Part shown: positions 1-64,000 of the stretch, in pieces
How positions within the stretch are numbered: the stretch's first letter is position 1
How the letters are laid out: each line of letters starts with the position of its first letter
Origin: Ignavibacteriae bacterium HGW-Ignavibacteriae-4
Lineage (GTDB): Bacteria; Bacteroidota; Ignavibacteria; Kapaibacteriales; UBA2268
NCBI GenBank assembly: GCA_002839765.1
Contig: PGYR01000017.1
Span: forward strand, 1 to 64,000
Direction: 5' to 3'
Length of the DNA stretch: 64,000 nt
Translations under genes and position numbers: made by a program
The notes under the pieces: model-generated
Told to the model about the DNA's origin: nothing
The model's input: only the letters and a program-made list of their open reading frames with translations
The model's database searches: none

Positions 1-388
1 GAGCTCTACCGACTACGGGGTTCGTCCCCGATTGTCCGATTGCCTTTCCACCAGTTCCAGTGCATACAGGGTCACCAGCATATAGGTCGTCAGCTGTTTC
101 CACTATCGCTATACCTTGTGCTATGATCGATGCTGCCTCACCTTTTTTCCACCCTATCTTTTTTGCTAATTTTACTCCTTTTTCTCCATATTCAATACCT
201 TTATCTGGGTTAATACAATAATAGGCAAAACTTAGTTTAGATAACAATTTCACCTCATTCGTATCGCCTTTCGCTTTGTGTAGTTCAGCAAGTAGAGAAT
301 CTATTTTGGCTTGACCTGTTAGCTTTTCCGCTTTTAGGTTTAGTGTCGATATAGTTAGTACGAGTAGAATTAGGAGTAGTGATTTCAT
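1..388 (-). CDS. Partial TPR-type secreted protein (N-terminal part; open at window start), paralog of the 58214-60196 protein
   Basis: Hand translation from ATG at 388: MKSLLLILLVLTISTLNLKAEKLTGQAKIDSLLAELHKAKGDTNEVKLLSKLSF...GWKKGEAAS, closely matching MKTLLLILLAQTITSLYLKAEPLSGQARLDSLLAELPKAKGDTNEVKLLANIS...GWKEGEANS. No stop before the window edge; the last ~35 codons no longer resemble the paralog. Confidence 0.6.
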   Translation of the reverse strand, partial: MKSLLLILLVLTISTLNLKAEKLTGQAKIDSLLAELHKAKGDTNEVKLLSKLSFAYYCINPDKGIEYGEKGVKLAKKIGWKKGEAASIIAQGIAIVETADDLYAGDPVCTGTGGKAIGQSGTNPVVGRA

Positions 389-457
389 GTTTTGTCTGTT
401 TTAATGTAGTTGGTATTGCTTCAAATTAATAAAAATATATGGAATAGGGTAAATTAA

Positions 458-523
458 TGTCACTCTGAGCGTAGCGAAGAGTCTTATTTGCTAAAGGAGA
501 CTCTTTACTTCGGCTTCGCTCAG
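458..523. repeat. REP-like imperfect palindrome (TGTCACTCTGAGCGTAGCGAAGAGTC ... GACTCTTTACTTCGGCTTCGCTCAG)
   Basis: Arms 465-483 and 499-523 are imperfect inverted repeats; the same core recurs near 58.1-58.2 kb and at 60266. Confidence 0.65.
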
Positions 524-682
524 CACAGGCTTTTCATTTCACTCCCTCAGATTGACTGGTTCATAGCGGTTGAGGGGGATTAGCTGACATTTATCCATCT
601 TTCTCTATTATATTAGAATAATTAAAATTAAATTTGGGGCTATTAGTCTTACTCGAATAGTTTTTTAAAATTGATTGCTTAT

Positions 683-1792
683 ATGAAAAAGAACCACCTT
701 GTTATAATAATCTCAGTAGTTATCATCGTAGTTGGAGCCATTGTTGCCAAAATTATGATAGACAACAAACCTAAACCAACACCCCCGAAGAAGCTAGAAA
801 CTGTACGATACGCCAAGATGGACGAAGTCAAATATGATGAGTACAGCGTTAATATAAATGCTACTGGTACTGTCCGTGCAAAAGATAAAATCGATATTTA
901 CTCTGAAGTACAGGGTATATATGACCCATCGGGTAAGCCATTCCGTGAAGGTATTAGCTTCTCCAAAGGCGAGGTGATGCTATCGATTGACAAGAGGGAA
1001 GCGGAATTTACACTCAAAACTCAGAAAAGTGAGTTGATGAATTCAATTGCTTCACTTATGGCAGATCTCAAAACAGATTTCCCCCAATCTTTTGAGAAGT
1101 GGAACAGTTATTTGAGTAGCTTTGATGTTGACAAGAATGTAAAAGAGTTCCCAAAACCTAACAGCGAAAAAGAGAAGTACTTCCTTACAATTCGCAAAAT
1201 ATACAGCCAGTATTATAATATAAAAAACCAAGAAGTTCGATTAAGCAAATTCGAGATAGTTGCCCCTTTCAATGGAACAGTTACTATGAGTGCTATAGAA
1301 CCAGGAGCGTTGGTACGACCTGCTGCTAAAATAGGCGAATTCTCTGGTCGTGGATTATACGAAGTTACTTTTTCTGTAAGTTCAAGCGATTTGAATTATG
1401 TCAAAATTGGTTCTTCAGTAGATGTGATTCACAATGATAATAAAACAACTGGAAAAGTAGTTCGAATTTCAGACCGTATAGACCCAACAACTCAATCGGT
1501 TAATGTCTTCGTACAAGTTAGTAGCACAGATTTCAAAGATGGTATGTATGTAAACGGAAGAGTAGATGGGAACAAAGTAACTAATGTTTACAAAATACCT
1601 CGGGAAGCAATAATAAATAACACCGAAATTTACACTATGAAAGATGGCAAACTAGCATTAGAAAACATAGATCTAGTATTTGTAGGTAAAAACTTCGCAT
1701 ATATACGTGGATTAGACGCAGGCAAAACAGTTATAGTAGAGTCATTGGCAAATGTAAAACTGGGTACAAAATTGAAAAGAAAAGATAGCTAA
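683..1792 (+). CDS. RND efflux periplasmic adaptor (HlyD/membrane fusion protein family)
   Basis: N-terminal TM, barrel-sandwich motif 'IDIYSEVQG...VMLSIDKREAEF', 'FEIVAPFNGTVTMSAIEPGALV'; first gene of MFP-RND-TolC operon. ORF track starts at TTG 671; ATG at 683 is the better start. Confidence 0.9.
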   Translation: MKKNHLVIIISVVIIVVGAIVAKIMIDNKPKPTPPKKLETVRYAKMDEVKYDEYSVNINATGTVRAKDKIDIYSEVQGIYDPSGKPFREGISFSKGEVMLSIDKREAEFTLKTQKSELMNSIASLMADLKTDFPQSFEKWNSYLSSFDVDKNVKEFPKPNSEKEKYFLTIRKIYSQYYNIKNQEVRLSKFEIVAPFNGTVTMSAIEPGALVRPAAKIGEFSGRGLYEVTFSVSSSDLNYVKIGSSVDVIHNDNKTTGKVVRISDRIDPTTQSVNVFVQVSSTDFKDGMYVNGRVDGNKVTNVYKIPREAIINNTEIYTMKDGKLALENIDLVFVGKNFAYIRGLDAGKTVIVESLANVKLGTKLKRKDS

Positions 1793-1795
1793 TTA

Positions 1796-4700
1796 ATGAA
1801 AGCATTCATAAGATACTTTATAAAATACCCTACTTGGTCTAATACTATTCTGATATTAGTCATGCTCTTTGGTGTGTTAGCCTTATTAAACATGAAATCT
1901 TCTTTCTTCCCAGAGCGAGAGAGCAAGAATATAAACATAAGTGTTATATACCCTGGGGCTTCTCCCGAAGAAATCGAAAATGGAATAATCCAAAAAATAG
2001 AAGACAATCTAAAAGGAGTGCAGGGTGTAGATAATTATCAATCTACCTCGCAAGAGAATGCGGGTTCTATCACCGTTGAAGTACTAGAAGAATACGACAC
2101 GGATGAAGTGCTAATAGATGTGCGTAATGCTGTTGACAGAGTGAATTCGTTCCCATCAGGAATGGAACCACCAGTAGTTTCCAAGCGACCTGCTATCGAG
2201 TTTACTTATAGCTTTGCTATATTCGGAGATGTGGATTTAGCAACTCTGAAACGTACAGCACAGGAAGTAGAAGATGATCTAAGGGATATACCATCTATAT
2301 CTCAAGTAGCATTATCCGGATTCCCTGCTTCGGAGATAAATATAGCCCTAGATGAAGAGACTATGCGTCGCTATCAGCTAACATTTCCAGAGGTTGTTGC
2401 GGCTGTAAGTACTACAAATAGAGACCTTTCGGCAGGTAAGATAAAGACAGATAATGAAGAATTACTTATTCGTTATGAAGGAAAAAATTATTATGCAGAT
2501 GATTTACAAGAAGTAGTAGTCCGTACTAACCGCGATGGTTCTTTTATTAGATTACAAGATATAGCTAAAATCGAAGATAGATTCGCAGAAGACCCACAAC
2601 GCTCATTTGTAAACGGGAAACCTGCTGTTATTATCTCAGTAAGTAAAATCTATGGCGAAAATGCTCTAGACATAGCTGATGCGGCAAAAGAATACCAAGA
2701 AAATTTCAATGGGAAATATCCCAATATAGAAGCTGCTCTTATAGACGATGCTACTGAGAGTTTACGAGGTCGTATAAAGTTACTATTGGAAAATGGAACT
2801 CTAGGGGCACTATTAGTAGTGTTATCTTTGGCGCTATTTCTTAATTGGCGATTAGCATTTTGGGTAGCTATGTCGCTACCATTCTCATTTTTGGGTATGT
2901 TCCTAATGGCATATTTATTTGGTATCACAATCAATGTTATATCCCTTTTCGGTTGTATAGTAGTAGTGGGGATTGTCGTCGATGATGGAATTGTCGTCGG
3001 GGAGCAGATATTCCAGAACTACGAAGATGGTCAGAAATCATATAGAGCCGCCATCCGTGGAACTTTACAAGTATTACCATCTGTTGTCTTTGCTGTATTG
3101 ACAACGGTAGTAGCATTTCTACCATTTTTCTTTATAGATACTCCTGGCCCAAGAATTTCAGATATGTCATTTGTGGTAATCTTCGTATTACTTTTCTCTT
3201 TGCTAGAAGTAATAGTGATATTGCCTACTCACTTAGCTCACTCTAAAGCATTAAAACAGGATTTCGTTAAGAGTAAAATCCGTGAGAAAATGGATAATTT
3301 AGTAAATTATCCTAGGAACAAAATGTACAAGGGTGTACTTAGATTTTCTATGAAACATCGTTCAGTACCAATAGCAATTTCAACATTTTTGTTACTAATA
3401 ACTATTGGAGCTTTTGGTGGAGGAATAGTCAAAACTACTTTTTTCCCAAGTATAGACACTGATAATTTCACAATCAAAATTGAATTGCCTTCTGGTGCCC
3501 GAGAAGCACAGACAATGGAAGTACTGAACAGAGTCGAAAAAGCAATTTGGGCTGTAGGTGAAGACCTAAAAGGTACTGAGAATTCTGATGAGAATATGGT
3601 AATAAGAGTTGTGAAAAATGTAGCTGCTATGCCATCTGGTTGGGGCCAAGCTGAAGCAGGTAATGCGAACGTAGGTAATATACAGGTCTTCTTGCAAAGC
3701 GAAGAAGTGCGTACAATACCAGCTCTGACTATTGCTAATATGGTACGTGAGAAAGTAGGTACATTAACAGAAGTAGATAAGGCTGAATTTGGTAGCTCAA
3801 GTTTCTTTGGTAAACCAATTTCTATTCCTCTAATGGGTAGAGATTTGTCAGAGCTACAAGAGGCGAAAAAAGAACTCAAGGAAGCTCTACTAGCTATCAC
3901 AGAGCTAAGAGATGTGACCGATAATGACCCTCAAGGATTAAGAGAAATACAGCTACATCTGAAAGAAAAAGCATATATACTTGGCTTTACTCCATTAGAT
4001 ATTACACGTCAGATTAGACAAGGTTACTTCGGCGAAGAGGTAATGAGATTGCAACGTGGTGCAGATGAGATAAAAGTATGGGTTAGATTTACAGAAGACT
4101 ACCGCTCATCTATAGACAATTTTGATAATATGCGTATCAAAGATATTCAAGGGAATTCGTATCCTTTGACCGAACTAGTCAACTACGAAATAGATCGTGG
4201 ATCTATCAAGATAAATCACCTTGACGGTATGCGTGAGATAACAATAGAAGCTGATACTAAAGACCCGAAAGCACAAATACCATTAATTATTTCTGAAATT
4301 AATGAAAACATATTAGCACCAATTTTAGCTAAGTATTCTACAGTAAAAACAACAGCATCGGGTCAAGCGAAGAGAATAGAAAAGCTAAGTGCAGGGCTGA
4401 TTATATTACCACTCGCGTTTATACTTATGTTCTTTTTGATTAGTTTATCTTTCCGCTCTCCACTCCAAGCGTTAATAGTAATTAGTTTGATTCCCTTCGG
4501 ATTGATGGGGGCTGTATGGGGGCATGTTATACAGGGTATGTCGTTCAACGTAATGTCATTCTATGGAACTATAGCACTGATAGGTATTATAGTGAATGAT
4601 TCGATAGTATTCGTAAACTCATTCAACGATAATTTGAAAGAAGGGCAGAAGTTCAATGATGCAATTTATAACGCAGGGATATCCAGATTCAGACCTATAT

Positions 4701-4981
4701 TGCTAACAACTGTTACCACGGTTCTAGGACTTTTCCCGTTATTACTAGAAACTAGTATCCAAGCTCAATTTTTGATTCCTATGGCTATATCAGTAGCTTA
4801 TGGCCTATTAGTAGCTTCAGTTTTCATATTGTTACTATTACCTGTATTACTTATATATTTGAGTAAAACACGTAATGCTGCATATTGGCTGAGAAACAAT
4901 GAATGGGCTGAGCCAGAAGCACTAGAACCTACAAATATAGAAGAAGTAATGATAAAAAAATACTTAACAGACGATGACTAA
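1796..4981 (+). CDS. RND family efflux permease (AcrB/MexB-like)
   Basis: 1061 aa; 'VIYPGASPEEIENGIIQKIEDNLKGVQGV', 'VVVGIVVDDGIVVGEQIFQNYE', 'IALIGIIVNDSIVFVNSFND' RND motifs. Confidence 0.97.
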   Translation: MKAFIRYFIKYPTWSNTILILVMLFGVLALLNMKSSFFPERESKNINISVIYPGASPEEIENGIIQKIEDNLKGVQGVDNYQSTSQENAGSITVEVLEEYDTDEVLIDVRNAVDRVNSFPSGMEPPVVSKRPAIEFTYSFAIFGDVDLATLKRTAQEVEDDLRDIPSISQVALSGFPASEINIALDEETMRRYQLTFPEVVAAVSTTNRDLSAGKIKTDNEELLIRYEGKNYYADDLQEVVVRTNRDGSFIRLQDIAKIEDRFAEDPQRSFVNGKPAVIISVSKIYGENALDIADAAKEYQENFNGKYPNIEAALIDDATESLRGRIKLLLENGTLGALLVVLSLALFLNWRLAFWVAMSLPFSFLGMFLMAYLFGITINVISLFGCIVVVGIVVDDGIVVGEQIFQNYEDGQKSYRAAIRGTLQVLPSVVFAVLTTVVAFLPFFFIDTPGPRISDMSFVVIFVLLFSLLEVIVILPTHLAHSKALKQDFVKSKIREKMDNLVNYPRNKMYKGVLRFSMKHRSVPIAISTFLLLITIGAFGGGIVKTTFFPSIDTDNFTIKIELPSGAREAQTMEVLNRVEKAIWAVGEDLKGTENSDENMVIRVVKNVAAMPSGWGQAEAGNANVGNIQVFLQSEEVRTIPALTIANMVREKVGTLTEVDKAEFGSSSFFGKPISIPLMGRDLSELQEAKKELKEALLAITELRDVTDNDPQGLREIQLHLKEKAYILGFTPLDITRQIRQGYFGEEVMRLQRGADEIKVWVRFTEDYRSSIDNFDNMRIKDIQGNSYPLTELVNYEIDRGSIKINHLDGMREITIEADTKDPKAQIPLIISEINENILAPILAKYSTVKTTASGQAKRIEKLSAGLIILPLAFILMFFLISLSFRSPLQALIVISLIPFGLMGAVWGHVIQGMSFNVMSFYGTIALIGIIVNDSIVFVNSFNDNLKEGQKFNDAIYNAGISRFRPILLTTVTTVLGLFPLLLETSIQAQFLIPMAISVAYGLLVASVFILLLLPVLLIYLSKTRNAAYWLRNNEWAEPEALEPTNIEEVMIKKYLTDDD

Positions 4982-6275
4982 AAATATAGCTTACATATTA
5001 TTATTACTCTTACCTTCGACGGTGTTATTTTCTCAAACGAATCTTTCGCTACAAGATGCTGTAGAGAGGACATTGCAGAATAATTATAATATACAGATGG
5101 TCAAAAAGGATTTGCAAATAACTGATAATAACATCAGCTATGGCAACGCAGGATTTTTACCATCACTTGATGCTGCTGCTAGTTATCGCTTCTCTGCAGA
5201 AGATGCTGAAACTAAGACAAGTCAAGGTACTTTCCCTGGGAATGACAACAGGGCAACTAACAAAAGTGCGTCTTTGTCTCTTGGTTGGACTTTGTTTGAT
5301 GGCTTTGCTATGTTTGCAAGATATGATAGATTCGAAGAGCTAAAAAACCTCAATTCTATTGCACTACAATTAGAGATAGAAACTAGATTACAAGAGTTAT
5401 TCAATACTTACTATCAGATAAATATGCTAGATAAAAGTATAGCTCTACTAGACGAAACTTTGAAATTCTCGCAAGAACGACTAAACTTCCTTAGCGCTTC
5501 GAATGAATATGGGGCTACAACAGGCACAGAAGTCCTCAGGGCGGAAGTAGACTACAACACGGACAATTCCAACTTAAAACGTCAGAAAGTGCAAAGAAAC
5601 GCCTCTATTAACCGATTAAAATATGTAATGGGTGAAATAAACGACGCGCAATACAATTTGACCTCTGATATCGAAATAGATGATCTGGGCGACTACACGA
5701 AGCTAAAAGAATTAGCTTTCGAGCGAAATAGCTCGATACAACAGGCAATGATAAATCGTGAAATCTCTGAGTATGATGAGAAGATAATAGAAGCAGCTTA
5801 CTATCCTAATGTAAAGTTCAATGCGGCATATAGCTACACAGAGCAAGAATCTGACAAAGGATTCATATTAGGAAGCAAGAACCAAGGATACAATGCTTCT
5901 ATTAGTGCTAGCTGGAACCTATTCAGCGGTTTCCAAACTAGAATAGCCGACCAAAACACGGAAATCCTACAAGAAAAACAAGACATATTCATCCAGAGTA
6001 TACGAGCTATGATTGAGATGAACATAATGACGAATTACCAATCTTACTCCGACCTGAAGGAGATATTGGAACTGGAAGTACAGAACCTAAAAACTGCGAA
6101 TGAGAATTTCGAACGTTCAAAAAGTATGTTCAAATACGGTACTATCAACTCGCTGGATCTCCGCCAATCACAAATCAATCTACTCGCAACCGAACAGCGA
6201 ATAGTCAACCTCAAATACGAAATCAAAACCTACGAGACTATGATACTGATGCTGAGCGGTCAGCTTGGGAGGTAA
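4974..6275 (+). CDS. TolC family outer membrane efflux protein
   Basis: Signal peptide, 'LSLQDAVERTLQNNYNIQMVKKDLQI', coiled-coil TolC pattern; overlaps the RND stop by 8 nt. Confidence 0.95.
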   Translation: MTKNIAYILLLLLPSTVLFSQTNLSLQDAVERTLQNNYNIQMVKKDLQITDNNISYGNAGFLPSLDAAASYRFSAEDAETKTSQGTFPGNDNRATNKSASLSLGWTLFDGFAMFARYDRFEELKNLNSIALQLEIETRLQELFNTYYQINMLDKSIALLDETLKFSQERLNFLSASNEYGATTGTEVLRAEVDYNTDNSNLKRQKVQRNASINRLKYVMGEINDAQYNLTSDIEIDDLGDYTKLKELAFERNSSIQQAMINREISEYDEKIIEAAYYPNVKFNAAYSYTEQESDKGFILGSKNQGYNASISASWNLFSGFQTRIADQNTEILQEKQDIFIQSIRAMIEMNIMTNYQSYSDLKEILELEVQNLKTANENFERSKSMFKYGTINSLDLRQSQINLLATEQRIVNLKYEIKTYETMILMLSGQLGR

Positions 6276-6301
6276 TTATCAATTATTACAACATAATTTA
6301 T
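6215..6301. repeat. 87-bp direct repeat, left copy (3' end of tolC-like gene plus downstream)
   Basis: Matches 6811-6897 with 2 mismatches (G/A at 6219, C/T in cag[c/t]ttgggagg). Confidence 0.97.
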
Positions 6302-6329
6302 TATATTGCGTTTAGCTAATTAATAGCAC

Positions 6330-6524
6330 TTGGAGAAAAGTATGATAACAAAAGAAAGTTTAATAAATCAATTAGATTTACTTCCCGATTCATTCACTAT
6401 TGATGAATTGATTGATCGACTTATCCTAATCGAAAAGATTGAAATAGGATTAAAGCAATCTGAAGCTGATGATGTTATCAGCGAAGAAGAGCTAAATGCT
6501 GAGATCGAGCAATGGTTCAAATAA
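6330..6524 (+). CDS. Putative antitoxin of RelE/ParE-type TA pair
   Basis: 64 aa; 'DSFTIDELIDRLILIEKIEIGLKQSEADDVISEEELNAEIEQWFK' typical of small antitoxins next to RelE; overlaps toxin start by 13 nt. ATG at 6342 (MITKES) is an alternative start. Confidence 0.85.
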   Translation: MEKSMITKESLINQLDLLPDSFTIDELIDRLILIEKIEIGLKQSEADDVISEEELNAEIEQWFK

Positions 6525-6811
6525 AATGGACTAGGCAGGCTAAGTTAGATATGAAAAATATTTTCGATTATATATCTAATGATTCTGTAAAATATGCTCA
6601 AAGACAAATAGAAGGAATCATAAAAAACACATCGTTTATCAAAAACAATACTAGAATAGGAAGAATTGTACCTGAGTTAAATAACCCCCAAATCCGTGAA
6701 ATAATAGTTAATAAGTACAGAGTTATATATTATTTAAAAGATGTTACTCGAGTGGATTTATTAACTATTCATCATAGTGCTAAAGAATTTCCAGACTTTT
6801 TAATTGAATAA
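6512..6811 (+). CDS. RelE/ParE family toxin
   Basis: 'KWTRQAKLDMKNIFDYISNDSVKYAQRQIEGII...RIGRIVPELNNPQIREIIVNKYRVIYYLKDVTRVDLLTIHHSAKEFP' is classic ParE/RelE. Confidence 0.93.
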   Translation: MVQIKWTRQAKLDMKNIFDYISNDSVKYAQRQIEGIIKNTSFIKNNTRIGRIVPELNNPQIREIIVNKYRVIYYLKDVTRVDLLTIHHSAKEFPDFLIE

Positions 6812-6897
6812 TACAAAATCAAAACCTACGAGACTATGATACTGATGCTGAGCGGTCAGTTTGGGAGGTAATTATCAATTATTACAACATAATTTAT
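6811..6897. repeat. 87-bp direct repeat, right copy
   Basis: Second copy of 6215-6301; begins at the last base of the toxin stop codon. Confidence 0.97.
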
Positions 6898-6993
6898 AAT
6901 CTACATGAAGAGAGAATGGCAAGAAAACTAACCAAATAACCTAGTCAATCATCTAATCAACTAGGTCTTAAATATTACAGTAATAAATATCGT

Positions 6994-8787
6994 TTATCTA
7001 TTTATGAAGAGTGATTGGTGATAATTCTTATCATCAGAAGTGATGATTATATTATAATATCCACTTATAAATTTTGATACGTCTATATCTATTCTATTTT
7101 GATTATTGAAATCTAAGCTCATCACCTCACTACCAAGTAAATCTAATACCCGAATACTTCCTTTTGACTTAGAATCACTAAACTCAATAGCTACGAAATC
7201 ACGAGCAGGATTAGGGTAAACCTTGAACTCATTTGTAATTTCAATAAAGGGGTTCACACTTGCAAAAATATCAAACGTTAGGGTAATAGGCCGTCTATAT
7301 AGAGTTAGAAGTGGTGCTATTTCATTAGTCACCGAACAAGTATAAATACCTTCAACTCCTTTTTGTGCGTCAGCGATTACCAAATCGTGATTAGTCTCAT
7401 TTGGTACTTCTTGTCCATCTTTAAACCACTTATACATATTGCCTTCCACATGCTCAGTTGCTGATGAAAGAGTGTACTCTTCACCTTCTTCTAGTATTAC
7501 TATTTCTTGTTCACCGAGCGAGTCTTGGGGTTCGTAAAGAAATCTTGACGTATTTACATTAGAAACTTGAAAATCGAAAAAATCAAATTTATTGCCATAC
7601 ACCCAAACTTTTTCCATTAGTTGAGGAGGAAAGTTATCTAAGCCTTCATTAATACTATTGTCCCCTATTGAAAACAAGTTAAGCTTCGTTAATTCTTGAA
7701 ATGAATCAGGAATGCTTCCTTCTAGTAAATTGTCTCTAAAATATAATGTCTCCAATAATTTTAAATTGCCCAATTCATCTGGGATAATTCCACTAAGCCT
7801 ATTTATTGATAGAATTAATTCACTTAATTTGGTAAGCTTGCCAAGCTCTACTGGAATGGTACCGCTTAATTGATTGTAGCCCAAATTTAAATACTCTAAA
7901 TCCTTTAGATTACCTAATTCAATAGGAATATTACCACTTAATTCATTCTCACTCAATTGTAGATGAATTAGGCTCTTAAGATTACCAATTTCAGTTGGAA
8001 TAGTGCCTGTGAGTTCATTGTCCAACAAATATAACCCTAAAAGATAAGGAAGATCACATATTTCTTTAGGTATTTCACCTATTAAATCATTCTCATCTAA
8101 ATTTAATATTCCAAGATGATTAAGGTTTCCAAACTCCTTAGGTATTGACCCAATTAGTCTATTATAACTTAAATCTAAATATTGTAATTTCTGTAAATTC
8201 CCAAGTTCCTTAGGTATAGATCCAGTTAATTGATTTCCTTTCAATCGTATTGTCTCTATCTTATTCAGACTCCCTAATTCGCTAGGTATATTTCCGTTTA
8301 GCTTATTGAATTCAAAGTTTATATATCTTAAGTCTACCATCTGATCTAGCCATATAGGTATGGTTCCAGAAAAATAATTCTGGTCTAACTTTATGTATTT
8401 TAAGCTAGAAAGTGTTTTAAGTTCGAAAGTGATATCTCCACTTAGACTATTCCTACCTAGATAAAGACCTTCAAGTTTAGTTAATTTATCTATTTCTTTC
8501 GGAATTTTCCCAACTAGATTATTTCCATCTAATTTAATCTCATTAACCCTTTTATTACCATCTAAATGTACTCCGTACCACGTACTTATAGATGAATCGC
8601 TTAACCAATTAGTATTCTTAATCCAATTGTCCCCTTCTGTAGAGTTATAAAGTGCAACCAGAGCAAGTGAGTCTTGCTCGATTGCAAGTTGTAGTGTATT
8701 GTTAGAGTCATCCTCTAGTTGAGTTGAGTAAAGGTAGCTACTACAAAGTATAGTTAATAATAAAGATTGGATAATTATTTTCATCAA
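6994..8787 (-). CDS. Secreted leucine-rich-repeat protein with T9SS type A sorting domain
   Basis: Many 'LxxLxLxxNxLxGxIPxELGNL' repeats; C-term 'VYPNPARDFVAIEFSDSKS...ISGYYNIIITSDDKNYHQSLFINR'. Confidence 0.93.
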   Translation of the reverse strand: MMKIIIQSLLLTILCSSYLYSTQLEDDSNNTLQLAIEQDSLALVALYNSTEGDNWIKNTNWLSDSSISTWYGVHLDGNKRVNEIKLDGNNLVGKIPKEIDKLTKLEGLYLGRNSLSGDITFELKTLSSLKYIKLDQNYFSGTIPIWLDQMVDLRYINFEFNKLNGNIPSELGSLNKIETIRLKGNQLTGSIPKELGNLQKLQYLDLSYNRLIGSIPKEFGNLNHLGILNLDENDLIGEIPKEICDLPYLLGLYLLDNELTGTIPTEIGNLKSLIHLQLSENELSGNIPIELGNLKDLEYLNLGYNQLSGTIPVELGKLTKLSELILSINRLSGIIPDELGNLKLLETLYFRDNLLEGSIPDSFQELTKLNLFSIGDNSINEGLDNFPPQLMEKVWVYGNKFDFFDFQVSNVNTSRFLYEPQDSLGEQEIVILEEGEEYTLSSATEHVEGNMYKWFKDGQEVPNETNHDLVIADAQKGVEGIYTCSVTNEIAPLLTLYRRPITLTFDIFASVNPFIEITNEFKVYPNPARDFVAIEFSDSKSKGSIRVLDLLGSEVMSLDFNNQNRIDIDVSKFISGYYNIIITSDDKNYHQSLFINR

Positions 8788-8932
8788 CTCACTCCTTTGA
8801 ACTGAATTTTACAAAACTTAATATATATGATAGTTACAATATAGTATTTTTACTTGAATAATTGACTTTTGAATTATAATTATTCCTCTCTTCTTGAATG
8901 TATAGGGTAAACACTATTTAGATTTGAGTAAA

Positions 8933-9076
8933 ATGAATTATCAAAGAACTCACTACAAGAAAATATATAAGCGAATAAAAGAGAAACGCAAAGTAGATAT
9001 GAGCATATTGATAGACGACAGTGGAATGAGCTGGCAAGAGTTCCTCACCATAGACCCAAATCTGATGTTGAAGTAA
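8933..9076 (+). CDS. Small ORF, 47 aa, hypothetical (MNYQRTHYKKIYKRIKEKRKVDMSILIDDSGMSWQEFLTIDPNLMLK)
   Basis: Intact ATG-to-TAA frame ending just before a strong terminator hairpin; below the ORF-track cutoff. Confidence 0.35.
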   Translation: MNYQRTHYKKIYKRIKEKRKVDMSILIDDSGMSWQEFLTIDPNLMLK

Positions 9077-9081
9077 GTTAG

Positions 9082-9117
9082 AAAAAGCAAGTCTGGCTTA
9101 CAACAGACTTGCTTTTT
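9082..9117. terminator. Bidirectional rho-independent terminator
   Basis: AAAAAGCAAGTCTG-gcttacaa-CAGACTTGCTTTTT perfect 14-bp stem. Confidence 0.9.
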
Positions 9118-9126
9118 ATGTTATAT

Positions 9127-10263
9127 CTATTTTACACGAATAAGAAATATTTTGGTCGCGGTAGTCATGTCAATAGTATTTGATCCAGAGCTAATAGCTG
9201 CTTGTAATGATAATGTACCACTATCTGTAGTACTTATTATACCATCTATATAATGCTCATCCAATGAGCCATTCAGGGGGTAACTTAAAACTATACCATC
9301 ATTTTTTGAAACAGAACTATTGCAAGTGAAGATATTCACTTTAGTAGTGCCACTGTAATTAAGTTTGAAATTCAAAGCTGTACTTCCAGCTGATCTCTTA
9401 GCACCTAAAACTCCTTTTATTAAATAAGTTGCATTTGCAACAAGCGTGGGTTGAGTGTCAGTAAAGTTTACATAAGAGTTAGTAGTGATTATGACAGTGC
9501 TACCTACACCAAGTTCCGTAACTTCTGGTAAGCTACTTCCACCACTTACTGCTTGCCAATACAAATTGTCGCCATCTGTGAATAGGTATTGCCCACCATG
9601 TCCCAATTGACTCGGTAAATTCTGTTGTTTTTGGTCTAACTGAGATTGTATATCTGAATAAACACCATCTAAATATTGGAACTCTGTATTACTAACACTC
9701 CCGTCTGCAATAAGTGCTGCGTCTAGGTTGCCAGTAATAGTTGCTTGCTTTCCATCTATCTGTGTTTGTATATCTGAAGTAACACCGTCCAAATGTTGGA
9801 ACTCTGTATCGCTGACACTCCCATCAGCAATCTTAGCTGCATCGACACCACCAGCTGATGTGTTGATGGATGTTACAACAGAATTACCAGCGGAAGTTGT
9901 ATTCTCAACTGCTTTAGTAGAAAGCGATGACAAACTACCCGAGAGCTTAGTACGAGGAGTCAGATCATTACCACCTATATTAATATTAAGCCATATTTGC
10001 TGATCCGTGTTTATGTCAATCGCGGTATTTTCACCTAATGTGAGAGTGAAGAATCCATCTTCGGTTGTAACTGACCTTGTCTCTGTCCATAGTGAATTAC
10101 CATTAGTAGGGGCATCAAATATTGAAAACACAATGGAGTAGTTTCCATCCGTAACGGGATTACCACTATTGTCCTCTAATCGACCTTGGTAGTTCATAGT
10201 CTGTGGGATTTGAGCCAATGCTAAAATCGGGAATAATAACAAAAATAGGATGAAGTTTTTCAT
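9127..10263 (-). CDS. Secreted protein with coiled/tail-fibre-like 40-aa repeats
   Basis: Signal peptide; 'QTMNYQGRLEDNSGNPVTDGNYSIVFSIFDAPTNGNSLWTET'; repeated 'IADGSVS[DN]TEFQ[HY]LDGV[TY]SDIQ[TS]Q'. Confidence 0.75.
   Translation of the reverse strand: MKNFILFLLLFPILALAQIPQTMNYQGRLEDNSGNPVTDGNYSIVFSIFDAPTNGNSLWTETRSVTTEDGFFTLTLGENTAIDINTDQQIWLNINIGGNDLTPRTKLSGSLSSLSTKAVENTTSAGNSVVTSINTSAGGVDAAKIADGSVSDTEFQHLDGVTSDIQTQIDGKQATITGNLDAALIADGSVSNTEFQYLDGVYSDIQSQLDQKQQNLPSQLGHGGQYLFTDGDNLYWQAVSGGSSLPEVTELGVGSTVIITTNSYVNFTDTQPTLVANATYLIKGVLGAKRSAGSTALNFKLNYSGTTKVNIFTCNSSVSKNDGIVLSYPLNGSLDEHYIDGIISTTDSGTLSLQAAISSGSNTIDMTTATKIFLIRVK
9638..9845. repeat. Two intragenic ~86-bp repeats with 120-bp period
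   Basis: 'tgtatatctgaa[t/g]taa...acaccatctaaatattggaactctgta' recurs 120 bp downstream; encodes the 40-aa protein repeat. Confidence 0.8.
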
Positions 10264-10272
10264 GTTTGATTC

Positions 10273-10959
10273 CTATGCTTTCATTTTGAAATATACAATT
10301 ATTGGGATAGTCACACCGAGTAATATCAACGCCCATTCGCTCAAAGTTGGGATTGGGGTCGTCTGAGTTATTTTTGGTATAGTCCCATCAGTTTTGAAGT
10401 TTATAGACGCATTGTCCGAGCCATTCCAATTGAAAGGAATAAGCACAAACGTATAGGTCTGGCTTGGTTGCAATCCCGTAGCAGTTATCTTATCTGCTGT
10501 CTTATCTGTTAATATTGATACTACTTTGGTGCTATTGCTAGAGTAATACAAACTCGGGTAGCTCGCATCTGTAATTATTATTTCTGGGTCAGCGTTCGCT
10601 TTTGCTAATACTATATAACCGGCAGCATTTGTTATCTCTTCTGCGGGTTGAATATTGAACCTAATAGACCCTGCATCAAGAATAGAATCTAGAGTAAACG
10701 TATTGGAATGAGCAAGGGGTTCATCGCTCAATTGTACTACTTCATCTTCCAAATAATAGAATATATATCCTTCACGAATGAGGTATTGGCTGTTAGATGA
10801 TGTATTGCCAATGGGCTGACCAGCTATGTGGTAGAGAGTGTTGGAGGAGTTGGATTGCTTTCCGCCACCAGCAGAAGCAGCACTCTTTTTTATCTGATAT
10901 TGAGAAAAAAGAGGAGTCGTAATAAGTAAAACTAATATGACTAACTTGTTAAATTTCAT
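10273..10959 (-). CDS. Secreted protein with IPTL-CTERM sorting signal
   Basis: N-terminal signal peptide; C-terminus 'IPTLSEWALILLGVTIPIIVYFKMKA' matches the IPTL-CTERM pattern (IPTLSEWG + TM + short basic end). Confidence 0.85.
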   Translation of the reverse strand: MKFNKLVILVLLITTPLFSQYQIKKSAASAGGGKQSNSSNTLYHIAGQPIGNTSSNSQYLIREGYIFYYLEDEVVQLSDEPLAHSNTFTLDSILDAGSIRFNIQPAEEITNAAGYIVLAKANADPEIIITDASYPSLYYSSNSTKVVSILTDKTADKITATGLQPSQTYTFVLIPFNWNGSDNASINFKTDGTIPKITQTTPIPTLSEWALILLGVTIPIIVYFKMKA

Positions 10960-11061
10960 ATTCTACCTGTTAAAACAATAGGTAAAATTAATAAATGTTA
11001 AGAATAAAGCCAAACAAAAAGTAAAAGGAAATGAAAAAATAATTGCTTTTAGAAAACAAAA

Positions 11062-11089
11062 AACCCCTAACCGTGATTGGCGAGGGGTT
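11062..11089 (-). terminator. Rho-independent terminator downstream of 11117-12562
   Basis: AACCCCT-aaccgtgattggcg... / AGGGGTT stem; T-run on the minus strand (AGGGGTTTTTTG). Confidence 0.75.
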
Positions 11090-11116
11090 GTATAAAATTA
11101 TAATTATGAGATTAAT

Positions 11117-12562
11117 TTAGTTGCTTATAAAACTACAAGCATCTGAAACTTGAGTTCTTAAGACAACACCAACGCTTCCGTTCACAGACGCCCAACTTGG
11201 TCCTATAGGTATTCCTGGGTTCCCTGCGCCAGCACCACCCACACCTTCATAAGTCACGTTTGTAGCAGTATCAGTTCCTTTTAGGCCTCCTGATATAGTA
11301 GCTGTTCCACCTACAGAACTAGCATTAGAAGATATGTAGTGAATAAGTCCACCACCTCCACCACTACCTGCTAAGTCAGGAGTTCCTGTCCCAGGGTTGT
11401 TTCCATTACCACCAGATACATTAATTGTTCCGGAGTTTGTTATATTTGAATTTGTTGCAAGTACAACAAATCCACCACCACCGCCACCACAGCCAGGTTT
11501 AGAAACACCCCCAGCATATTGGGCAGGTGAACCACCTCTTGCATCTATAGTACCTGCATTTGTAATTCCAGTAGCAGCAAATATAGATAGTGTACCACCA
11601 CCATTTCCACCAAAAGTTTCATTTCCATCAACTCCACCTGTTGATCCACCAGAACCACCTTTAGGGCCAAATTTGAATACTCTTCTATATACTTCTGAAC
11701 TAGGGTAAGCTTTTGTTGAAGTCAAAGTATAGCCTAATATATCCTTATTCCCTCTATCTGCATTATTACTCCATGCTTCTCCTAAAACACCTGTTTTTAC
11801 TAATATGGTTCCATTATTAATAACAGTTGTTTTACTTTGTATTACTGTTCCACTTGCAACAGTCAAAGTTACTCCACTAGCTATAGTCAAGCTATTAAAC
11901 ATATAATTCCCATTTGTAGGGGGAGTCGTTGACCAATCAGTATTTGTATTGATAACAATATCTGTAGCACTACCGTCTCCATATATATTACAGCTACCAC
12001 CGCCACTAGCAGGGGTAGTCCAAGATAAAGTCCCAGAACCGTCTGTTGTTAATACTTGATTATTTGTACCAGCGTCAACAGGTAATGTATAAATAACATT
12101 CCCAGCCAAGGCAGGAGATTTGAAAGCAGTATAATTATCTCCATCAGCTGTTGGCTCTGCAAATCTTAATTCACCTGCATCATCTATAGTGATGTTACCA
12201 TCATTATCAGATACCCCAGCTTGTGCTTGTTCAAATACCATTTGATCAAGTCTTTGTTGTGATGTCAATATTAATGGGTTCCCGGTATAAACATCCACAA
12301 CATAGTAAGAATTAACACTTGTAGCTAATATAGCTGGTGTAGCAGGTACATCTGCTACGATAATTCCCGAAGCGTTAGGTGTTAAGTTTACCGTTGAACC
12401 AGTAAAAACTGTTGTCGGTCCACCTGGTGTATAATCCACGATTTTTACTTGAACGTCAACAGCCGCACCTGGCTTACTTACCACTACTTTAAAATTTCCA
12501 ATAGCAAAAGAGCTAGAGTAAGATAGTAAAGCAATAGTGATTAATAAAAAGATTTTTTTCAT
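11117..12562 (-). CDS. Secreted glycine-rich surface protein
   Basis: Signal peptide MKKIFLLITIALLSYSSSFA; Gly-rich tracts GGSGGSTGG, GGGGGGF, GSGGGGGL and 'NSGTIxxxGG' repeats. Confidence 0.75.
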   Translation of the reverse strand: MKKIFLLITIALLSYSSSFAIGNFKVVVSKPGAAVDVQVKIVDYTPGGPTTVFTGSTVNLTPNASGIIVADVPATPAILATSVNSYYVVDVYTGNPLILTSQQRLDQMVFEQAQAGVSDNDGNITIDDAGELRFAEPTADGDNYTAFKSPALAGNVIYTLPVDAGTNNQVLTTDGSGTLSWTTPASGGGSCNIYGDGSATDIVINTNTDWSTTPPTNGNYMFNSLTIASGVTLTVASGTVIQSKTTVINNGTILVKTGVLGEAWSNNADRGNKDILGYTLTSTKAYPSSEVYRRVFKFGPKGGSGGSTGGVDGNETFGGNGGGTLSIFAATGITNAGTIDARGGSPAQYAGGVSKPGCGGGGGGFVVLATNSNITNSGTINVSGGNGNNPGTGTPDLAGSGGGGGLIHYISSNASSVGGTATISGGLKGTDTATNVTYEGVGGAGAGNPGIPIGPSWASVNGSVGVVLRTQVSDACSFISN

Positions 12563-12699
12563 TAGATTTCCCTATATTTAATTGATAGAATAAGATTTTT
12601 TAATTTCATTTTTTGAACCAAGTAAGATAGCATTAATTCTTAAAAAATCTATTAATTAAATTATTTTTCATTATATGAATAGGCAAATAAAACAAAAAG

Positions 12700-12723
12700 C
12701 CCTACGCCGTGATTGGTGTGGGG
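12700..12723 (-). terminator. Terminator-like hairpin downstream of sigma-54 activator
   Basis: CCCTACGCC-gtgatt-GGTGTGGGG stem (with GU pairs); A-run upstream on + strand = T-run on minus strand. Confidence 0.6.
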
Positions 12724-12761
12724 TTGTGGGAATTTGTCATGTAAATACTATTAACTATCCC

Positions 12762-13955
12762 TCAATCCAAGTCATATTGCTTGAGTTTGCGGTAGAGAGT
12801 ACGCTCACTAATACCTAGCTCTTTGGCAGCTAATCGGCGGTTATTATCGAATCGGTTGAGTGAGAATACAATTAGTCGTTTTTCGATATCAGCTAGGTTA
12901 AGAGTGTCGAACCCTTCGAGCATTTCATCATTTTCTATGACTTCATCGGCTGTTTGTATCATTATTTCATTCTGGTTAGCTACTACTTCATCTAGCTTCA
13001 AAGTATTGAAATGAACTTCTCGCTTTAGGTCTTGAATATCATTTTTTATCTCAAGCAAAGTTCGGAATATAATTCCTAACTCCAGATTCGGATTATCATC
13101 ACTCTTGTTAGTCGTCGTTACTAGAGCTGTTGGTCTTGGCTTAGTGTGACGAGGAAGCGATGGCCTTATATATTTAGTTACGTTTTCTGCTTCTATGAAT
13201 TCTTTTGCTTCTAGCGTAAGCATAGTTTCAATAAGGTTTTTCAGCTCACGAACGTTCCCATCCCATGGTTGGCTCTTTAATATTTCAAGAGCCTCCATGC
13301 TTATACCTTTGAAATCGAGGCCAATATTATTTGCTGTTCTATTAGCAAAATAATAGAAGAGTGGTTCTATATCTTCTGGGTGTTCTCGTAGCGAAGGCAA
13401 TATAATGTGTACGGAGCGCAATCTAAAATACAAGTCCTGTCTAAATTGCTTTTGCTCTACTCTTTCCTCTAGCTCACGGTTAGTAGCAGCTATTACTCGG
13501 ACATCAACTTTTCTGTTATCAGATGAACCTAGTCGTGAGAACTCACCAGACTCCAATACTCGTAATAGTTTTACTTGGGTTTCTACTGGCATTTCACCAA
13601 TTTCATCTAGGAATATAGTACCTTTGTCCGCCGTTTCGAAATACCCTATTCTTTGGTCAACTGCACTAGTAAATGCACCTTTTTCGTGACCGAATAGTTC
13701 TGATTCGAGTAGAGTTTCAGGTATAGCACCGCAGTTCACACTAACGAAATTATTACCTCTACGCTTACTCAATCCGTGAATAGCTTTAGCAAATACACCT
13801 TTGCCGGTTCCAGTCTCACCTGTTATTAGTACAGATAATTCTGTCGGTGCTGCCTTGAGCAAAAGCTTTTTCGCTTTGCGCATGGGTTCAGCAGTCCCGA
13901 TAATACCGAACTTTTTCTCTAGTAATTTGTCACTATGTATTGTGCTATTATCCAT
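12762..13955 (-). CDS. Sigma-54-dependent transcriptional activator (AAA+ plus Fis-type HTH; no receiver domain)
   Basis: 'LITGETGTGKGVFAKAIHGLSKRRGNNFVSVNCGAIPETLLESELFGHEKGAFTSA', GAFTGA-like motif, C-term 'RLAAKELGISERTLYRKLKQYDL'. Confidence 0.96.
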   Translation of the reverse strand: MDNSTIHSDKLLEKKFGIIGTAEPMRKAKKLLLKAAPTELSVLITGETGTGKGVFAKAIHGLSKRRGNNFVSVNCGAIPETLLESELFGHEKGAFTSAVDQRIGYFETADKGTIFLDEIGEMPVETQVKLLRVLESGEFSRLGSSDNRKVDVRVIAATNRELEERVEQKQFRQDLYFRLRSVHIILPSLREHPEDIEPLFYYFANRTANNIGLDFKGISMEALEILKSQPWDGNVRELKNLIETMLTLEAKEFIEAENVTKYIRPSLPRHTKPRPTALVTTTNKSDDNPNLELGIIFRTLLEIKNDIQDLKREVHFNTLKLDEVVANQNEIMIQTADEVIENDEMLEGFDTLNLADIEKRLIVFSLNRFDNNRRLAAKELGISERTLYRKLKQYDLD

Positions 13956-14453
13956 CTATTTGGTTATCCAATCTTCCCAACCGCCAACGTATATGAACAT
14001 ATTCTCGAAACCAGCAGTTTTCATATCTTCTGCCAAATGGTGTGACAAATCACAATCACCACCAGTACAGTAAATCAAGAATTTCTTATCTCTAGGCAAA
14101 GTATATATTTTTTCAAAATACTGAGCTTCATCTCCATAGGGGAATATATTTTTAGCATCACCGATTTTACCTTTTGCATAATCTTCTGGGCTGCGGGCAT
14201 CAATTATTATAAAATCAGGATTATTAATTCTTGCTTTTATTTGCTCATACGTTATAGTTCCGCCTTCTAACTTTGCACTAGCATCTGTTTTACTAGCTAA
14301 TCCGGCCTCTAGTAGAGAATCTGATATAGCAGGACCTTTATCAGTTAGATATGAAAGCCCCTTGGTACTTATATCACTATAGTTATAGGCAAATGCTAGC
14401 ACCACTGATGTAAGCACTATTAGTAATATTACTTTGTAATTCAAGTTCTTCAT
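13956..14453 (-). CDS. Rhodanese-like domain protein, membrane anchored
   Basis: 'FIIIDARSPEDYAKGKIGDAKNI...KKFLIYCTGGDCDLSHHLAEDMKTAGFENMFIYVGGWEDW'; active-site Cys in YCTGGDC. Confidence 0.9.
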   Translation of the reverse strand: MKNLNYKVILLIVLTSVVLAFAYNYSDISTKGLSYLTDKGPAISDSLLEAGLASKTDASAKLEGGTITYEQIKARINNPDFIIIDARSPEDYAKGKIGDAKNIFPYGDEAQYFEKIYTLPRDKKFLIYCTGGDCDLSHHLAEDMKTAGFENMFIYVGGWEDWITK

Positions 14454-14467
14454 TATTCTTTCCCTTT

Positions 14468-16657
14468 TTATAAATTAATACCTATCGCGAAATATCCCAA
14501 TAAAGGTCCAAAGATAACTCTATCAGGATTCTTTAGAAAATAGAAACTATTTCCTAAAGAAAAATTGGCTGGACCTACGGGTGTATCAAATGATAAACTG
14601 CCACCAATACCTTGCCTCAAATTCGAGAATTTTATTTGCTCTGGAACATCCCATATCCCACCTGCGTCATACCTAAATGAGGCATAAGTTTCGAAGAAAA
14701 TTTCGAATGGTAATTTGTATCTAAACTCTAAAGATGATACAAATATCTGCCGGCCTATTCTCTCAAACTCGCGCATACCATAGAACATATCTTGACCACC
14801 TAATCCCCAAAACTCTGCAAGAGGAGTAGTTTTATCACCCAATCCAAACATAACGAAAGGATTGACGGTGAAGTCACTCAATGGAGAAACATAAGCATCA
14901 AGGACAAATTCTAATTTAGAAAAATTAACATCATTTTCTAAAGAAAGCAAATTAGATTCGAAATTCAAATCTATTAACGTTCCTTGTGTAGCAAAATTGG
15001 ACTTATTTTTACTATCTATTAACGTTCTAATAAAGAAAGTAGATACGTTTTTAAATTCGTTCGGTTCTGATTCCAAATTATACGCTCTTTGTTTCTCTAA
15101 CTGGAATCCGAAATTAATCTTACCTGCCTTATCAAAATTAGTTCCTGTCGCTACATTAAATCCATAATTCTCGACTTTATACTCACCGTTTTGCTCACGA
15201 TTATAATTATTATTGGTCAATGATTCTGGACTGTAAGAACGATAAAGGATATTGTTGTAATAAGCCGTAAAATTAAAATTGATCGGTAAACTTAGTACTT
15301 TTGGGTTAGATATAGACCATACAAATTTCTGATTTCTTGCACCAAAAGATGCTCCTAAAAGTGCCCTAGTACCAGTATTCAAGAAGTTTTCACGAATTAT
15401 ATCAAGTTCAACCTGCGTATTCCTTTCATTATCAACTCGAGCTCCCAAAAGTACAAGTTGTGTACCATTTTCTTTCACTTCCACCATAACATCTATCTTA
15501 TTGCTATCAACTATCATAGGGACTACTCTAACTTGGGAGAAAAGCTCAGTCGAGTATATACTCTGCCATAGATTAAATAAATCCGTAGAAGAAATAATTT
15601 CACCTTTATTTACATGCAATTCTGAAAGTATAAGTCTGTCGTCAGTTCTATTATTACCCTTGACCATAATGTCGTTAAGCATATAATCTTTATTTTCATT
15701 GTAATCAGAACCTTTAATTTTTCCTTTGGGTAACTTACTATAGTCCATGACTCCTGCTGCTTGCTTTCCCCTAGCTATTATTGTGTCTAGTTGGATAAAG
15801 TCCGAGTTGAATATCCCTAATAGATTTGGCTCTATGTATATGTCACTTTTTTCTTTTGCCATATCTTCATTTGACTTCATAATAACACTAACAATTTGGT
15901 CTGCTATATTTACAGGATTGTTCAAATCGTCATAGGTAAATATATCAGAAGTAGTATTGACAACTATTATATGCTTGGGGTTGAATTCTTCAACAGCTTG
16001 TTCGAAAGGAATATTAGCTACTGGCCCACCATCTACAAGTATCATCGAGTCTAGCTCAACAGGTGTAAATCTGAGAGGTACAGTTATACTCGCCCTTATC
16101 GCGGTCATCAAATCGCCATTTTTAAATACATACGGCTTCCCTTTTACTATGTCCAGTGACACAGCCCTGAACGGGATTTTCAGATTATCGAAATCACTGG
16201 TGAAGGGATAATCTGAGCTTAGTATTTTACTTTGAAGGAATTCCGAAAACTTATATCCATTACTTATCGCTTGTGGTACTTGAAATTTGAAATCATCGAA
16301 TCTAAGATTAATCAATTTACGGTCATAGTATTTCTTCTGGTCTATGAACATCTTATCACGATTATAGAAATTAGAAGCGGCAAGCAAATCATCCCAATCA
16401 GCTTTAACCATCATATCTTCAATCTCATCGGGAGTATAACCGACAGCATATAGACCTCCTATTACAGCACCAATACTAGTGCCGACTATATAGTCTATCT
16501 TTACGTTCTGCCTCTCTATCTCTCTAAGGACACCAATTTGGGACATTCCCCTAGCGCCACCACCACTCAAGACCAGTGCTGTTCCTTTCTTTTCGGCAGC
16601 AAATATAGTGGAGCTACTTATCAGAATAACTAGTAATATTTTAAAAAGTGATTTCAA
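14468..16657 (-). CDS. Patatin-like phospholipase with BamA/surface-antigen type C-terminal barrel
   Basis: 'ALVLSGGGARGMSQIGVLREIERQNVKIDYIVGTSIGAVIGGLYA' (GxSxG GTSIG, DGG 'LVDGGPVANIPF'); POTRA-like region then OM beta-strands. Confidence 0.94.
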   Translation of the reverse strand: MKSLFKILLVILISSSTIFAAEKKGTALVLSGGGARGMSQIGVLREIERQNVKIDYIVGTSIGAVIGGLYAVGYTPDEIEDMMVKADWDDLLAASNFYNRDKMFIDQKKYYDRKLINLRFDDFKFQVPQAISNGYKFSEFLQSKILSSDYPFTSDFDNLKIPFRAVSLDIVKGKPYVFKNGDLMTAIRASITVPLRFTPVELDSMILVDGGPVANIPFEQAVEEFNPKHIIVVNTTSDIFTYDDLNNPVNIADQIVSVIMKSNEDMAKEKSDIYIEPNLLGIFNSDFIQLDTIIARGKQAAGVMDYSKLPKGKIKGSDYNENKDYMLNDIMVKGNNRTDDRLILSELHVNKGEIISSTDLFNLWQSIYSTELFSQVRVVPMIVDSNKIDVMVEVKENGTQLVLLGARVDNERNTQVELDIIRENFLNTGTRALLGASFGARNQKFVWSISNPKVLSLPINFNFTAYYNNILYRSYSPESLTNNNYNREQNGEYKVENYGFNVATGTNFDKAGKINFGFQLEKQRAYNLESEPNEFKNVSTFFIRTLIDSKNKSNFATQGTLIDLNFESNLLSLENDVNFSKLEFVLDAYVSPLSDFTVNPFVMFGLGDKTTPLAEFWGLGGQDMFYGMREFERIGRQIFVSSLEFRYKLPFEIFFETYASFRYDAGGIWDVPEQIKFSNLRQGIGGSLSFDTPVGPANFSLGNSFYFLKNPDRVIFGPLLGYFAIGINL

Positions 16658-17208
16658 TATTTATAACACATTTCCTTAGCTACTCTTCGTACTGTTTTCA
16701 TGTCGGTCATAGTTTCAATTATCTTCAAAGTAAAGTTTATTGCTGTGCCTGGCCCGCGACTAGTTATAAAATTACCACTCACTACCACATCATCTTCCGA
16801 ATAATTTTTGTGGTTCAACTCTTCACCCATATCTGGAAACGATGTTATCATCACTGATTCATCTATTAACTTATGATGAGTTAAGAAGAGCGGTGCTGCA
16901 CAAATAGCACAAATCAGATTATTCTTACGTATATTATACTTAACTATTTCTAATAGATGGTCATCTTCAAGAAAATTATCTACTCCTTGACCGCCTCCAG
17001 GTAATACTATAGCTCCGAAGTTTTCGTATTCGGGTACTTCTGAAAGTAGTATATCGGGAATAATCCTAACCCCACGAGAAAAAGTTACCATATCATTTTC
17101 GCCGGCAACAGTTACTTTTATATCTGCACGCCTTAGTAAATCGATAATAGTTACCGTTTCTAGTTCTTCACTTCCGTGAGCAATTGGTACAAGAACGCTT
17201 TTTTCCAT
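16654..17208 (-). CDS. DJ-1/PfpI family protein
   Basis: 'VLVPIAHGSEELETVTIIDLLRRADIKVTVAG...AICAAPLFLTHHKL...VVSGNFITSRGPGTAINFTLKIIE'. Confidence 0.93.
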   Translation of the reverse strand: MEKSVLVPIAHGSEELETVTIIDLLRRADIKVTVAGENDMVTFSRGVRIIPDILLSEVPEYENFGAIVLPGGGQGVDNFLEDDHLLEIVKYNIRKNNLICAICAAPLFLTHHKLIDESVMITSFPDMGEELNHKNYSEDDVVVSGNFITSRGPGTAINFTLKIIETMTDMKTVRRVAKEMCYKY

Positions 17209-17303
17209 TGATTTATCCGATTATTTTAAATATCTTTAATGATATTGCCGATTGTAATATAGAATATATTTTTTTTGGTTCTAACAAAGTATAATATCGT
17301 AAA

Positions 17304-18626
17304 ATGAAAATGAAAAACGAAATAAATGAAGCCGAAAGTTGGGCTGAGAAAGGAGAAAACTTCTATAAGACCGAAAATTTCTCCAATGCACTGGAATGTT
17401 TCAACACAGCTATCTCTCTTTATGATAAAAATTCACTCTATTTTTACAAAAGAGGAAATTGTTTCTTTGAGCTAGATAATCTATCTGCTGCTATGGAAGA
17501 TTACAACCAATGTATAAAAATGAATCCAACTTTCTCTTTTGTATATTTCAAAAAAGGGAACTTGTATTACAAAAATGGCGAATACCCGAGCGCTATTAAA
17601 CTTTACAATGAGTCAATAAAACTAAACTCATCTTTCTCTTTCGCATATCTAGCTAAAGCGAGAATATACGCTGCGGAGAATAATTTTGTTGAAGCACTGA
17701 AAATGATAAACGAAGCTTTAACTCACAATAATGGTATAACGGAAGCATATATAATAAGAGGTGATTTGTTTTTCAAAGCAGGGAGTAACGAAGAAGCTAA
17801 CTTAGATTATTCGCGTGCTTTAAAAATAGACCACGAGAACATAGAAGCACTACGCAAAAGAGCGGCTTGCTTTATTGCTGAGGGTGACTTTCTTAACGCT
17901 GTCAAGGATTATTCTGCAGTTCTAAGAATACGCCCCGAAGATTCGGATACTCTAAAATCGAGAGCAATATTATTAGCAAGATTCAATGAAAAAGAACCAG
18001 CACTGGATGATGTAAATAAGCTTGTGGAATACAATAGCTCTGACCCAGATGCATACAATACTAGAGGATTGTTATACTTTAGCTTCAAAGAAAATGATAA
18101 AGCACTTGCTGATTTTGGGAAAGCTATAAACTTAGACCCTGATAATGCTGTTTACTATAATAATCAAGGAAACGTTTATACAGCTCTCAAAGATTACCTA
18201 AACGGACTGAAAGCATATAATGAAGTAATAGCTAGAGACGGAAGTATAGCCAATGCGTACACAGGGAGAGCGAATTGCAAAGCAGGCAAGGGTTATCTAA
18301 AAGAAGCAATCAAAGACTATACGAAAGCTATATCGCTTAATCAGAGATATATTAGTGCATATATAGGGCGAGGTAATGTCTATAAGAAGTTAGAATATGA
18401 TAAAAAAGCACTCGAGGATTATACTCTTGCATTGGAGATAGAACCTGGTTCTCCTCACGCATTGCTCAATCGAGGATTAATATACAAAGCGAATAAACAA
18501 GATGCCAAAGCTAAAGTAGATTTAGAAAAATTCTTAGAGATCTCACCTCGTGGTAAGTTAGCAACAAGTGTTAGAAGCTGGCTGCGTTCTCAAGAAAATA
18601 AAGATCAGAATCAGAAAAAGAATTAA
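17304..18626 (+). CDS. Tetratricopeptide repeat protein
   Basis: About 12 TPR units ('AYIIRGDLFFKAGSNEEANLDYSRALKIDHEN'). Confidence 0.92.
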   Translation: MKMKNEINEAESWAEKGENFYKTENFSNALECFNTAISLYDKNSLYFYKRGNCFFELDNLSAAMEDYNQCIKMNPTFSFVYFKKGNLYYKNGEYPSAIKLYNESIKLNSSFSFAYLAKARIYAAENNFVEALKMINEALTHNNGITEAYIIRGDLFFKAGSNEEANLDYSRALKIDHENIEALRKRAACFIAEGDFLNAVKDYSAVLRIRPEDSDTLKSRAILLARFNEKEPALDDVNKLVEYNSSDPDAYNTRGLLYFSFKENDKALADFGKAINLDPDNAVYYNNQGNVYTALKDYLNGLKAYNEVIARDGSIANAYTGRANCKAGKGYLKEAIKDYTKAISLNQRYISAYIGRGNVYKKLEYDKKALEDYTLALEIEPGSPHALLNRGLIYKANKQDAKAKVDLEKFLEISPRGKLATSVRSWLRSQENKDQNQKKN

Positions 18627-19570
18627 CTCATTTCTGCGATTAGCTCAGAACCCATTGCCAAAGCACCTATCAATGCTGTTGATCTAGCATCTACTAGTTT
18701 TAGAGACTTATTCTTGCTGATTTTTTCTTTTAGTTTATCTGCTAATAGTGTGTCATTTTCTACTATACCACCCATTAGTGCAACTTCTACTTGCTTCTCT
18801 TTGAAACTAGGTACTAGCGCAAGTGGTAATTCTAGTAAATGAGTTGCCGATCTATCTATAATATCTAAGCAAATAGGGTCACCATCGACCGCACATTGCA
18901 TAACGAATGGAGATAGCGAATGATATTGGAATGCACCTTCACTGTATGCTTTTACTATTGTTCTAGGTTGTTCTATATTAATGCTTGGATAAGCATTTGC
19001 GATTATATCAGTAAGTGCAGTTTTCTTTCCTCTGCCATCTATAGCGCGAACTACAGCGGTTAGACCTTCACGTCCTATCCATGCTCCGCTACCTTCGTCA
19101 TCTAGCTCTATTCCCCATCCACCACAACGTACTAAATCATGTCCGTTCGGATTACCAAGAGCGATAGAACCAGTCCCGATAATAGTGATAATACCATGAC
19201 CACCATCGAATGCACCACGAAGTGCTATCTCTGCATCGGAAGTTACTATAAGGTCACTAAAGTTAAAATTATGACCACGACCCAATGTCTTTAACAAACG
19301 AGCTGATCGTTGCTTTTCTTCTTCTAGCCAAACTCCAGCTAGCCCGACAACAACAGCATCGACTTCACTAGACTCTATACTAGCTTGCTCGCATAAATCT
19401 AATATCACGTTAAGAGTACGTTCGCATGATTCGCCTACACCTACTGCACCTATTCTAGTGCTGCCAGCTTTAGACTCTGCGACTATCTTTCCTTCCCTTA
19501 GTAATATACCTCTAGTGTGCGTGCCACCGCCGTCTATGCCTATTATTGTAAAATCTTTGTTAAATTCCAT
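18623..19570 (-). CDS. BadF/BadG/BcrA/BcrD-type ATPase, N-acetylglucosamine kinase-like
   Basis: 'IIGIDGGGTHTRGILL', 'GIITIIGTGSIALG', 'CGGWGIELDDEGSGAWIGREGLTAVVRAIDG'. Confidence 0.88.
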   Translation of the reverse strand: MEFNKDFTIIGIDGGGTHTRGILLREGKIVAESKAGSTRIGAVGVGESCERTLNVILDLCEQASIESSEVDAVVVGLAGVWLEEEKQRSARLLKTLGRGHNFNFSDLIVTSDAEIALRGAFDGGHGIITIIGTGSIALGNPNGHDLVRCGGWGIELDDEGSGAWIGREGLTAVVRAIDGRGKKTALTDIIANAYPSINIEQPRTIVKAYSEGAFQYHSLSPFVMQCAVDGDPICLDIIDRSATHLLELPLALVPSFKEKQVEVALMGGIVENDTLLADKLKEKISKNKSLKLVDARSTALIGALAMGSELIAEMS

Positions 19571-19658
19571 TTAATAATCTCTGTTATTTTGCTTGTTCTA
19601 TTTTTATATATTACAAAGTACAAATACTGTGCCATAGTATAGAACAAGCTACAACAAA

Positions 19659-20441
19659 TTAATTACCTTTCGGAGGAGTCCAACCTTTACGAGTCCATTC
19701 TATTAACTCTATGTTCACTTTACCAACGTAAACATTCATCTTAGCTAATATTGGTACACTAGCTTCATCATCACTGAACCAACCTTCGAATCTGCCACTT
19801 AGCCCGTATAGACCTTCCCAATCAGCTTGTCCATCAAAGTACTTAGTCCTAACTGGATAATCAATTTTTGATATTTCTACGCTTTCAGTTTTGTCACGGA
19901 AATTCAACTTAGTGTCAAATAATTGTCCATCTATCACAGTAGGCACTTTTATAGATCGTTTTAGTCCTGTGTATTGTCTTGCTAAGAAAAATAAAGAAGA
20001 GCCATCATTTACTTTAGCTTTTAATTTTATATCTTCTTCTTTTGTTACATTCTTGTTTTCCCATATTTTCAAGTGAAGATTCATCTTGTCATAGTCCATC
20101 AGTAATTGTTGGTATTCCCAAGTCTTATCATCTTTTTTCATATTAGAAGTAAACTTATGAGAATGGTTCATAGATTGGTCGAACCATGCATTGAAAGTGG
20201 CTTTCAAATCAACGAAAGGGATACCATCATAAGTTTTTATGTCCGATTGTATTAGATATACTTTCTTACCATTATAGTCCTCAGTTCCATTTGTACTCAT
20301 CTCTATAGTACCTAATTTAACACCTAGGAATGATACCTCGTATTTCAGTTTCTCACCTACTTGCATTATCTCTTTGGGCCCAGCATAAGAGCTGAACGGA
20401 AGAGTAGCAAGCATGAGTAAAGTAATTATTATCTTTTTCAT
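19659..20441 (-). CDS. DUF3108-like secreted protein
   Basis: 'GEKLKYEVSFLGVKLGTIEMSTNGTEDYNGKKVYLIQSDIKTYDGIPFVDLKATFNAWFD'; ORF track begins at 20483 but MKKIIITLLMLATLPFSSYAG at ~20441 gives a clean signal peptide. Confidence 0.75.
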   Translation of the reverse strand: MKKIIITLLMLATLPFSSYAGPKEIMQVGEKLKYEVSFLGVKLGTIEMSTNGTEDYNGKKVYLIQSDIKTYDGIPFVDLKATFNAWFDQSMNHSHKFTSNMKKDDKTWEYQQLLMDYDKMNLHLKIWENKNVTKEEDIKLKAKVNDGSSLFFLARQYTGLKRSIKVPTVIDGQLFDTKLNFRDKTESVEISKIDYPVRTKYFDGQADWEGLYGLSGRFEGWFSDDEASVPILAKMNVYVGKVNIELIEWTRKGWTPPKGN

Positions 20442-20472
20442 TTTCTTTTTTCCTTTGTTTTCAAATAAAAAA

Positions 20473-20496
20473 CGGCTTCGCAAAAATTGGAAGCCG
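20473..20496 (-). terminator. Rho-independent terminator after S41 peptidase gene
   Basis: CGGCTTC-gcaaaaattg-GAAGCCG; minus-strand T-run GCCGTTTTTTATTTG. Confidence 0.75.
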
Positions 20497-20523
20497 CAAG
20501 TTAAATATATTTTGTATTGTTTT

Positions 20524-22179
20524 TTACTTCAAACTCGATATTTTGATAGCTTCGTTAAATAATGTTTTTGCTTTCTTTAGCTGTCTATCTAATACGCTTG
20601 AAACTTGCATTTGTTTGTTGCTGTCCCATACTATTTTAGCAATAGTCGATTTTAAAGCTACTTTTATGAAGTCTTTATCTTTCTTAATATCTTCATCTTT
20701 TACTTCAATCTCTTTAGATTTAGATATCTCAACAGCACGTTTTACCATAGCGTCAGTAATTTCGAAGTTCTTGTAGAAATCATTGAAATTATTCTCGTAC
20801 TTCGCTTTGAATTTAGTTCCAGCGTCTCCTCTCAAAAATTCGTAAGTGAAGTCGTAGAATATTCTTTTCATACGCATATCAACTACTGTTTCTGTCAATC
20901 TATTAGTATCTCTTTTTACGATATAGTCAGGAGTTATACCACCGCCACCAAGCACTTTTCTACCTTTACGAGTATAGAAAATAGGAATCGAATCCATGTT
21001 AATCTTATCTTTTCCTTTCTCTTTCATTAGCGATTCTAAGCTATGTTGCAAGTTTGCACCTTCATCTAGCTCCAATCTACCTACTAAGTTGCGATACTCA
21101 TCTTTGTCTTTGAATGGACGTTGGATAGATCTACCAGAAGGAGTGTAATAGTAAGATATAGTCAATCGGAATGCACTACCGTCACCCAAATCATATTGTC
21201 TTTGTACTAGACCTTTACCATAAGAAGTCTCACCCACTATCAATCCTCTATCCAAATCTTGGATTGCTCCAGAAACGATTTCACTAGCTGATGCACTACC
21301 TGCATCAACCATCACTATAAGAGGAATATCTTTTAATGTACCTCTTTCAGATGATTCAAACATCTCGTTGAATTCTGGTAATCTACCTTCTGTATATACG
21401 ATAGTATCACCACCTTTTAGGAACTCATCTGCCATATAGAATGCTTGTGTTAGGTAACCACCAGGGTTTCCACGTAAATCTAATATTAATTTTTTCATTC
21501 CTTGTTGTTTCAACTCATTCACAGCTTTTATCATCTCTTCATGAGTGTTAGCAGCAAATCTATTGATAGTAACATATCCGATTTCATCATCTATCATGTA
21601 GTTAGCATCGACAGTTTCAATTGGAATCTTATCTCTTATAATATCAAAATGAATTAGTTTTTTCTGACCCTCACGTTTGATATCTACAGCTACTTTAGTG
21701 CCTTTAGGCCCTTTTAGCTTTTTAGGTACTTCCGAACGATTCATCCCAACGGCATCTTCATCATCAATTTTGACTATCTTATCGCCAGCCATTATACCTA
21801 GCTCCTCACTTGGACCACCTTTGATAGGAGAAACCACTATGATTGTATCTTCAACCATATCGAATTCAATACCGATTCCTTCGAATTCACCAGAGAAATT
21901 CTCTGAAACTTTTTCCATTTCTTCCTTATCAATATAAACGGAGTGAACATCTAAGCCACCCAATAAGCCTCTTATAGCGGCTTCGTTTAGTTCTTCTGGA
22001 GTTTTTTCGATTACATAGTTTCGGTAAGCTACATTGTAAACATATTGGAATTTTTTTAGTTGTTCGTATATATTATCACCCGAGATAGCGGTGTTAATGA
22101 ACATACCTAGGAATGCCCCTACGGACACTAAGCTTAAAACAAGTATAGTTTTTTTCATTATAGAACTATTTCCTTTCAT
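20524..22179 (-). CDS. S41 family C-terminal processing peptidase (PDZ domain)
   Basis: 'GIGIEFDMVEDTIIVVSPIKGGPSEELGIMAGDKIVKID', 'DLRGNPGGYLTQA', 'VDAGSASASEIVSGAIQDLDRGLIVGETSYGKGLVQ' Ser/Lys catalytic motifs. Confidence 0.96.
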   Translation of the reverse strand: MKGNSSIMKKTILVLSLVSVGAFLGMFINTAISGDNIYEQLKKFQYVYNVAYRNYVIEKTPEELNEAAIRGLLGGLDVHSVYIDKEEMEKVSENFSGEFEGIGIEFDMVEDTIIVVSPIKGGPSEELGIMAGDKIVKIDDEDAVGMNRSEVPKKLKGPKGTKVAVDIKREGQKKLIHFDIIRDKIPIETVDANYMIDDEIGYVTINRFAANTHEEMIKAVNELKQQGMKKLILDLRGNPGGYLTQAFYMADEFLKGGDTIVYTEGRLPEFNEMFESSERGTLKDIPLIVMVDAGSASASEIVSGAIQDLDRGLIVGETSYGKGLVQRQYDLGDGSAFRLTISYYYTPSGRSIQRPFKDKDEYRNLVGRLELDEGANLQHSLESLMKEKGKDKINMDSIPIFYTRKGRKVLGGGGITPDYIVKRDTNRLTETVVDMRMKRIFYDFTYEFLRGDAGTKFKAKYENNFNDFYKNFEITDAMVKRAVEISKSKEIEVKDEDIKKDKDFIKVALKSTIAKIVWDSNKQMQVSSVLDRQLKKAKTLFNEAIKISSLK

Positions 22180-22258
22180 AAAAATTTTGTTATTGTAATT
22201 AAATAACGAAGAATTGTATTCTTTAGTTGCACAAACCTACTAAATTAAGTAATTATTC

Positions 22259-25195
22259 TTACTTCGTGATTACTACTTTTTTTGATAAACGTTGATCTTC
22301 TGAAATAATTTGAAGTATATAGCTACCAGTTGGAATGCCCGACATATCCACACGGAAGTCATAAACACCCTCGCCCATAGGCTCATTCATCACTTCATAT
22401 CTTATCCCTAATTCATTGACCAAATCAATTCTGATAGGTCTATCTTTGTCTAAACTTAATTGCATAGACAGCTGATCAACTACTGGGTTGGGATATATAT
22501 TATCTATTGATAGAGATTTAGGAACATCATTTATAGAAATAACTAGTTCATAATCACATTTAGAATTTGCATTTATTATTATTTCTTTGGTTTCACCGTC
22601 AAGCTTTACTATTTTTTCGTCGCAATTGAATTGCATTTTCATCTCATCGTTAAGCAATTCTTTGCTAGGTGCATCACCGAAGAAGCAAACTTTGAAGGGA
22701 AGTGCCGTATCAGGAGGTATAGTAAAAGGCAATTGCGACTGAGGAATGAAGAAATTCAATTTCTCTAATACCTCTATCTTTTCCAATGTAATAGGTAAAA
22801 GACCGTAGTTCTCTATCATAATATCCATACACTTTGAACCACCTATACTCTGCAAATTGAAAGATATCAAATCACCCGCTAAATCGCTCACAAATGCGGC
22901 TGTAAATCCTTGGACAATACCAGTAACTATAGTATCATTTCCAGCTCTATCTTGGAATTTTATTTCATATTGACCGTCAGTATTTTTATCTATAAGTGAA
23001 AGATATAATGATATTTCTCTTTCATCTCGAGTCTCTAGATTGATGTCTAAATTTTCTGAACTTATTAATTCATAATCTCCAAAGCCATAATCTGTTTCTA
23101 TTAATTCGTTAGCAGAAAGTAATGCATCACCACAGTCTCTTATTGACGTAGTAGTTGTTGGGTTTTCACTATCTGGTCTTAGGTAAAATGCGACTGACCC
23201 TATAGACTCAGTATAGCAATCTGTTTCAATTTCTAATGTATCAGTAAACCAACCAGACACAAATCCCGATTTAAAACAAACGTAAATATCTCTAGATTCA
23301 CCTGGGTTAAGCATAGACCAATCGTTTGTTAAATTAAGCAAAGTGCCATTTCTTAACTTTAGTTTACTAATATCTTTAGCCACTATTCCATAATTCTTAA
23401 TTGAAATAGTTTTGCAATTAGTAGTATCAAATCTAACTGTATCTTGGAATTCAGTAAATTCGTACTTATCGTTTTGGCTTAAAGTAAATGTAAAGCCTTC
23501 TATAATAGAAGTATCTCTTTTGACAGAACCCGAAGAGTCGATAGCATATAAAGTGAGATATCCATCTTGATACTTGTCAATTAATTCAATACGAGCTGAA
23601 TAATTTGATTTTGAGGAATCAACTACAAAATAGTTTAGATTCGTGATACCTGTTACGATTACGGAGTCAAGCCCACTATCTTTTCTGTTTAATTCAGTAT
23701 AGGCGAACGTTAGCTTATCACAATCCAATGGAGTACTAGTGAACTCGGGTAGATTCCAATCTAATTCTTCTAATCCAAGACCACCAACATAGCCATAGGA
23801 ATTAGTCTGACCATAGCCATAGACACATATTCCAAAATTCGTATCCGCAGTTATGAAATGTGACCCACCACTTACGCTTATGTTTGCATAAGAATAAGCT
23901 ATTCCCTTTATAGGTAAGAATGTCCCAGAAACAGGATTATTGTCTAACCTTAGACTGTTTCTCGATACTGTTGGTACGATTATATTGACGAAGTGTTGGT
24001 TGTAATTATCTGGTAAATCAACATTTATAAATTTATACTCTCTTAAAAACTGTCCTTTGGGAGGGAACAGAACCATAAATGGATCACTCGAATTTATAGA
24101 GCCAAACTGAGAATCTGTTGCTTGACTTGACTTTTTATATAACGAAGCTCTAATAGGTTTATCAGCAGTCACAAAAATTGGTTCTATTATTGGTTGAGTT
24201 ATTTTTTCTCCTCTATTCAACTTCGTGAATGGGACACCGGCAAAATAAATTTGAGTATCATCATAAGCAACAGTTATCTTTGTTATATCATTGTCTTTGT
24301 TATCTATATTACCCGGTTGGAAAAAAGGAACAATAAAAACGTCTCTACCCCAAGCTTCTAAAGGAATCATTTGGGATAATAAATAATCTCTAGATGCATA
24401 TTCTGTAAATGGAATATTCGCACGTTGGTGTCCACCAAATACAGCTACTTTTTTATCTGTTTTAACTCTAGTACCAGTTAAATCTGATTTAGGGTCAGTT
24501 GTATTATAATTTGTTACATCAGCTTGTACTAAATAAACCTCACCTTTATTAAGAATAATTTTCTGAATGTCTTTACCATTTCTAAGAGTATTAGTTGTTG
24601 GTTCGATAGTCACATTAGTGTTGTCTTCAGTCCCTACTACAATGAATTGTGAGGGCGTATTTTGATTTGAGGGAAAACTAGCAGAGAAATTTGATTCATA
24701 AGAAAACACAAAATAATTTTGACCAAGGGCATCAGCTGGGTAAACTAAACAAGCGTCACTTGTGTAACGTGCTTCATTATGAATAACCACTGTCACATCA
24801 TCATCGGAAGTCAAACGGAAAGTAGTTTTTTTAATTTGTTCCGTATCTCCACCAGAATTTAATATTCTCCCAGAATTATTCTGACCTAAAAGTTCATACA
24901 TTGAAGGATCGAAAGAAATAGTTTGTACCTGATTTGGGTTGGTAATAGTGAATTTTGAACTCGAAGAAACTCCAAATCTATTTGTAAATTCTATAACTCC
25001 TTTTGTAGGTACCCTACTCGAAACGAAGACATATAGTTTATCAGAGTTATTATTTTCATGCCAATTGGGCATGAAAGCAAAGTAAAATTCTCTCCCAGCA
25101 TTATCTATTCCTGATTGAGCAAAAGATTGTCCTGATATAGAGAATAGGGCAATAACAATAAAAACTGTTAGCTTTGTAATGACTTTCATTTTCAA
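22259..25195 (-). CDS. Large secreted protein with IgGFc-binding-like N-terminal region and T9SS C-terminal sorting domain
   Basis: 'FVVGTEDNTNVTIEPT'-type motif and 'FGGHQRANIPF'; C-term 'IYPNPVVDQLSMQLSLDKD...GIPTGSYILQIISEDQRLSKKVVITK'. Confidence 0.8.
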   Translation of the reverse strand: MKMKVITKLTVFIVIALFSISGQSFAQSGIDNAGREFYFAFMPNWHENNNSDKLYVFVSSRVPTKGVIEFTNRFGVSSSSKFTITNPNQVQTISFDPSMYELLGQNNSGRILNSGGDTEQIKKTTFRLTSDDDVTVVIHNEARYTSDACLVYPADALGQNYFVFSYESNFSASFPSNQNTPSQFIVVGTEDNTNVTIEPTTNTLRNGKDIQKIILNKGEVYLVQADVTNYNTTDPKSDLTGTRVKTDKKVAVFGGHQRANIPFTEYASRDYLLSQMIPLEAWGRDVFIVPFFQPGNIDNKDNDITKITVAYDDTQIYFAGVPFTKLNRGEKITQPIIEPIFVTADKPIRASLYKKSSQATDSQFGSINSSDPFMVLFPPKGQFLREYKFINVDLPDNYNQHFVNIIVPTVSRNSLRLDNNPVSGTFLPIKGIAYSYANISVSGGSHFITADTNFGICVYGYGQTNSYGYVGGLGLEELDWNLPEFTSTPLDCDKLTFAYTELNRKDSGLDSVIVTGITNLNYFVVDSSKSNYSARIELIDKYQDGYLTLYAIDSSGSVKRDTSIIEGFTFTLSQNDKYEFTEFQDTVRFDTTNCKTISIKNYGIVAKDISKLKLRNGTLLNLTNDWSMLNPGESRDIYVCFKSGFVSGWFTDTLEIETDCYTESIGSVAFYLRPDSENPTTTTSIRDCGDALLSANELIETDYGFGDYELISSENLDINLETRDEREISLYLSLIDKNTDGQYEIKFQDRAGNDTIVTGIVQGFTAAFVSDLAGDLISFNLQSIGGSKCMDIMIENYGLLPITLEKIEVLEKLNFFIPQSQLPFTIPPDTALPFKVCFFGDAPSKELLNDEMKMQFNCDEKIVKLDGETKEIIINANSKCDYELVISINDVPKSLSIDNIYPNPVVDQLSMQLSLDKDRPIRIDLVNELGIRYEVMNEPMGEGVYDFRVDMSGIPTGSYILQIISEDQRLSKKVVITK

Positions 25196-25208
25196 TTATA
25201 ATTATATT

Positions 25209-25760
25209 ATGAAAAAATTAACCTACGAAGAACTACTAAATGATCGAAAAACAATCGAGCAAGCTATAAATGCCGACAGATTCCCAATTAATATAATCGT
25301 AGATAATGTGCGTTCTATCTACAATGTTGGTTCTATATTTAGAACTTGCGACTCTGCACTTGTCAATCAAATAGCTCTTTGTGGTATGTCGCCTTGTCCA
25401 CCACGTGAAGAAATATCAAAAACAGCTCTTGATGCTGAAAAATCTGTACCTTGGAAATACTTCGAGAACACCATAGATGCTGTTAAAGAAGCACAAGCAA
25501 ATGGTCATACGGTTCTAGCACTAGAACTAACTGATAAAGCTAGAAGTTACACGACAATCCAAAAATCTGAGTTCCCTCTTTCTATAGTTGTCGGAAATGA
25601 ACTAACTGGCATCAGCGACGATGTATTAGAGCTTTGCGATGGTGCTATAGAAATACCTATGTTTGGCGTAAAACATTCATTAAATGTAAGCGTCAGCACA
25701 GGGATTGTATTATTTGAAGCGTTAAGAACTTATTTAAATATCTTTACTCCAAATTCCTAA
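25209..25760 (+). CDS. TrmH/SpoU family RNA 2'-O-methyltransferase
   Basis: 'NIIVDNVRSIYNVGSIFRTCDSALVNQIALCGMSPCPPR...PLSIVVGNELTGISDDVLELCDGAIEIPMFGVKHSLNVSVSTGIVLFEALR'. ORF track starts at 25179; ATG at 25209 avoids overlap with the divergent gene. Confidence 0.95.
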   Translation: MKKLTYEELLNDRKTIEQAINADRFPINIIVDNVRSIYNVGSIFRTCDSALVNQIALCGMSPCPPREEISKTALDAEKSVPWKYFENTIDAVKEAQANGHTVLALELTDKARSYTTIQKSEFPLSIVVGNELTGISDDVLELCDGAIEIPMFGVKHSLNVSVSTGIVLFEALRTYLNIFTPNS

Positions 25761-25796
25761 TACACTAACACTAATATACACAAAATAGTTACAATT

Positions 25797-26630
25797 ATGA
25801 AAATAAAAATTGCAATTCCAGATAATCCAATATTCAGAGAGCTATTCTTCAACGCAGATGCTGTATGCAAAGAGTTCGGTATAACTCTCATTCGCACATC
25901 AGAGAGAGAAGTTGCCACTTTATTCGAAACTAATCGTGTTGATGTCGCATTTATGACACCAATGGACTACGGTCGAGGTACAAGAATATCGGATTACCGA
26001 ATAGTACCAGCTAATGTATATGCAGTAAGTGGATATAGCCGCATAGCATCTACTTTTTTCAAACCGGGGTTGAAGACTATTACTAGCTGCGGTTCGCCAA
26101 ATGCTAAGGATTTCATAATGTCTATCGGTAAAATACTATTAGCAGAAAGGTATAATATAATTGTTGATTTGGCAGAAACTAAATCAGAGAAAAAGGACGA
26201 GATATTAGCTGAGTTTGACTCCGCAATGCTTTGGAAAAAGAACTTTGCAGATGATACAGCACTTGATATCACAGAAGATTGGTTAGACACTTATGATATG
26301 CCGCTTGTAATGGGGACTTGGGTAACAAGACACGAAGAAGAGCCAAATGATTTGACGAGAATACTTCGACTGTTCGAATCAGATTCGCTTCACGGTACTA
26401 AGAAAGTTACTGATAAGCCAAATGAAGAATATGACCCAAGAGAAGGTGAGATATTGTACACTTGGAATGAAGAAATGGAAAAATCTTACGATGCTCTATT
26501 GGAAATATTATTCTACCATCAACTGACGAATGAGATGGCGACTGTGAAGATAATGGGCGATGAGTTGACTAGTCCAACTGAAGATTCTATAATATTTTCT
26601 CAGGGCAAAGAGGAAGACGAGAGTCAATAA
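25797..26630 (+). CDS. MqnA/periplasmic-binding-protein-like fold protein
   Basis: 'TLFETNRVDVAFMTPMDYGRGTRISDYRIVPANVYAVSGYSRIASTFFKPGLKTITSCGSPNAKDFIMSIGKILLAERYNI' resembles MqnA-type (DUF178) binding proteins; C-terminal Glu-rich tail. No signal peptide. Confidence 0.5.
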   Translation: MKIKIAIPDNPIFRELFFNADAVCKEFGITLIRTSEREVATLFETNRVDVAFMTPMDYGRGTRISDYRIVPANVYAVSGYSRIASTFFKPGLKTITSCGSPNAKDFIMSIGKILLAERYNIIVDLAETKSEKKDEILAEFDSAMLWKKNFADDTALDITEDWLDTYDMPLVMGTWVTRHEEEPNDLTRILRLFESDSLHGTKKVTDKPNEEYDPREGEILYTWNEEMEKSYDALLEILFYHQLTNEMATVKIMGDELTSPTEDSIIFSQGKEEDESQ

Positions 26631-27249
26631 AAACAAAACATTTACCAGAGTGAATTTCCAGCGAAAAGCTATCAGAAGTTGCTATGTTACGAGCCCCTTC
26701 GCGAGTACCTAGTTCTAGTAATTCGTCGTTTAGCTCCCAATATAGGTTCTTTGTGGTTAGTTTCACTATCGGATATGGGATTAGAGATATGATTTCGCCT
26801 TTCTCAGCTTGAAATCGTGAAGAATTCTCAACTAGAAATGAATATCTTCCTTCGTGGTATATAGTGAAATCGTATTTATTAGAATACTTCATTAGTATGC
26901 TTGTGTTGTTCATAGCGTGTTCGAGTAGACCACCCGTAAACCCAACTATAAGAATATTTTCATATCCTTTGTCAGCTATATACTCTATACATTTCTCAAA
27001 ATCATTCGTTTCTTGGCTATCTATTTTCACAAAACTAGTTTGTGCGTCATCGTGCATATATTCAACAGAGTCCATATCACCGACTATTGCCATTGGGTGT
27101 ATTTCTAATCTATTCAGGGCATTATAAGCACCATCGGCAGCAATTAATGGGATTTCACCAAGCAAATCAAAGATTTCTTTACTTGGAATTTCACCATTTA
27201 GGCAGATAGCTAAATCAAATTTCTTATTTTTGAAAATGTATTTGTTCAT
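26587..27249 (-). CDS. Thiamine pyrophosphokinase-like protein
   Basis: 'PLIAADGAYNALNRLEIHPMAIVGDMDSVE...QETNDFEKCIEYIADKGYENILIVGFTGGLLEHAMNN'. Confidence 0.9.
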   Translation of the reverse strand: MNKYIFKNKKFDLAICLNGEIPSKEIFDLLGEIPLIAADGAYNALNRLEIHPMAIVGDMDSVEYMHDDAQTSFVKIDSQETNDFEKCIEYIADKGYENILIVGFTGGLLEHAMNNTSILMKYSNKYDFTIYHEGRYSFLVENSSRFQAEKGEIISLIPYPIVKLTTKNLYWELNDELLELGTREGARNIATSDSFSLEIHSGKCFVFIDSRLPLCPEKIL

Positions 27250-27267
27250 AACAACAATCTAAGAATA

Positions 27268-27744
27268 ATGTACGACTTGCTAATAAAACAATTGCCCCAT
27301 GTACTAGAGGGCGAAACAAACGTAATTACTAACTTTGCTAATTTCTCAGCACTGCTATTCAATTCTATGGAATATGTGAACTGGGTTGGGTTCTATGTTT
27401 TCACAGGCAAAGAGCTTTTGCTTGGACCTTTCCAAGGGAAGCCAGCTTGTGTTCGTTTGCAATTAGGCAAGGGAGTTTGCGGTACTTCATTCGCAAATAA
27501 TCAAACACTCGTTGTAGATAATGTAGATGAGTTCCCTGGACATATCGCCTGCGATGCCGAATCCAAATCGGAGATAGTTATCCCACTCGTTAAAGAAGGG
27601 AAGCTATATGGAGTGTTGGACATAGATAGCCCAATTATTTCTAGATTTGATGAAAATGATAGAATTAATCTAGAAATTTTATTAAATTTACTAGTTGAGA
27701 AATCGGACATCGAGGAACTATCAAGAATATATCTACATACATAG
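27268..27744 (+). CDS. GAF-domain free methionine-(R)-sulfoxide reductase
   Basis: 'VNWVGFYVFTGKELLLGPFQGKPACVRLQLGKGVCGTSFANNQTLVVDNVDEFPGHIACDAESKSEIVIPL' with the conserved Cys residues of fRMsr. Confidence 0.93.
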   Translation: MYDLLIKQLPHVLEGETNVITNFANFSALLFNSMEYVNWVGFYVFTGKELLLGPFQGKPACVRLQLGKGVCGTSFANNQTLVVDNVDEFPGHIACDAESKSEIVIPLVKEGKLYGVLDIDSPIISRFDENDRINLEILLNLLVEKSDIEELSRIYLHT

Positions 27745-29342
27745 TATTTTTGCTTGCTACTCAGCTATTCGGCAATGTAGTTGTAAATGAGATACAATTC
27801 GCCCCTGTCTCACCTGAGCCAGAGTGGATAGAACTATATAATACTAGTTCTGATGATGTTATATTCGACAATTTCACAGTTACTGACAATGCAACAACCA
27901 CCGACCCAATCACGCTAGAAATCCCTGCCTACAGTTTCATAGTTATTACCGAGAAGAAAAGCGAACTACTCAAAATCTACAAAATCGATTCTGCATTAGT
28001 CCTTGAGTCAGATTTACCCACATTCAATAATACTGATGATTTGGTTCTTATAGCCAATAACGGGATTACATTAGACTCTGTTCCCTATGATTCCAAATGG
28101 GGAATAAAAGGTAAGAGTTTAGAGCGTAGAAAGTACTTTGATCCAAGTAATGACCAAACCAATTGGGGTGCTGCCGATACAAAAGGAACTCCGGGAGCTA
28201 TCAATAGTATAGCAGCTTATTATGATCTTGCACTGAGCGATGTAACTCTCGACCCAGTCGGTGTGAAATTAGTAATTGAGAATAAGGGCAATATTGAATC
28301 ACTTAAAGGTAAAATTGAGATTCTGGTTAACGATATTTTCTTAGAAGATTTGGCACTTAGTCCTATTCCACCAAATTCTGATATTGAAGTTTTTGTCGAT
28401 TTCAATGTTATAAATTATGAGCCAAAAGTTGAGGATAAATTAGAAATAATAATCCAATCCGCAGAAGATATATACATAAGAAACAATAACTTCGATATTT
28501 TCATACCTAATTCCACGAAATCAGGTGATGTATTGATAAATGAGATTATGTATAACGTCGATGAAGAGCATTTCGAATTTATTGAATTATATAATAACTC
28601 GAGTGTTGATGTTCAAATATCAAACTGGTCTTTTGCAGATGATTTAGACTTGAAGAATGGAAGGTACAATCAGATAATTACAAATATCAACTTACCCCCG
28701 AATGAAAATGCAATTATAGTTTGCGACAATATGGTCTATGATGTAATAGATAAATCACTCTGGGACAAAGTGTTATTCACTAAGAAAAAATTTAGTTTGA
28801 ATAACTCAACCGACAAGATAAATATATACAATGAGCATAAGCTGCTTATAGATTCGGTGGAGTATTTCGACTCGTGGCACGAAGATTATCTTAGTTCGAC
28901 TAAAAACAGAAGTTTGGAGAAAACTAGGCCCACTCTTATATCAAGTGATGGAACTAATTGGAAGACTTGCACTGCTGAAAGTGGCTCTACTATACTAGCA
29001 AGCAACAGCTATAGTAATAATCCAACTTCTGAGAAAAGCATTAGTGTAGTGCCTAATCCATTTTTACCCAATTCCTCGAATAAACCTTATGTTCTAATTG
29101 AGTACAAATTACCATTTGATAACGCATTGCTTGATTGTGATATATACTACCCGAATGGGAATTTGGCGGTGAGCCTTATAAAATCCAAATTCGCTTCTAA
29201 CTCAGGAACTCTGAGTTGGAATGGGCGAAATGATGATAATAGGGTATTACCAATTGGCCCCTACGTTGTTGTGATAGAGGCCACGGATCAAAATTCTGGA
29301 GAGAGTGAAATACTAAAAATAGTAATCGTATTGGCACAGTAG
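27720..29342 (+). CDS. Secreted protein with lamin-tail domains and FlgD-like C-terminal region
   Basis: 'VVNEIQFAPVSPEPEWIELYNTSSDDVIFDNFTVTD', 'VLINEIMYNVDEEHFEFIELYNNSSVDVQISNWSFAD'; C-term 'GTLSWNGRNDDNRVLPIGPYVVVIEA'. ORF track starts at TTG 27750; an earlier start is needed for a full signal peptide. Confidence 0.8.
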   Translation: MKNISTYIVFLLATQLFGNVVVNEIQFAPVSPEPEWIELYNTSSDDVIFDNFTVTDNATTTDPITLEIPAYSFIVITEKKSELLKIYKIDSALVLESDLPTFNNTDDLVLIANNGITLDSVPYDSKWGIKGKSLERRKYFDPSNDQTNWGAADTKGTPGAINSIAAYYDLALSDVTLDPVGVKLVIENKGNIESLKGKIEILVNDIFLEDLALSPIPPNSDIEVFVDFNVINYEPKVEDKLEIIIQSAEDIYIRNNNFDIFIPNSTKSGDVLINEIMYNVDEEHFEFIELYNNSSVDVQISNWSFADDLDLKNGRYNQIITNINLPPNENAIIVCDNMVYDVIDKSLWDKVLFTKKKFSLNNSTDKINIYNEHKLLIDSVEYFDSWHEDYLSSTKNRSLEKTRPTLISSDGTNWKTCTAESGSTILASNSYSNNPTSEKSISVVPNPFLPNSSNKPYVLIEYKLPFDNALLDCDIYYPNGNLAVSLIKSKFASNSGTLSWNGRNDDNRVLPIGPYVVVIEATDQNSGESEILKIVIVLAQ

Positions 29343-29350
29343 ATAAGCTT

Positions 29351-31603
29351 CTACTTATTAACTATTGCGAATTTTACTACTTGAGTACTTTCGGTAGTTG
29401 AAGAAACTGCGTAAAGAAGATAAACCCCAGGTGAAGCATCTTCACCGCGCTCATTTTTACCATCCCAAGTAGTTTTTCGACTATTGACTTTCAGCGACCT
29501 TACTAATTCACCATTTACAGTTACTATTCTTAAATCAGAATTTTCCGTAAGCCCTTCGATGGTCATTAATCTGTTTTTCTTAGTATCGAAAGGTTGTGGG
29601 TAAACCTTTAGGTTATATTCGGCAATTGGCTTCACTGCGTTTGTTTGTACGCTATATAGACCTTTGTCAGTACCTATATACATTTTCCCTGAGTTCTCAT
29701 CATAAGCTAATGCCATTAGATTATTAGTTGGTAAAGGGCTATTATCCATAGTAATAGTATGTAACACATTTTCTCCATCTGGATCAACTACTATCAATCC
29801 ACTAGCTGTAGCTATCCATTTATTATCGAGTGCATCTATAACTATTTCTCTAACGTTTAGGTTAGCTAGTGACCTGATATTTACGAATATTGGAGTGCCA
29901 TTATTCATAACAGCTGTAGGGTTAATTACTCTGTTCACACCACTGATACTACCAATCCATAGAGTACCTTGCTTATCGAATGCTAAAGCTTGCGAGTTAT
30001 TACTGTTTATATCCGAATTGTTCGTAGTGAACATACCGCAAATATCATCAGATTTGTCGGATAGCGTTCTCATTTCATTATAGTAAGCAAGTCCAACGGC
30101 TACTTCAGTACCAGAGAAAGTAACATCGGTTCCAGCTGAAGAAACCCATTTTGTTCCATTGAAATCTATGGCTGTCTTATACAGTACACGTCTAGAAGAA
30201 CCAGCACAATTGAATAGTGTCTCGTAACTCCCTGATGGAGTTCGGATAACGAACAATGGACCCGTGCCACTATTGCCCCAATTTACAATCCACATATTAC
30301 CTAAGTCATCTTCGAAAACATCACCAGTAATAACGAAATTTCCAGAGCCACCAGTACCAATTAATGGACTATTGCTAGCGTTTATATTCTCAATTGTAGT
30401 ATCGTCACCTGGAGGGATAAGGTACAATCCACCACCATACGTACTCGCAGTTATAGTTCCATTTTTAAGTTCATTTACATTTACTACGCTATTAGCTTCA
30501 AATTCTGGATTGGTGCTTCTGTTGTAATAGTCCCATAACCCATTTCTGAAACTCATCACACCATTACCAGTGAAATTACCTGTCCCTATCCATAGAGAAC
30601 CATCTTTTGTTACATGGATATAGGCAATACCATTTGAAAGCGGTGAGTTTGGTTCAATTGTAAGTATCGTATCTTGTTTCGCTATTTTCAATCCAGATTT
30701 GGTACCCAGATAAACATCATCGCTATTCTCGTCGAACTGAATATCATTTATTGGATCAACAACATTCGCCAATCGTACATCATTGGGGTAGTCACGTATA
30801 TCTCTCTCACGGTAGAAGTAAAGTTTACCGTTTTTAGAATCAAGCCCAAAAATGTCCTTAGTAGAGTATTCGAAGACTGATTGCAAATTTTCTCCATTCC
30901 AACTATATATATGGTCGCCAGAGGTAGCATATAGAGAGTCATTCACCCATTCTATATCAAGTATATCTGAATTTTGGAATGTTTCTGCCGGTATGATTGA
31001 TTTCCAATCTTCTCTATTCGCTATACTATTATCCAAATCTGCATAGACTACACCGGATGAAGTAGCCACCCATATCTTATTATCATGAATCTTTATAGTA
31101 CGTGCTTCAGTACCTACATTCATATCTCCGAATCGCTTGACATCTTCTATTGTTACATTATCTTTGTGGTCGAAAACAACTAGACCAAATCCACCGGCTA
31201 TATATAACTTATCACCATAAGGCAATATACTATTGATATTTGCCTTTACGAACCCAGCGTTATATATGTCATAGATTGCATTCCATTCACCATTTTTATA
31301 AATATCAAATACACCATCATTATACCCGACAAAGACTTTATCTGATTCTTTCTGATGAATTATATACTTAGCATCTATTCTGCTTAACCCGGTTACATTA
31401 GTGAATTGCTTGATTTCATCTGTACTCAAATCAGCAAAATAGACACCACCACTAGTGGCTGCATATATTTTATTACCATCTTGATTGAGGGAGTTGACAT
31501 TATACATTGATGTATATGCCTCCCAGTTGGTGAGCTGTATCTCTTGAGAAAAAAGGTTAATTGTACATAAGGAAACAATTAGTAATGTTAGTATTTTGAA
31601 CAT
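29351..31603 (-). CDS. PorZ-like beta-propeller protein (T9SS-associated)
   Basis: 'NWEAYTSMYNVNSLNQDGNKIYAATSGGVYFADLSTDEIKQFTNVTGLSRIDAKYIIHQKESDKVFVGYNDGVFDIYKNGEW' plus FlgD-like C-term 'TTWDGKNERGEDASPGVYLLYA'. Confidence 0.65.
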   Translation of the reverse strand: MFKILTLLIVSLCTINLFSQEIQLTNWEAYTSMYNVNSLNQDGNKIYAATSGGVYFADLSTDEIKQFTNVTGLSRIDAKYIIHQKESDKVFVGYNDGVFDIYKNGEWNAIYDIYNAGFVKANINSILPYGDKLYIAGGFGLVVFDHKDNVTIEDVKRFGDMNVGTEARTIKIHDNKIWVATSSGVVYADLDNSIANREDWKSIIPAETFQNSDILDIEWVNDSLYATSGDHIYSWNGENLQSVFEYSTKDIFGLDSKNGKLYFYRERDIRDYPNDVRLANVVDPINDIQFDENSDDVYLGTKSGLKIAKQDTILTIEPNSPLSNGIAYIHVTKDGSLWIGTGNFTGNGVMSFRNGLWDYYNRSTNPEFEANSVVNVNELKNGTITASTYGGGLYLIPPGDDTTIENINASNSPLIGTGGSGNFVITGDVFEDDLGNMWIVNWGNSGTGPLFVIRTPSGSYETLFNCAGSSRRVLYKTAIDFNGTKWVSSAGTDVTFSGTEVAVGLAYYNEMRTLSDKSDDICGMFTTNNSDINSNNSQALAFDKQGTLWIGSISGVNRVINPTAVMNNGTPIFVNIRSLANLNVREIVIDALDNKWIATASGLIVVDPDGENVLHTITMDNSPLPTNNLMALAYDENSGKMYIGTDKGLYSVQTNAVKPIAEYNLKVYPQPFDTKKNRLMTIEGLTENSDLRIVTVNGELVRSLKVNSRKTTWDGKNERGEDASPGVYLLYAVSSTTESTQVVKFAIVNK

Positions 31604-31658
31604 TATTCAACCACGCTTTTTATTATTTTCTAAACCTTAGTAGCAACTATTTATAGTA

Positions 31659-32126
31659 CTAACCTTTAATTTGTTCTAAAATTGTAATCATATTCAAAGT
31701 AGTCTCGGCTGATTCGTATCCCTTATTACCTTTGGCACCACCTGCACGAGCAAAAGCTTGTTCGGTAGTATCCGTCGTTAGTAATCCAAATCCTATAGGA
31801 ACACCAGTCTCAAGCATAGTATCAGTAATACCACGAGAACAATCACCTGCAACGAAATCAAAATGAGGGGTCTCCCCTCTGATTACGCAACCTAGAGCAA
31901 CTATTCCATCATACTTTTTAGATTTAGCTAATGCATTGCATGTTAATGCTATTTCATAAGCTCCATCAACAGTTACGACTGTTATATTCTCATCTGCTAT
32001 ACCATATTTAGTCAGAGCTTCTATACTGCCCGAAAGTAACTTTTCTGTGATTATTTCGTTCCAGTTTGTAGTTATTACGGCAATGCTGTAATTTTTGTTC
32101 ACTTTTTTTGAAGATATTTTATTCAT
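31659..32126 (-). CDS. ribH: 6,7-dimethyl-8-ribityllumazine synthase
   Basis: 'IAVITTNWNEIITEKLLSGSIEAL...KKYDGIVALGCVIRGETPHFDFVAGDCSRGITDTMLETGVPIGFGLLTTDTTEQAFARAGG'. Confidence 0.97.
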   Translation of the reverse strand: MNKISSKKVNKNYSIAVITTNWNEIITEKLLSGSIEALTKYGIADENITVVTVDGAYEIALTCNALAKSKKYDGIVALGCVIRGETPHFDFVAGDCSRGITDTMLETGVPIGFGLLTTDTTEQAFARAGGAKGNKGYESAETTLNMITILEQIKG

Positions 32127-32220
32127 TTGTAATCTTTTTTAATTAAAAGACATTATTTATGTAAGTTTGTAACTTGTAAAAAGTGAAAATAACATTTTAT
32201 TAAATCTTAAAGGAATATTT

Positions 32221-32916
32221 ATGAAAATAATTAACCTACTAGTAATCGGACTTGTGTTTTTTAGTCTTGCTTGCAGTGATACTACAGCTCAAGTAGAATT
32301 GAAAACAAAACAAGATTCACTAGCTTACGCAATCGGTAATCAATGGGGTAAAAACCTCAAAACTGATGACCTTATGTTGAATACAACTCTTATCAAACAA
32401 GGTATTGATGATTCATTCAAAGATGCTTCGAAACTAACTGACGAACAAATCCAATCTGTTTTGATGACTTTGCAATCAGAAATCCAAGAAAAAAGAATGA
32501 AACAACAACAAGAAGCTGCTTCAACTAATATCAAAAAAGCAGAAGAATTCATGGCTGCAAACAAAACAAAAGAAGGCGTGAAAACTACTGCTAGTGGTTT
32601 GCAATACAAAGTATTGAAAGAAGGTACAGGCAAAAGCCCAGTAGCTACTGATAAAGTAGAAGTACACTACCACGGTACATTAACTGACGGTTCTGTATTC
32701 GATAGTTCTGTACAAAGAGGCGAACCAATAACTTTCCCTCTTAATGGTGTTATACCAGGTTGGACTGAAGGTCTTCAGTTAATGAAAGAAGGCGGTAAAG
32801 TTAGATTCTTTATTCCTCCAGCATTAGCTTATGGAGCCCAAGGTTCTGGCGCTATTGGCCCGAACGAAGTATTAATATTCGATGTAGATTTACTTAAAGT
32901 AAACCCTACTAAGTAA
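32221..32916 (+). CDS. FKBP-type peptidyl-prolyl cis-trans isomerase (lipoprotein/secreted)
   Basis: 'TASGLQYKVLKEGTGKSPVATDKVEVHYHGTLTDGSVFDSSVQRGEPITFPLNGVIPGWTEGLQLMKEGGKVRFFIPPALAYG'. Confidence 0.97.
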   Translation: MKIINLLVIGLVFFSLACSDTTAQVELKTKQDSLAYAIGNQWGKNLKTDDLMLNTTLIKQGIDDSFKDASKLTDEQIQSVLMTLQSEIQEKRMKQQQEAASTNIKKAEEFMAANKTKEGVKTTASGLQYKVLKEGTGKSPVATDKVEVHYHGTLTDGSVFDSSVQRGEPITFPLNGVIPGWTEGLQLMKEGGKVRFFIPPALAYGAQGSGAIGPNEVLIFDVDLLKVNPTK

Positions 32917-32940
32917 TATAATCTAAAAAATAGAATAAGA

Positions 32941-32974
32941 GAAGAGCTGCTAATTTTGGCGGCTCTTTTTTTTT
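32941..32974 (+). terminator. Rho-independent terminator after FKBP gene
   Basis: AAGAGCtGC...GCgGCTCTT followed by T9. Confidence 0.85.
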
Positions 32975-33095
32975 GTCTTCCCACTCCTTTTACCACTTGT
33001 GAAAACGACACTCTGGACGGAACGACTTGCTTTGCGACACTCTCTTAGCTTTCTGTGGTAAAATAAATAATGAGGGATTCTCGCAAAGAGCCAAA

Positions 33096-33716
33096 TCACT
33101 TCCAAAAAGTGATTAGTCTATTATCAATTGTGTATTTCGTAAAACCAAACTCGGCAGCAATCCAATCTATCGTTTCCCGAGTGTAAATGAAAACGTGGGT
33201 GAAATCATTTTTGTAATACCATTTTTCGAAGTCTATGGTTTCGTCATATAAATGCGTCATGCAGTATAGTTTTCCATTTGGAAGCAATATATCTATTAAC
33301 CGCTTAAACTCTACGTAGGGGGCATGCAAATGCTCTATAACTTCGCATGCAAAGATATAGTCATAGTGTGCTTCTAATAATTCGGGAAAGTCATGATACA
33401 CTGGGTCGTATAATGCTAGATTGTAACCCTGCTCTTTGAGAAGCATAGCTATAACAGGTCCAGGTCCAGCACCAAAATCTAGTCCTATTTCTGCAGTTGT
33501 GTGATTTTGTAGGACAGAATTGGTGATTGGCGAAACGAATTTTTGATAACCTTCATTTTCTACATCATTATTATGAGTGTCATACCTCGCCCTCTCTTCA
33601 CCTAAAGTTGGTAATGACTCCATAGGTCTGAATATCCCTTTGCAGTTTGTACATTGGTAGTATTGCTCTTTGTAAAAGCTGTTGGAAGTGGAGTTGCAGA
33701 GTAGGCATAAATGCAT
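33096..33716 (-). CDS. Class I SAM-dependent methyltransferase with N-terminal Cys4-type motif
   Basis: 'CLLCNSTSNSFYKEQYYQCTNCKGIF', 'EIGLDFGAGPGPVIAMLLKEQGYNLALYDP', 'YDYIFACEVIEHLHAPYVEFKRLIDILLPNGKLYCMT'. Confidence 0.9.
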   Translation of the reverse strand: MHLCLLCNSTSNSFYKEQYYQCTNCKGIFRPMESLPTLGEERARYDTHNNDVENEGYQKFVSPITNSVLQNHTTAEIGLDFGAGPGPVIAMLLKEQGYNLALYDPVYHDFPELLEAHYDYIFACEVIEHLHAPYVEFKRLIDILLPNGKLYCMTHLYDETIDFEKWYYKNDFTHVFIYTRETIDWIAAEFGFTKYTIDNRLITFWK

Positions 33717-33740
33717 AGTGTAATTCAGTATTAATAAAAA

Positions 33741-33760
33741 AAGCTCCCCAAAGGGAGCTT
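33741..33760 (-). terminator. Rho-independent terminator after 33788-36130 gene
   Basis: AAGCTCCC-caaa-GGGAGCTT perfect 8-bp stem with A-run upstream (T-run on minus strand). Confidence 0.85.
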
Positions 33761-33787
33761 CAATTTAATATATGCTATTCAATTAAA

Positions 33788-36130
33788 CTATTGCTTTACG
33801 AATTTTGCAAACTTTATCTCATTCTCACCTTCTATCATTAGGAAATATGTACCCGATGATAAGTCCGAAACTTTGATATTAGTTTGAGTATAATCTATAT
33901 TTCTAATAGTGTTACCAGCTAAGTCAAGTAGCTTTATGCTCGTGTTTGGAGTAACTTTCAGGTTGTCAAACTGCACAAAGTCAGTCGTAGGGTTAGGATA
34001 TACGCTAACTGGCTCGTAACCAGCTAATTCGAATACACCAGTAACGTCTTTGTAAGTCAACCAATCCATTATACTTTTGAAAATGTTGTTTCTTTGTAAT
34101 TCATTGGTGAAATTATACATGTTCATACCCAATGCTACTGATCTAGTTGAGCCATTATCATTACGAATAGCTACTGTGCTATCTTCAGATATTTGGTGAT
34201 AGAATACATTATGTGATTGTGCATTTATTCCTGATATATCCATTGTAGGCCAAGCATTTGCACCATTATTATATATCGTAATTAAACCACCGATATTAGA
34301 ATAACCATCAGATACTGCATCGCCCGAAACACCTCTAAGAGTGAACTCACCCCCAGTTGCAAAACCTTGGAAATAAGGACCGTTATATCTGGCTCCGAAA
34401 GATTCTAAATTAAACTGAGTCTCTAATCCTGCTTTCAGATATGGCCCATCTCCTAGTAAGAATAGACTAGTACCGCCATCTCTCAGAGATTGGAAGTTCA
34501 TGTGCTCATGTGAGCTTAGTATCCCGAATGAACCCATATTCCATATCATTGTTTTTATACCTTCTACTCTCGTGCCATAGTGCTTATAATTCAGTGCATC
34601 CATTTCAATATAATCTTTGTATTCATTTGTGCTTAGCAATCCAGCTAAACTCGCATTAGTACGGTTTTGTTCGATTTCATCATAAACATATACTAATGGA
34701 ATTTGGTAAGAACTAACAGTAAAGCCAGTACTATAGAATAAATCTTCAATTTCATTTTGTACTACCATAATATTTGACTCTACTTCAAATATTCCACTAC
34801 CAGAAGCTATATCAACTATTAGCTGTAAAGACTCTACTTCACCAGGTTGAACAGTGATTGGAACTATCGGTTCTGGAGTAGTTACGCTATAGTCAAAGCC
34901 CAATTCTGCACTTTGAGCCTTAGTGCTATTCTCGATACTTGCTACAGAGATTATTATTTCTGTGTCTGTATTATTCTCTACCATAACTTCTACTATATTA
35001 TCTTCATTGGGAATATAGTTCAGATGATTTAGACTAGTATATATATTTACTCCAGTGTTCCCTTCTAGTTTTACTACTTTCTGACCGAGATAATCTACGT
35101 AAAATATATCACCATTTGCATCGAATTTGATACCCATTATACTAAGTGCGTCCGTCTTTAATCTCTTTATTTCTTCGAAAGTATTTATATCATATATTAC
35201 TATCTCACTAGTCGCATTATCACTAACTATTAGATAATCATCATTCAAATCTAATCCACTAGGGCTAACTAAACCAGTTGATACAACTGTCTCCCAAGTC
35301 GTGTTGTTTACTTCTACAAACGTAGCAAGTTCTTCACCATAGTTTGCAGTTGAAGATAAATCTTTACCAATAGTACCAGAAGTAATATCCATTCTGTTTA
35401 CGCTCTTAGTACCTGGGTTTATGTAATACAACCAATTGCCTTTTAGTTCCATGTGAGCTGGAGCATTAGGGTTCATAGTAAATGGTACATCTACGTGTCT
35501 GTAAACTTCGCCGTTTTCGTGCTCGTGTCCACCAGGTACGTGAGCTTCATTGAATTTGTATTTTGTTATGTTCCCAAAATTACCATCATTCACCCAATAA
35601 GTATTATCAACTTCGTGTGCAATACCACTAGAGTAAGGAGTCTGATGAATCATATCATAATGACTTCCGTTCTGATTATTAGTAGGGGGATTACCAACTA
35701 TAGCATAAATGTCTAAATTCGAAGGCCACATAGTAGGCCCACACCACGCACCATTTAATTCTTGTCTGTTTGCATTGAAGTGATCTTGAGCAGTAGCCCA
35801 AGTTGTATCACCAAATGCAATTGCACTAGGGTTCACCATAAAGTGCCAAGCGTTTCCGTCTTTTCTATAATCGAATGTTTGGATTGTAGTTCCAGGGTTA
35901 GTTATCATAAGTGTAGTTCCGCCTAACTCACCGGCAGCGGCACCCTTATTAAGTATCCAAAGCTGATTTAGGTCTGCTTTATTGAAGTCCAAATCTGTGG
36001 GGTATTCCAATTGATTCTTAGAAGTTGCAATAATCTTCTTATTAATTCTACCCTCTATTAGCCCTTTGGTGTCAGCCAGTAAGTGCGTTGCACTTAGCAT
36101 AACTAAGACAAGTAGTATTTTTCTAATCAT
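33788..36130 (-). CDS. Secreted NHL/propeller-like protein with T9SS type A sorting domain
   Basis: Signal peptide; 'SPSGLDLNDDYLIVSDNATSEIVIYD'; C-term 'SVYPNPTTDFVQFDNLKVTPNTSIKLLDLAGNTI...LSSGTYFLMIEGENEIKFAKFVKQ'. Confidence 0.85.
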   Translation of the reverse strand: MIRKILLVLVMLSATHLLADTKGLIEGRINKKIIATSKNQLEYPTDLDFNKADLNQLWILNKGAAAGELGGTTLMITNPGTTIQTFDYRKDGNAWHFMVNPSAIAFGDTTWATAQDHFNANRQELNGAWCGPTMWPSNLDIYAIVGNPPTNNQNGSHYDMIHQTPYSSGIAHEVDNTYWVNDGNFGNITKYKFNEAHVPGGHEHENGEVYRHVDVPFTMNPNAPAHMELKGNWLYYINPGTKSVNRMDITSGTIGKDLSSTANYGEELATFVEVNNTTWETVVSTGLVSPSGLDLNDDYLIVSDNATSEIVIYDINTFEEIKRLKTDALSIMGIKFDANGDIFYVDYLGQKVVKLEGNTGVNIYTSLNHLNYIPNEDNIVEVMVENNTDTEIIISVASIENSTKAQSAELGFDYSVTTPEPIVPITVQPGEVESLQLIVDIASGSGIFEVESNIMVVQNEIEDLFYSTGFTVSSYQIPLVYVYDEIEQNRTNASLAGLLSTNEYKDYIEMDALNYKHYGTRVEGIKTMIWNMGSFGILSSHEHMNFQSLRDGGTSLFLLGDGPYLKAGLETQFNLESFGARYNGPYFQGFATGGEFTLRGVSGDAVSDGYSNIGGLITIYNNGANAWPTMDISGINAQSHNVFYHQISEDSTVAIRNDNGSTRSVALGMNMYNFTNELQRNNIFKSIMDWLTYKDVTGVFELAGYEPVSVYPNPTTDFVQFDNLKVTPNTSIKLLDLAGNTIRNIDYTQTNIKVSDLSSGTYFLMIEGENEIKFAKFVKQ

Positions 36131-36291
36131 TCTTTAAATTCCTATTATTAATTAATATTGTCCTTAGATGCTTTCAAACGCATTAAAGTTACACATATTA
36201 CAGACATTTATTTATTATAATTGAGTTATGTCTGCTAACAAACAATTATAATCCGATACAAGGAATTTAGCTATTACTGCAAATATTTAAA

Positions 36292-37263
36292 TCAAACCAA
36301 TTCTAGCTCAATTCTACTTTGTATTAGAATTTGATCTTGCAAATAATCAACTACCTTTTCAAATGGATTACCACCTCCAAATTCTAAAGATATATTCTCT
36401 CTAAGGTTTGAGTTGGAATTTATATCATAGAAATAAGCCTCGCCATCTGCCCCATAGGTAAACTCTACACTTGCTACCGAGTGACCGCTTGCTTTTATTA
36501 TTCTCTTTGCCGTTTCAACTATACTTGGGTCTATCTCATTGTAAGAATAGAACTCTGGTGCTTTTGCAGATGGTATTTCACAGTGACCTGCCTCGCCATT
36601 CTCAGGATTACAGATAACAGATGGACATAGATTAAAAGCTCCATTAGTAATTATACGCATAGCATATAGCAATTCATCACCTATGAATTCTAGCCTAATT
36701 ATCCCAAATGTTTTATCATATTCTATTTCATTTTGTAGTAAGAAAAGATTATCTGGAAACCATATATTTGGAGTGCTTTCAAATATTTCTTTAATCTCCG
36801 AAAATGAATGCACTTTGTAGATTCTTGAACCACTACCACCTTGTTGAGGCTTTAATATTTGTGGAAATTTGATACTATTAGAGTTTGATTCCAAGGCATT
36901 CAAATTATTAAAAAAGTGAGTTTTAGGATAGTTAATATTAAGATTTTTAAGTAGCATCATTTGCGAACTTTTACTAATCTCCAAATCCATAGAACTTTTT
37001 CCATTCAATACTATACGATTATTACTTTCTAGATAATTACACAAGGCGTAAGCGAAGGAAATAGCGTTTTGGTTACCTCTGTTATAAGCACTTGGGCTAA
37101 CCAAATTGTAATATATTTTAGACCTAGGCTCATCTTCTAAAGTGCAAAAACCATTAGTAAGGTCGATTTTTTCATAGGAAATCTTTCGCTTGTCTAATTC
37201 ATTGAATAGTGGCTCATGCCATTGGGGATGCTCGTATATAATACCAATATCGTATTTTATCAT
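36292..37263 (-). CDS. ATP-grasp (RimK-like) ligase family protein
   Basis: 'SSQMMLLKNLNINYPKTHFFN...FPQILKPQQGGSGSRIYKV...SGHSVASVEFTYGADGEAYFYDINSNSNLRE'. Confidence 0.82.
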   Translation of the reverse strand: MIKYDIGIIYEHPQWHEPLFNELDKRKISYEKIDLTNGFCTLEDEPRSKIYYNLVSPSAYNRGNQNAISFAYALCNYLESNNRIVLNGKSSMDLEISKSSQMMLLKNLNINYPKTHFFNNLNALESNSNSIKFPQILKPQQGGSGSRIYKVHSFSEIKEIFESTPNIWFPDNLFLLQNEIEYDKTFGIIRLEFIGDELLYAMRIITNGAFNLCPSVICNPENGEAGHCEIPSAKAPEFYSYNEIDPSIVETAKRIIKASGHSVASVEFTYGADGEAYFYDINSNSNLRENISLEFGGGNPFEKVVDYLQDQILIQSRIELELV

Positions 37264-37448
37264 AGTTTATATTCTCAAATTATAGGATATATATTCAGCT
37301 GCAAAATAATGCATTTTCGACTATTTAAAAGTGATTTATTTTTTTAGAAGTTAACTATTGTCGAGTAAGGTACAAATGTTACTTATTAATGAGTTGAGTA
37401 TTTCCGGAAGGAACAGGGATATGTTTATTACATTCTATTAAACTTTAA

Positions 37449-37465
37449 GGGAGCTCGCAGCTCCC
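37449..37465 (-). terminator. Terminator-like hairpin after 37474-39021 gene
   Basis: GGGAGCT-cgc-AGCTCCC perfect stem just downstream of the minus-strand stop; weak T-run. Confidence 0.55.
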
Positions 37466-37473
37466 ATAGATTT

Positions 37474-39021
37474 CTATTTAGTTATAATGACATTCTTGGA
37501 TTGATTTACGCCTTTCGACTCGACTTTTAGGGTGTAGATACCTTGAGGAAACTCGCGTATATCTATTCTTAAATCCTTATCGTATATACCCGATTGCTCG
37601 ATTACTCTTCTACCAGTGTAATCATAAAGTTCTAAATTATAAGGCAATTCGATTGAGTTAAGATTTATTAAATCACTTGTGGGGTTCGGGAATACAGTAA
37701 ATAAAGAGTTATCGCTTATTTCATCTATATTAGTCACTAAGTCCCTACTCATCTTGAAAAAATATGGTTTATAAGGAATTGAATTAGTGATATCATATTC
37801 TCCCATTGAGATGATAAGACCTTCCTCATCTGAATTCAAATTATATATATTTTCCTTTAGTCTATCTAAACTAGACCAACTCCAAGAAAATTCATTTTTA
37901 ATGTTAAAATTGTTGTCAATTTCAGCAAGCCAGTAGTCTGAATAAGTAAGATCAGCATAGGTTTTTTTATTAGTTGATGCATTACCATAAAAATATACTC
38001 TATTAGTGTACTTATCGTAATGAATATTTTCAAGTTCAACTTTATGTTTGAATTCAAAATCAACTACTTTTTCTAATTTATTAGCATCTATATCATATTC
38101 AAAAATTGTTATCTTGTTGTCAAGCAAATATACATTCTTAACCGAGCTATCTTGCTTACTAAAAGCAACATAGAATTTATTATTCACCTCGAATGTTTTT
38201 GCTGATAAATAGGTGAATTCATTCTCAATGATTAGAGTATCAACTGAAAGATTGAATTTATTAATCCTATAAATCTCAAATTTACTCAATGTGTCATCAA
38301 CACCTTCTTCAAATAATAGACTATTATAAATATTTAAAACTGTGAAGTAATTGGCATCATCATAAACTACATAATCCACTGTATATTGAGATTGCGTCTT
38401 TAAATTATAGACTAAAGCCTTATCTAAACTATCGCCATCAACTGATATTTTGTATAATTTTTGGATTTGATAGTTTACATCTCCCCAGAAACGAGTTGGG
38501 TCGATTTTATAAAAAGTATTGCCAATTAACGGTCTGTACTTATCTTCTAAGATTCTTTCATAATAACTGTTTGCTTTCTCGTGGTAAACTTTGATTTCAT
38601 GCCCAGATACCTTAGTAAGGGTTACTTGGTTCGGAATTAGTTCTAACCTCTTTGAGACAATAACAATATCTTCTCCGTTTTTGTACATAGACTTTACAAA
38701 ATAAGACTCATTTTCTAACCCTAAACTAATAGGTTTTGATTCTTGAATAGACCCATCTATTAAACTGTAACGAACTAGATAATTATTAAATTGGCTCTCA
38801 CCAGGAGCTAGAAAAGATTTAGAGTTCAGGCTTACTAACAAATCACCATCAATTATTGACTTATTCGGATTATTCAAATAATTAAGTCGACCAAAATCGA
38901 ATATTTTTTGTTGACTGTACAAATGGTTACTACTACAAATCAGAATTAAAAGGCAAACGATACTCGATAGGACTACCTTCTGCATATTCATTTTATAACG
39001 CTCTTTATTCACGGTCATCAC
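37474..39021 (-). CDS. Secreted protein with T9SS type A sorting domain
   Basis: C-term 'TVFPNPTSDLINLNSIELPYNLELYDYTGRRVIEQSG...FPQGIYTLKVESKGVNQSKNVIITK'. Confidence 0.85.
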   Translation of the reverse strand: MMTVNKERYKMNMQKVVLSSIVCLLILICSSNHLYSQQKIFDFGRLNYLNNPNKSIIDGDLLVSLNSKSFLAPGESQFNNYLVRYSLIDGSIQESKPISLGLENESYFVKSMYKNGEDIVIVSKRLELIPNQVTLTKVSGHEIKVYHEKANSYYERILEDKYRPLIGNTFYKIDPTRFWGDVNYQIQKLYKISVDGDSLDKALVYNLKTQSQYTVDYVVYDDANYFTVLNIYNSLLFEEGVDDTLSKFEIYRINKFNLSVDTLIIENEFTYLSAKTFEVNNKFYVAFSKQDSSVKNVYLLDNKITIFEYDIDANKLEKVVDFEFKHKVELENIHYDKYTNRVYFYGNASTNKKTYADLTYSDYWLAEIDNNFNIKNEFSWSWSSLDRLKENIYNLNSDEEGLIISMGEYDITNSIPYKPYFFKMSRDLVTNIDEISDNSLFTVFPNPTSDLINLNSIELPYNLELYDYTGRRVIEQSGIYDKDLRIDIREFPQGIYTLKVESKGVNQSKNVIITK

Positions 39022-39247
39022 ATTTTTTACCTAATAGTGGAGACATATCTTGTAATGCTTTTTACAAATTCTATCTGAAGAAACTAAAACTAAAATATAA
39101 TATTTCTAATTAAATAACAATAAAATCCAGTATTGTCAGCTGAAAACTATTGCAAAAATTTGATATAAGTTGTAACTTAGTTTACAATTGACGTGTTAAG
39201 ACATCTAGATATAGTTATTACTTTCAACAAAAAACGAGGAAAATCAA

Positions 39248-41386
39248 ATGAAAACAATATCTACTCTTTTCTTAGTAATCCTTTTAATTGCTAGCAATGC
39301 GTTTGCAGATGGGCAGAATGATTACCTAAGAGCAGCATATTCGGCATACTCAAGCAATGATTCTAATATTGTCCTAGCAGGAAGCTTCGAACAAGAAGGA
39401 TTATATAGAGCAACAAATCTTAATATAGCTACAGGTACCTCGGAGACTTTCCAACTAGATATAGATAACAATACCGAATTACTCGATGTACAGATGAACA
39501 CAAAAGCTAGACTAGTCTATTATTTCACTAATAAAAAAGTATCTATCTATGAATTTGGAGCAACGAAGTCATCACGTATAATAACAATAGATAATGACTC
39601 ACCTTATTTTGGAGTTTCGAATGATGGTACTAAAGTATATTCGTATAATAATAAACAAGATTACGTTTCTGTATTCGATGCTGTGAGTGGTGAGAGATTA
39701 GACAGATTTTTTGTCAATTCATTCGCTAATAACAATAAGCTGGGCTTTTTTAATTCTGATAAGGATGAATTTTACTTACAGAATGGTACCTCACTTTATG
39801 TATGGTCGATAGCTAATAAAATACAAGACAGGGAAATCTCGACACTCAAACCAAGTGCAAATTTCAAATTTATTGACAATGGCAATACACTAGCTTACAC
39901 AACTGGTGGCGAAGTAGTACTAGCCAATAGCTCCGACGGAGAAGTTACTTATAGAAAGCAATTCGAATACAAAGATATAGACAATATTCAATTTTCTGCA
40001 AATATGAATTATCTAGTAGTAAATAATTCTAATGCTTTTTCAGTTTTTGATATGGTAAATAAGAAAATCGTAAAAGACAATAATGCCCCCGATAATAATG
40101 ACAAAAATATACCTACGTACATGTATGTAAACAATGACAATAGCAAAATGGTTGCAAGGGACTATATCGACCTTTATTGCGGCAGAAACTTCGAAGATGC
40201 AATAGCAGATTATGTTTATTTTGTTTACGAAACAGCGACTAATAATATAATCGTATCAGCTCCTAATGGGCATATACCTAGACCCGAGAAAGCTATTATC
40301 AGCAAGGATAATAAGGTATTGTTGCTTACTGGTTATAATATAAATGATGGATCTATAAATGCAATCGTCGATGACCAAGAGAACTTTATTAAATATGTGA
40401 ATGTAGATGGTTATCCCGTGACTTTCCTAGAAGACAATAACAGAATTGCAATAATGGAAAAAGGAAAATTCAAAGTTTATAATACCGAATCTGAAGAGTT
40501 CGTACGGGAATTCGAAACTGGAATTGAAAGCTACAAAGATGTATATTACTTCGCTAACGGAACGGGTAGGTTAGTGATAACAGATGATTCGGAAATAGTC
40601 GTTTACGATTACTCGACTTTCGAGGTGTTATATACTTTCAACTATAGCGAGCTAGGACTAGAGCCAACGGAAATATCGTTCGACAATAATTCGACTATCA
40701 GTGTTTACTCATTAAAAAGATTACACAAATTCAACGCATATACAGGTGAAAAAAGCGATACACCAATCACGAATATGGACCCAACGAATAAGTTAGTTGA
40801 TGTAAGTATAAGCGGTAGATTTCTTCTATTCCGTACAACTGATAATGAGTTCATAGTATATGATAATACGTTCAAATTGGAAGTTTACAAAGAAAAACCA
40901 AGCTTTGTTGATAATTGGATGGTTTACCTTAGTGCTGGATTTTTCGGTAATCAAGAGATGATGTGGGTTAGATATGAATCAAATCCTGTTGATAGACTAA
41001 TATTAGTTTCTAAGTATGATTTCGTAACGAAGAAATCAGAAAAAATGTCAGGGGATAGAGAGCCAATAATCAGCAATGATGGCAGACTTTATTATTCACA
41101 TTATTGCCCTACTAAATACGAAATAGGTACTATTCGTGACCAACAAACCTTCGTCGAAACAGCTACTACCATAACCGGCTCAGTTTACCCCAACCCCGCG
41201 TCCGATTTCATAAAGCTAGATATGAATGCTACTACATTAAGCTCTGAAATTGAGATATACGACGCTTATGGTAAGCAGGTAATGAGCACTATATACACTG
41301 GCGAAGACATTGATATAAGCAAACTAACAGCTGGGGTTTACTTTGTGAAAATGGGTGATAAATCGATGAAGTTTATTAAATTATAA
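39248..41386 (+). CDS. T9SS-exported beta-propeller-like protein, tandem paralog A
   Basis: Signal peptide; repeated WD/YVTN-like blades; C-term 'TITGSVYPNPASDFIKLDMNATTL...GEDIDISKLTAGVYFVKMGDKSMKFIKL'. Confidence 0.85.
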   Translation: MKTISTLFLVILLIASNAFADGQNDYLRAAYSAYSSNDSNIVLAGSFEQEGLYRATNLNIATGTSETFQLDIDNNTELLDVQMNTKARLVYYFTNKKVSIYEFGATKSSRIITIDNDSPYFGVSNDGTKVYSYNNKQDYVSVFDAVSGERLDRFFVNSFANNNKLGFFNSDKDEFYLQNGTSLYVWSIANKIQDREISTLKPSANFKFIDNGNTLAYTTGGEVVLANSSDGEVTYRKQFEYKDIDNIQFSANMNYLVVNNSNAFSVFDMVNKKIVKDNNAPDNNDKNIPTYMYVNNDNSKMVARDYIDLYCGRNFEDAIADYVYFVYETATNNIIVSAPNGHIPRPEKAIISKDNKVLLLTGYNINDGSINAIVDDQENFIKYVNVDGYPVTFLEDNNRIAIMEKGKFKVYNTESEEFVREFETGIESYKDVYYFANGTGRLVITDDSEIVVYDYSTFEVLYTFNYSELGLEPTEISFDNNSTISVYSLKRLHKFNAYTGEKSDTPITNMDPTNKLVDVSISGRFLLFRTTDNEFIVYDNTFKLEVYKEKPSFVDNWMVYLSAGFFGNQEMMWVRYESNPVDRLILVSKYDFVTKKSEKMSGDREPIISNDGRLYYSHYCPTKYEIGTIRDQQTFVETATTITGSVYPNPASDFIKLDMNATTLSSEIEIYDAYGKQVMSTIYTGEDIDISKLTAGVYFVKMGDKSMKFIKL

Positions 41387-41390
41387 AAAA

Positions 41391-41454
41391 CTTTCACCTT
41401 TTGTGAGACGTTTTTGCTGTTCATGTGTCTTTATAAATATGAAAACAACACAAA
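41391..41454 (+). repeat. Upstream element shared (inverted orientation) with the 51.75-51.80 kb region
   Basis: Core TGAGACGTTTTTGC[T/G]GTTCATGTGTCTTTATA[A/T]ATAT[G/A]AAA also found on the minus strand upstream of the gene starting at 51736. Confidence 0.9.
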
Positions 41455-41473
41455 TCAAAATACATATTATTAG

Positions 41474-41536
41474 TTAACTGCCAGGGTGTACTACGTGAAG
41501 AAAAGTAGTATATCATGGAAGTTTATTGAATTTTAG
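41474..41536 (+). pseudogene. Relic of a T9SS C-terminal sorting domain
   Basis: Translation LTARVYYVKKSSISWKFIEF* aligns with LTAGVYFVKMGDKSMKFIKL* (paralog A) and the ends of B and C. Confidence 0.75.
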
Positions 41537-41572
41537 TGTATAGGATTGAAAAATTAAACAGCGAGGACAATT

Positions 41573-43792
41573 ATGAGATTAATTATTACAAATTTATTTA
41601 TTGCTATATTGCTAACGACTTCCCTTGTAGCGCAGGAATCAATGGAGTATTTCCAAGCGGAGTTTTCATCAAACCCTAAAGACGACAAAAATATAGTTGT
41701 AACGGGCAGAATAGGATACGGTGGTGATTTTAAAGCAATACTGTTTGATATTGAGAATGACAATCATGAGGTTTTTGATATTGATATCCCTAAGGGCATA
41801 TATATTAGGAGCATAGAAATAAATGCTGAATCAAATAGGATTGCTTACTACACTTCAGATTCTATCGTAATATTTAATTATCTTACCTTTGAAAAAGAAC
41901 AAACGTTTGAGTTAGATACTAATATAAAGAAGAGCAGTTTTTCAAAAGATGGAAACAAATACTTCTTCTATAATTCCACAGAAAATCAAGTTCTGGTTTA
42001 TAATATTGATGATGCACAACTGGTTGCTATCCATGACCTTGAACCAATAAATGATGGTTATAGATTTACATCATACAATCAATTTACAGATGAAGTAGCA
42101 TTTAGAAAGGATAGTACTCTAATTATTTGGTCACTAAATAGCCACAATGTCACTAATACTATTCCGTTCAAAGAGGAATATGGATTCCATTCATTTGAAG
42201 AAAATGGTAATATGTTTAGCTTTTATTATGATATCGAAAAAGAGGGACAAAGTTACAGAGAAAATGTAATTGGTGTTGCTAACACAGCAGACGGAAGTAT
42301 AAAATATAAAACTGAAATTGGGTATTCTAAACCAAATAATATTGAATTCACTTCAGATATGAGATATTTACTAGAATATTATGAATTAAGGTTTCAAGAA
42401 ATATATGATTTAGAAGAAGACACTCGAGTTGATAATATGTTAAGTGTAGGACAATATGGAAGAATTAATTATTTATATATTTCACCCGATTTAGAATATT
42501 CTATTATACTAGAAGCAGGTACACAAAGTTGTGGTATAAACTGGGGGGACAGCCAAAGGTACAGAGAACGAATTTCTACATTTAACTTTAAAGAAAAATC
42601 ACAAATTAAGCATCTTATCAATAAATTTATTGAAATGCCAATAAGAGCAGTAATAAGCGAAGATAATAATTATGCAGTAATTAATTCAACGCGGGGTAGA
42701 CATGAAAATATATTAGTCACTATAGATGAAAAATTAGTAAAGTATCTTAAAGTTACTGATGCTGCTCCAGTCCTATTCATAGACAAATCCAAATTTATTG
42801 GTTTTCGATATTATGAGAGAATTAAATTTTATAATGTTGAAACTGATGAGTTTGATAAAGAGTTTGATACGGGTCTAAACTCAATATCTAAGTATTACTA
42901 TACCAAAAATGGTGATGGTCGAATTATAGTAATGAATAATGACACTATAAATATATTCAACTATTCTGACTTAAGTTTAAATAAAACTATTGTAGTGAGT
43001 GAATCTGGGATTGGTAGTAATATTAGGTTTGATGGAAAGGAAAATCTAATCGGCTATGACGGAGATAAGATCAATAAATATAATATATTTGATGAATCGA
43101 TTACATCAGATGTAATAGATAATATACCTGATGGTTTTATATTTAAAAGATTCTCGCCAAATGGAAGATATGTACTCTTTGGGAAATACGATGGATATAA
43201 AAATATTAATTATGAAGTTGGAATTTATGATATGCAAACAGATATATTTAGAACAAAGGACTTAGCTAGTGATTCACTTAATGAAAACTCTCCAGAATTT
43301 ACTTTTGGTCTTGTAGGCAACCTCCCAATAGTTTGGTATTTTTACCATTATGCTAAATTTAAAGGTGGTCATAGCCTCTATTATACATATTCTTCTTATG
43401 ATTTTGATAAAGAATCTATCTCAGAATATGACTTTAATGACCCAGAATATTTTGAAAATGGCGATAGATCTTATCTAAGCAACGATTATAATTATTATAT
43501 TAAACTAAATTGTCCTTGGTCATATAGCATTACTCAACTAGTTGACCCACAATCCTCTGTAGAAACAGTTACTACCATAACCGGCTCAGTTTACCCCAAC
43601 CCAGCATCCGATTTCATTAAGTTGGATTTGAATGCTAGTTCAATGAACTCAAGCATTCAGATATTCGATGCTTATGGTAAGCAAGTGATGAGCGTTATCT
43701 ACAGTGGCGAAGACATTGATATAAGCAAGCTGACAGCTGGGGTTTACTTTGTGAAAACTGGCAATGGAACTCACAAATTTGTGAAGATGTAA
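41573..43792 (+). CDS. T9SS-exported beta-propeller-like protein, tandem paralog B
   Basis: Same architecture as A; C-term 'PQSSVETVTTITGSVYPNPASDFIKLDLNASSM...GEDIDISKLTAGVYFVKTGNGTHKFVKM'. Confidence 0.85.
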   Translation: MRLIITNLFIAILLTTSLVAQESMEYFQAEFSSNPKDDKNIVVTGRIGYGGDFKAILFDIENDNHEVFDIDIPKGIYIRSIEINAESNRIAYYTSDSIVIFNYLTFEKEQTFELDTNIKKSSFSKDGNKYFFYNSTENQVLVYNIDDAQLVAIHDLEPINDGYRFTSYNQFTDEVAFRKDSTLIIWSLNSHNVTNTIPFKEEYGFHSFEENGNMFSFYYDIEKEGQSYRENVIGVANTADGSIKYKTEIGYSKPNNIEFTSDMRYLLEYYELRFQEIYDLEEDTRVDNMLSVGQYGRINYLYISPDLEYSIILEAGTQSCGINWGDSQRYRERISTFNFKEKSQIKHLINKFIEMPIRAVISEDNNYAVINSTRGRHENILVTIDEKLVKYLKVTDAAPVLFIDKSKFIGFRYYERIKFYNVETDEFDKEFDTGLNSISKYYYTKNGDGRIIVMNNDTINIFNYSDLSLNKTIVVSESGIGSNIRFDGKENLIGYDGDKINKYNIFDESITSDVIDNIPDGFIFKRFSPNGRYVLFGKYDGYKNINYEVGIYDMQTDIFRTKDLASDSLNENSPEFTFGLVGNLPIVWYFYHYAKFKGGHSLYYTYSSYDFDKESISEYDFNDPEYFENGDRSYLSNDYNYYIKLNCPWSYSITQLVDPQSSVETVTTITGSVYPNPASDFIKLDLNASSMNSSIQIFDAYGKQVMSVIYSGEDIDISKLTAGVYFVKTGNGTHKFVKM

Positions 43793-43811
43793 GTAAAAAA
43801 CAGGAAATAAA

Positions 43812-45977
43812 ATGACTAGAATATTACTAATAATTATAGCAGCTACTATAGCGTTTAGCAACTCGCTTTCTGCTAGCAATGAAATAATGTCAGCAGATTT
43901 TATTTTTAATCTTGGCAATGATAAGGACTTTGTTCTAGTTGGTAGTGAAGGTTACCGGGATAGATTGGTTGTAAGTGAGGTAAATATTGAATCCAATGAT
44001 ATAGAATACTTTGTTCTAGATAAATATTATAATGATCCTGAGTTTGTTACTATAAGTAAAGAGAATAAGAAACTTGCACTTAAAAATTCACGATCTAATG
44101 GAATCTACATATATAACTATGGAACTTCTGAATTGATTTCTACTCTGATTTTGGATTCTGTTTATAGTAATTTTGCGTTCTCAAAAAATGGAGATTATCT
44201 ATATACAGTTAGTCCGAGTGATAATTTCTTTAAAAGTTATGACGTTGTAACTGGTGAAGTCACAAAGGAGTTTGACCTTATAGGCGCTTTAAAACAAAAG
44301 TACTTCTACATTGACACTGAAAACGAAGAAATAACTGTCTATAATGGTAGTGCCTATGATATTTGGTCTATTACAGAAGAGAAGATAGTAAGAACAGGTA
44401 ACGGATACATCCCATTTATTCTTGATAAACTCCTCAGTGATGGTGCTTTGAAAGCATATATGAAAAATGGAATATTCTATATTGATAGTACATCAAACGG
44501 TACTAATATAATTACTAAGAAATTCTTTGAAAATAATGACTATTTAAGTGACTTCTTTTATTGTAATTATTGCAAATTAGACGTTACTTCAGATATGAAA
44601 TATATGCTTTTAAACTATAGCGAAAGAGAACAAATAATATACGATATTGTCAACGATTCAATTATCGAATTAGTCCCAATAATTATCGATGGATATGAAG
44701 AACGTCCACCTTATGTACATGCTATAAATTCCGACTTTTCTAAATCAATTGTTAGTTATAATCGCTCCAGATATTGTGGTAGATATTTAGAAATGCCGAT
44801 GCCCTGGCATAAATTCTATATATATGATAATGTAAAGTCTGGCAATATTACCTCAATTCCTGAGGGATATATAGACTCTGACAATAAAAGTACACCTATC
44901 ATAGGTGACAATCTAGAAAAAGTAATAATACATAACCAAGATACAAAAGTCTTAATCGATAAGGATGAGAAATTTTTAAGATATATTGATATAGATGAAA
45001 CTCCAGTAGTGTTATATGATAACTCAACTATGTTAGGCGTATTAGACTCTGGATTATTTAGAACATATAACCTAGTAACTGACAAATATGAAAAGGAATT
45101 TAAAGTTGATATTGAGAATATAATAAAAGTCTATTTACCTCAAGAGCAGGACATAATATTATTTCAGGATTCGAATAAGGTCTATGTTTATGATTTCAAG
45201 ACCTTCGCTCAGCTAAGAGAATTTGATTTCAGGGCATTAGATATTAAACTTAAATTGATAAAGTTTGATGGTAACAAGTATATAGTAGCCTGTGATACCA
45301 GTTCAATATATAAGTATAATATCTACACTAATGAAATATCCGTATATGATGAAAATGAAACGTTTGCAGATTATCAATACAAGGATTTCTCAACGGATGG
45401 AGAACATTTATTATATTTCAAGTACCCGAATAGTATATTGAAACATAATTTAAAGACTAGTAAAATTACTGAGGATACACTGTTAGGACAGTCTTTTGAG
45501 TATGGAAGAGATTTGACAGGAATAGGGTTTTTAGGTAATCATGAGCTGGTTTGGTATATTTATCTTTATGATCCAACTCAGAGAGGATATTACATATCAA
45601 ATATTTATGACTTTATTACTAAAACAGAAACTACTATGGCAGGGGAATTCAAGCCAATCATAAGTGATAATGGTAAAATGTATATAGGGCGTTACTGTCC
45701 AGATGATTATTTCTTCAGAGCTATCCGCGACCCACAATCCTCTGTAGAAACAGTTACTACCATAACAGGCTCCGTTTACCCCAACCCAGCAACGGATTTC
45801 ATCAAGCTAGAATTGAATGCATCAACTTTAAACTCTCAGGTTCAAATATTCGATGCCTTCGGTAAGCAGGTAATGAGCATTATATACACTGGCGAAGACA
45901 TTGACATTAGCAAGCTGACAGCTGGGGTTTACTTTGTAAAAACCCCGAGCCATAGCTACAAGTTTATAAAGCTGTAA
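43812..45977 (+). CDS. T9SS-exported beta-propeller-like protein, tandem paralog C
   Basis: Same architecture; C-term 'DPQSSVETVTTITGSVYPNPATDFIKLELNASTL...GEDIDISKLTAGVYFVKTPSHSYKFIKL'. Confidence 0.85.
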   Translation: MTRILLIIIAATIAFSNSLSASNEIMSADFIFNLGNDKDFVLVGSEGYRDRLVVSEVNIESNDIEYFVLDKYYNDPEFVTISKENKKLALKNSRSNGIYIYNYGTSELISTLILDSVYSNFAFSKNGDYLYTVSPSDNFFKSYDVVTGEVTKEFDLIGALKQKYFYIDTENEEITVYNGSAYDIWSITEEKIVRTGNGYIPFILDKLLSDGALKAYMKNGIFYIDSTSNGTNIITKKFFENNDYLSDFFYCNYCKLDVTSDMKYMLLNYSEREQIIYDIVNDSIIELVPIIIDGYEERPPYVHAINSDFSKSIVSYNRSRYCGRYLEMPMPWHKFYIYDNVKSGNITSIPEGYIDSDNKSTPIIGDNLEKVIIHNQDTKVLIDKDEKFLRYIDIDETPVVLYDNSTMLGVLDSGLFRTYNLVTDKYEKEFKVDIENIIKVYLPQEQDIILFQDSNKVYVYDFKTFAQLREFDFRALDIKLKLIKFDGNKYIVACDTSSIYKYNIYTNEISVYDENETFADYQYKDFSTDGEHLLYFKYPNSILKHNLKTSKITEDTLLGQSFEYGRDLTGIGFLGNHELVWYIYLYDPTQRGYYISNIYDFITKTETTMAGEFKPIISDNGKMYIGRYCPDDYFFRAIRDPQSSVETVTTITGSVYPNPATDFIKLELNASTLNSQVQIFDAFGKQVMSIIYTGEDIDISKLTAGVYFVKTPSHSYKFIKL

Positions 45978-45983
45978 ATATAT

Positions 45984-45995
45984 TGAACACTGTTA
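45984..45995. promoter_or_regulatory. Partial palindrome GAACACTGTTAA at the tetR 3' end
   Basis: Shares TGAACACTGTT with the perfect palindrome at 46618-46632. Confidence 0.4.
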
Positions 45996-46580
45996 ATCAA
46001 GTATTCTATCTAGCTGCCGATTGATACTAACAACGAAGTCATAATATGACTTAGGGTGTTGTCTATTCATATACAGTAATAGTATCCCTATTATCGAATT
46101 ACGGATATTACTCATTATCTCAATTGCCTCACCCGGTCTGAAAGTACCTTGAGCAATGCAGTATTGTAACTCTTCTTCGCATAGTTCATCTATGAACTTG
46201 ACTACTATATCCGATGCCGATAGTGAAGTACCATCAGTCGCTATTTTCTCTACATAAAATAAGTCGAATATACCGGGGTATTGCACCATATACTCTACGT
46301 AGGATTTCACTATCTTCTTTATCTTTGGAACTCCTCGCTCTTCGTTCTCTGTTCTACTGACTACATATTCTCTGCACTCTTGCGAGAAGTCCTGTACACA
46401 ATAGAATATTAGTTCCTTCACATCTTTGAAGTAATTGTAGAGAGTAGCGAAAGAGTATCCGGCTTTCTCGGCGATAGATCTGACGCTAAGCGCCTTTATT
46501 CCCTCACCTGTTATTATCTCTTTGGTCGCCTGTATGAAGTAGTTCTTCATTCTTTCTTCTTGTATTTCTTTTCTATTCAT
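45993..46580 (-). CDS. TetR family transcriptional regulator
   Basis: 'MKNYFIQATKEIITGEGIKALSVRSIAEKAGYSFATLYNYFKDVKELIFYCVQDF' HTH; start at MNRKEIQEER (~46580) is more likely than the ORF-track start 46625. Confidence 0.93.
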   Translation of the reverse strand: MNRKEIQEERMKNYFIQATKEIITGEGIKALSVRSIAEKAGYSFATLYNYFKDVKELIFYCVQDFSQECREYVVSRTENEERGVPKIKKIVKSYVEYMVQYPGIFDLFYVEKIATDGTSLSASDIVVKFIDELCEEELQYCIAQGTFRPGEAIEIMSNIRNSIIGILLLYMNRQHPKSYYDFVVSINRQLDRILD

Positions 46581-46617
46581 TTTATCCACTTTGGTTGAAA
46601 TTAACAATGCAAATATA

Positions 46618-46632
46618 CTGAACACTGTTCAG
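46618..46632. promoter_or_regulatory. Candidate TetR operator CTGAACACTGTTCAG
   Basis: Perfect 7-1-7 palindrome immediately upstream of tetR, flanked by ATGCAAATA direct repeats, between divergent genes. Confidence 0.65.
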
Positions 46633-46714
46633 CAATGCAAATAAATTTTATTTATTTTTATAGATATTGTGATAATTCTATTATATAAATGAGTAATTAT
46701 GTAATTTAGTATAG

Positions 46715-48034
46715 GTGATATATCTAACAGGTAATTGTATTATTATTAAAAAACTCATATTTTCTCTTCTTTTGACAGTTTTTGTGATAGCTACTGGTTA
46801 TACTTGTGAGACAGTATATAGATTATCTCAGGAACGTGCTAGACTCAAAGAAGACATAAGTAAAGTCAACGATGTCATGTTTGGTGTGATGTCAGTTAAC
46901 CTATGGGAGTCAGAAATACGTGGAATAGCTGAAAAGCAAATTGAGGATTTTAAACTAACTAAAGAGCAAGATAGTTTAATCAGAGTAGCAATAGATGAAG
47001 TATTAGTTGGAGTAATAAAAAGAACGGATAAAGTAATACAAGACGACGACGGTACTGTCCTCAAGTTCATCAGGAAGCACGCTGTCAATTTATTCTTTGA
47101 TGTTGAAGACTTTCAAAAAAATGTGCCTGACTTAACAGATGCTATAATGAAGAAGATTACTAGTGAAGATGGAAAAGAAAGACTAAAGTTATTAGTCCTA
47201 TCCAAAATTGACGAACTAGCAGAAAGTACTTATGACAGTACGAAAGTAGAGAAATACAATAAGTATTTAAATAAATATGGTGTGAATAGTAAAGAGGAAT
47301 TCAACCGAGAAACAACTACAAAAGTAGAGGCTTATTATAAAGCAGTATTATACAATTCATTCGTCCCGATAGGCATAGCATTAGTTTTTGTCTTACTTTG
47401 GATTATATTCCGGAATAACGAGGAATTAAAATACATTCTCCTTAGTTTTTCAATACTTTTTGGTGCTGTAATATTGCTTACTGGAGTTGCTTCGCCTATG
47501 ATAGAGATAGACGCTAGATTTAGGGAAATGAATTTCTTTATCTTAGGGGAAAATATTGAATTTTCTAACCAATATATATTCTACAGAAGCAAAAGCATAT
47601 TTGAAATTGTTTCTCTTATGATGAGTACTGGAAAGATTGATTCTATGGTGGTAGCGTTTATGATATTCTCATTCAGCGTATTGCTACCATTTATGAAGCT
47701 AACATCTATGTCGATATTCTTAGTTAGTGAAAGATATAGAAAGAATTCATTTGCTAGATGGATGACTTTCAAATCTGGCAAATGGTCTATGGCTGATGTT
47801 ATGGTAGTCGCTATATTTATGGCTTACGTTGCATTCCAAGGAATACTCGACAATCAGTTGGAGGGACTAAACCAAAACAGTGATACTCTCACGGCAATAA
47901 CGACTAATCACACAGCACTGCAACCGGGGTTCTATGTTTTCGTTACTTATGTAGTGTTCTCTATACTATTGTCTAGCTACCTTGGTAAATCGCTGGATAG
48001 GGAAACGAATGGTTTGAAGAAAGTGAAGGAGTAG
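46715..48034 (+). CDS. Paraquat-inducible protein A (PqiA)-like membrane protein
   Basis: Multiple TM helices; 'FSVLLPFMKLTSMSIFLVSERYRKNSFARWMTFKSGKWSMADVMVVAIFMAYVAFQGIL' typical of PqiA. Confidence 0.75.
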   Translation: MIYLTGNCIIIKKLIFSLLLTVFVIATGYTCETVYRLSQERARLKEDISKVNDVMFGVMSVNLWESEIRGIAEKQIEDFKLTKEQDSLIRVAIDEVLVGVIKRTDKVIQDDDGTVLKFIRKHAVNLFFDVEDFQKNVPDLTDAIMKKITSEDGKERLKLLVLSKIDELAESTYDSTKVEKYNKYLNKYGVNSKEEFNRETTTKVEAYYKAVLYNSFVPIGIALVFVLLWIIFRNNEELKYILLSFSILFGAVILLTGVASPMIEIDARFREMNFFILGENIEFSNQYIFYRSKSIFEIVSLMMSTGKIDSMVVAFMIFSFSVLLPFMKLTSMSIFLVSERYRKNSFARWMTFKSGKWSMADVMVVAIFMAYVAFQGILDNQLEGLNQNSDTLTAITTNHTALQPGFYVFVTYVVFSILLSSYLGKSLDRETNGLKKVKE

Positions 48035-48046
48035 GGAGAAAATAAA

Positions 48047-48331
48047 TCAAGAATAATTTTGATATTTTACGAAACCAAATACATCAATAGTATTTCTATT
48101 AATATTTATTTTATAGATAATAGAATAACCTTTGAAGATTAAATCTCTTATATTATCATCATCAAAATAGATTGACTTTCTTCCCATATATGGATTATTT
48201 TCAACTAACCTGATTTTTTCAATAAGTTCTCTATTAAAACTTTGTGCTCTTGAAACGGAATCAATTGATATGTATTTGACCTGTTTAGAAAGACTATTTG
48301 TGAAGGCTGACTTAAATCTAATTTTCATCAT
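48047..48331 (-). CDS. RelE/ParE-like toxin
   Basis: 'MMKIRFKSAFTNSLSKQVKYISIDSVSRAQSFNRELIEKIRLVENNPYMGRKSIYFDDDNIRDLIFKGYSIIYKININRNTIDVFGFVKYQN'. The ORF track extends further upstream (48460), but MMKIRFK overlapping the antitoxin stop is the better start. Confidence 0.85.
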   Translation of the reverse strand: MMKIRFKSAFTNSLSKQVKYISIDSVSRAQSFNRELIEKIRLVENNPYMGRKSIYFDDDNIRDLIFKGYSIIYKININRNTIDVFGFVKYQNYS

Positions 48332-48551
48332 TATTAATAGATTTTGTAAGAATCTCTTCAAATTCTTCAAGAGTATGGAAAGTTGCATTGCCTTCTTCCA
48401 TTTCATCCAACTCTTTTTGTAAATACGCCTTATTGCGTTTGAATTCGCTTTCATCTTCAATAATTAACATATCATTTTTGTCATAATCATTCATTTGACT
48501 AATAAACTTATTATAAGCATTGTCACTTACTTTTATAGTTATAGTATGCAT
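48318..48551 (-). CDS. Putative antitoxin partner of 48047-48331
   Basis: Small acidic ORF directly upstream and overlapping the toxin start; 'MHTITIKVSDNAYNKFISQMNDYDKNDMLIIEDESEFKRNKAYLQKELDEMEEG'. Confidence 0.8.
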   Translation of the reverse strand: MHTITIKVSDNAYNKFISQMNDYDKNDMLIIEDESEFKRNKAYLQKELDEMEEGNATFHTLEEFEEILTKSINNDEN

Positions 48552-48602
48552 CTTATACCTCTTCTTTTAATTTGATATTTACTAATATAACGAAAATACA
48601 AA

Positions 48603-49169
48603 TTAATTGTTTTTACTGCATAAATTAAGAAAATTATTAATCTTTCTTTCCCTCTTCCAGTTTATCCATTTTTTAGCAGAGATAATATCTTTTAGGTGTG
48701 ATTTCATTAAAAATTTGAATAATGGGGTTTCATTAAAAATTATCATTCTAAATGGGTTACTATGAGATTTATCATTATATTTCATTTCTTTCATGTCAAC
48801 TTTATACTTACTAATTTCTTTGGAGTATTCTTTTATACCGAATTTTGTATCTAGCACTACTAGATTGTTTAGAATAATCTTTCTTTTATAATTCTTTTCG
48901 ATAGTTATCTCATAGTACATAGTATACCCTATATCATCAAAATCTATATTTATCTTCCTCTTACTTTTTTTATTAATGTACTGTAAACTATTTTCTCCTC
49001 TAAAACTATATTCGAAGTATAATTCATAACTGTATTCATCTTTTAGAAAAGAATATTCTTTTTTTAGATAATCTAAAAAAGAGTGTTTATGCAGGTATAA
49101 TTGATCATATACGTCTTTGTTATGTATTATTAAATTCTCGATTCTGTTCTTTAACAAGGTGCCCCCCAT
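48603..49169 (-). CDS. Hypothetical protein (orphan)
   Basis: 188-aa basic ORF between the TA pair and degraded sequence; no family recognised. Confidence 0.5.
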   Translation of the reverse strand: MGGTLLKNRIENLIIHNKDVYDQLYLHKHSFLDYLKKEYSFLKDEYSYELYFEYSFRGENSLQYINKKSKRKINIDFDDIGYTMYYEITIEKNYKRKIILNNLVVLDTKFGIKEYSKEISKYKVDMKEMKYNDKSHSNPFRMIIFNETPLFKFLMKSHLKDIISAKKWINWKRERKINNFLNLCSKNN

Positions 49170-49228
49170 AATATAATTTTACGCTACTCTTTTACGTCAT
49201 CCCCTAATTTACAAAACATTTCCATTAT

Positions 49229-49381
49229 TTATATTCTAATTCGTTGCCACCTCACCCATACACTAACCCACTCAACTGCTGTGCAAGTTTGAATGTCGGG
49301 GTTGTTACGGATTATATCCGCTAGTTCACCCCAGCTGTGGTGCTCTAGTTTATCCATATCCAAATCACGTTCGGCTTTTGC
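49229..49381 (-). pseudogene. C-terminal fragment of an unidentified protein
   Basis: Frame reads AKAERDLDMDKLEHHSWGELADIIRNNPDIQTCTAVEWVSVWVRWQRIRI*; no plausible full-length start (possible short start at 49357). Confidence 0.45.
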
Positions 49382-49403
49382 TTATGATTATTAGCATTTT
49401 CAT
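49365..49403 (-). pseudogene. Relic start of a third tandem paralog (MKMLIIISKSRT*)
   Basis: ATG overlaps the upstream stop in the same TAATG arrangement as at 50576-50580; signal-peptide-like start then immediate stop. Confidence 0.55.
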
Positions 49404-50578
49404 TAGTCAATAAACTCGATTATTATATAGGAACCGGAAGCATTATAAGGGCCATAAATGTCAGTATAGTAAGAAGAACCACCGTTATTTTGAGATGTAG
49501 AATTTTTAGAACTTAAACTAATCTGTACGTCTTTAAAATCTGAAATTTTAAATTTATTCGATTTCCGAATATCTAGAGCAACATTCAAATTAATATTGAG
49601 GTTTTTCTCTTCATATTCCATTGAATATTCATAACTGTATGAACATTTGAAATTACTTGAATATTTGAATGCTTGAATTAAAGAGTCGTTACCGATTGTA
49701 AACTTGAGACCTTGTATATCATAATCCGTATCTGTAAAATAACTATTTCTAGGTATAGATTTTCTGTTAATGTAGCATAAACTATCTCTAATAACAACCG
49801 TATCTGTGAAGTTATGTATGTAATCACTATAAGTTGTATAATAAGTATCTGCGTTATTATGATGAATTCCATGTTTCGTGACTTTTAAATTATTTAAAAA
49901 CAACTCTACCCTTATATGCTTACCATCAAATACTGTGTTTTGAGATAGCATATCAAATATTATAGTTTCCCTATCTTTAGTTCTTGCAGTTAAGTGTTCG
50001 TATGGTTTGAACCCTTTAGCATAAATAGTAAACTTATAATCGTATTGTGATTGAACGCTATTATCTTTGGTTAACGAGGGCATAGAAGTTTGAGTGAGCG
50101 ATATATCGTTCCCATTACTACTTCCTATCTTCACGAATTTGTGAGTTGATTTGCCGATTGTAATAAAATAAAACCCTTGATTAAGACCAGCAATATTCAG
50201 AGTAAGATTTTGCTTCCCTATACCCAAATTTTTATTTTCACTATATAGTTTTCTGCCTTCTATATCCACTACACTTATTGGCGAACTTGAAATATTATTA
50301 GAAGTAAATTCTATATTCAGTATGTCATTGGCTGGGTTGGGATAAATCCGCACATCGTTGTATTCTTCGTTCAGTTCGACTGTAGTTATTGTACCCAAAT
50401 GAACAGAGCTAGAGACTATAGTAGTGTCTTTGCCAGTGTTCATGTAGTACACGTTTATGCTGTCAATTTTTACAGGGACTTTGTAATATGGGTCATTTGC
50501 CACAAAGTGATATGATTCGGAGTGGAGTGAACTCCCGAAGATAATAGTTAAAACTATGATTAATAATAAGTTTTTCAT
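49403..50578 (-). CDS. Secreted protein with T9SS-like sorting domain positioned internally
   Basis: 'VRIYPNPANDILNIEFTSNNISSSPISVVDIEGRKLYSENKNLGIGKQNLTLNIAGLNQGFYFITIGKSTHKFVKIGSSNG' at roughly residues 78-157, then ~230 further residues. Confidence 0.8.
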   Translation of the reverse strand: MKNLLLIIVLTIIFGSSLHSESYHFVANDPYYKVPVKIDSINVYYMNTGKDTTIVSSSVHLGTITTVELNEEYNDVRIYPNPANDILNIEFTSNNISSSPISVVDIEGRKLYSENKNLGIGKQNLTLNIAGLNQGFYFITIGKSTHKFVKIGSSNGNDISLTQTSMPSLTKDNSVQSQYDYKFTIYAKGFKPYEHLTARTKDRETIIFDMLSQNTVFDGKHIRVELFLNNLKVTKHGIHHNNADTYYTTYSDYIHNFTDTVVIRDSLCYINRKSIPRNSYFTDTDYDIQGLKFTIGNDSLIQAFKYSSNFKCSYSYEYSMEYEEKNLNINLNVALDIRKSNKFKISDFKDVQISLSSKNSTSQNNGGSSYYTDIYGPYNASGSYIIIEFID

Positions 50579-51736
50579 TAGTCAATAAACTCGATTTTGA
50601 TGTAGGATATTTCAGGATTGTATGCTTCCATAGTCCAAGTTTCATAATGCCCTGGGCACATTACAGAATAGTATTCATAATTATTATAATTATATCTATA
50701 GTTACTTTCTATAAACTTCATTTGGAATTGAAATCCATTATCTAATTGATATTTGAAAGCGTTATCGAATTTGAATGAAGAATGAAATTCGTCATTGTGA
50801 TATTGATCGCCCTGCTGATAAGATTTATCATATTCGTAGATAAAGGTTAAATTACTAATAGTCATATTTGCAGTATCAATATCAAAATTCAAGATTGAAT
50901 AAATGAAATATACCGTCACTAGAGTTCCCTTTAGCATTAATCATTTCGAATGAATTATTTCTTGATACTAGAGTGTCTTCATAAAGCAAAACTTTGTCCT
51001 CAATTCTTACTTCATCTTTTTCTTCACCTTGTGAATTATGAGCTCTATATTTATAACTAACATTTACATCTTTTAAATATATTTCAAACAGCATCTTGTT
51101 ACCAAATAAAGTAATGCTTTTGGCTTTCATATCCAACTCAAGTACGGTATCATTTATAAGTGCTTTAGTATAGTAATTCTTCGGATTGAATCCTTCTGAG
51201 TAAATAGTAAAACGATAGTCAAACTGCGATTGAACTTTATTCTCTTTTACGAGTGAATTAGGCATATAAGAACCAGATAAAATGCTTATATCTTGCCCAT
51301 TACTAGATGTGTTTTTTATGAATGTTTGTGTTTGATTGCCACTTCTTATAGCGTAAATACCTTGAGCTAATCCAGCAACATTCAGTGATATATTTCTAGA
51401 AAAAACTGACGATGATTTGAAGTGAACTCTGCCATTAATATCAGATATAGTAATATCAGAGCTATTCAAATCTACATTCAAAATACCATCCACTGGGTTA
51501 GGATAGATTGCCATTTTAGAATTTGATACGACTTTCTCAACTGAGCTAATTGTTTCGAAGAAAATAGAATCAGAACGATACAGTTCCTCATCGCCGGTGT
51601 TCAAATCATGTACTAATATGCTATCTATTGGCACTTCTTTATCATAGTATCTATCCATAGCCACGAACTTGACGGAATGTGACCAAAGCTGTGAAGTGAT
51701 AAACAATAATGCTAGTAAAAATAATAAGTTTTTCAT
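50578..51736 (-). pseudogene. Frameshifted paralog of 49403-50578 (ORFs 50882-51736 and 50578-50937)
   Basis: Upstream ORF has the N-terminal half with internal sorting domain; the overlapping second frame carries 'NFDIDTANMTISNLTFIYEY...YNPEISYIKIEFID', matching the paralog's C-terminal half ('...SGSYIIIEFID'). Confidence 0.75.
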
Positions 51737-51747
51737 TTTGTGTCTCG

Positions 51748-51787
51748 TTTATATATATAAAGACACATGAACCGCAAAAACGTCTCA
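51748..51787 (-). repeat. Inverted-orientation copy of the 41.4 kb element, upstream of 51736
   Basis: RC reads TGAGACGTTTTTGCGGTTCATGTGTCTTTATATATATAAA. Confidence 0.9.
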
Positions 51788-51863
51788 AGAAAAGTGAAGT
51801 TTTTTTTGTTTACTAATATTGAATCTTCACTTCTATAAGCATAAAAGCACAGGAATTGCCTAT

Positions 51864-52976
51864 TTAATCTCTAGGTATGTTCTTATCATCAACTTTTGTA
51901 GAAGTTTTCAATTCGGAGTTGAAGCGTAAATCGTAGTAATGATCCGCTTTCGGTAGCGGTATAACCATAGTACCGGTTTTGTCAATGAATCCAACTTGAT
52001 CGCCATCTACAGCCCAAGCTAGTCCATTTTCTCCGAAACCTTCGGCATAATCAAAATTCTTCTTGAAGAGGAACTCCCCAGTAGAATCTATATATCCCCA
52101 TCTTTCGGCAAACATAACTACAGCAGCGCCATTTTTGAAACTCTTAGCATGGTCGAACCTAAAATCTGTTAGTTGCAAACCTTTGTTGTCTAACATAGCC
52201 CATTTCATAACATAACTATCGTCATAGAATCCTGCCATAGTACGGTTCTCGTTCATATTATACGCTTCGTCGTAGATTTTCTGTATTGTAACAACGCCAT
52301 ATTTATTGATGAAACCGATTTTGCCAGTTGCAGTATCTGCAACTCTTGCGAATCCGTTATTGAAGTTCGAAGGAATATCCAAAATGAAGTCTATTTTCTG
52401 ATTCCCTTGCTTATCTATAAACCCAACTTTGTAATTGTCATTAGAAACAGCAGCCATTCCCTCACTAAAAGCATAGCCGACTATATTCTCATCTAATTTG
52501 ATGACCATTTTACCAGAGTGGTCTATGTACCCTCTTTCGCCATCTTTCATTACATAAGCTAGCCCTTCACTGAAGCTAAGAGCGTCGCGGTATTGTATAT
52601 CTTTGAACATTTTACCAGAAGAATCAATAAATCCAAAATCAAAAACCTCTTCTACTGGATTAACTGGGTTGAATATAACTGCTTTACCTTCATTGAAGGG
52701 AACTCCTTGTTCCGCGTTTGTCTTTATTTTTATTTTGCCAGTCTTATCAAAATAGACCCAAGTCAATTTCTTGTCTAATATAACTTGAGCCCCAATTAGA
52801 CCTTCGGAAAAGCCACCAACTTCAGTTATTCCACCAGCTCTGAACATTTGTTTACCAGCAGAATTGATAAATGTCCATTCATTACCCTGCTTGTATGCAA
52901 CTAATGGAGTTTGAGCAAATGTATAAGATGTAAAAAGTATAGAGAATATTATTAATAATGTAAATTTTGATTTCAT
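51864..52976 (-). CDS. WG-repeat-containing secreted protein
   Basis: Repeats 'FGFIDSSGKMF', 'RGYIDHSGKMV', 'VGFIDKQGNQ', 'IGFINKYGVV', 'WGYIDSTGEF', 'VGFIDKTGTMVIPL'. Confidence 0.93.
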   Translation of the reverse strand: MKSKFTLLIIFSILFTSYTFAQTPLVAYKQGNEWTFINSAGKQMFRAGGITEVGGFSEGLIGAQVILDKKLTWVYFDKTGKIKIKTNAEQGVPFNEGKAVIFNPVNPVEEVFDFGFIDSSGKMFKDIQYRDALSFSEGLAYVMKDGERGYIDHSGKMVIKLDENIVGYAFSEGMAAVSNDNYKVGFIDKQGNQKIDFILDIPSNFNNGFARVADTATGKIGFINKYGVVTIQKIYDEAYNMNENRTMAGFYDDSYVMKWAMLDNKGLQLTDFRFDHAKSFKNGAAVVMFAERWGYIDSTGEFLFKKNFDYAEGFGENGLAWAVDGDQVGFIDKTGTMVIPLPKADHYYDLRFNSELKTSTKVDDKNIPRD

Positions 52977-53127
52977 TTTTAGCTATTATTTAGTTTTAGA
53001 ATGCCTTTTTATACGAAAAAACAATGAATTAGTTAAGTATTATGCCGTTTACAAATATAAGACTTCTAAATTGATAAAAAATTCGTTAATTTTGCAACTT
53101 ACGTACATTTAAATAAATCAGAAAGTT

Positions 53128-54603
53128 ATGGCAAAAGAATTAAGCGTTTTGTTTGTTACTCCCGAGGTTTACCCTTTTTCAAACGAAACTACTATCGCGG
53201 ATTTTTCATACTCATTCACTTTAGCCCTACGAGAGCTAGGTCATGATGCAAGAATTATGATGCCCAAATTTGGGAACGTGTCGGAAAGAAGGAATAGAAT
53301 ACATGATATCAATAGATTAAAAGAGCTAACATTTGATATGGGTGGCGAACAAATAGTCGGTTCGATCAAATCGTCCTCTATCAGTAACTCCAGAAATAAA
53401 GTTCAAGCATATATAACAACGAATCTAAATTATTTTGATTCATTCAAAGGTGCTTACCATGACCAAAAGACATGGGAAAAGCATCCGGATAGTTTAGAGA
53501 GGTTCATATTTTTTAGTAAAACAGTAATCGATACTTGCGTACTACTCAACTGGTTCCCACAAGTCATTCACTGCTTTGGCTGGCAAACTGCACTTATACC
53601 AGCTTATGCTAAAACTCTTTACCCTAAAGAATTCAAGAAAACGAAATTCGTATTTACTACGAATGATTTTGCTGACCAAGGTGTAGATAAGATAACTAAG
53701 TTCAATCTATTGGGCTTGCCCGATAGTATGAAAGATGATTTCACTCACAACAAAGATTTGAATCTGCTGAAAGGTGGGCTTATACATGCTGACAAAGTAA
53801 CTGCTATAAGTACTAGCTACGGCGAAGAAGTGCTAAAAGATGATACATTGTCTAATGGCCTATTCAAAAAAGTAAAAGATGTGAAGAAGAAGTTCGCTGC
53901 AATTGATAGTAAAATAGATACTTGGACATGGAACCCTGCACAGGATGACACGTTAGTTGCTAAGTACGATGAAGAGTTTGTAGATTTCAAATACCACAAT
54001 AAAGTTGATTTGGTCAACAAGTTTGGTTTAGAATTCCACCCTAAAACTCCATTGATTGCTATCAATGTAAAAATAGATAATAAACAAGATTTGAAACTTT
54101 TTATTGATTCAGCCGATACTCTGTTTAAAGAAAACTTACAAGTTGTACTTTTAGGTCCTGGTGATAAAGAATTGAAAAAAGTATTAGATGGGATAGAGAA
54201 AAAACATCCATCTAAATTCAAATTCAAACTTGGATTCTCAGAAGCATTGAACTCGGAAGTAGAAGCGGGAAGTGATATGTATCTAATAACTGCTGAAAAG
54301 CCAGCTACTGCCGCTAAATTCATGCAAGCGTGTTTGTATGGCTCTGTGCCAATCGTACACAATGCTGGTGTGATAAAGGAAATAGCTGAACCATTCAACG
54401 ATGAAGAATTTGAAGGTAATTCGATTTTGTTTGATGAATATACAACAGATTCGATGATGGTTGCTGTTAAAAAGGCGTTGGAATTATTCTCAGATAAAGA
54501 TGATTGGATTACTCTAGCTAGAAACAGTATGTTAGAAGACTTTAGTTGGAAAGAAAAAGCTAAAGAATATGACAGTTTATACAAAAAGCTATTTAAAGAT
54601 TAA
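53128..54603 (+). CDS. Glycogen/starch synthase-like glycosyltransferase (GT5-type)
   Basis: 'VLFVTPEVYPFSNETTIADFSYSFTLALRELGHDARIMMPKFG...VIHCFGWQTALIPAYAKTLY...KPATAAKFMQACLYGSVPIVHNAG'. Confidence 0.85.
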   Translation: MAKELSVLFVTPEVYPFSNETTIADFSYSFTLALRELGHDARIMMPKFGNVSERRNRIHDINRLKELTFDMGGEQIVGSIKSSSISNSRNKVQAYITTNLNYFDSFKGAYHDQKTWEKHPDSLERFIFFSKTVIDTCVLLNWFPQVIHCFGWQTALIPAYAKTLYPKEFKKTKFVFTTNDFADQGVDKITKFNLLGLPDSMKDDFTHNKDLNLLKGGLIHADKVTAISTSYGEEVLKDDTLSNGLFKKVKDVKKKFAAIDSKIDTWTWNPAQDDTLVAKYDEEFVDFKYHNKVDLVNKFGLEFHPKTPLIAINVKIDNKQDLKLFIDSADTLFKENLQVVLLGPGDKELKKVLDGIEKKHPSKFKFKLGFSEALNSEVEAGSDMYLITAEKPATAAKFMQACLYGSVPIVHNAGVIKEIAEPFNDEEFEGNSILFDEYTTDSMMVAVKKALELFSDKDDWITLARNSMLEDFSWKEKAKEYDSLYKKLFKD

Positions 54604-54605
54604 GA

Positions 54606-55850
54606 ATGACTAAAATACTATTAAAAGTACTATTGGTAGTACTCTCATTATACTTTATAGGTTGCAACGAGCAGCCGACGGAGTTAGGTTACAAGATAGA
54701 CAGCGTTACATTCACGGCTATATCTAACAGAGAAAATAACCTAATAACTGATGGTGCTTCACAAAAGTACTATTTAACTCCTTTCAATCAAGGTGTATTC
54801 CACGTTGGTAAGGTTGGTGAATATGCTTCTTATCCTATCATAAGATATGGTGAAGTGTTGAAATTGGCTAATGCTGAGATTATCTCAGCTACTTTGCATT
54901 TGATTAATAGTGATTATGCACTTGGTGATACTAATGATCTCCAATCTTTTGAAATATACGAAGTCCAACAACCAATATTACCATCTTCTACTTACGAAAC
55001 TGTATTCAAAGTTAATGGAGTAGATGCCGTTTACAAAGATGAACTAATGGGTTCGTTCGAAATGGTTTCCAAAGATATAGAAGATACAACTAAGATTGTA
55101 CTAAAAACTCAATTGATAAAAAATTGGATTGCGTTTTCTATACTTGATTCAGGGAATACTTTAGATACAAATGATATCCGTAGAAAATACAGCTATTCAA
55201 TTGGATTAAAGCCAACCGCTAATTCGAAAGTAATAAATGGATTTCTTTCAGATAGAATTGGTAATAGTGGAGAAGAATCTCCGAATCCGTTTATACAAAT
55301 TGTGTATAAAATGAAGGACAGCACTACTAACGATACTATGAAGCTGCGTTCTAATATTGCTGCTTTCTATGCTGAGGGACCTACCCCAGATAAAAAATCA
55401 CTGACTGTACAATCAGGACTTAGTGTCCGCTCTATGCTTAATTTTGACATTTCTTCTTTACCTAGGTACTCTTCTGTAGTGAAAGCTGTACTGAAAGTAT
55501 ATGTAGATGATAGCCGTTCTATATACGGCTCTTTGGGGAAAGACAGTTTCCTTTTGGCTCAAAAAGATTTGGATTTCGATTCTGGATTTTTCCTTGATAA
55601 TAAGAATATATATCTTGGTGTAAGGGCCTCAGGAACTAATTATTATAGATTTTCGAGTGTGACTTCGGCTGTCGAAGATTGGGTGAAATCTGGTGAACTA
55701 GGTTCACTATTACTCAATTATTCTCCGAATGGCAGTCCCAACGATAGTTATAAGCGTTTGGACAAATACTATCTATATGGCGTAGAAGCCGATAGTGCAT
55801 TGCGTCCAGAACTAACAATATTTTACGCGAAAAGACCAGATTTTAAATGA
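54606..55850 (+). CDS. Lipoprotein, DUF4270-like
   Basis: Lipobox 'LYFIGCNEQPTELGY'; DNRLxxP-type extracellular lipoprotein; overlaps next CDS by 4 nt. Confidence 0.65.
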   Translation: MTKILLKVLLVVLSLYFIGCNEQPTELGYKIDSVTFTAISNRENNLITDGASQKYYLTPFNQGVFHVGKVGEYASYPIIRYGEVLKLANAEIISATLHLINSDYALGDTNDLQSFEIYEVQQPILPSSTYETVFKVNGVDAVYKDELMGSFEMVSKDIEDTTKIVLKTQLIKNWIAFSILDSGNTLDTNDIRRKYSYSIGLKPTANSKVINGFLSDRIGNSGEESPNPFIQIVYKMKDSTTNDTMKLRSNIAAFYAEGPTPDKKSLTVQSGLSVRSMLNFDISSLPRYSSVVKAVLKVYVDDSRSIYGSLGKDSFLLAQKDLDFDSGFFLDNKNIYLGVRASGTNYYRFSSVTSAVEDWVKSGELGSLLLNYSPNGSPNDSYKRLDKYYLYGVEADSALRPELTIFYAKRPDFK

Positions 55851-57073
55851 AAAAAATAATCCCTTTTATAGCTTTAATACTACTTAGCACGCCTTTGTTT
55901 TCACAAGGTGGGTCAAACTATTCTATATTTGGAGTAGGTGAATTAAACCACGTTAATGGTGCCAAGTATGATGCATTAGGTGGCACTTCAGTTGCATTCC
56001 CACATACTACTGGTATCAACTTATCAAACCCAGCTATGTGGTCAGAAAACACCGACACACGAATCCAGCTAGGATATAAGTTCAATCAAAGTTTAGTGTC
56101 TAATGCAAACCAAGATTTGTATCAGAATAATGGTGGACTAGACGGTTTACTTACTTTATTCAATTTGGATACTGCTATGGGTGCTTCTATCTCTATGGGG
56201 TTTTATAGCTATACAAATGTGAATAGTTTAATATCTGCACCTGTTACTGTTAGTGCTAACGGCGAGAGTCTTTCCGGAGTAACTACTTATCAAGCAAGCG
56301 GCGGAATAACTAGAGTATATTTTGGTTTTTCTATAAAGCCAATTGACATGTTAGCAGTAGGAGCACAGATATTCGGTAATACTGGTTTGATAGAAAACAG
56401 AGCACAATCTGTATTCAACGAAACAAATTCATTCGCTACATATACAGAAGCTAGAGATGGATTGGGTGGAACTGGATTTAGATTTGGGCTTATGTTAGAA
56501 CCTGTGAGCAATCTTAGATTTGGAGCTTACTTCGAGCCAAGTTCATCACTTTCAGTTGAAAATAATTTGACTTTCGGTTCAGGTTTAGTAGATGATACTA
56601 CCTTCAGTTCGAATAAAGACTATGATTTACCTAGCAACTTGGGATTAGGTGTTTCTTATGAATCTGGCAAATTTATCTTTGGGTTAGATTTCAACACTTC
56701 AGATTATAGTTCATTCCAATACAATACTTATGACAATGTAAATTATTCAACTTATAACTCATATTCGTTTGGAATACATAGAATAGGTAATAATAGTCCT
56801 AATGCTAAAGGATTAGATTCTTGGGGTTATAGTCTCGGTGCTAATATCAAAAATAACTACTTCCAAGTAAATGGAGTAGCTATTAATGAATTTTCTGGTT
56901 CTTTTGGATTCACTATACCTATCAGAGGTACAGCTGAGCTCGATGCCGCATTCACTATAGGGCAAAGAGGAACAACTGACAATGGATTAATCAAAGAGAG
57001 CTTTGGTAAGCTTTCTATAAATATAAGTATCGGTGATACTTGGTTCCAGCCTTTCAATAGAAGCTACGAATAA
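55847..57073 (+). CDS. Outer membrane beta-barrel protein
   Basis: Signal peptide; 'NYSIFGVGELNHVNGAKYDALGGTSVAFPHTTGINLSNPAMWS', alternating barrel strands to the C-terminus. Confidence 0.8.
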   Translation: MKKIIPFIALILLSTPLFSQGGSNYSIFGVGELNHVNGAKYDALGGTSVAFPHTTGINLSNPAMWSENTDTRIQLGYKFNQSLVSNANQDLYQNNGGLDGLLTLFNLDTAMGASISMGFYSYTNVNSLISAPVTVSANGESLSGVTTYQASGGITRVYFGFSIKPIDMLAVGAQIFGNTGLIENRAQSVFNETNSFATYTEARDGLGGTGFRFGLMLEPVSNLRFGAYFEPSSSLSVENNLTFGSGLVDDTTFSSNKDYDLPSNLGLGVSYESGKFIFGLDFNTSDYSSFQYNTYDNVNYSTYNSYSFGIHRIGNNSPNAKGLDSWGYSLGANIKNNYFQVNGVAINEFSGSFGFTIPIRGTAELDAAFTIGQRGTTDNGLIKESFGKLSINISIGDTWFQPFNRSYE

Positions 57074-57097
57074 CACAAAACTAAATAAAAATTTTAG

Positions 57098-57129
57098 AAA
57101 AGGAGTTAGAATAAATGGCTCCTTTTTTT
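57098..57129 (+). terminator. Rho-independent terminator
   Basis: AAAAGGAG...CTCCTTTTTTT stem and T-run. Confidence 0.85.
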
Positions 57130-57248
57130 ATTATAATATTAGTTTCTAAGTGCTGTAAACTGAAAGTATGTATAAAATTCCGTTGACATTGAGTGAAATG
57201 ATTACTATACAAATATATATTCGGTTAGCAATTATTCTAATCTCGAAC

Positions 57249-57746
57249 CTATTTCCACATCTGAGAAGAGTAACCGATTTGGAACAAGAGCTGAGGATTA
57301 GAGAAATCACCCTCACCAACTGAAACACCAACACTCATTAGAAAACCTTTAGTATTCATCAAATAACTAATAGAAGCGTAATTCCACTTCTTGGTAGGTG
57401 ATGGATACCCATAAGTATTAGTTTCTTGTGGGAAACGAGCTAGACCGCCACCAATAGTTACTGCGTGGTAAGTCCTTCTGTTAAGTGCAAACTTATAACC
57501 TAAATCTAGCTGACCACCTTGGTAATTGCCTAAATACAAACCACTGATTTTCACTAAATAGTCACCAAAATGTTTTGCGTAGTTCAAATTGATGATCGCG
57601 GGCGTACCAAGTACTAACCCAAATTCTGAGGATAGATATTCTTCTTTCTCATCACTTTTGACCTCTACAATTTTATCTTCCGTTTGTGTGTGTACATTAG
57701 TTGCTGCTAATAGCAGTAAAGTAAGTGCAATAATCAAAGTTTTCAT
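57249..57746 (-). CDS. Hypothetical secreted/outer membrane protein
   Basis: Signal peptide 'MTMKTLIIALTLLLLAATNVHTQ'; barrel-like 'GYKFALNRRTYHAVTIGGGLARFP'. ORF track extends to 57812. Confidence 0.6.
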   Translation of the reverse strand: MKTLIIALTLLLLAATNVHTQTEDKIVEVKSDEKEEYLSSEFGLVLGTPAIINLNYAKHFGDYLVKISGLYLGNYQGGQLDLGYKFALNRRTYHAVTIGGGLARFPQETNTYGYPSPTKKWNYASISYLMNTKGFLMSVGVSVGEGDFSNPQLLFQIGYSSQMWK

Positions 57747-57915
57747 TGTCATTATCATTATTTCTATATTTTGTTGATTATCAATATAGTATAAATAAAT
57801 GAGTTTTCGCAAAAATTTATGAATCTATAATAGAATACTTTCTTTGCTAGAGTATAACCTACTCCGTACTTTCGCAAAGTAATTATTTTCATAACAAAAT
57901 AAAAAGGTAATACGA

Positions 57916-58101
57916 ATGTGGATAGAAGTATTCAAAACAGGAAAGCACACCGATGCGAATAGCAATAGTGCCGATTACACAGCTGATGATATATCACAAA
58001 TAGCGACAAAATACAACGAATCCGTAGAGTCATATAGTAGTAGCGTATTTCTCCTATATCCTTCTAACGTCAGCGTCGTCACTCAGAGGACACGAAGGTA
58101 G
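57916..58101 (+). pseudogene. N-terminal remnant resembling Mu-like phage I protein (protease/scaffold)
   Basis: MWIEVFKTGKHTDANSNSADYTADDISQIATKYNESVES resembles the '...xGtHtdsnGxxxxwTeeDLdxIaxxYNp...' start of Mu gpI-like proteins; frame then runs into REP-like sequence and stops. Confidence 0.5.
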
Positions 58102-58207
58102 CCAAAGCATCTCTATTTTTTTTAGATGTCATTTCGAGGAAATTTCGGCTTGCTGAAATGACGTGGTAATATCCTCGATTCTTTACTTCGGCGTCTCTTA
58201 GCATAGA
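58075..58207. repeat. REP-like mosaic with hairpin GTCATTTC...GAAATGAC and TTCTTTACTTCGGCGTCTCTTAGCA segment
   Basis: Segments resemble the 458-523 element (GTCACTC.GAG..., ..CTTTACTTCGGC.TC.CT.AGCA). Confidence 0.55.
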
Positions 58208-58213
58208 CTCTAA

Positions 58214-60196
58214 CTACGTAGCTTCTATATGACTAGGAATTTTACTCCCCATAAAGAAAGTCTTCATTTTGCCCTTGCCTTTTATTTCTATTTCACCACG
58301 CTCAACGAACTCGAATTCTTCGTATTCTGTTACAGCGCTTTTGAAGCGTTCGGAGACATGAACAGAGCCAGATTGACCAGTTGATTCCATTCGGCTAGCA
58401 GTGTTTACTGCGTCTGACCACATGTCATAGATGAACTTTTTCTCGCCTATCACACCGGCTACTACTGGGCCACAATCTAGCCCTATTCTTACATCTAGTT
58501 TGAATCCGTGGTCTGTGATATAGTCAACCATATAGTCTTTTACTTCTATAGCCATTCTAGCTGCTCTTAGGGTATTATTTTCTTGTATAGCAGGGATTCC
58601 GGCTGCAGCCATATAGCAATCACCTATAGTCTTTATTTTCTCTAAACCATGTTTACTTGCTATAGAGTCATAGTGAGTAAATACTTTGTTCAATGCTTGC
58701 ACTATATCAGTTGGGTCAGAATCTTTTGACATAGCAGTGAAGCCTACTATATCTATGAAAATAATAGATGCTTGCTCGAAGTGGTCAGATATAGGGTGTT
58801 CTTTTTTCTTCAACCTTTTTGCAATTGAAATAGGTAGTACATTGTACAGCAGCTGATCAGATTTCTTTCTTTGGTAAGCGATTAATGCCAAGATAGATAT
58901 TACAAACGCAATTATTCCTATTCCTGAATAGATAATAAACATCTTCTCGCTTTCTTGAGCAGCCAATTGCACTTCTTGCTTTTCAATTTTGATGCGGTTT
59001 ACGTCGTCTTCTCTGGCCTTTTCTAGGGCGGCTATTTTGTCGTTCTTTTCTTGGGAGTAAACAGAGTCTTGAATTTCTTTAAACTTCTTATAATACGATA
59101 AAGATTTTTTATAGTCTCCTTTGAGTTCGTAAACCAAATATAACCCATCGTAAACATCAAATAGAAAAGCTAAAGCGTTAAGCTCGTCGAAAATTGTTGC
59201 GGCTTTGGAATAGTATTCGATAGATTTATTCAGATTTATTTCCTTATTTAATCCAATAAGTTGAGATTCATTTGTAACAATAGGTGCAAGTGTATCTAAT
59301 GTGAAATTAAGATATAAATCTCCCAACCTAGCAAAGCTATAAGCTAATGCTAAATCATCACCAATTTCTTTATTTAAGCTTATTGATTTTTTTAAGCTCT
59401 CTAGTGCCTTGTGATAATTTGATTGATCCAAATAAACAACACCCATATTTCCTAGTACTAATGCTTCTCCTCTCAGCTCTCCAATTTCTTCATAAGCTAA
59501 GGACGCCTTTTGATAATACTTTAATGCCATCGGGTAATCTGATTCAGTGTTATATATGTTACCAATATTGGCAAGGGCATGAGCTACCCCAATTTTATTT
59601 CCTATTTCTTTATCCATCTCTAATGATTTCTGTATATATTCAATAGATTTTGGAATCTCTTCTTGCAGAGCATAAATAACACCAATATTACCTAAGTTTC
59701 GGGATATTTGAGGTTTATTTCTTATTTCTTCATTAATTTTTAGTGCTTTGAAATAATATTCTAATGCCTTTGGATAATCTGAAAGTTCCTTATATACAAT
59801 TCCTATATTCCCTAGTGCTAGTGCTTCACCGTCTTTATTTCCTATTTCTTCATTGATCTGTAGTGATTTATTATAATAATCTAACGCCTTTAGATGATTT
59901 GACTGAATCATTTCACAAATACCAATATGAGTATATGAGTTAGCTTCTCCTTCTTTCCAGCCTAATTCCATTGATAATTCTACCCCCCTTAATCCATACT
60001 TAATTCCCTTCTCAGGATTGTAAGAACTAGTTTCGGAAGAAATATTTGCTAATAATTTCACCTCATTCGTATCACCTTTTGCTTTGGGTAGTTCGGCTAG
60101 GAGTGAGTCTAGTCTGGCTTGACCAGAGAGGGGTTCTGCTTTTAAGTATAGAGATGTAATAGTTTGTGCGAGTAGAATTAGTAATAGAGTTTTCAT
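58214..60196 (-). CDS. TPR-repeat protein with C-terminal class III adenylate/guanylate cyclase domain
   Basis: TPRs 'GNIGNIYNTESDYPMALKYYQKAS...'; TM; cyclase 'EQASIIFIDIVGFTAMSKDSDPTDIVQALNKVFTHYDSIASKHGLEKIKTIGDCYMAAAGIP...DVRIGLDCGPVVAGVIGEKKFIYDMWSDAVNTASRMES'. Confidence 0.96.
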   Translation of the reverse strand: MKTLLLILLAQTITSLYLKAEPLSGQARLDSLLAELPKAKGDTNEVKLLANISSETSSYNPEKGIKYGLRGVELSMELGWKEGEANSYTHIGICEMIQSNHLKALDYYNKSLQINEEIGNKDGEALALGNIGIVYKELSDYPKALEYYFKALKINEEIRNKPQISRNLGNIGVIYALQEEIPKSIEYIQKSLEMDKEIGNKIGVAHALANIGNIYNTESDYPMALKYYQKASLAYEEIGELRGEALVLGNMGVVYLDQSNYHKALESLKKSISLNKEIGDDLALAYSFARLGDLYLNFTLDTLAPIVTNESQLIGLNKEINLNKSIEYYSKAATIFDELNALAFLFDVYDGLYLVYELKGDYKKSLSYYKKFKEIQDSVYSQEKNDKIAALEKAREDDVNRIKIEKQEVQLAAQESEKMFIIYSGIGIIAFVISILALIAYQRKKSDQLLYNVLPISIAKRLKKKEHPISDHFEQASIIFIDIVGFTAMSKDSDPTDIVQALNKVFTHYDSIASKHGLEKIKTIGDCYMAAAGIPAIQENNTLRAARMAIEVKDYMVDYITDHGFKLDVRIGLDCGPVVAGVIGEKKFIYDMWSDAVNTASRMESTGQSGSVHVSERFKSAVTEYEEFEFVERGEIEIKGKGKMKTFFMGSKIPSHIEAT

Positions 60197-60265
60197 AATT
60201 CACCTGTTTGTAGAAAATAGTATCTGCACAATTTAATAAAAATAATTGGAATAGGGGGTATTCAC

Positions 60266-60287
60266 GCCACTCTGAGCGTAGCGAAGA
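60266..60287. repeat. REP-like half element GCCACTCTGAGCGTAGCGAAGA
   Basis: 20-bp match (CACTCTGAGCGTAGCGAAGA) to 461-480. Confidence 0.65.
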
Positions 60288-60565
60288 AAAACGGTCTAGG
60301 AAAATATCCCAATTGTTATATCTAGGGTTGGTGTATATAATAAACATAGGTTAATAGTAATATAGTAACCTGCAAACTTAGAAATTATGACTGAGGATAA
60401 AATTGTATAATTTGACGTTAAAGTGAGGAAAATGCCATTATTTTTAGGTGTTTTGTACTACTGTTGATAGTGCTAATCTACGGAAAGTTGATTAATAAGA
60501 AACCGCAACTAACTTTAAAAGTGTAGCTACGGTTTGGAAATTACTTATATCAAATCCTTATTCAT

Positions 60566-61846
60566 TCAATATTCTAGTTCAAACTTTTCTATGATTTTGT
60601 TCAAACACAAATTACCTATACTACCATGATGGCTATGAGTTATATTCTTGTCAGGAGCAAAAGCATTATTTTCTATATCTTTTCCAACTTGCTGATAAGC
60701 TTCTCTAAATGGAATGCCTTTTATAACTAGTTTATTAACTTCCTCAACACTATATAGATAGTCATAAATTTTATTATCTAATATATTCTTATTTACTGTT
60801 ATATGGCCCAACATGAAGTTACATACTTCCAAATTGTCTTTTGTAGTGTCTATACCATTCATAAAACTTTCTTTCAGCAATTGTAAATCTCTATGATAGC
60901 CACTAGTAAGGTTGTTCGTAATCATTGCTATTTCAGTAGGTAGATTCTGAATTTTATTCGATTTAGCTCTTAATAGCTCAAACACATCTGGATTTTGTTT
61001 GTGTGGCATAATCGACGAACCAGTTGTTAGCTCTTTTGGGAAACCAATGAAGTTAAAATTTTGGCTCATATATAAGCATATATCTGATGATAATTTTGAT
61101 AAGGTCCCAGATATAGATGCCAATGCAAATGAAACTGTTTTCTCTAATTTGCCTCTACTCATTTGCGATGCTACTACGTTATATTTCATGGTGCCAAACC
61201 CCAACAACTCTGTTGTCATTTCTCTATCTATTGGAAACGAAGAACCATACCCTGCCGCTGAGCCTAAAGGGTTTTGATCAGCCACTTTATAAGCTGCGTT
61301 GAGCATTATAATATCATCTATCAAACTCTCGGCATAAGCAGAAAACCATAGACCGAATGAAGAAGGCATTGCAACCTGTAGATGAGTGTACCCAGGCATT
61401 AAAACATTCTTATATTTCTCACTTAGGTTTATAAGCGTATCGAATAATGATTTCGTTAATGATTTGATTTCGTCTAATTCATCTTTCGTGTATAAATGAA
61501 GGTCAACTAAAACTTGGTCATTTCTTGAACGAGCAGAATGTATTTTCTTTCCCGCTTCTCCAATTAGTTTCACAAGTTCAAATTCAATTTTACTATGCAC
61601 ATCTTCAAATTCCTCTTCAATAGCAAAATCTCCCTCTGTAATCGATTTAACAATTATAGCTAAACCTTTTAGAATTTGGTCTAGTTCAGACTGAGTCAGA
61701 AGTCCTACTTTGCAAAGCATTTTGGCATGTGCTATGTTGCCGAGTACGTCATATTTAGCCAGCTTTAAATCAAGTATTCTATCATTGCCAACAGTGTATT
61801 TATCTACTGTGTTATCTATTGTATATCCTTTGTCCCAAAGTTTCAT
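60566..61846 (-). CDS. argH: Argininosuccinate lyase
   Basis: 'KLWDKGYTIDNTVDKYTVGNDRILDLKLAKYDVLGNIAHAKML...KKIHSARSRNDQVLVDLHLY...MPGYTHLQVAMPSSFGLW...GSSIMPHKQNPD'. Confidence 0.97.
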   Translation of the reverse strand: MKLWDKGYTIDNTVDKYTVGNDRILDLKLAKYDVLGNIAHAKMLCKVGLLTQSELDQILKGLAIIVKSITEGDFAIEEEFEDVHSKIEFELVKLIGEAGKKIHSARSRNDQVLVDLHLYTKDELDEIKSLTKSLFDTLINLSEKYKNVLMPGYTHLQVAMPSSFGLWFSAYAESLIDDIIMLNAAYKVADQNPLGSAAGYGSSFPIDREMTTELLGFGTMKYNVVASQMSRGKLEKTVSFALASISGTLSKLSSDICLYMSQNFNFIGFPKELTTGSSIMPHKQNPDVFELLRAKSNKIQNLPTEIAMITNNLTSGYHRDLQLLKESFMNGIDTTKDNLEVCNFMLGHITVNKNILDNKIYDYLYSVEEVNKLVIKGIPFREAYQQVGKDIENNAFAPDKNITHSHHGSIGNLCLNKIIEKFELEY

Positions 61847-61855
61847 TCTTCTATC

Positions 61856-62959
61856 CTATAGTATTTCATTTAATATTTTTATATACAATTCAATTCCCTC
61901 TCCTATCTCACTGATATAAATAAATTCATCAGCTGAATGAGACCTAGTCGAATCGCCAGGGCCTAGTTTTAGTGAAGGGCATTGTAGTCTTGCTTGATCT
62001 GATAAAGTAGGTGATCCGTAAATTTCTCGACCCTGTTTTTGCCCAGCCAAAACAATTTCATGCTCTTTGGGAATAGATGAGGAATTAAGTTTGAATGATC
62101 TAGCAACCAAGTTGCTTTCAGTGTTCTTATCGATTATATCGAATACCTGCTTGTTAGTATATCTGTCGTTAACTCTAACGTCTATTACAAAATCACATTC
62201 GGCGGGTACTACGTTATGCTGTTGCCCCGCGTTAATTTGAGTTACACTCATTTTCACTTCACCGAGAAACTCAGACACTAGTGGAAATTTATAGTTCTCT
62301 ATCCAATTTATATCTTTAATTGCTTTGTAGATTGGATTGACAGTATTAGTATGTGCGGCGTGCCCTGGTATTCCAATTGCGCATCCATCAACTACTACTA
62401 ATCCTTTCTCTGCTATAGCCAAATTCATAGTAGTTGGCTCACCGACGATAGCGAAGTCAATGTCCGGCAGTGAACTTAATATACTGCTTATTCCGTTGTC
62501 ACCAGAGTTCTCTTCTTCAGCAGTTGCCGAAACAATTATATTATACTTTAAATCTGTTCGATTATAATAGTAAACGAATATAGAAAGAAGTGAAACTAAG
62601 CACCCACCAGCGTCATTAGAACCAAGCCCATATAGTTTCCCATCTTCGACCTTTGCTTCATAGGGGTCACGGGTATAAGATTTATTTGGCTTAACAGTAT
62701 CGTGATGAGAGTTTAGTAGAATCGTTGGTTTAGTCTCATCGAAATACTTATTGGTTGCCCATATATTATTCATAGATCTTTTGAAACTCACACCAGATGA
62801 CTCCAACCAGTTCGCAATAATAGCGGCTGTCTCGTCTTCCTCACCTGAGAATGACTGAGTAGAAATTAATTTTTTGAGGAGTTCTATAGCATTTATTTTT
62901 AATTTATCTGTCATGATTTTGTTCGATTTTAGTATTACCAATACATACATTGGATACAT
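61856..62959 (-). CDS. M20 family deacylase of arginine pathway (N-acetylornithine/N-acetyl- or N-succinylcitrulline deacylase type)
   Basis: 'TILLNSHHDTVKPNKSYTRDPYEAKVEDGKLYGLGSNDAGGCLVSLLS...SATAEEENSGDNGISSIL'; overlaps argB and precedes argH. Start more likely at MTDKLKINAIELL (~62914). Confidence 0.88.
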   Translation of the reverse strand: MYPMYVLVILKSNKIMTDKLKINAIELLKKLISTQSFSGEEDETAAIIANWLESSGVSFKRSMNNIWATNKYFDETKPTILLNSHHDTVKPNKSYTRDPYEAKVEDGKLYGLGSNDAGGCLVSLLSIFVYYYNRTDLKYNIIVSATAEEENSGDNGISSILSSLPDIDFAIVGEPTTMNLAIAEKGLVVVDGCAIGIPGHAAHTNTVNPIYKAIKDINWIENYKFPLVSEFLGEVKMSVTQINAGQQHNVVPAECDFVIDVRVNDRYTNKQVFDIIDKNTESNLVARSFKLNSSSIPKEHEIVLAGQKQGREIYGSPTLSDQARLQCPSLKLGPGDSTRSHSADEFIYISEIGEGIELYIKILNEIL

Positions 62960-63653
62960 TATTATCTAATGCATTGAAACAATTATCAACTTTAGGAATC
63001 ATTCCTTCTTTTATTATTTTTTTAGATTTTAAGTCCAAATAATCTTGCATATTTAATAATGATATTACATTCCCATCAGAATCTAAAACACCATCTTTAT
63101 CAAAATGGTAAATCAAATCTACATCAAATTTTTCACTCATCGATATAGCTATTTGAGAAGCGATAGTATCGGAATTAGTGTTTAACAGCTGACCATTACC
63201 ATCATGACAAATAGCAGAGAACACGGGAGTAAAGCCACTTTTTAACAATTGCTCTATAGAGTTGGAATCAATAGAAACTACATCGCCTACGAACCCGTAG
63301 TCTATATCAGTAGCTGGTCTTCTTAAAGCTCTTATCAAATTACCATCGGCTCCAGATAAACCTATAGAATTACAATTTTTCGCCTGTAACTTTGCCACGA
63401 TTGATTTATTAATCAAACCGGAATAGATCATAACCACTACTTCTAAATCATCTTTACTAGTTATCCTTCTCCCATCTATAAGCGTAGGTTTGAGACCTAA
63501 TCTAAGACTAATTTCTGTGGCTTTATTCCCACCACCATGTATTAATATTTTAGGACCTTTTATCTCTGAAAACTCAGTAATAAAGCTATCTAATTTTGCT
63601 TTATCATCTATGAATTTGCCACCTATTTTTGTAATTACTAGTTTATTTTTCAT
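62904..63653 (-). CDS. argB: Acetylglutamate kinase
   Basis: 'VITKIGGKFIDDKAKLDSFITEFSEIKGPKILIHGGGNKATEISLRLGLKPTLIDGRRITSKDDLEVVVMIYSGLINKSIVAKLQ...GLSGADGNL'. Confidence 0.95.
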   Translation of the reverse strand: MKNKLVITKIGGKFIDDKAKLDSFITEFSEIKGPKILIHGGGNKATEISLRLGLKPTLIDGRRITSKDDLEVVVMIYSGLINKSIVAKLQAKNCNSIGLSGADGNLIRALRRPATDIDYGFVGDVVSIDSNSIEQLLKSGFTPVFSAICHDGNGQLLNTNSDTIASQIAISMSEKFDVDLIYHFDKDGVLDSDGNVISLLNMQDYLDLKSKKIIKEGMIPKVDNCFNALDNNVSNVCIGNTKIEQNHDR

Positions 63654-63999
63654 TTCTCAACATCTCTAAAAGTATAGTTTGTGCAGCGAATGTTCTATTA
63701 TTTGCTTGTTCAAGTATCAATGAATTAGGGGAATCTAAAACTTCATCCGAAGCTACAACATTTCTTCTTATCGGCAAACAGTGCATGAACTTACCATTGT
63801 TTGTCAAAGACATTTTTTCTTTAGTTATTTGCCAATCTGAATTTTCATTACTCACTAAACCATAATTCGAATATGACGACCAATTTTTAGCATATACAAA
63901 ATCAGCATTTTGTAAAGCTTCATCTTGATTATGACTTATCTTAACGCCTTTCGTAAACTCTTCTGAAAGTTCATACCCTGCTGGGTGAGTGATAGTCAA
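63643..63999 (-). CDS. N-acetyl/N-succinyl-ornithine carbamoyltransferase, C-terminal part (truncated by window end)
   Basis: 'ITHPAGYELSEEFTKGVKISHNQDEALQNADFVYAKNWSSYSNYG...SLTNNGKFMHCLPIRRNVVASDEVLDSPNSLILEQANNRTFAAQTILLEML' is the Bacteroidetes ArgF'-type C-terminus. Confidence 0.9.
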   Translation of the reverse strand: MTITHPAGYELSEEFTKGVKISHNQDEALQNADFVYAKNWSSYSNYGLVSNENSDWQITKEKMSLTNNGKFMHCLPIRRNVVASDEVLDSPNSLILEQANNRTFAAQTILLEMLRNEK

Positions 64000-64000
64000 A

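Follow-up and report, generated by a model that had tools for sequence, protein, structure and literature searches.

A toxin–antitoxin module between two copies of the tolC gene end, and comparable structures at housekeeping gene ends in related genomes

Integrase-mediated elements that enter the end of a gene restore the 3′ end of their target, and the displaced 3′ fragment is found at the far end of the element. A review (PMC2654758) notes growing evidence that chromosomal toxin–antitoxin modules move horizontally, but states that their fixation has yet to be explained. Two papers (PMC3874152; PMC3031569) report that restriction-modification systems have inserted with target duplications of variable length, about 100 bp, and cite Nobusato et al. 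(2000) and Furuta et al. (2010) for this long target duplication. In Neisseria, cassettes known as minimal mobile elements (Saunders and Snyder 2002) rely on homologous recombination in conserved genes for their movement (PMC3082526). In the open-access literature, we found no papers on toxin–antitoxin modules flanked by duplicated host gene ends.

The locus described here lies in a 64-kb stretch of DNA (the window), where tolC (4974–6275, forward strand) is an intact host gene for an outer membrane efflux protein of 433 amino acids (Pfam OEP, E = 2.3e-45). A self-comparison of the whole window identified one pair of direct repeats at the end of this gene (6214–6304 and 6810–6900, both forward), each 91 bp long, 596 bp apart and 96.7% identical, with three differences (E about 2e-28). 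The left copy takes in the final 62 bp of tolC, stop codon included, and 29 bp of downstream sequence. The right copy, a duplicate tolC 3′ end and probably the displaced native one, begins within the stop codon of the toxin gene (TAA, 6809–6811). A first-pass annotation of this DNA had described the repeats as 87 bp long with two differences, 596 bp apart, the left one supplying the end of tolC and the right one starting at the toxin stop codon without upstream tolC. These particulars held: the 87 bp differ at exactly two positions (6219 G/A and 6264 C/T), and the third difference falls at the 3′ edge. The annotation had also named a longer tolC fragment at the right copy as a possible sign of ordinary tandem duplication of the gene, and no tolC sequence lies upstream of that copy in the window. 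Both coding differences between the copies are non-synonymous. The tolC-end pair is the only one of its kind within the 64 kb, and the remaining nearby repeats fall inside or between paralogous or repetitive protein genes. Three tandem paralogous genes at 39248–45977 encode products of 712–739 amino acids with YPNPA-type, C-terminal sorting-domain-like ends, and the last roughly 255 bp of these genes are about 81% identical.

The module body between the copies (6305–6809, forward, about 505 bp) comprises an upstream region and two small ORFs; as the annotation had stated, it contains no integrase or transposase. The second ORF (6512–6811, forward) encodes a predicted toxin of the ParE/RelE superfamily, 99 amino acids long and above the cut-off for both ParE_toxin (PF05016, E = 1e-13) and RelE_StbE (TIGR02385, E = 7e-9). 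The ORF before it (6342–6524, forward) encodes 60 amino acids and overlaps the toxin start by 13 bp; such a placement is usual for the two genes of a type II pair and suggests an antitoxin. The pair resembles type II parDE and relBE modules in that a short ORF precedes and overlaps a ParE/RelE toxin gene, but it differs from them in that the putative antitoxin matched no family in Pfam, NCBIfam or PADLOC. Searches with the toxin found no relatives in viral contigs, only distant RelE/ParE toxins below 36% identity in plasmid records, and no sequence match among solved structures. A second ParE-like toxin is encoded at 48047–48460 (reverse strand) in the window, with its PF05016 match at 48077–48322.

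Each of the described systems shares some features with this locus. As in the long target duplications of restriction-modification systems, there is an addiction-type gene pair, an empty site in relatives and no recombinase, and their repeats of about 100 bp are close to the window's 91 bp at 97% identity. To that extent the mobilisation is not as uncharacterised as first proposed. The cargo here, however, is a ParE/RelE-type pair rather than a restriction-modification system, and several of the targets described below are housekeeping genes that stay intact and are used at their 3′ ends. In addition, arrays occur, and some of the end copies are not duplicates of the local target but foreign or mosaic. 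Minimal mobile elements are likewise small cassettes without enzymes of their own, and their movement by homologous recombination is what we propose here; they sit between two conserved flanking genes, whereas the present arrangement uses a single gene end, a second copy of which remains beyond the cassette. Integron cassettes with toxin–antitoxin cargo are also small modules separated by direct repeats in arrays. Here, by contrast, each locus has its own repeat, which derives from the coding end of a housekeeping gene, and the module carries no integron integrase. The window's repeat does not appear to be an attC site: it belongs to the coding end of tolC, which congeners have only once, as an ordinary gene end. 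The intact target gene and the displaced 3′ fragment at the far end recall integrase elements, yet a cargo of about 505 bp without an integrase does not.

We compared the tolC site across a congeneric set of four genomes, the window genome (G000, 3.36 Mb) and G001, G002 and G003; the near GTDB relatives are metagenome-assembled genomes. The tolC orthologues in the latter three are 84–88% identical in amino acid sequence. The site is occupied in G000 and G001 and empty in G002 and G003, which have neither the module nor a second end copy. The empty sites that the annotation had proposed to look for in close relatives are therefore present, and it is not the case that all relatives carry both repeats. 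In G001, an orthologous module follows tolC at the same place (nucleotide identities of 81% for the toxin, 77.5% for the antitoxin and 82.5% for tolC), which fits shared descent of the two modules. No relic of the right copy was detected in the 114 bp that could be searched before the G001 contig ends (p = 0.59).

The sequence beyond the right copy indicates which copy is native. Positions 6898–7010 align with the region downstream of tolC at the empty G002 site (z = 4.6, p = 0.002, dinucleotide shuffles), and the alignment conserves a terminator-like stretch (6930–6972, forward; CCTAGTCAAT...AACTAGGTCTT). The sequence after the left copy shows no match to the G002 tolC downstream region (p = 0.20). 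Because only the former matches the empty site, the right copy and its downstream sequence are probably the original tolC end, and the insertion looks like the module plus the left copy. The regions downstream of tolC in G003 and G001 did not match the sequence after the right copy. At the protein level, the genes downstream of tolC have a tblastx match in G002 and a weaker one in G003, with differing content after tolC. The earlier view of a unit inserted at, or duplicated from, an intact tolC is partly supported by the empty sites and the native downstream sequence. This is not a clean, recent, single insertion, since no right copy was detected beside the orthologous module of G001; for the same reason, the module may have been present in this lineage before the repeat arose. 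Both window copies share bases that are absent from the congeners, so the duplication in this lineage is of recent date, was derived from a close relative, or has undergone homogenisation.

These shared lineage-specific bases and the near identity of the copies would also suit a local tandem duplication of the 596-bp unit of tolC end plus module, after which the second module was lost and a spare tolC end was left. The module would then be older than the repeat, as expected if G001 represents the ancestral state. To account for the G002-like native sequence after the right copy, however, a second deletion would have to end exactly at the left border of the module, and the foreign gene ends found elsewhere (below) would go unexplained. 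We consider this history quite improbable.

To see how often such structures recur, we gathered ParE-like loci across the same class, fetching 100 stretches and applying identical criteria to loci and controls. Long direct repeats (69–240 bp) straddled nineteen of 102 ParE-like loci; for positions drawn at random within these loci the figure was 113 of 12,454 (0.9%; p about 1e-19). Repeats straddled none of thirty cold-shock-gene control loci and five of twenty-six DUF2283 loci. In a stricter control, small ORFs at a distance from the module in the ParE-like loci were straddled in twelve of 185 cases, so that the odds were only 3.3-fold lower than for the modules (p = 0.0025). Judged by eye, genes resembling MazE, MazF, DUF5615 and BrnT account for four of these twelve ORFs, and integron-like or RAYT/REP contexts for most of the others. 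The repeats were unique local sequences in nine of the 102 loci (p = 5e-7), namely the window, L090, L092, L096, L103, L108, L109, L117 and L147. Loci that looked by eye like integron-like arrays (L080, L143, L149, L159) or contained dispersed, REP-like or palindromic repeats (L075, L077, L099, L107, L113, L142) were set apart from the gene-end cases. The annotation had proposed a search for other modules of this genome flanked by the ends of neighbouring genes. Such modules were found in related genomes instead; the fetched loci of the three other ParE-like genes in the window genome (C5, C27 and window 48077–48322) had no flanking direct repeats.

Where the repeats are coding, they correspond to the 3′ end of the adjacent gene. 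For ParE-like loci these genes encode fructose-bisphosphatase (L147), pyruvate kinase (L096) and seryl-tRNA synthetase (L117), and for DUF2283 modules seryl-tRNA synthetase (L242), lipoyl E2 acyltransferase (L322), an OmpA-like protein (L338) and adenylosuccinate lyase (L337). The orthologous pyk site was empty in all thirteen relatives checked, two of them congeneric, and the serS site was empty in ten of twelve genomes. A search for empty sites was uninformative at L108, because the NHL-repeat protein encoded by its host gene has many paralogues. In G237, the repeats that follow fbp looked unrelated to a module and were dropped. Just beyond the distal lipoyl-E2 copy of L322 (G094:C16, 698–1276) lies an ORF with a weak, sub-cut-off match to an IS200-like transposase.

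In contrast to the window, the copies in these other genomes are only 73–90% identical. Their differences are concentrated at third codon positions (31, 16 and 83 at first, second and third positions, pooled over six pairs; p = 2e-12), so each copy was under selection as part of a functional gene, and separate genomes are the simplest setting for this. Such a bias would not be expected from duplication in place followed by decay. Nor could assembly create copies this divergent, which bears on the idea that the window's arrangement is an artefact of two strains collapsed in a metagenome-assembled genome. The congener records are of that kind, and the window genome is in 110 contigs with 3.4% contamination, but the junction of module and right copy is unique sequence and three sites distinguish the repeats. 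We regard an artefact as extremely improbable.

The clearest indication of where a second copy came from is the serS locus of G275, in which the distal gene end sits after a DUF4258-like/DUF2283 pair. The first 102 bp of this end are 90% identical to serS of G219, a member of another genus, versus 72% to G275's own serS, while the last 45 bp are 91% identical to its own. Informative sites divide 24:5 (G219-like to own-like) up to position 102 and 1:5 thereafter (Fisher p = 0.004, with the cut chosen post hoc). This mosaic fits the footprint of one crossover between a circle carrying the module with a donor gene end and the resident gene end. A single crossover of this type would leave the resident 5′ part in the proximal copy and would give the distal copy the donor 5′ part followed by the resident 3′ part. 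The mosaic copy supports entry by homologous recombination at serS, and a mosaic is clear at this one locus only. The distal pyk end of G390 is 72% identical to its own pyk and 73% to the congeners, and neither this copy nor the third copy in G219 points to a particular donor. None of the nearest DUF4258-like relatives of the G275 module lies next to serS, so the donor locus was not found among them.

The mosaic also bears on a rival that agrees with the restriction-modification reports (PMC3874152, PMC3031569): insertion with a long target duplication through illegitimate or homology-facilitated joining. Here, a donor tolC end with its module would recombine homologously within tolC, and the far end would join at a microhomology lying upstream of the recipient's own tolC end, duplicating 87–91 bp. 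The motif AATAC does occur at both left borders of the window repeats (6214 and 6810), the native status of the right copy is as this reading predicts, and the 3% difference between the copies would equal the divergence between strains. It nevertheless places the donor end proximally and the native end distally, and the distal end in G275 is foreign in its 5′ part; arrays with several copies of one gene end are also unexplained. For these reasons insertion by long target duplication seems unlikely, if still worth consideration for the window.

On balance, we think it somewhat probable that small addiction modules of this kind carry a copy of the end of their target gene and enter by host homologous recombination at that copy, with no integrase of their own. 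In the window, the chromosome reads tolC, end copy, module, end copy and native downstream sequence. DNA carrying the module and one end copy, most simply a circle popped out of such a locus in another cell, would enter and cross over within the homologous gene end. The target gene would remain intact because the incoming copy is its own tail. The arrangement of end copy, module and end copy would be regenerated, and therefore the cycle could be repeated without an encoded integrase. An intramolecular crossover between the end copies would remove the module again and leave an empty site. If cells without the module die, such addiction could account for the persistence of so unstable an arrangement around toxin–antitoxin modules. 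We infer the circular intermediate, the dependence on RecA and the addiction or killing. The window's own insertion presumably followed the same route. Its copies are too similar for a donor to be read from them; given this similarity, too close to reveal a foreign donor, and the non-synonymous coding differences, a local duplication is conceivable at the window.

More than one module can occupy a given gene end. In G169, four purB (adenylosuccinate lyase) ends alternate with three modules, one of them a PIN-toxin pair, one a small module and one of the DUF2283 type; three OmpA-like ends occur in G157; and three serS ends surround a DUF559 nuclease-like ORF and a ParE module in G219. The nuclease-like ORF (L340, G219:C34, 5946–6356) is itself cargo between two of the seryl-tRNA synthetase end copies. 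In intronless homing, a nuclease stimulates recombination, and by analogy this one could stimulate recombination at the gene end.

Arrays of this sort resemble cassette arrays, and together with the attL/attR-like restoration of the gene end they raise the question of a recombinase acting in trans that uses gene 3′ ends as attachment sites, in the fashion of an integron or a gene-end integrase. The integron-like repeats seen by eye around some ParE modules of the same class (the four loci set apart above) would agree with this. By eye, though, we noticed no sequence common to the tolC, fbp, pyk, serS, purB, ompA-like and E2 ends, the module carries no recombinase, and the duplicated stretch is long and variable (40–160 bp). 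The annotation's comparison with attL and attR therefore stands as a description of the geometry; nothing indicates a site-specific recombinase, and the G275 mosaic better fits host recombination, with a crossover within a longer homologous stretch. We consider site-specific recombination very unlikely. Recombination at a carried gene end remains the favoured reading: it would leave the host gene intact, regenerate the repeats and need no recombinase in the module, and it accounts for the locus-specific sequence, the foreign distal copies and the arrays.

Taken from sequence comparison, these patterns suggest units that spread by borrowing host gene ends and host recombination, without carrying an integrase. 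As far as the open-access literature shows, the toxin–antitoxin cargo, the use of housekeeping gene 3′ ends, the foreign mosaic ends and the arrays are new. More tentatively, they may represent a general class of recombinase-free elements in which a housekeeping 3′ end serves as a portable attachment segment and host recombination as the integrase, with the order of gene end, module and gene end regenerated at each entry and arrays of different modules built up at one gene end. Conservation of the gene end would let such elements pass from one genus to another. A case could be made, with similar reserve, that module-plus-gene-end elements deserve a class of their own. The gene-end copies would then be a readable footprint of module entry, in which a foreign end records the donor and the cycle needs no enzyme of the module's own. 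This route would explain modules that sit beside conserved genes without mobile elements, and a small module next to a duplicated end of its neighbouring gene offers a signature for genome scans.

Direct repeats also accompany modules of other types. A MazE/MazF-like pair from the non-ParE control (L158, G174:C6, reverse orientation, 5130–6138) is straddled by 115-bp direct repeats that are 88% identical, and a HicB-like gene (L343, G358:C91, 402–1260) lies between imperfect direct repeats of about 200 bp. Last, an array-like series of small modules (L344, G315:C32, 596–2675), which includes a PIN-like pair, a DUF4258-like gene and others, is divided by three copies of a repeat of 95–130 bp.
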